DNA from: a virus
DNA: 23,628 nucleotides
Reading direction: 5' to 3' (one strand)
Virus record (IMG/VR): IMGVR_UViG_3300032092_000262
Span: 1 to 23,628 of that record
Program-made: the position numbers and the translations under genes
In this document: in pieces, positions 1-23,628 of the stretch
Layout of the letters: every line of letters begins with the position of its first letter
Position numbering within the stretch: the stretch's first letter is position 1
The notes under the pieces: model-generated
What the model was told of the DNA's origin: nothing
The model's database searches: none
The model's input: the letters and a program-made list of their open reading frames with translations, nothing else

Positions 1-3
1 AGA

Positions 4-11
4 TATTTATG
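4..11 (-). promoter_or_regulatory. Late-promoter-like box at the left window edge
   Basis: The minus strand reads CATAAATA, one mismatch to TATAAATA. It contains the TAA stop of the deaminase gene. It would serve the next gene downstream, which lies outside the window, so the gene distance cannot be checked. Confidence 0.4.
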
Positions 12-507
12 GTTCGATAGATTCTCCATTGAAACGAATCTTAAACTCTCCATCGTTTAGGACTTTGCCATCGTAGAGAAGAACTTCAACACCCGCGGAT
101 TCAAGTATATTGACTCCGATATTGCATTTCTCCTGCCACCGATTGGGGATTTTATCCCATATAGTCTTATGACCAACAACTCGTTTTATTCCCGACAGGA
201 CAATGGCTCTTGCACAATCAGGACAACTGATGAAAGGGCAATACATGTGGGTGTTCAGAGTGGTAAGACCCTTACTCACACACCTATAAATTACTGCTCT
301 TTCTGCATGTTCAATGTAATCATATTTGAGTTGTCCATCAGGTTCTTTTAATGATGGGTATCTGTTTACATCTGCTGATATGATTCCCGACGAAGGAAAT
401 ACTATCAAAGCACCAACTTGAGTATTGGTGTCTTGACTTTTGGCTTGTGCGTGGATATATGCTTGTCGCAGATATACCCTATGAATTCCTTCAGTCACTA
501 TTTTCAT
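7..507 (-). CDS. Cytidine/deoxycytidylate deaminase family protein
   Basis: A zinc-dependent deaminase of 166 residues when started at the ATG at 507-505. It shows QVGALIV, EHAERAVIY with the zinc ligand and proton donor H67/E69, and SCPDCARAI with zinc ligands C95 and C98. A deoxycytidylate deaminase would convert dCMP to dUMP and feed dTMP synthesis for phage DNA; other cytidine deaminase activities cannot be excluded. The residue before the first ligand Cys is Ser instead of the usual Pro (PCxxC). I prefer the 507 start because it overlaps the uvsY stop in a four-base ATGA unit and directly precedes the conserved domain. An in-frame ATG at 555 with GGAAG upstream would add 16 residues and overlap uvsY by 52 bases. 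A late-promoter-like box covers its stop codon. Confidence 0.85.
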   Translation of the reverse strand: MKIVTEGIHRVYLRQAYIHAQAKSQDTNTQVGALIVFPSSGIISADVNRYPSLKEPDGQLKYDYIEHAERAVIYRCVSKGLTTLNTHMYCPFISCPDCARAIVLSGIKRVVGHKTIWDKIPNRWQEKCNIGVNILESAGVEVLLYDGKVLNDGEFKIRFNGESIEP

Positions 508-938
508 GCGCCACTCATGAACTTCTTCCATTCTATTGCAGACTTGATATCCCATCCTCGTCTTCCAATAGACTGTAATACGGATTCGATATACTTCACC
601 TTTTCTTTGAGATAATGAATACGAGCCTCCATACGGAGAAGATCCTTATCTGATTCAAGGTAAACATCTATATCTGTGCGAAGAATCTTTAGACCAAATG
701 GTTGCCACCCCTTCTCATCAAGGGTTTCTTGATCCATCTTGCCGAGATAGTATTCCCACTTAAGGCGACGAAGTTCTTTTTGTTCTATAGTTGCCTTATG
801 CAGAGATAGAGACTCGTCGTGTAGCAAGTTGAGATACTTGCTGTGCAGTTGGGGTGACTTTAGAGATTCAAGGTCTAGATTCAGGTCATCGATTTTCATG
901 TCCTGATCGACCATCTTTTTGATTGTTTCGATATCCAT
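504..938 (-). CDS. uvsY: UvsY recombination mediator
   Basis: A 144-residue, highly charged helical protein (T4 UvsY is 137). SKYLNLLHDESLSLHKATIEQKELRRLKWEYYLGK matches the T4 pattern YSKWLNKHSSIKKEMLRIEAQKKVALKARLDYYSG. ESDKDLLRMEARIHYL at 95-110 matches T4 LSADKDVLKVDTSLQYW. IGRRGWDIKSAIEWKKFMSGA at the C-terminus matches T4 IKSRGFAIKHIQDMRAFEAGK. UvsY binds ssDNA and gp32 and loads the UvsX recombinase, supporting recombination-dependent replication and repair. There is no recognisable Shine-Dalgarno sequence before the ATG. A sigma70-like promoter ends at the start codon, so a leaderless transcript is possible. Its stop overlaps the likely deaminase start (ATGA). Confidence 0.92.
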   Translation of the reverse strand: MDIETIKKMVDQDMKIDDLNLDLESLKSPQLHSKYLNLLHDESLSLHKATIEQKELRRLKWEYYLGKMDQETLDEKGWQPFGLKILRTDIDVYLESDKDLLRMEARIHYLKEKVKYIESVLQSIGRRGWDIKSAIEWKKFMSGA

Positions 939-945
939 AACGAAT

Positions 946-973
946 AAGATAACACTGAAAACTATGATGTCAA
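946..973 (-). promoter_or_regulatory. Sigma70-like promoter directly before uvsY
   Basis: On the minus strand a perfect TTGACA (973-968), which overlaps the TGA stop of the upstream gene, is followed after 16 bases by TATCTT (951-946) with a TG one base upstream (extended -10). The expected transcription start is at about 939-940, next to the uvsY ATG at 938-936. The motif match and spacing are seen directly; promoter activity is inference. Confidence 0.5.
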
Positions 974-1536
974 GTTACAGATTCAAGTTCAAATGATTCG
1001 AATGTGAATGTTGCACTGATTTGAACTGGTTCGGGTTCAGTTAATGCAACATTCAAATCAAATCCATCGATACTCACGGGAAAAAGATTCTTGAAAACAA
1101 ATCTCTTATATGGATTTTTTGCGCTGTTCAAGCAATGGATTGTTGCTTCTGAATAATAGTTGTTCTCGTTGGTATAAACATCGGTGAAGTCTTCGAATGG
1201 AACAATTCCGCGCATCCATCTGTATATTTCGTACCAGTTTGCAAAATCCTCGTCCACCTCAAACGACACCCTCAACTGATCAAATTGAACAGATGAACCA
1301 GGCACATGATGTGTTAGTAGTCTGTTTGGAATTGATATTTCACCAACAGTTATGGATGGGATGTTCACTGATGTACACCAAAATGTGACATTCGGAATAC
1401 GAGTGAATGTCATCTTAAAGTTGGTACTCTGAAACGCATTTACATTTACTGGTTGTCTCAGCAATGCGTTGTAACTTGTGCCTTCATCATTGATGGCAGC
1501 AGCATTGACTTGTGATAAATCGTATTCTTCGCTCAT
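970..1536 (-). CDS. Tail-tube-like (gp19-family-like) virion protein
   Basis: A 188-residue protein with the layout of a tail-tube subunit. IPSITVGEISIPNRLLTHHVPGSSVQFDQLRVSFEVDED at 59-97 parallels LPGTALGTIEIPYRGRRIKVPGDRTFGDWSITIINDNK of gp19 in this window. FKNLFPVSIDGFDLNVALTEPEPVQISATFTFESFEL at 148-184 parallels its LIGCFPTDISSIDLSYEATDQIEEFSVTLAYSYF. Overall identity is low, so this is a remote paralogue. Tube-fold proteins act as tube subunits, tube initiators or baseplate-tube adaptors in contractile tails. A tail-completion role (gp3 is near this place in some T4-like phages, as I recall) is an alternative. It lies after the gp23 terminator, so it needs read-through or its own promoter, which I could not identify. 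Confidence 0.65.
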   Translation of the reverse strand: MSEEYDLSQVNAAAINDEGTSYNALLRQPVNVNAFQSTNFKMTFTRIPNVTFWCTSVNIPSITVGEISIPNRLLTHHVPGSSVQFDQLRVSFEVDEDFANWYEIYRWMRGIVPFEDFTDVYTNENNYYSEATIHCLNSAKNPYKRFVFKNLFPVSIDGFDLNVALTEPEPVQISATFTFESFELESVT

Positions 1537-1553
1537 GTCAATATGTATTCCTT

Positions 1554-1585
1554 AAAAAGAACATCGGGGGGATTTCTCCCCCCGA
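1554..1585 (-). terminator. Rho-independent terminator after the major capsid gene
   Basis: On the minus strand, 28 bases after the gp23 stop, a perfect eight-base-pair stem (TCGGGGGG / CCCCCCGA) with a six-base loop (AGAAAT) is followed by TGTTCTTTTT. The stem is GC-only in its upper six pairs. It should end the capsid transcript and separate late structural genes from the following group. It lies wholly between gp23 and the 188-residue gene. Confidence 0.9.
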
Positions 1586-1613
1586 CTTCTGTTATCTATC
1601 TGTCAGTCAACTA

Positions 1614-3080
1614 TCAGATTGGAGTTACTGCATTGACGCCGTGGAGATTGTCCACGCGGAAGATGCGGTAGTACTGATTTGCGCGGTAGTTGATTGCATT
1701 TGATGGGTCAACATTGGTTGTGTTGACAAATGGATTCACCGCCATGCCGTAACGAGTCTTGAAGCCGATCTTTGGCTGGAAGGTCGCGTCATTGATTGCA
1801 CGAACCATTTGGAGCGGAATGTATGGGCAGTAGAAGAGTCCTGCATCATATGGTGAGGTTCCCTTGTATCCGACGCAGACAAAGTCGCGAGCGTTGGCAT
1901 TAACTGCGACAGAGGAGTAAGGATCAACATAGACCTTGATCTTGCCATTGAGGACACCAACAAAGGTGTTGCCGGTATCATCAACATCAAGGTTTACATT
2001 GAGTGCTGGGCTGATGTTAAGGAAACCACCCATTGCGAGAGCAGAAGCGACATCAGCAGAGCAGATGATGAAGTTGCCCTTTCCACGGCGGGTATCCTTG
2101 GCGATCACATTGGCTTCACGCTCAATCTGGAACATGAGTCCGCGGAACTTCTCAGCAGACCAACGACCATCGGAGTCGCGGATAAGGTCATAGACACCAC
2201 CAGCATTTACGCCACCAGAAGTAACGCCTGCGCCCGTTACGAAAGAATAAGAATTTCCAGCAGCCTTGTAGTGGAGGTCGCTGTGCTGTGCGCCAAGTTT
2301 TGCTGTGGTATAGATCGAACGAACGACTTCGCGATTAATTTCAGCAAGGATTTCGGTGCTGAGAATGTTTGCGAGTTCTGTTTCCGCATCAAGACCATGG
2401 ATTGCCTTGAGATCTTGTGCGAGTTCGATTGTGTACTCTGCCTTGAGAGCGCGAGTCTTTGCAGTGACTGCGGCGCGATCAATGGTGAATGCCATGGTGT
2501 TGAAATCACCATTTGCTCCACCCTCTCCAAGACCTTCACCGAGTTCACGACTCATACCACCGTATGGTTGCCATCCAGAAATACCAGCAATACCAGCAGA
2601 TGTACCCAACACAATACCATAAAGTGGATCTCCTATGAATGTGGATTCAAGAGTTCCACCACCAGCAGAAGTTGCTGATCCTGAAACACCGGAGAATCTT
2701 GTAAATGCTTCGTTGAAGAGTGCTTCTGTACCAGAACGACCGTTATAGGTTGACTTCATTGCGAAGATCAAGCCTGTTGGTGAGGTCATTGGCTGAACCG
2801 ATGCAACATCATACGCCATGAGATTTGGCATTGAGCGACGGACGAGCGAGATGAGGATTGGATCATATCCAGCAAGTTGTGTCCCTGTTGCATAATCAAG
2901 ACCCGCTGCTCCGATTGAGTTGGCTGGTGCTGCTGCTTCGCGAAGTGCTTGTTCTTGGTTCTCAAGAAGGATTGCAGTGACTGCACGACGATAGTTGTCC
3001 TTGATTGGTGAGAGGCTGTTATGTTCCATAACAGGTTCCCACTTACGCTCAAGTTGTTCGACTAGTGTGAAAGTTCCCAT
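1614..3080 (-). CDS. 23: Major capsid protein gp23
   Basis: A 488-residue protein (T4 gp23 is 521), of the HK97-like fold. VRRSMPNLMAYDVASVQPMTSPTG at 80-103 matches T4 VRRAIPNLIAFDICGVQPMNSPTG, and the C-terminal FYCPYIPLQMVRAIN...FQPKIGFKTRYGMAVNPF matches the T4 end region. A gp21-type cleavage site LRE is visible at residues 46-48, followed by a small-residue linker (AAAPAN), so maturation probably removes the first 48 residues; T4 loses 65. It forms the hexameric capsomers. AGGAG precedes the ATG. No gp24-type vertex paralogue is in the window. A strong terminator follows the gene, which fits its high expression. Confidence 0.97.
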   Translation of the reverse strand: MGTFTLVEQLERKWEPVMEHNSLSPIKDNYRRAVTAILLENQEQALREAAAPANSIGAAGLDYATGTQLAGYDPILISLVRRSMPNLMAYDVASVQPMTSPTGLIFAMKSTYNGRSGTEALFNEAFTRFSGVSGSATSAGGGTLESTFIGDPLYGIVLGTSAGIAGISGWQPYGGMSRELGEGLGEGGANGDFNTMAFTIDRAAVTAKTRALKAEYTIELAQDLKAIHGLDAETELANILSTEILAEINREVVRSIYTTAKLGAQHSDLHYKAAGNSYSFVTGAGVTSGGVNAGGVYDLIRDSDGRWSAEKFRGLMFQIEREANVIAKDTRRGKGNFIICSADVASALAMGGFLNISPALNVNLDVDDTGNTFVGVLNGKIKVYVDPYSSVAVNANARDFVCVGYKGTSPYDAGLFYCPYIPLQMVRAINDATFQPKIGFKTRYGMAVNPFVNTTNVDPSNAINYRANQYYRIFRVDNLHGVNAVTPI

Positions 3081-3109
3081 TTCTATTTCTCCTATTAATT
3101 TCTACAGGA

Positions 3110-4228
3110 TTACCTGTTCTTTAGACCTTTTCTTGCCAATGCAGACGTGTAGTGCTGCATGATTGGATTTATTGTTGTTTCTTCTGCGATTTCTTGCTCA
3201 TCGTCACCTGAATCAAGAATGATTTCTTCGATGAGGTTTTCTGTGACTGGTGCTGGTGCCTTGACGCGACGAGCATTTCCGAAGTATGATTCCTTGAGAA
3301 CTGCTAACTTCTCTTCGAAGAGTTCCTCTGAATCAAACTCAATGCCTTCTGCAAGAGTGCGGAGTTTCTCGACTTGAGTGTCTGCTAGACCGTCGCAGTA
3401 CGACTCAAAGATGTCATCGCAGCGAAGTGCAAGGATTTCCTTACGGAGTTCCATGTTCTCTGCAACTTGCTCATTGACTTCGTCGCGGAGTTCTTCGTTC
3501 TCATCAGAGAGTTCGTCCATGAGGTCGATCTTCTCTTCTGGAACTTGGATGAAGTTTTGCTCAAAGAGTCCCTTCATACCATTGAGGAAGTTCTCTGCGA
3601 TTTCAACCTTGATCTCGCTCTCAAGGACAAGGCGGTTTTCCTTGACCCATTCCTCAGCGATGTATGAGATGTAGTCATTGACGCGACCAGAGAGTTCATC
3701 AAGAATCTTCTCGGTGTTCTCTGCAATGGTTTGCTCATATGCTTCTTCAAGGCTATCAACGATTGCGTCATAACGCTCGTTAATTGCTGCTTCAAATACT
3801 GCAATTGCCTTGTTCTTAAAGTCTTCTGAGAGTTCTTCGCCATCGAACATGGCAACAAGGTGTTCCTTCATAGTGAAGTCAGTCTTGTCAGGAATCTTTG
3901 CCTTGCCCTTGAAGCCTTCCTTCGAAGCGATGGTTGCCTTATTCTGAGCAGACTTGTCCTCTGGAGCAGGGAACTTCTTGATCTTTCCGCCGCCAAAGTC
4001 AACGTCATACTTTTCATCATCTATGGCAACTTCGTATTCTTCGGTGACATCTTCCTCTTCAGACTCATCGTCTTCAAAGTCTTCGTCATCTTCGAAGTCT
4101 TCTTCATCTTCATCAAGGAGTTCCTCCTCGACTGGCTCTTCTTCGTCAATGGTATCGTCCTCGTCAACTTCGTTATCGATGTCTTCAAGGATCTCTTCTT
4201 CTTCGTAGAACTCTTCTGGCTGAGGCAT
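3110..4228 (-). CDS. 22: Prohead scaffold (core) protein gp22 with acidic N-terminal extension
   Basis: A 372-residue protein; T4 gp22 is 269. Residues from Met120 onward align with T4 gp22 from its start. YIAEEWVKENRLVLESEIKVE matches T4 HLAKEWLAENKLAVDKGIKAE, FLNGMKGLFEQNFIQVPEE matches MLGGLKELFVEHNVVVPEE, and LAEGIEFDSEELFEEKLAVL matches LVEGMDYSDAFSSKLSAIV. The middle is a predicted long coiled coil. The protein is the main internal scaffold on which capsid and portal assemble and is then digested by gp21. The first 119 residues are extra: residues 5-66 are almost entirely Asp/Glu, followed by a basic Lys-rich linker. AAGGAGA precedes the first ATG, and no ribosome site precedes Met120, so the extension is translated. 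A late-promoter-like box lies upstream. Confidence 0.93.
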   Translation of the reverse strand: MPQPEEFYEEEEILEDIDNEVDEDDTIDEEEPVEEELLDEDEEDFEDDEDFEDDESEEEDVTEEYEVAIDDEKYDVDFGGGKIKKFPAPEDKSAQNKATIASKEGFKGKAKIPDKTDFTMKEHLVAMFDGEELSEDFKNKAIAVFEAAINERYDAIVDSLEEAYEQTIAENTEKILDELSGRVNDYISYIAEEWVKENRLVLESEIKVEIAENFLNGMKGLFEQNFIQVPEEKIDLMDELSDENEELRDEVNEQVAENMELRKEILALRCDDIFESYCDGLADTQVEKLRTLAEGIEFDSEELFEEKLAVLKESYFGNARRVKAPAPVTENLIEEIILDSGDDEQEIAEETTINPIMQHYTSALARKGLKNR

Positions 4229-4259
4229 TAGAAATCTCCTTTGTCTTCCCTATGTATAT

Positions 4260-4267
4260 TATTTAGA
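4260..4267 (-). promoter_or_regulatory. Late-promoter-like box before gp22
   Basis: The minus strand reads TCTAAATA, one mismatch to the T4 late -10 element TATAAATA and containing the CTAAATA form described for marine T4-like phages. Its TAA is the stop codon of gp21. It lies 31 bases before the gp22 ATG, leaving room for a short leader with AAGGAGA. Confidence 0.55.
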
Positions 4268-4910
4268 GTTTTGATATGAAGTCCTTGAAGACTTCTAACT
4301 TTGCTTCTTCTAGTTCTCTTGAACTAGCCTTCTTTATAACTTTTTGGTAGGAGGAAATGGTCTTCTCCTGTAAGATTCCATTATTCCAAATCCATTCCTT
4401 TCCTTCCATGATGCCGTTTACAAAGGCATTTGGAGCGGATGGATCTGCAACGATATCGACCGTGGCAAGACTGAAATCATCCTGAACTTCGTTGATTCCA
4501 TTCACTTGCTTGAGTGAACCCATGCCACGGGATGAAACTCCAAGGCGAACACCTTCATCAATAAGATTCTTTACGATGTTTCCAAATGGGGTGTCGAGGA
4601 TCTTTGCCTTGCCATAAACAACCGTGCCATCCATGTTCATTTCCTTGATGATGTGTGAAACACGATCAAGGTTGAGGGATGGACCCTGTGGGTGTCCTAG
4701 TTCGCCAAGAGAACGGCTGCTCTTGATGTAGTTCTCATTGTACTTCTCAACCTCACGCTCCATGATGGATTGTGGGTAGACGCGACCATTCTTGTTCACT
4801 TGCTCGGATTCCATGAACACACCACGAATGTAGTAGTTCTTCTTTCCGTTGCCAGCATCCTCAGCAATGGTCTGAATATTTGTCTCGTTGTGTTCTGTAA
4901 TCAGTAGCAT
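4263..4910 (-). CDS. 21: Prohead maturation protease gp21
   Basis: A 215-residue protein (T4 gp21 is 212). Shared landmarks are YYIRGVFMESEQVNKNGRVYP (T4 LYIEGIFLQAEVVNRNKRLYP), LGELGHP at 69-74 with H73 (T4 LGELNHP), and GVSSRGMGSL at 124-133 with the Ser pair S126/S127 (T4 GVSSRGLGSL). ADPSAPNAFV at 155-164 matches T4 GPSAPDAWV. This is the herpesvirus-type serine protease fold that cleaves core and capsid proteins after (L/I)xE. Possible self-processing sites of this pattern occur near its own C-terminus (IME at 167-169, LQE at 180-182), consistent with autocleavage in T4. The Shine-Dalgarno sequence is weak and distant, so coupling to the upstream gene is plausible. Confidence 0.94.
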   Translation of the reverse strand: MLLITEHNETNIQTIAEDAGNGKKNYYIRGVFMESEQVNKNGRVYPQSIMEREVEKYNENYIKSSRSLGELGHPQGPSLNLDRVSHIIKEMNMDGTVVYGKAKILDTPFGNIVKNLIDEGVRLGVSSRGMGSLKQVNGINEVQDDFSLATVDIVADPSAPNAFVNGIMEGKEWIWNNGILQEKTISSYQKVIKKASSRELEEAKLEVFKDFISKL

Positions 4911-4916
4911 GATTTT

Positions 4917-5174
4917 TTAGCCCTTCTTTTTCGAGCGGAGGAGTTTGAAATCTTTTGCGTCCAATTTACCATTCTTGTTCATATCAATTTTGTGTTGATT
5001 ACCAATAAGGTTTTCATTGACATCTATATCGCCATAAATGCCTTGACCAACTTCTGCACGAACATCATCGATGTTGTCTGCAACGGTGGAGAAAAGAAGG
5101 CTGTTTGTAAGTTCCTTAGCAGCGACGAAATCTTCGTCCATGATTGCTCTGATTAGATCTCTTGAGTCGGACAT
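4917..5174 (-). CDS. 67: gp67-like prohead core protein with EF-hand-like loop
   Basis: An 85-residue protein. The N-terminal helix DLIRAIMDEDFVAAKELTNSL (residues 6-26) parallels T4 gp67 (GLIEAIKSNDLVAARKLFAEA), and the gene has the same place between portal and protease. gp67 is an internal core protein of the prohead, later degraded by gp21. Where T4 gp67 has a long Asp/Glu tail, this protein has a 12-residue loop at 64-75 with D64, N66, N68, G69, L71, D72 and D75, the spacing of an EF-hand or dockerin-type calcium loop, then a basic end (KLLRSKKKG). Calcium binding is inference. AGGAG lies six bases before the ATG. No separate gp68 gene is present between this and the protease. Confidence 0.75.
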   Translation of the reverse strand: MSDSRDLIRAIMDEDFVAAKELTNSLLFSTVADNIDDVRAEVGQGIYGDIDVNENLIGNQHKIDMNKNGKLDAKDFKLLRSKKKG

Positions 5175-5197
5175 TTTATTCTCCTAGATTCTATTAT

Positions 5198-6877
5198 CTA
5201 TTGTTTCTTATTGCTCTGCGTTTGTTCGCCGCCACCCATTTGTGCTTGCATCTGCATTTGAGCCTGTTGCTGCTGCAACTGCTGCTGCATCTGAATATCG
5301 CCAGTCATCTGTTGTGTGGTAGCCTGAGTTGCAATCTGTGTTGGGATAGCATTGTTTGGGTCTTGCTGCCTATCTTGTTCTACCTGTGCATTAATGTCTG
5401 CAACTTCTTCTTCAGTCAATCTCAGGATATTCTTCTGAATGTATGACTTGGAGAAGTACTTGCCAAGATATGGATCGGCAGAGTTCACAAGATTGAGACG
5501 ATTCGTCATGATTTCGTTTTCCTTGGCTTCCGTGAAATAGGAGTCCTTACGGAAATCGAAGCGAATCATTGGGTGAATATAATCCCAATCTTCCTTCGTG
5601 ATTACACCCTTGAGTAGCAACTGAGTCTTCAGTGCATCAAGGAAAAGTTCTGCAAACTTCTTTCTGAGTCTTTCGATGAAACGGAAGAACTTGAGTTCGT
5701 CTCGCGTGATTTCCGCTTGGCGACCCATGTTGAAGCCGTTCTGATCCGTCTCAAGACGAGACATCGGAACATTGAGAGACTTGTACAACTTCTTTTGGAA
5801 GTATAGAACATCGTCCATCTGTCCAAGATTCTGACCACCCGGTAATGTACTGACTTCCGTTCCCTTGCCACCTTCGCGGCGGGGCATCCAAAAGTCCTCA
5901 AGCATGGTCATGTGCCGTCGTTCGTCCTTCAGTTCTCCCGTAGAAGCATCATAAACCAACTTGTTTCGGTAGCGGTTCATGATGTCCTTGAGATACTGCT
6001 CTGCCTTGTTCTTAGGAAGATTTCCGACATCGATATAGAACACTCTGCGCTCTGGTGCGCGAGATAGACGATAGATGACAACTGCATCCTCGACCATCTT
6101 TAGTTGGTTGAGTGGCTTCAATGCCTTGTGTACATACGACAGGACTCTCTTCTTACCAGAGTCAAACAACCCACTGTGAATGTAGCAGATCGAATCTGTG
6201 GCAATCTTCACACCTTTCGTTGGTGTGGCAGGAGTGAATGCAGCGGTGGTTGTGGATGTTTCCTCTCGCTCGCTGTAGACGAAGAACTCATCTACCTTGG
6301 TGACAAGATCGGCATTGGTTGCCTTGTCCTTCTTCTTCTGAACATTTCTGACTTTTCTGATGTGTGCCGATTCGATTGGACGCAGTTCAACAAGACCCTT
6401 CTTTGGGTTCTCCTTGTCGATGATCTTGTGATAATAGAGTCTTCCGTCTATGTACCACTTGCGGAATATCTCATATCCCTTGTCTTGAAACTTGAGGAGT
6501 CTGAGTATTTCATCAAACTCCTCTTCAATCTTTGTCTTTATCTTTGGAGATAATTTTCTATTGTCAACTACTATCTCAACGGGACGCTTTGTGTCATCAT
6601 AGACAACTGCTTCATTGCAGATGTCATCGATAGCCATCTCTACTTCTGGATAGAGAGCCATCTCTCTGTACTTTCGAATCATGTCTGCTGTTGACTTGAT
6701 TCCACCATCGAAATCCATATATGAACTAAAATACACACCAGAAGAAATGGGCATAGCCCCGTCATCAAGATCAGGAGGGGCGAACGATGCGTTCGTCTTG
6801 ATTTCCTCCTGCTCAAGTTTCGGGGCTATTCTTTCACCCGCTCTGCCGAGCGACCAACCAAAAAGTTCAAAAGCCAT
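5198..6877 (-). CDS. 20: Portal protein gp20
   Basis: A 559-residue protein (T4 gp20 is 524). The stretch VFYIDVGNLPKNKAEQYL near residue 280, followed by IMNRYRNKLVYDASTGEL, is nearly the same as T4 gp20 (FYIDVGNMPKAKAEQYL, RNKLVYDATTGEV). ALYPEVEMAIDDICNEAVV near residue 76 and FNMGRQAEITRDELKFFRFI are further family landmarks. It forms the dodecameric portal at the unique vertex, initiates prohead assembly and is the channel for packaging. From residue 513 to the end there is a Gln/Met-rich tail with about 19 Gln in 47 residues, which T4 gp20 does not have. GGAG lies six bases before the ATG; an out-of-frame ATG four bases upstream is not the start. Confidence 0.96.
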   Translation of the reverse strand: MAFELFGWSLGRAGERIAPKLEQEEIKTNASFAPPDLDDGAMPISSGVYFSSYMDFDGGIKSTADMIRKYREMALYPEVEMAIDDICNEAVVYDDTKRPVEIVVDNRKLSPKIKTKIEEEFDEILRLLKFQDKGYEIFRKWYIDGRLYYHKIIDKENPKKGLVELRPIESAHIRKVRNVQKKKDKATNADLVTKVDEFFVYSEREETSTTTAAFTPATPTKGVKIATDSICYIHSGLFDSGKKRVLSYVHKALKPLNQLKMVEDAVVIYRLSRAPERRVFYIDVGNLPKNKAEQYLKDIMNRYRNKLVYDASTGELKDERRHMTMLEDFWMPRREGGKGTEVSTLPGGQNLGQMDDVLYFQKKLYKSLNVPMSRLETDQNGFNMGRQAEITRDELKFFRFIERLRKKFAELFLDALKTQLLLKGVITKEDWDYIHPMIRFDFRKDSYFTEAKENEIMTNRLNLVNSADPYLGKYFSKSYIQKNILRLTEEEVADINAQVEQDRQQDPNNAIPTQIATQATTQQMTGDIQMQQQLQQQQAQMQMQAQMGGGEQTQSNKKQ

Positions 6878-6895
6878 TCATTTCTCCAAATAAAA

Positions 6896-7465
6896 TTACA
6901 CTGTAGGCGTGAAGTTACTCAAACCAGGAAGCGGTGATGCGTCTGGTGTACCGACGTTTGAAGTGAAGTATGAGTAAGCAAGGGTCACACTAAACTCTTC
7001 GATCTGATCGGTTGCTTCATACGAAAGATCGATTGACGAAATGTCTGTTGGGAAGCAACCAATCAACTTGTATGCCTTAACTGGAGTACCAGTACGATCA
7101 AGTTGATTAACTTGCCAATCTTGAAACACTGGTCCTGCAAGGTTTGAGAACTCGGTTGAAGCAACATTTCGTTCCATTGCTTGAATGCTGTTGACCCAAA
7201 GTTCAAACAAGTTACGCAACTGAAACTTGTTGTCATTGATGATTGTGATAGACCAATCACCGAATGTTCTGTCGCCAGGAACTTTGATTCGTCTTCCACG
7301 ATATGGAATTTCGATTGTTCCCAATGCTGTTCCTGGTAATGATGCAGACTTTACAAGGAATGGGGTGAGCGCACTTTGGCTTCCACCGATGCTTCCTTGA
7401 ACTTCAAAGAGCGATGGCTTGACACCGGCTCCCTGCATTGCATTTGCAAATCTCTTGATGTTCAT
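6896..7465 (-). CDS. 19: Tail tube protein gp19
   Basis: A 189-residue protein (T4 gp19 is 163). The landmark KVPGDRTFGDWSITIIND at 61-78 matches T4 NVAGDRTFDDWTVTVMND, preceded by LPGTALGTIEIPYRGRRI, which parallels T4 LPAGIVEKIPVGFMNRKI. The C-terminal CFPTDISSIDLSYEATDQIEEFSVTLAYSYF corresponds to T4 WPTNVGELQLDWDSNNEIQTFEVTLALDYW. It forms the stacked hexameric rings of the inner tail tube that carries DNA. It has about 20 extra residues after the last strand (TPDASPLPGLSNFTPTV). A late-promoter-like box overlaps the preceding stop codon, and AGGGAG provides the ribosome site, so this gene can be expressed independently of the sheath genes. Confidence 0.95.
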   Translation of the reverse strand: MNIKRFANAMQGAGVKPSLFEVQGSIGGSQSALTPFLVKSASLPGTALGTIEIPYRGRRIKVPGDRTFGDWSITIINDNKFQLRNLFELWVNSIQAMERNVASTEFSNLAGPVFQDWQVNQLDRTGTPVKAYKLIGCFPTDISSIDLSYEATDQIEEFSVTLAYSYFTSNVGTPDASPLPGLSNFTPTV

Positions 7466-7486
7466 TCTTTGTTACTCCCTATGGTC

Positions 7487-7494
7487 TATTTATT
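7487..7494 (-). promoter_or_regulatory. Late-promoter-like box before gp19 (tail tube)
   Basis: The minus strand reads AATAAATA, one mismatch to the T4 late -10 element TATAAATA. Its first TAA is the stop codon of the second sheath gene. It lies 21 bases before the gp19 ATG, with AGGGAG between, as expected for a late promoter giving a short leader. Confidence 0.55.
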
Positions 7495-10288
7495 CGATGG
7501 TGGTTAGGTTGAAGTCGCTTCTCACAGCAACGAAGTTCAACTGAACGAAGTTGATGGACTTCAATGGCTTGATATAAATGTCTGCAACAAACTGATTGTT
7601 GTCGATTACTTGCGATGTATTGTTCGTTTCATCACAAACAACCTTGAAATCAGCAATACCACGTTGTGCTTGAACACTGGAAAGGAATGGTGTTACAAGA
7701 TTGCGGAATTGGGAACGAGTAAACTCATCGTTGAATTCAAAGAGAGAATACTTGGCTGCTTTGGCAATAGCCTTCTCAAGGGCAATAAACACTCTACGAA
7801 CATTGATGCGATCAAATGCACTTGGCTTCGTCAACATGGTCTTGTCGCTGTAAAGAACAGTTCCTGAACCATCGTTGAACTGAACAAAGAAGTTGATTCC
7901 ATTCTTGTAGAGTTCATCACGATCTGCCTTGGAGAAGTTTGTTTCTAACTTTACGGCATTTCGGATAAACCCTCTTGAGAATCCTGCTGGAGACTCCCAA
8001 GGAATTTCTTGGGCGCAAAGAATTCCAGCAACATCCGATGCCAACGACATCTTTCTCAACTGATTGTTGAAGGTATCGAAGAAAATCTTACGACCAGCAA
8101 CAAGAATTGTGTATGAGTTCGACGGAACTTGTAACACATTCTTTCTGAAATTGATGGTGTTAGTTGCTGTCTGCGATGAATATTGATTTGCTGCACCTGG
8201 CTTTGGTGATGGTATCACAAGAACAGTGTCCTTGCGTGGTGATATGACTGTATCATATGCAATTCTTTCAACCATGTCAGTTGTTGCTTGAGATGCATCG
8301 TTACTAACAGATGACTCAGGAACAAACAGAACATCAACTGCTGAATCATCGTCTGCAAATATTGAGTATGCTTTCGTATATTCCAGAGTTGACGGACCTG
8401 TTAGTGAAGACTCACCATATGCTAGTGGAGATTCATAGAATCCCTTTCTAGTATAGGTGGCACCACTGGCATCAACATATGAGTATTGAATATCACCGAA
8501 TGCAGTTGTTGCGTTTGATGAAGCATTTCCACCACCAGTTAAACTAAATGGTTTGGTGCAGTACACAAGCCTTGACTTGTTGTTGATATAGTCTTTATAA
8601 TAGATAGACTCACCATCAAGATTCTTTGCATCGGTTGCCTTTGAAAGAAGTTGGAATCTCTCAAGCACTCCGTTCTTTGCTCCAAATTTTCCGCCTATAT
8701 CGATAACTGCAAAACTGATTTCATCGTTTGAACCACCAACATTAGACGCAAATGCGGAGGTATTTGGAATCTTGTCGAAGATAGAAATTGATGTTAAAGA
8801 ATCAGTTACTGTTGTTGTGGTTGTATTTGTTACAGTTGAACTATTTCCAAACTGCTTCATACCGAATGCAAAGTCTCGTTGTGTTCCAGCCAATCCACCA
8901 ACAACATCAAATGTGATACCAATGGCTTGTTGTGTCCCATTTACAGTATTTACAAATGTTACACCGCCAGTAAGACCAACAAGAAGATTCCAACCCTTTA
9001 CTGAAGTTGATGGTGTGCCGGAAACACTGTTGAATATTCTAGACGATATCTGTGACCATGTAGTTCTATACGTTATGAATAGATTTGTAGTATCGCCACC
9101 AGTATAAATTAAGGATCCAAAATGGGATGGTATTCCAGATGTTTGAAAGTTTGTAAATAATGCAGGTAATGTGGTATTTGTGGGTGCTGGATTTGGAGTT
9201 TTAAATCCTATATTCATATTGGTTGAATCAGCATTCAAGAATAGAATATCAACAACATTAGTATTGGTCGGATTAATTTTAGCAAATATAGAACTTGGTG
9301 GGTTTACTGTAGAATTGAACTCTACAAATGGATTGAAATGTGTCCCAACGGATGATACTTTCTCCAAAGCATAGTAGTTACTGTTATTGCCACTTGGATC
9401 GGAACCATTATTCGTTAGTGAGAGATTTTGTCCAGTTGTTCCAGTAGCATAGAAAAATTTAAACGGATCGCTAGCAAGTGCATTGATAAATTCTGTTGGA
9501 TTTTTGCCTGATGGGGGTACAACACTAACTATATTATACTGATGTGATCCACCTGTAATTCCTATGAGAGTAAGACCAGATGGAACGGATCCAGGTGGAC
9601 CTCCCGCTGATTCCGCCCCTTCCGCCCCACCAGCAGAAAGTTGTTCGCTTGCGCTTAGATTTCTATACACTTCAAATGTGTAACCAATAGTTCCGCTGCT
9701 TATACCAACCATCGATGCAAGATTATATCCACCAAACAAGTTAAAATCGGTGTATGCTGTTGTTGTGGTGGTAGTGTTTATAGATCCAGTTTCATTAGTT
9801 GCACCATCCCAAACAATAACTTTGAGCGAATCTCCGAAATTTCCAGGATACTTCGCGCGGAAATGTGCTATTGGTTCAATGCCATCTTGACCTGAAAATC
9901 CGCCGATTTTTGCAAATTCTGCTTCATTGTTTATTCTAGGATAAGTGCAGTTATTGATGCTAGTGATTCCAGCCTCTTGTGAGGTTGAATTCGTCTCAGT
10001 TGATTGCTCAATTCTGATCACCTTGAGATTATTTGAGTACTTCAAAAAGTTCGCTGCCGCAAAGAAATCAATTTCGCTCAAACTATCTGATGGATCAAGT
10101 GTTGGTTTTCCAAATAAAGCAGCAAGATCGCTTTCTGATGTAACACGATTAGCAACTAGGCATGGACCCCAGTTAAAAGACCCAACCATACCACCACTAT
10201 TGAGTGATTCTGGTTGAACAAATTGTGAAAGATCGATTTCCGATACATTTACACCTGGGCTTAGTTGTGTTGGGATTGGACTAGCCAT
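7490..10288 (-). CDS. Second tail sheath paralogue with large inserted domain
   Basis: A 932-residue sheath-family protein directly downstream of the canonical gp18. The N-terminal core is retained (QLSPGVNVSEID, FNWGP, FGKP, NFLKYSNNLKVIRI), as is the C-terminal core. By hand count, residues 815-925 are identical to residues 516-626 of the other copy at 90 of 111 positions. The excess of 299 residues lies between about 165 and 500 and consists of Gly/Ser/Thr/Asn-rich beta sequence, with a flexible Gly/Ala/Glu/Pro linker at 217-238 and Thr runs at 172-177 and 489-493. In known sheath proteins such insertions project outward from the tail, so this copy may be a decorated sheath subunit. Whether it co-assembles with the first copy is unknown. 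A strong AGGAGAG ribosome site precedes the ATG, so it appears expressed. Confidence 0.92.
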   Translation of the reverse strand: MASPIPTQLSPGVNVSEIDLSQFVQPESLNSGGMVGSFNWGPCLVANRVTSESDLAALFGKPTLDPSDSLSEIDFFAAANFLKYSNNLKVIRIEQSTETNSTSQEAGITSINNCTYPRINNEAEFAKIGGFSGQDGIEPIAHFRAKYPGNFGDSLKVIVWDGATNETGSINTTTTTTAYTDFNLFGGYNLASMVGISSGTIGYTFEVYRNLSASEQLSAGGAEGAESAGGPPGSVPSGLTLIGITGGSHQYNIVSVVPPSGKNPTEFINALASDPFKFFYATGTTGQNLSLTNNGSDPSGNNSNYYALEKVSSVGTHFNPFVEFNSTVNPPSSIFAKINPTNTNVVDILFLNADSTNMNIGFKTPNPAPTNTTLPALFTNFQTSGIPSHFGSLIYTGGDTTNLFITYRTTWSQISSRIFNSVSGTPSTSVKGWNLLVGLTGGVTFVNTVNGTQQAIGITFDVVGGLAGTQRDFAFGMKQFGNSSTVTNTTTTTVTDSLTSISIFDKIPNTSAFASNVGGSNDEISFAVIDIGGKFGAKNGVLERFQLLSKATDAKNLDGESIYYKDYINNKSRLVYCTKPFSLTGGGNASSNATTAFGDIQYSYVDASGATYTRKGFYESPLAYGESSLTGPSTLEYTKAYSIFADDDSAVDVLFVPESSVSNDASQATTDMVERIAYDTVISPRKDTVLVIPSPKPGAANQYSSQTATNTINFRKNVLQVPSNSYTILVAGRKIFFDTFNNQLRKMSLASDVAGILCAQEIPWESPAGFSRGFIRNAVKLETNFSKADRDELYKNGINFFVQFNDGSGTVLYSDKTMLTKPSAFDRINVRRVFIALEKAIAKAAKYSLFEFNDEFTRSQFRNLVTPFLSSVQAQRGIADFKVVCDETNNTSQVIDNNQFVADIYIKPLKSINFVQLNFVAVRSDFNLTTIE
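8809..8821 (-). repeat. 13-base direct repeat, downstream copy, in second sheath gene
   Basis: This is the second copy of ACCACAACAACAG (minus strand), at the distal border of the inserted domain. The low-complexity ACN codon run means that chance or convergent Thr-rich linkers could also explain the match. Confidence 0.6.
9757..9769 (-). repeat. 13-base direct repeat, upstream copy, in second sheath gene
   Basis: The minus strand reads ACCACAACAACAG here and again at 8821-8809. The two copies are 948 bases apart (316 codons) and in the same reading phase, encoding Thr174-177 and Thr490-493. They bracket the domain that is missing from the shorter sheath paralogue. Confidence 0.6.
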
Positions 10289-10299
10289 TTTCTCTCCTA

Positions 10300-12201
10300 T
10301 TAGATGATCTCAGTGAAGGTGCTATCTGTTCTCGTTGCGATGAAGTTCAATTGAATGAAGTTAATCGACCTTGCTGGCTTGATGTAAATGTCTGCCACGA
10401 ACTGATTGTTGTCAATCACTTGACCAGTATTATTTGTTTCATCACAAATGACTCTAAAGTCCGTAATTCCTCTTTGTGCTTGAACATTTCGGAGATATGG
10501 GATGACTAGATTACGGAACTGAGAACGAGTAAACTCATCGTTAACTTCGAACAATGAGTATTTAGCGGCAGTTGCGATAGTCTTTTCAAGAGTGATGAAA
10601 AGACGACGAACATTGATACGATCAAACGCACTCGGCTTCTTCAATAGAGTTTTATCTCCAAAGAGAATGGTTCCTTCTCCACTGAATGTTGCAACTGGAT
10701 TGACTCCTGCAACATAGAGAAGATCGCGCGATGATTGATCTGGATTGAATGCTAGTTTGATAGAATTTCTTATAGTTCCGCGGTTGAGTCCTGCTGGCGA
10801 GAACCAAGCCTGTGTTGCAGATTCACTTCTTGCACAAAGACCAGCAATATCGGAATTCAATGGAATGTAGCGGAACATGTCATTGTACTTATCGTAGATG
10901 TACTTCCATCCGCTATCCATGACGATATAAGAGGAATTCATACCATATGTGCTATTTCTAGTTGTGATGACATTTGATGTGGCTTGGGATTGTGTCTTAT
11001 TCAAAACATCGCTGAGTGCTGGTGATACAAACAACACGCAGTCTTTGCGCTCATTGACAAGATCTGCAAGAAGTTTGACTGTTGTTGCATTAGATCTACC
11101 TGATATGAGTAGAGATATATCAACATTGTCGCGATCAAGGAACTTACTGTATCCCTTGGTAAACACATTTGCTGTGGAAGATGAGGCACCAGTTCCTCCA
11201 CTTAGACTATAACGAGAAACCTTTGCGGCAGTATAGCCTCCGCTGATATCGGAGAAGGTGGTTGTAAGATCTTTGACGACAGTTTGGCCCCAAAGTTGTT
11301 CAAGATTACCAGCCCAAATGTAATTTGATTGTGTATTGATTACGGATGTAACATAGTTTGGCTGACCATCATTGTTGCGAGCATCGTATGCTTTCGAAAC
11401 ATTTTGGAATGTTTCTAGGATTGTTCCCCTGGTACCCGTGAACAAACCATCTTCATCAATAACTACAACATTGAGTTCGTCATTTGCGCCACCCTTGGAA
11501 GCGGCTTGTGTGCTTGTTTCAGCAGTTAGTTGGAAAAGATCTGCATACTTACTGCGGAACTTCATGCTCGCACTAAGACCGATTGTGCTTGCAACGTATG
11601 TCTTTGTTGTGACAGTATTTCCTGCGGCAGAATCAACAAGGAAAGTTTGTGCAAACTGATTTGTTTGGAAAATCAATTTGTCGTTTTCTTCAAGTGTTCC
11701 GCCAAGAACTGTAGAGAATCTGATGGTATTTGTTCCGATTGATGCTGTTGCACCAACAGTAAGTGTGGCTTCACCGTCGCCATCGATAACAACAACTTTC
11801 AATGAATTTCCCAATACTCCTGGATACTTGGCATAGAAAGCAGCGGTAAGCCCTTCTGTTCCCCCAAGAACATCTTCATTGGCATATTGTAATCCTGTAA
11901 ATCCAGAAGAGTTTGCGTTGGTTTCGTCGGTGCCTATAGCACGAACAACCCGAAGATCGCGACCGTATTGAAGAAAGTTTGCTGCACAGTGGAAATCGAT
12001 TCCGTTATCATCACGGAGAGGCTTTCCGAAAACTCTTACCAAATCGTCTTCTGATGTGATCGTGACTATTTTTTCTGCTGGACCCCATTGAAATACTCCA
12101 GCGATTGCCGCTGTTGTACTTGCAACATTTGGTGTGACATTTGTGAGGTCAATTTCCGAATAATTCACACCTGGGCTAAGTTGTACGGGAATTCTGCTCA
12201 T
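10300..12201 (-). CDS. 18: Tail sheath protein gp18 (canonical copy)
   Basis: A 633-residue protein (T4 gp18 is 659). The N-terminus has QLSPGVNYSEID, FQWGPA at 37-42, FGKPL and NFLQYGRDLRVVRA, all matching T4 gp18 (LSPGIELKE, FQWGPA, FGQP, NFLQYGNDLRVVRA). The C-terminal core has DIAGLCAR, SPAGLNRG, PSAFDRINVRRLF, SLFEVNDEFTRSQFRN, CDETNNTGQVIDNNQFVADIYIKPARSINFI, again matching T4. It polymerises around the tail tube and contracts to drive the tube through the host envelope. Residues about 150-240 are the variable surface-domain region. TGGAG lies eight bases before the start. It is the closer match to T4 of two tandem sheath genes; the second follows after 11 bases. Confidence 0.96.
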   Translation of the reverse strand: MSRIPVQLSPGVNYSEIDLTNVTPNVASTTAAIAGVFQWGPAEKIVTITSEDDLVRVFGKPLRDDNGIDFHCAANFLQYGRDLRVVRAIGTDETNANSSGFTGLQYANEDVLGGTEGLTAAFYAKYPGVLGNSLKVVVIDGDGEATLTVGATASIGTNTIRFSTVLGGTLEENDKLIFQTNQFAQTFLVDSAAGNTVTTKTYVASTIGLSASMKFRSKYADLFQLTAETSTQAASKGGANDELNVVVIDEDGLFTGTRGTILETFQNVSKAYDARNNDGQPNYVTSVINTQSNYIWAGNLEQLWGQTVVKDLTTTFSDISGGYTAAKVSRYSLSGGTGASSSTANVFTKGYSKFLDRDNVDISLLISGRSNATTVKLLADLVNERKDCVLFVSPALSDVLNKTQSQATSNVITTRNSTYGMNSSYIVMDSGWKYIYDKYNDMFRYIPLNSDIAGLCARSESATQAWFSPAGLNRGTIRNSIKLAFNPDQSSRDLLYVAGVNPVATFSGEGTILFGDKTLLKKPSAFDRINVRRLFITLEKTIATAAKYSLFEVNDEFTRSQFRNLVIPYLRNVQAQRGITDFRVICDETNNTGQVIDNNQFVADIYIKPARSINFIQLNFIATRTDSTFTEII

Positions 12202-12252
12202 TTTGTTCTCCAGATGATTCTATCATGTATGTAGTAAATTTTAGTATTTCAC

Positions 12253-13908
12253 TCAATACCATGAGTTCATGTTGGAGTCTCTTTCTCTGAACCAGAGAGA
12301 GCCATCTTCTCCTTTTTCAGGAACAGAATCATCCACGCCATCATCAATAAACCCGAAGGGAGTCATTTCCTCCTCAAGTTTGTCTATAGTTTCCTTGTAA
12401 ACGTCTTTTCTGATGTCAAGGGACGACAAGTCCTTAAAATATGGTTGTGTTGATAGCCACCCAAACAAAACCAAGGTCATAACAAGGTCATCGTTGTATC
12501 CGACCTCTGCCTCAAACGAGTTTTTCTTGGAGATAAACGCAAACAGTTCCTTAATCACATCAAAATCCTGAATGATCATTCTGTCTGACTCAATCAATGA
12601 CTTTAGGATGGAACAGCCAGTTCTCTTGACAACCTCAGTTGTTCTGACTCCAAACTGACTCGTTCCAGATCCAAATCCCCCGTCGAGTACCTGTCCTTTT
12701 CTTCCGCGCATCGTGGACGAAAGGAGATTTTCATACTCCATCTCAGCATGAAGTATGTCTGCCACCTGACCACCCATGTCGTTGATTTCAACAAGAACAT
12801 GGGCATTGTTGTACTGCTTTGCTGCCACATGGATGGCATTTGGGAAAACCATGGGGGACATATTGTTGTTCTTGAAGGTGGCAACAAGCCTGTATGGAGC
12901 CGCCGTAATGTCCATGATGGTGAATGCCGAATAGTCCTGTCCAGTTCCTCTAGAGACATCCACGCACATCACATATGTGTGCTTCTCTTCTGGCTTGGCA
13001 TAGACCTTGAATCCCTCTCCGTTCTTGAATACAGGGTCGATGTATGCCAAGGTTTTGAGTTTGGATGGGGATATCAGAGTATGAATAGACCCCACGAAGT
13101 CGCAGTCGAACTCTGTCCTGAACTGCTCCTCGGAGGTGTTGGCGATTGTCTCCTGTTTCCACTTCTCATCTCGACCAGGAACATCCGACCAATGGACATC
13201 AATAGGAATGTATGAGTTTCTTCCGTTTGTGGCATCAGTCCACAACTTGTAGTACAGATTCATTCCGTGGGGAGTAGAAACTATGAATACCTTCGTCTCC
13301 TGACCCGATGAGATGGTTGGATATACGGACGAGAAGAACTCTTCTGCGACATTCTGTGGAACATATGCAAACTCGTCCAAGAAGATCATGTTGAAAGATC
13401 CACCGCGGACTGCACTGGATGAGGTTGCTGATGCTAAAACCTTAGAACCATTCTCAAGTTGAATTGATCCCTTGTTCCATTCTATAACACCCTGCTGAAG
13501 CCACTTTGGAAGATACTCGTATGCCAGTTTGAGTCTAGACAGAAGTTCTCTTGCGGTACTCAACTTGTTTGCAAGTATGGCAACATTCACGCTTTGATTG
13601 AATAGGACATAATGCAAAATGTATGCCGTGACTGTAGTTGACTTTCCGCTCTGTCGCGGAAGTTTCGCAATAACGAACCTGTTGTTGTGAACAGTTCGTA
13701 CCATCTCTTCCTGAAAGTCATATAGTTCAAACGGAACAAGACCCTTGTCGAGGCTGATGATCTTCACATAGTTCTGTACAAAATAGATCGGATCGCGAGC
13801 GCACTTGGCATATTCCTCAAGTTGCTCTTTCGTCCAATCATGCTTTACATCGGAAGCCTTTAGATTTGGATTGCCAAGATAGTTCTTGCTATTCTTAGTA
13901 TCAGCCAT
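12253..13908 (-). CDS. 17: Large terminase subunit gp17 (packaging ATPase/nuclease)
   Basis: A 551-residue protein (T4 gp17 is 610). The ATPase domain shows a Walker A motif KLPRQSGKST at 82-91 with K89, a Walker B motif MIFLDE at 174-179 with D178 and catalytic E179, and the coupling motif STPHG at 211-215. The RNase H-like nuclease domain shows the three expected acidic clusters: MCVDVS with D317, LVEIND with E374, and YNDD with D473/D474. All key residues are present, so it should be active. It drives ATP-dependent DNA translocation through the portal and makes the headful cut. It starts inside the end of gp16 and is followed by a 51-base gap before the first sheath gene. Confidence 0.97.
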   Translation of the reverse strand: MADTKNSKNYLGNPNLKASDVKHDWTKEQLEEYAKCARDPIYFVQNYVKIISLDKGLVPFELYDFQEEMVRTVHNNRFVIAKLPRQSGKSTTVTAYILHYVLFNQSVNVAILANKLSTARELLSRLKLAYEYLPKWLQQGVIEWNKGSIQLENGSKVLASATSSSAVRGGSFNMIFLDEFAYVPQNVAEEFFSSVYPTISSGQETKVFIVSTPHGMNLYYKLWTDATNGRNSYIPIDVHWSDVPGRDEKWKQETIANTSEEQFRTEFDCDFVGSIHTLISPSKLKTLAYIDPVFKNGEGFKVYAKPEEKHTYVMCVDVSRGTGQDYSAFTIMDITAAPYRLVATFKNNNMSPMVFPNAIHVAAKQYNNAHVLVEINDMGGQVADILHAEMEYENLLSSTMRGRKGQVLDGGFGSGTSQFGVRTTEVVKRTGCSILKSLIESDRMIIQDFDVIKELFAFISKKNSFEAEVGYNDDLVMTLVLFGWLSTQPYFKDLSSLDIRKDVYKETIDKLEEEMTPFGFIDDGVDDSVPEKGEDGSLWFRERDSNMNSWY

Positions 13909-14380
13909 TTTCTATGATTTTCTTTGAAGAATCCAGTATCGAATCGGTATCTTTGATAGCCTTTGCGAAACTTCTTTTCGGATTTATGAGTTCTTGTAGT
14001 TCTTTTGTAGAACCTAAGAATATGGCATTTGTGGTGTTGTTCACCGTCTTCTGCTCATACTTGTCTTCCTTGATGGTCTTCATTCTCTGATGCAGTTCCA
14101 CAAGATCCTTGTTTGTCTCCGCAACTGCCTTGATCATCTGTGCAACGACTTCATAGGCTCGGGGAGAATCCCCTTCGCTTGCCACTTTTAACACACCATC
14201 AATAGCCTGAAAGCCTAGATTAACAAGTTCCTTGAGGTTTTCTCTTGCTCGCTGAAAGTCCTTATCAGCATCATCCATTGCAACTGTGACCTCTTTTGGT
14301 TCAGTTGATCTTGTTACAATGGGCTTTGGTTCGGGATCCATATTCAGAATCTCCGATAGGTTCTCATCCATCTTACTCAT
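13901..14380 (-). CDS. 16: Small terminase subunit gp16
   Basis: A 159-residue protein (T4 gp16 is 164). The central helical part matches T4 in order: DFQRARENLKELVNLG where T4 has VRRNMHFQQQMLMDAA, GDSPRAYEVVAQMIKAVAETNKDLVELHQRMK (T4 [32 protein letters not shown]), and NNTTNAIFLGSTKELQELI (T4 IQNATVFMGSPTELMDEI). It is the ring-forming terminase subunit that recognises concatemeric DNA and regulates gp17. The N-terminus is acidic and Pro-containing, as in T4. Met1 is preceded by AAGGTGAT, which favours it over Met4. Its last eight bases overlap the start of the large terminase gene, a coupling typical of terminase pairs. Confidence 0.92.
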   Translation of the reverse strand: MSKMDENLSEILNMDPEPKPIVTRSTEPKEVTVAMDDADKDFQRARENLKELVNLGFQAIDGVLKVASEGDSPRAYEVVAQMIKAVAETNKDLVELHQRMKTIKEDKYEQKTVNNTTNAIFLGSTKELQELINPKRSFAKAIKDTDSILDSSKKIIENG

Positions 14381-14386
14381 GATATA

Positions 14387-16852
14387 TCACCTTCCTACGA
14401 ACTGATCAGACGCTCTATACTCCACAAGAGTAGTTATATTGTTATCTTTGAAGTATTTGATTGCAGCAGCAAGTTGTTCCTTTGAAAGTTCAAAGTAAGC
14501 ATCGCGCATAATTCTATACGCAGAACCAATATTGTTGTTGCTTGGATCAGCCCACCTATCTCGCAAAGATGTGTTTTTATACATTATGGATTCTTCATTC
14601 AATGGAACGGTGTACCATCTAAATGTTCCATTGAATCCGTATGGTATTTTAGTGTTGCCACCAGTAAGTCCAGTGTTTGTCTCGTATACTCTGAAATCGC
14701 TAAATCTACCAGACTTAAACGTATTGTCATAATTTGTATGATCCGATTCTGCACCAGTAAGCCCAAGATCTTCTGGAAGACTCTCTATAAAAGATAAAGT
14801 ATATTGCAATCGTTGTAAATCAAAGAAATACGTTTCAAGACCTCTTATAAATGCTGTGGTTGGATCTGTTCCTGATACGCCACGGCTGGTGACAACTCTT
14901 GTATACTCAGCAGAACCTCTTGCAATATTTCCAAAGTAGAATCCATTCAATAAAAGTTGATCCACATCGTTTTTGAGAATAAAGCCATTTGCCGGAACAC
15001 CCCCGTTGAACATAGGCTTGATAAGATACTCAACAAAATCTTCTGGTTTATATGGGACAGAACCACCTCTTGTTAGGTCATAGTCTTCGTTTCTTCCCGA
15101 TACCAATGGAACTATTCTATAATTGAACTTTCCTCTTTGATCCAAGAGTAACTTCCACATCTTAATCGATGATTGAATAGTTACTTTCATAGATTCCTTG
15201 AGGTTAAATAGCCTCTCTGCACTATTTCCACCCATGTCTTGATGGATGGTGCAATCTCTTCTTGACGTGTGATTTCTAGAAGAGGAACCCTGAAACGAAC
15301 CCTTTATTTGCACAGGTATAAATGGGTTAAATCTTGGAACAAACTCCATTGCAAAGAAGTTCATATCCTTGTAGCCACCATATTCCAACTGCTCTTGATA
15401 GATGTCATAGTAATATGAATCAAGGAAGTTCATGGTATTTCCGAGCGGACCTCTAGGACCAGCATTATCAGTAAACAACTTAAGGATGTTTGCTGGGACT
15501 AGACGTGAAGCCTGATATGTGTTGGATGCTGCTGTTGTAGCACCACCAAGCATGAAATACTCATTGTGGAACGATGACTCACCCGTGAGAGACTTGTGAT
15601 AACTGTTCCAACCAGAAGAGCCGCCCGATCCACCAAACGATGTTGCGCCTGTTGGTCCGAGATAGTTGTATGTGCTTGGCGGTGGGTAGAATGTAATACC
15701 CGCAATTCTGTTAAGGAAATATGATGCCCCAACACTCGCGTATGGATCAGTTCCATCCCTAGCAGTGCCTGGAGTTGGTATTGACTGAACCCACCCAAAC
15801 ACTGATGTGGTGTATGGATACGAATACTGACCCAAATTTGCGTTCACCGATGGAATTGCTCGGTATCTTCTAGGATATGTCTTAATCTCATTAAAGAACC
15901 TCTCATTGAAACTCTTACTGAGATTGAATCCATCAAGGTTAACGTAATTTCCTGTCTTACCGGAATTACGAATGAGTTCCACAGACCATGCTGGATTTGC
16001 TGAGTTTCCAACATACTGAGAAATCATTGCTGTTTGACCGTCCATAAGATCATTGTCCGAATACTTTATGAACGATGAATATGGTTCAAAAGAAGAAATA
16101 AGACCCGAGAAGGTTATTCCTCTATCGAATAGAATGGCGAAGTTTCTTCTTGTGGAGAAATGAATATCTGGTGTAAAGTAGATTGATCTTACCGACGCAC
16201 TTAAACCAGTATTTGCAGATAGACCGAAGTATAGCGGAGAGTCTAGCGTTGCAGTTGGTAATCCATTGCTGTGTGTAAGACCAAGAACTGATGGGTTTTC
16301 AAGTAATTGAAATGGTGAGAGAACTCCACCAAAGTTTACTATGGTGTATGTTCCAGCAGACGAACCCTTCAGGGTAACACCAGTGAATGCCGTTATTCCG
16401 ACTGGTTGATTTGAACCCGTAATGCTGTAAAACTGTGGGTACTGTAGAAGGATATTTGTATTGTCGTAGAGAGGTTTGAAAGCCCCATATGAAGATGAAT
16501 ATCCTATAGTGCAAAATTCTGCTTCTCTTAATTGATCTGCGTCATAAAGAACTTCATGACCTAAACTTTGGAGATATGTAAGACCAGCAAAGAATCTGCT
16601 GTGTTCAAAAGTCAATCCATCTCCCACACCAGTAAGAGAAGTAGTGAATGAGTTGCGATTTTCTGTTGGAGCGAAATACGGAATAATGCTTCTGCTGAAA
16701 AAAATCTCGGGTGTGATTTCTTTCTGTTCAACTGTAATTCGTATCTTCTTTATCGTATTTGCGGTGGTCAAATCAGCAGATTCAGTAGCAATCGTGATGA
16801 TACGATACTGATTTAAGAATCCATCCAGATTTCTTTCTGCTGTTGATGACAT
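14387..16852 (-). CDS. Large virion protein of unknown function between gp15 and gp16
   Basis: An 821-residue protein I do not recognise. It is rich in Gly, Ser, Thr, Asn, Tyr and Phe, with many short turns of the type GLTG, GVTL or GITF, so a beta-rich structural protein is likely. The N-terminus is more regular (IKKIRITVEQKEITPEIFFS, residues 28-47), and a helical segment lies at the C-terminus (FELSKEQLAAAIKYFKDN). There is no signal peptide, membrane segment or visible enzyme motif. The ATG is fused to the gp15 stop with no spacing and the gene is followed after six bases by gp16, so it is embedded in the neck/packaging operon. T4 has no gene at this place. Neck appendage, whisker-like or tail-associated roles are possible; this is inference from position. 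Confidence 0.75.
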   Translation of the reverse strand: MSSTAERNLDGFLNQYRIITIATESADLTTANTIKKIRITVEQKEITPEIFFSRSIIPYFAPTENRNSFTTSLTGVGDGLTFEHSRFFAGLTYLQSLGHEVLYDADQLREAEFCTIGYSSSYGAFKPLYDNTNILLQYPQFYSITGSNQPVGITAFTGVTLKGSSAGTYTIVNFGGVLSPFQLLENPSVLGLTHSNGLPTATLDSPLYFGLSANTGLSASVRSIYFTPDIHFSTRRNFAILFDRGITFSGLISSFEPYSSFIKYSDNDLMDGQTAMISQYVGNSANPAWSVELIRNSGKTGNYVNLDGFNLSKSFNERFFNEIKTYPRRYRAIPSVNANLGQYSYPYTTSVFGWVQSIPTPGTARDGTDPYASVGASYFLNRIAGITFYPPPSTYNYLGPTGATSFGGSGGSSGWNSYHKSLTGESSFHNEYFMLGGATTAASNTYQASRLVPANILKLFTDNAGPRGPLGNTMNFLDSYYYDIYQEQLEYGGYKDMNFFAMEFVPRFNPFIPVQIKGSFQGSSSRNHTSRRDCTIHQDMGGNSAERLFNLKESMKVTIQSSIKMWKLLLDQRGKFNYRIVPLVSGRNEDYDLTRGGSVPYKPEDFVEYLIKPMFNGGVPANGFILKNDVDQLLLNGFYFGNIARGSAEYTRVVTSRGVSGTDPTTAFIRGLETYFFDLQRLQYTLSFIESLPEDLGLTGAESDHTNYDNTFKSGRFSDFRVYETNTGLTGGNTKIPYGFNGTFRWYTVPLNEESIMYKNTSLRDRWADPSNNNIGSAYRIMRDAYFELSKEQLAAAIKYFKDNNITTLVEYRASDQFVGR

Positions 16853-17515
16853 TTACTCGTCCGTTAGTTCTCTAAAGGTTAGATCAATTTCGCGAATGAG
16901 ACCAGAGGTTCTTACTGGTCCGAAAATATAAGACTTTGTCTGAAAAATTAACGAGTGTGTAATCAATCTTCGTTCGTTCAAGTCGCCTTCGTAATCCTCA
17001 ACGCTATTAATCGAAGAAAGAATGATTGGCACATCCACTTTTCTATCTAGTTCTGTAAAGTTCATGCTTATAGTGAAGTCGGGGGTGAAATAGGGCAATA
17101 TCTGCTCTATGATCTGATATCCATCATCAATATTCCTATTCATTATGTTTAAGGTAAACTCTATATTGTATGGAACTTCACTATAAGCATAGGATATCGT
17201 ACTATCGTTTTCATCTCTGACTGAATATACCTTGTTCAGACTATTGAGTTTTCTGTTGTTGTCGTAAACCATCGAAGAGATTTCAAATGACATTCTTGGG
17301 AGGATGTTTTCGAAACTCTTTCTTGCAGGGTCTGCTTCATCAAGTTCCTTGATTTTGCGGACAAACTTTTCCTTTGGTCCATACGAGATCGGAACCTTTA
17401 TCTTCTTTTGTTCTGTGCCATCAGCCTCTTTGCGTGAGATGTATATCTCATTGAACAACGAGCCGAATGCAACTACCAATTTTCGAATGCTGCCATGATA
17501 GAAATAGCGAAACAT
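16853..17515 (-). CDS. 15: Tail sheath stabiliser / tail completion protein gp15
   Basis: A 220-residue protein (T4 gp15 is 272). It starts MFRYFYHGSIRK, as T4 starts MFGYFYNSSFRR. It has VPISYGPKEKF at 41-51 (T4 VPITYASKEHF), ILPRMSFE at 71-78 (T4 ILPRINLH), and the hallmark IIEQILPYFTPDF at 135-147 (T4 IVEQILPYFQPHF). The late LNERRLITHSLIFQ corresponds to T4 LSRRRIEWSLTFE. In T4 it forms the hexameric ring that caps tube and sheath at the head-proximal end and docks to the neck. The Pro-rich C-terminal tail of T4 gp15 is absent, which explains the shorter length. The stop is directly followed by the ATG of the 821-residue protein (TAAATG). Confidence 0.94.
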   Translation of the reverse strand: MFRYFYHGSIRKLVVAFGSLFNEIYISRKEADGTEQKKIKVPISYGPKEKFVRKIKELDEADPARKSFENILPRMSFEISSMVYDNNRKLNSLNKVYSVRDENDSTISYAYSEVPYNIEFTLNIMNRNIDDGYQIIEQILPYFTPDFTISMNFTELDRKVDVPIILSSINSVEDYEGDLNERRLITHSLIFQTKSYIFGPVRTSGLIREIDLTFRELTDE

Positions 17516-18369
17516 CAGTAGTTGCCCTCACTGAAAGGATCTTTGTCAGTGAAATCAATTATGTCCAACTTGGCGCGTTCCTTTTCTATATCACCACCAT
17601 CATCAAGATTAGCATTGATATACTTCTTTTCAGTTGTGGTGATGGTTTCATAATCAGCGGATGCATTTGATTGCTCTCCTCTGAGTCGTGCCAATGTTGA
17701 CGGTGTTCCTGTTTCAGTATGAACTTGAACGGTATTAACGAGAGAGTTAAAGTTAAGAATAGTTGCAGTCCAAGATGCGGAACCAAGACACGAACCTTGA
17801 TATATCTTCTCTCCTTCGTAAAACGCACCACAAACACCGCTGATTGTAAACTCTCTAACATTGGTGACAAGTTGAGTTTCGACATCATCAACCTCTTTGA
17901 TCTCGGTATCCATCTGCTCACCAGAGTATCTAAAGAGTTCGCATGAAAGTTCATATGCAAAGAATGAATTTCTGCTACCAACATATTTCACTTCATATAG
18001 ACCACCATACTCAGGGAAATAGATAAGATCGCCTTCTTGTGGGGATGTGTCGGTTCCATACCTCGCGGCTTCCTCAGAAAATCTTTTCTTGGAAACCATC
18101 AAATTAACAGAATCTTGTATGTTGATTCCAAACTTATCCATCAACTTGTTCTGAGATTCAAAGAACTCGTAATTGGAAACAAACATTTCCACCTGAAAAC
18201 TTTTGGTAAATTTAGATACAGGATCTTCACCAAAGAGATTGTCTAGATTTTGAAACTTGCGGAAGATATAATGCACATCAAAGCCATAGATCTTGATCTG
18301 TTCAACAACAAGTTGCTCAAACAAATCAGATTCGCGAGACGAGACTTTGAAGTAATTATTTCGTGCCAT
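17515..18369 (-). CDS. 14: Neck protein gp14
   Basis: A 284-residue protein (T4 gp14 is 256). Matching landmarks in order are ESIQMRGVECYYVPR-like VEQIKIYGFDVHYIFR near residue 23, LFGEDP at 45-50, FGINIQDSV in the slot of T4 FGMQVQDEV, EGDLIYFP at 112-119, FxYSGEE/FRYSGEQ, and a C-terminal DPFSEGNY like T4 SPFDNDFMD. gp14 forms the neck with gp13 and connects head to tail. The residues from about 160 to 240 (VCGAFYEGEKIYQGSCLGSA) have no clear counterpart in T4 and look like a small added domain, which explains the extra length. Start and stop each overlap the neighbouring gene by one base, indicating translational coupling through gp13-gp14-gp15. Confidence 0.93.
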   Translation of the reverse strand: MARNNYFKVSSRESDLFEQLVVEQIKIYGFDVHYIFRKFQNLDNLFGEDPVSKFTKSFQVEMFVSNYEFFESQNKLMDKFGINIQDSVNLMVSKKRFSEEAARYGTDTSPQEGDLIYFPEYGGLYEVKYVGSRNSFFAYELSCELFRYSGEQMDTEIKEVDDVETQLVTNVREFTISGVCGAFYEGEKIYQGSCLGSASWTATILNFNSLVNTVQVHTETGTPSTLARLRGEQSNASADYETITTTEKKYINANLDDGGDIEKERAKLDIIDFTDKDPFSEGNY

Positions 18370-19139
18370 CAGCCCACCATGAAATCCGTTGGTAGTTCGT
18401 ACTTGCTTTGCACAGTATCCTCAATCTTGGTAAGTTCCACCATCGCATCGTTGTACATGTCGCGAGCATCAAACTGCATTCCACCAGGCAATGCAATATT
18501 TGAGAACTTACTTAGATTGGCTGCCCATTGTCGTTTAATGAGTGCTGTGACATATTGCTTCAGGAGAATATCGTTGTATATCTCAGGATAAGTTTCTGGA
18601 TTCAATGCAACATAGGCTTGAACTAGTATCTTGTCGCCAACCTGAAGAGACTCAGACCAATCTGTGTTTATCTTGAGTTTATTGGTGACTCGACTAAAAC
18701 TTATACTTTTCTCGGGACTCAAGAATTGTTGTAACAACGAGAGATACTGCTTGGTTGTGTCGTAGTAGGACAAGTTTGATGTGCCTGTAAGGAATCCGTT
18801 AAAGTAATCGTTGAGCATCAACTGATATTGAACACTAAACATTCCGCTTTGAACGGCTTGATCAACAATAAAAATCTTTGTGACACTAATGATATTACCG
18901 CCACTAGAACCTGTGGTGATACTATTTGTGTTAATGTATTTGTTGTTTATATCTGTCTGAGTAATGATGTAAGGGACATAGACTTCTTCGACACCATCGA
19001 AGTGATATTCGGAGAAGAATTGAATGGCATCATCAATGCGATCTTCAACTTGAGCATCATCGACATTTATTTCAATGACGGGAAAGCCAAGCCGACGAAG
19101 GGCATAGTCTTTGAGATCTTCGCGTGATGTTATTGCCAT
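18369..19139 (-). CDS. 13: Neck protein gp13 (head closure)
   Basis: A 256-residue protein (T4 gp13 is about 309). The N-terminal pattern LKDYALRRLGFPVIEINV followed by EYHFDG at residues 44-49 parallels T4 gp13 (LKDVILRRLGAPIINVEL, then EYHFDG). The C-terminal ALPGGMQFDARDM (residues 216-228) matches the T4 LPGGVTIDGQ region, and both proteins end in a short hydrophobic -VG tail. In T4, gp13 joins gp14 to close the packaged head under the portal and receive the tail. The gene has a strong TAGGAGGT ribosome site. Its stop overlaps the gp14 start by one base (TGATG). It is shorter than T4 gp13 because the central region is reduced. Assignment rests on recalled T4 sequence and on synteny with gp14 and gp15. 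Confidence 0.9.
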   Translation of the reverse strand: MAITSREDLKDYALRRLGFPVIEINVDDAQVEDRIDDAIQFFSEYHFDGVEEVYVPYIITQTDINNKYINTNSITTGSSGGNIISVTKIFIVDQAVQSGMFSVQYQLMLNDYFNGFLTGTSNLSYYDTTKQYLSLLQQFLSPEKSISFSRVTNKLKINTDWSESLQVGDKILVQAYVALNPETYPEIYNDILLKQYVTALIKRQWAANLSKFSNIALPGGMQFDARDMYNDAMVELTKIEDTVQSKYELPTDFMVG

Positions 19140-19141
19140 TT

Positions 19142-19429
19142 CTACCTCCTAGCATTTCGAAGATGTTCAATATGCTTTTCGTCTATCTCTCTCTGCTGTT
19201 TGCAGAGTTTTATCTGTGCTTTATTTTTTAAAATGTTCTCGCCAAGGATATATGGAATATTCAAGCCAACTTGATTCAACCCGTTAGATTTATAATGTTT
19301 CTTGCCATCGTAATAATGAATAACATCTTCTACAACGTATTCCGAAAATATTGCTTGAACATCTTTAACGGAGAAAACTTCTCCATCAATAATAAAGATA
19401 TCACCAATACGCTTAAATCCAGTTATCAT
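19142..19429 (-). CDS. Small protein of unknown function
   Basis: A 95-residue protein I do not recognise. The N-terminal two thirds looks like a compact alpha/beta unit (GDIFIIDGEVFSVKDVQAIF, VIHYYDGKKHYKSN), and the last 30 residues form a basic helix (ILKNKAQIKLCKQQREIDEK). The start ATG overlaps the stop of the LamG gene in an ATGA arrangement. Two bases separate its TAG stop from the next ATG, and the strong Shine-Dalgarno sequence of gp13 (TAGGAGGT) lies inside its 3' end. This tight packing supports a real, co-translated gene. It has no hydrophobic segment, so a membrane role is unlikely. It may be a minor structural or assembly protein, but there is no direct evidence. Confidence 0.6.
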   Translation of the reverse strand: MITGFKRIGDIFIIDGEVFSVKDVQAIFSEYVVEDVIHYYDGKKHYKSNGLNQVGLNIPYILGENILKNKAQIKLCKQQREIDEKHIEHLRNARR

Positions 19430-21375
19430 GGTCCAAGTGCTTCTGGTTCCTCTGATGCAAATGGTAAGTTCTTCGTACCACCACTAGTCTTTCCATTTTT
19501 AACACCACTCTTCGTTGTTGCCGCTGCAATTTCTCGTTTAACGGATCTATATTTCTCATCAAGTCGAGCATAGTAATCAAGCAAATCAAGACGAAGATTA
19601 CTTATTTGTTGAGCAGTTAACACTCTATCAAAATTCAATCCATCGGTAAATCTATAACTCGACAAGCATATTCCTTGAGTTGCAAGCAATCCACTAGTCA
19701 AAATGTAGTTTAACGTATTGGTATCAAATGGATTTATGAACAGCGAATTGTATGCTCCTGCTGAAAATCCATATGAATCGCCGCTTGAGAATAATCTACC
19801 AAATGGATTTTTGCCTAAAAGAGTATCAAAAGCATTACCACACGAACCACGATTACCACAAGCACCTTGAATGAGTTCAGATCGTTCAAGCATGTTTTCA
19901 AACTTGACGTTGGTGTTATAGTGATTGATGAAATCTTGAAGAGTCAATCCGCTATCTGTAATTGATATCAGATTGAAAGAATAATCATAATCAACAGCAT
20001 TTCCCAAAGTTGTTCCTAATGGGAACGGATTAAAGTATCTTCTTGAGATTGGACCATACGCAAGAGAGAAGCCTGTGGCATCGGTATATGCGGTTGCCCC
20101 ACTCAAACCACGTTGATAACGATAGACATCACGAACGCCAACACTAGCGGTAGTTGCAAGACCAACAGTTCCTCCTGGGAGGAAAGTGAGATCCGTCATT
20201 CTAGAAACTATTCCAACCAAATAATCTGTGCTTTCTGCAAAGAAAGCATCATACCCATCAAGGTTGTTGAAGTTCATTACAAAGCAAATGTCTTGTGACT
20301 GATGTGTAAATCCTGCAAGAGTTGGAACTCCTGTGAGTGTGTTTCCGCCATATGGATAGAAGCCGTAAGCAGAAATAAATCCGCCCGTGTTGTCTGCATC
20401 AAAGACTCGCAAAGAGTCAATATACCCATTAAAAGATTCGGAGCCGCTATGGTTGTTTCCGATATAAAGCCCGGACGTATTGGTGTTCTCAGGAATTAAA
20501 GTAAATCCACCACTAACAGTAAATTTCTTTATGTTATTGAAATATGCACTAATGTCATAACTAGAACCGGATGCGTTGGTTTTGATTAGAGATACTGCAA
20601 CATGATTCCAAGCATTTAAACTTATTCCGGCTGAGTTAACGATATTTTGTGTTTGATTGAACCCTGAAGTCGTTCCATTTATTTGCCATACAAATTGAAG
20701 TTGAGTTCCGCTGCTGTCATATGACAACTTCCAATTTGCAGATGCGCCATCAGTTCCCTTTTGTATTAGCGTAAAATTATTTGCTAAACTCGTTGGGTAG
20801 AAAAACATCTCAAATCCATAACTAGAATATGCATTGCTGGTATTTCCTGCACCGAGCATGTTGTGGGGAGCAGTCGTTCCAGTTCTAGATCTTTTTACGA
20901 GATTTGTAACATAAACAAATCCACCTGTAGCACCACCACCATCCCGCGTAAACTTTCCGGATGATGTGCCAAATTTCTTAACTGTGGATGAGTGTGTTGG
21001 TTTTGTGGTTGAACTGCTTGTGTTGTAAACAACAGTAGTTTTTGTTATGTCTTGAACGATTGGTGAGTTGAATGACAAGTATGGGTATGGATTCTGCATA
21101 CCAAGAATAACTTCAACTCTTGGATCATAATAAGTATCACGTTCTATATTCTGAATTATTCTTGATCCATCAATGTTAAAGTCTTCGGCTGGTGCTATAG
21201 CATTTTCTAAAGCAGAGAGTTCATCTCCAGTTGGTAAATATGCTTCATCGATGTAAGCATATAGTCTTCTATTGAGAATATCACCAAACTCAGGAATATC
21301 AAAATCGGTATACGCTTTTGGATATATTCGGGTGATCTTTCCGTATTGATTAAGTGTGACTAGTCTAAAAGCCAT
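19426..21375 (-). CDS. LamG/concanavalin-like domain virion protein
   Basis: A 649-residue protein. Residues about 110-330 look like a laminin-G/concanavalin A-like jelly roll. They contain the strand YGFEMFFYP, then LIQKGTDG, the characteristic AWNHVAVSLIK near residue 258, and LYIGNNHSGSESFNGYIDSLRVFD near residues 300-325; this order (F-E-W-F strand, WNHVA, YIDELRIFD-like end) is the usual LamG_3 signature. Such domains bind glycans or other surface ligands, so host or particle adhesion is likely. Outside it are an N-terminal segment with YIDEAYLPTGDE, a Cys-rich turn (ACGNRGSCGN) near residue 500, and a charged helical segment near residue 605 (ISNLRLDLLDYYARLDEKYR) before a Gly/Lys-rich tail. 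GAGG lies five bases before the ATG. Its stop overlaps the next gene by ATGA. The virion role is inferred from its neighbours. Confidence 0.75.
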   Translation of the reverse strand: MAFRLVTLNQYGKITRIYPKAYTDFDIPEFGDILNRRLYAYIDEAYLPTGDELSALENAIAPAEDFNIDGSRIIQNIERDTYYDPRVEVILGMQNPYPYLSFNSPIVQDITKTTVVYNTSSSTTKPTHSSTVKKFGTSSGKFTRDGGGATGGFVYVTNLVKRSRTGTTAPHNMLGAGNTSNAYSSYGFEMFFYPTSLANNFTLIQKGTDGASANWKLSYDSSGTQLQFVWQINGTTSGFNQTQNIVNSAGISLNAWNHVAVSLIKTNASGSSYDISAYFNNIKKFTVSGGFTLIPENTNTSGLYIGNNHSGSESFNGYIDSLRVFDADNTGGFISAYGFYPYGGNTLTGVPTLAGFTHQSQDICFVMNFNNLDGYDAFFAESTDYLVGIVSRMTDLTFLPGGTVGLATTASVGVRDVYRYQRGLSGATAYTDATGFSLAYGPISRRYFNPFPLGTTLGNAVDYDYSFNLISITDSGLTLQDFINHYNTNVKFENMLERSELIQGACGNRGSCGNAFDTLLGKNPFGRLFSSGDSYGFSAGAYNSLFINPFDTNTLNYILTSGLLATQGICLSSYRFTDGLNFDRVLTAQQISNLRLDLLDYYARLDEKYRSVKREIAAATTKSGVKNGKTSGGTKNLPFASEEPEALGP

Positions 21376-21382
21376 GATTTCC

Positions 21383-22405
21383 TCAAATGCTGAATCCGTT
21401 GCTTACCAATGTTGCCAAACTATATGATGATGTATAATATAGATTTCCTGTTCCCGTAGCACCCGATCCATCTTCTGGTTGTTTCATATATGTTGGCGGT
21501 TTTACTGATTGATAGTTATTTCTGTATGTGATGATTCCGAATAATGGGGGCAATAAATTCATAACCGATACCGTGGCAAAAGGTGTTGAAGTCCCAACTA
21601 TATTTGAAAAATCTGCTGAATGTGCAAACGGAACGTAGTTGTAACTTGCATAGCCTCCAGCACCAAGACTTGTAGACACATTTCCTATTTGAGAAACGGG
21701 AGTATAGTACTCAGACCAAATAAATCTCAATGGTTGTGTTCCCACAATTCCAGATCCAGAAAACCCTGCTGAAAGAGTCAATGTTGATAGTTGTGTTGAT
21801 GAATTTTGAATATATGAACTAGCAACGCTACCAAAGTGTGTTGCATTGGCACCAGCATCATCATCCCACCAACGAATTGCCGTTTCAAACTCAACGTTTG
21901 TGATAGACCCATTGAATGCTGCATATTGACTAAAATCCATTGGGAATATGGATTGACTATATTTCGTGGAGATTGATGACCCCGAACCAGCATAATAGTT
22001 AAACTTATGAATAGAAGACACGGATGAGACGACATCAATACTGGAAGTTTTTGATGCTGCATATCCAAAGTTTCCAACATAGGCTGCACAAGCATTTAGT
22101 TTTGCACTTGATGTATTTGCAACCAGATATGAGCATAAACGCGACAATACTGCAACAGATCCATTTGCTGTTAGATTGCTGTTTTGTAAAGCAACATAAG
22201 AGCCACCAACAGCAGCATTCTGACCTACTATCTGATAGTCATACGAAGTAGGAGCAATTCCTTGAGAAACAGCATCACCACCGGGATCAAGCACTGGGTT
22301 GGTTCCCTCTTCACCCGATGAAGAGCCACTACCCCCTATGATAATTTCTTCTTGTTCACCGTTGGAACTTCCGCCTTCATACTCTAGTGGTCCACCTAAT
22401 CCCAT
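21383..22405 (-). CDS. Gly/Ser-rich virion or tail-fibre protein, unknown function
   Basis: A 340-residue protein that I do not recognise. The first 50 residues are a low-complexity Gly/Ser/Glu segment (GGSSNGEQEE, GGSGSSSGEEG) that looks like a flexible linker or anchor. The rest is Ser/Ala/Tyr/Asn-rich, typical of beta-structured phage appendages, with no signal peptide or membrane segment. The start ATG overlaps the preceding stop by one base, and GGGAG lies seven bases upstream, so the start is well supported. It sits between the possible beta-helix protein and the LamG-domain protein, and the three read as one appendage operon. An attachment or decoration role is inferred from context and composition only. 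Confidence 0.65.
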   Translation of the reverse strand: MGLGGPLEYEGGSSNGEQEEIIIGGSGSSSGEEGTNPVLDPGGDAVSQGIAPTSYDYQIVGQNAAVGGSYVALQNSNLTANGSVAVLSRLCSYLVANTSSAKLNACAAYVGNFGYAASKTSSIDVVSSVSSIHKFNYYAGSGSSISTKYSQSIFPMDFSQYAAFNGSITNVEFETAIRWWDDDAGANATHFGSVASSYIQNSSTQLSTLTLSAGFSGSGIVGTQPLRFIWSEYYTPVSQIGNVSTSLGAGGYASYNYVPFAHSADFSNIVGTSTPFATVSVMNLLPPLFGIITYRNNYQSVKPPTYMKQPEDGSGATGTGNLYYTSSYSLATLVSNGFSI

Positions 22406-23628
22406 TAGAATGCTCCCGTCCAGACTGTACCTGGTCTACCTTCCAAAGCACCAGTTCTAATTGCTATGGATAAAGTTTTTTCTGTCACATCCCAATGATA
22501 TACCGTTCCTCTAATTTTTCCATCTGGCGTTGAGTACGTTTGTCCTGGATTGAAAGATGATTCCGAGAAATCAAAAGTTGAACCAATATTATCTTTCAAT
22601 TTTAGTTCTGTTATGGATTGACCACTGAGTGCAGAGAAACACTTATCTGTGGTGATGGTAGACCCATTGAATGCACAGAAACCATGCACAGATCCTGTAC
22701 ATACACTACCAAATAATTTTACATATGACGAATGGTTTGATATCACCCCATAAGAACAGTTACTGACCACAACACGATTTAGATTTGCACTAGTGCTTCT
22801 ATCACAATAAACACCAACATGGAAATCTTTAAACCCAACATTGCGGAATAACCCTAACCCAAGACCCACTGGTTCATTTTCAACTTGTTCGCCCAATTTA
22901 GAACCAGTTGCATACAATCCCGCTTTATTACTATAACCAGAAGTAGTGTATTGTCCAGTACCAATCAAGTTGTAGTGAAACCCTTGAGACTTTCCATCAA
23001 AGAAGATGTTTTGAATTTTTCGTAGACCACCAGATTTTACTGTTAGGATTGTTCCATTTCTGCGGAATACAGTTGGAATGATCTTTACAGTTACATCGTT
23101 TGAGTTTACTGTCTTCCAACCAGCAGAAAAACCTTCTCCGCTAGTGCCACTCACATTTACACTATAGGAGTGATAGTTTGGTCCAAATCGAACGGCATCA
23201 TTGAGAAGACTTCCTGCGGGTCCAGTAGCAGTAAACCAAACTCCTGTATTATCTCCGCTACCATCAATTTTTTGTTTTGTATAAGCCGCGCAAACACCAG
23301 CAGGACTATTGACAGGGAATGTTATTCCTCGGAAGTTTGATGTTGCTCCAATTGGATTACCATTTGATGCAATCGAACCATAGTATCCAATAGGAATGCT
23401 GCTCATCACAAACTGTCTGACGCTTGTTGCGTTTGTTAGCCAAGAATTCACACCGTTAATATTGTTGTCCACAACCTGTGCATCAGTCAAAGAACCAGTA
23501 TCATACATGTTTCCGCGATAGCCATTTCCATAGAATCGCGTCCATACTTGAGCAGTATTTCCGCCTGTATTTGCCAATGGCATTGGAACAGTAAACCAAT
23601 TGTCTCTAATAGAAGACTCAATAGCCAA
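22405..23628 (-). CDS. Tail fibre/appendage protein, possible beta-helix, 5' end cut by window edge
   Basis: The 407 visible residues begin with a TTG codon on the last bases of the window, so the true start is probably beyond the edge and the entry should be read as N-terminally partial. The sequence is rich in Gly, Ser, Asn and Thr with short alternating beta-strands. From about residue 200 to 335 there are repeated turns of the type seen in right-handed beta-helix (pectate-lyase-like) appendages, for example NIFFDG, FRNVGFKDFHVGVYCD and LNRVVVSNCSYGVI. It ends in GTVWTGAF. Its stop overlaps the next start by one base (TAATG), which suggests translational coupling. Position upstream of the neck genes and the composition suggest a tail fibre or other surface appendage. 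No catalytic residues can be assigned. The beta-helix reading is inference. Confidence 0.6.
   Translation of the reverse strand: MAIESSIRDNWFTVPMPLANTGGNTAQVWTRFYGNGYRGNMYDTGSLTDAQVVDNNINGVNSWLTNATSVRQFVMSSIPIGYYGSIASNGNPIGATSNFRGITFPVNSPAGVCAAYTKQKIDGSGDNTGVWFTATGPAGSLLNDAVRFGPNYHSYSVNVSGTSGEGFSAGWKTVNSNDVTVKIIPTVFRRNGTILTVKSGGLRKIQNIFFDGKSQGFHYNLIGTGQYTTSGYSNKAGLYATGSKLGEQVENEPVGLGLGLFRNVGFKDFHVGVYCDRSTSANLNRVVVSNCSYGVISNHSSYVKLFGSVCTGSVHGFCAFNGSTITTDKCFSALSGQSITELKLKDNIGSTFDFSESSFNPGQTYSTPDGKIRGTVYHWDVTEKTLSIAIRTGALEGRPGTVWTGAF

Follow-up and report, generated by a model that had tools for sequence, protein, structure and literature searches.

Unequal tandem tail sheath genes in a lineage of T4-supergroup viruses, with an exchanged middle region in the longer gene

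The window analysed here is a virus record of 23,628 bases, corresponding to the late-gene block of a T4-supergroup myovirus, and is probably a fragment. In order of transcription, and all on the minus strand, it carries gp15, an orphan of 821 aa, gp16, gp17, two sheath genes designated S and B, gp19 and gp20, followed by a prohead gene, gp21, gp22, gp23, a second tube-like gene and UvsY, the T4 gene names being taken from family descriptions. The order gp17-gp18-gp19-gp20 is found, with the terL, S, B, tube and portal genes consecutive. The gp19 tail tube gene (6896..7465, minus strand) is the next downstream of B (phrog_45, E 5.6e-54; PF06841 above the cut-off) and encodes the presumed partner of both S and B. 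The second gp19-like tube gene (970-1536, minus strand) lies between gp23 and uvsY, a slot that holds gp3 in some relatives; it matches phrog_45 with E 7.4e-31, and its Pfam gp19 match is below the cut-off. The 821-aa orphan (14387-16852, minus strand), between gp15 and gp16, has no Pfam or PHROG match and outpaces its neighbours, with 89% identity in L008 and 85% over 541 residues in L024 against 99-100% for the terminase genes; this divergence has no sharp edges. Upstream of the neck genes, a 649-aa protein (19426-21375, minus strand) contains a Laminin_G_3 lectin-like domain (E 8.8e-14) and is possibly a fibre or adhesin. A scan for T4-type late promoters, allowing one mismatch, was uninformative (27 sites against 22.1 expected).

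S (10300..12201, minus strand, ATG start) encodes a canonical T4 gp18-type tail sheath of 633 aa, and B (7490..10288, minus strand, ATG start) a sheath paralogue of 932 aa. The first-pass annotation had placed a 932-residue paralogue 11 bases after a 633-residue sheath, and both ORFs and the gap were found as described. These 11 nt (10289..10299, minus strand), from the S stop to the B start, contain the ribosome site of B, which is of the AGGAGA type, and TGGAGA precedes S; in the tandem relatives the gap is 11 or 9 nt. Matches to PHROGs and Pfam, together with the predicted folds, identify the two as sheath proteins of the gp18 type. Each matched the tail sheath family phrog_23 (E 1e-122 for S and 1.5e-85 for B), the subtilisin-like sheath domain PF04984 (45.8 and 32.6 bits, cut-off 31.4) and the C-terminal polymerisation domain PF17482 (69.3 and 62.4 bits, cut-off 26.9). 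The N-terminal region of gp18 domain III (PF22671) was matched by S above the cut-off (50.3 bits) and by B, over the stretch 33-93, below it (24.2 bits against 27.0, E 4.1e-05). The best Foldseek matches of S were T4-type sheath chains, headed by the T4 tail sheath chain (E 1.6e-32). The AF2 model of B, with a pTM of 0.51 and much of its C-terminal core at low confidence, matched T4 gp18M (3foa_B) with a Z of 26.1 and an rmsd of 3.6 over 351 residues.

S and B were aligned by BLASTP at E 5e-107, with 205/434 identical residues in the C-terminal two thirds and 66/160 in the N-terminus. Residues 1-162 of B (9803..10288, minus strand) are homologous to S and comprise the N-terminal arm and the start of the core. 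They are followed by the insert, residues 163-500 (8789..9802, minus strand), which is hypervariable and exchanged among close relatives, and by the middle, residues 501-819 (7832..8788, minus strand), with the subtilisin-like sheath domain (PF04984 over 685-818). Residues 820-932 (7493..7831, minus strand) are the conserved C-terminal polymerisation core and arm (PF17482 over 820-919), as are residues 521-633 of S (10303..10641, minus strand; PF17482 over 522-620). Identity between S and B in the window is 48% over S 1-100, 33-40% in the mid-part and 78% (88/113) over the last 113 aligned residues, and an earlier count of 90/111 for the core is exact for the best 111-residue window. The accompanying statement that the N-terminal and middle parts differ widely holds for the middle, where the main difference lies, and not for the N-terminus, which at 48% over residues 1-100 is clearly homologous. 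The largest difference is the insert itself, for which 338 residues of B face about 78 in S (142-219).

The tandem S-B pair is a feature of a lineage of uncultured T4-like viruses and not a peculiarity of the window. S, whole or in part, is directly upstream of B in 39 of 50 B-bearing IMG/VR contigs, and the other 11 start inside B; no B without S was found among the B-bearing contigs wherever upstream DNA is present. Our relatives were 40 loci from a search with B and the best 80 of 545 from a search with a B alignment, the two sets overlapping. Among the relatives so listed, 29 show S then B and 10 only B; nine of these ten start inside B and the last, L003, starts in the final 45 residues of S. 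Scanning with the insert only gave 11 additional contigs, 9 with S directly upstream and 2 starting inside B. Many B-bearing contigs are near copies, and 14 loci with both genes were left after thinning, window included. Across the lineage, S ranges from 630 to 638 aa and B from 892 to 1010 aa, with best-segment identities to the window of 71-100% and 44-100%, respectively. Outside the lineage, the 69 relatives so listed have one sheath gene and no B; the tube is the next of the eight query genes in 65/69, and no tube is in sight in the other 4. Two PF17482 matches were detected in all six of the larger tandem contigs (up to 156.6 kb), one being the broken B of L028, and a single one in 11/11 single-sheath contigs. 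The window itself has two PF04984 matches.

Two sheath genes do occur in isolates, and no tandem pair of the S-B type was found among the isolates sampled. The C-terminal 243 residues of B match 2605 phage records in 2688 places, with one matching place in each of 60 evenly sampled records, T4 included, and ten isolates viewed around the sheath each have one sheath gene there. Two PF17482 matches were present in 2 of 8 hand-picked whole isolate records, Campylobacter phage CJLB-14 and Erwinia phage pEa_SNUABM_22, one of the two in the latter being below the cut-off. In CJLB-14 (L124) the two matches are about 24 kb apart, and the sheath match spans two annotated CDSs. Pv27 is reported in part of the text of PMC12063606 to have two tail sheaths; a single sheath place was located in its record by tblastn.

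Both genes are under purifying selection. In selected pairs, whole-gene dN/dS was 0.04-0.10 for S (7 pairs) and 0.12-0.36 for B (8 pairs), and the relaxed selection on the longer copy that, according to the first-pass annotation, would speak against a two-sheath tail was thus not seen. The C-terminal dN of B was 0-0.03 across 22 close pairs, and by mean depth in the C-terminal tree (0.129 for B, 0.138 for S) the B core evolves as slowly as the S core. With the pair kept across a diverse lineage and dN/dS low in both, the view that both copies look functional is upheld. B is broken in L017 and L028 by blunt deletions of 100 and 103 nt (2902-2903 and 9706-9707, respectively) lacking microhomology, either assembly faults or real loss, which would suit a redundant or decaying duplicate, or a protein working outside the sheath lattice as scaffold, decoy or free protein. 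Such a reading is very unlikely, however, given the purifying selection and low C-terminal dN. Moreover, B is fully open in all other loci surveyed that are not cut by a contig end, and it is intact in L012-L015, four contigs that agree outside the deletions with L028 and, except at one base, with L017; against L015, the two broken copies of B are identical there, save for that base.

In the full-core tree (544 columns, 63 rows), S and B each form one clade (100/100), the two being sisters at 97/97 with stem lengths of 0.58 for S and 1.05 for B. The 123 sequences had been thinned to 100, of which 63 rows entered this tree, including every third of 56 single-sheath rows; the trees did not include L001 and L002, which duplicate the window, L017 and L028, whose B is broken, or any ORF running off a contig end, and S-WAM1 is absent from every tree. 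Over the 431 columns outside the C-terminus, in a tree of 38 rows (7/16 S, 8/18 B, 14 singles and 9 isolates, with L038, L039 and Bellamy left out) that carries a long-branch warning, B was placed elsewhere by 2.09 log-likelihood units, and the S+B grouping had a p-AU of 0.151. Since these columns neither show nor reject the sister grouping, its 97/97 support leans on the C-terminus. A phylogeny of the C-terminal cores, proposed in the first-pass annotation, was run on those 113 columns alone (FastTree) and gave S and B as separate clades (0.88 and 0.99). In these columns, single-sheath relatives average 73% identity to S and 68% to B. Given these values and the separate clades, the likeness of the S and B cores is mostly ordinary conservation, and gene conversion is improbable as the source of the 81% core identity, save perhaps for an old event. 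Over 14 loci, same-locus S-B identity averaged 76% in the C-terminal 113 columns, 48% in the N-terminal and 35% in the middle region; the C-terminal value was only slightly higher within a locus than otherwise (0.760 against 0.751, permutation p 0.0014), and p was 0.23 and 0.09 in the two remaining regions. A single duplication at the root of the lineage accounts most simply for S and B, although B may instead be an old capture from another phage followed by C-terminal conversion.

The middle of B is hypervariable and is exchanged by recombination. The clearest view comes from L022 and L024, which differ at 31/1902 nt in S (1.6%, or 98.4% identical), at 1/381 nt in the gp17 end upstream of S and at 43/956 nt in the tube and portal start. 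In B, they differ at 473/1542 nt over residues 170-700 (30.7%) and at 17/1422 nt elsewhere (1.2%), and a two-edge segment model of B gained 286 log-likelihood units. In the 120-nt identity profile, values fall from 99% to 59% over about 240 nt and then stay at 51-85%, up to a sharp right edge where identity rises from 78% to 98% in one 60-nt step; the exchanged stretch includes the first ~130 residues of B 501-819. The corresponding dS is 1.18 in the insert, 0.06 in the B N-terminus, 0.01 in the B C-terminal core and 0.06 in S. Similarly, the window and L022 are 99% identical over the last 132 residues of B and about 30% over residues 301-500.

This contrast recurs among close relatives. The dS survey covered all 153 pairs of 18 chosen loci, with pair figures taken from the 26 closest. 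In 21 of the 22 pairs with an S dS below 1, insert dS exceeded both S dS and B C-terminal dS, at least twofold in 20; the exception, L007/L010, is near-identical throughout, and the excess is negligible in L022/L023 (insert 0.31, C-terminus 0.29, S 0.29). Some loci recur among these 22 close pairs, which are not independent, and the alignment of divergent inserts inflates dS somewhat, the DNA identity profile showing the contrast without dS. Relaxed selection cannot by itself push up the synonymous divergence of a single segment, and it follows that segments were exchanged. Since the stretch of high dS often extends into B 101-162 and 501-690, the piece that is exchanged is longer than the insert.

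The pattern of exchange also bears on the location of B within the tail. B might be confined to specialised rings, such as baseplate-first or neck-last discs, where the insert would touch the baseplate, fibres or collar and not the host; minor sheath paralogues in extracellular contractile injection systems might be placed similarly. The AFP sheath, which is built from Afp2, Afp3 and Afp4 according to the portion of PMC12961389 dealing with it, indicates that several paralogues can share one sheath, and the greater divergence of the B core seen in the stem lengths (1.05 against 0.58) is what a new neighbour might demand. An insert touching only conserved parts of the phage, however, should not swap while S, the gp17 end and the tube and portal start stay alike, and we consider this confinement rather unlikely.

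The insert was found in 21/21 sequences at a length of 300-416 aa, with a mean column identity of 34% and 15 columns invariant in all 21. It aligns with residues ~138-210 of wV7 gp18, presumably the region of the outermost domain I of gp18, and the suggestion that B carries an outward domain is therefore plausible. In the AF2 model, 24 of its 34 ten-residue blocks have a confidence of 78-94, as would suit a folded domain, the weak stretches being both ends and 211-240; with these stretches and a pTM of 0.51 for the B model, the outward pose is a prediction only. Because the query in the structural searches was the complete B model, they say little about the fold of the insert itself. No match to the insert was obtained in Pfam or PHROGs (0/21 rows in each), in PDB sequences or in phage isolates, and 53 pattern matches in GTDB genomes gave 0 confirmed. 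Viral contigs yielded 45 confirmed matches, of which 34 fall in known B carriers and the remaining 11, all new, in further B genes. Judged by sequence, the insert thus appears to have no relatives outside the lineage in Pfam, PHROGs, PDB sequences, phage isolates or GTDB.

Its variability could reflect weak constraint, the insert lying between conserved flanks that favour recombination and having no role in recognition. Mean dN is indeed high, at 0.80 in the insert against 0.25 in S 101-220 (153 pairs), and exchange needs homologous flanks only. We nevertheless regard this account as unlikely, as insert dN/dS is 0.21-0.54 in 6/8 pairs with finite dS (several dS values being near saturation), the invariant columns persist, every sequence retains the domain, and S of the same L022/L024 pair was not exchanged.

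We favour instead, with a probability of about 0.6, a two-component sheath around one tube, in which S would be structural and plain and B would show an exchangeable surface domain. This two-component contractile sheath would go back to one ancient event in a T4-supergroup lineage, either a duplication or a capture of the same age. S would serve as the plain structural subunit, and B would retain the parts that hold the sheath together and touch the tube, namely the N-terminal arm, the subtilisin-like domain and the C-terminal core and arm, bearing a domain of 300-416 residues where gp18 has a small outer domain. Made from adjoining genes with their own ribosome sites, S and B would most likely assemble around a single gp19 tube. 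The conserved N- and C-terminal sheath core is held responsible for tube contact and assembly in the part of PMC9230969 concerned with it, and as both paralogues keep this core, both would be expected round one tube. B would stud the shaft, mixed with S or in one region, with its exchangeable domain outward, and homologous recombination at the conserved ends of B would exchange this domain along with some of its flank. A surface that meets a rapidly changing partner would be expected to behave in this way, whether the partner is host-surface glycans, a competitor or a shaft-docking fibre. The co-assembly of S and B, the outward position of the insert and its role are what we infer from these observations.

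It is highly improbable that S and B form homopolymeric sheaths of two alternative tails, made under different conditions or for different particles. Complete cores and separate ribosome sites in both genes would allow it, but the genes lie 9-11 nt apart in one orientation, which leaves no room for a promoter or terminator, and no tube gene is specific to tandem contigs. We found 2-3 tube-like genes in 5/5 tandem contigs searched (three in G001, G005 and G006; two in G002 and G004) and likewise in 7/7 single-sheath contigs searched (three in G007-G011; two in G012-G013). The idea of two alternative tail forms, raised in the first-pass annotation, is weakened by this lack of a tube gene that tracks the sheath pair, and a second tail using the 970-1536 gene as its own tube was rejected on the same counts.

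A two-component sheath, with two sheath paralogues in one genome, is already in print for phage PaBG, whose gp76 and gp213 were judged to be a gene duplication and were both among the virion protein bands (PMC7412058, seen in part). The PaBG proteins are of similar size (57.9 and 58.5 kDa, 38% identical), unlike S and B with 633 and 932 aa, and their genes are non-adjacent by number, whereas S and B are in tandem. No hypervariable insert such as that of B is described in the PaBG passages of that paper. Sections of PMC9230969 and PMC12063606 mention further genomes that have two sheath genes, and two sheath genes are mentioned for Bacteroidales contractile injection systems in an excerpt of PMC7394362. 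The AFP system, which is not a phage, also has several paralogues in one sheath (PMC12961389, in part); its sheath protein is of the one-domain type (PMC9230969, in part), and the passages on these injection systems describe no swapped outer domain. T4 gp18 belongs to the same family as S and B and occupies the same place between gp17 and gp19, with one sheath gene. Single large gp18s occur in cyanophages such as S-WAM1. Its sheath, the best viral structural match of B, equals B in length at 932 aa, and the S-WAM1 record has one PF17482 match and hence a single sheath gene. T4 Hoc is a dispensable head decoration with Ig-like domains and, unlike B, no sheath fold. It is an analogue of B and not a relative, joining a conserved anchor domain to variable outward domains on the virion (PMC10385173, seen in part).

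For the extra domains of sheath proteins, both adhesion and stability have been proposed (PMC9230969, in the part seen). A more specific possibility, which we put forward tentatively and do not favour, is that the tail shaft is an adaptive recognition surface: co-polymerised B would show an array of swappable domains binding host or particle surfaces, in an adhesin- or antigen-like role comparable to that of fibres and Hoc, and S would keep contraction safe from change. Our searches of open-licence PMC papers turned up no T4-type tandem pair of sheath genes in which an outer domain is exchanged, and nothing direct on hypervariable sheaths. As far as our searches reach, what is new is a tandem arrangement of two T4-type sheath genes that differ greatly in size, its presence throughout a lineage and the exchanged middle of B. 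Sheaths are normally viewed as conserved motors. In this lineage, duplication seems to have separated the motor from the display, with the display part swapped between near-identical viruses, which suggests that the tail shaft itself would show a changeable surface. If virions confirm it, the pair would be a natural case of a contractile sheath that is heteropolymeric and carries a variable outer module, and would offer both a handle on the purpose of extra sheath domains and a natural design for decorating contractile tubes.
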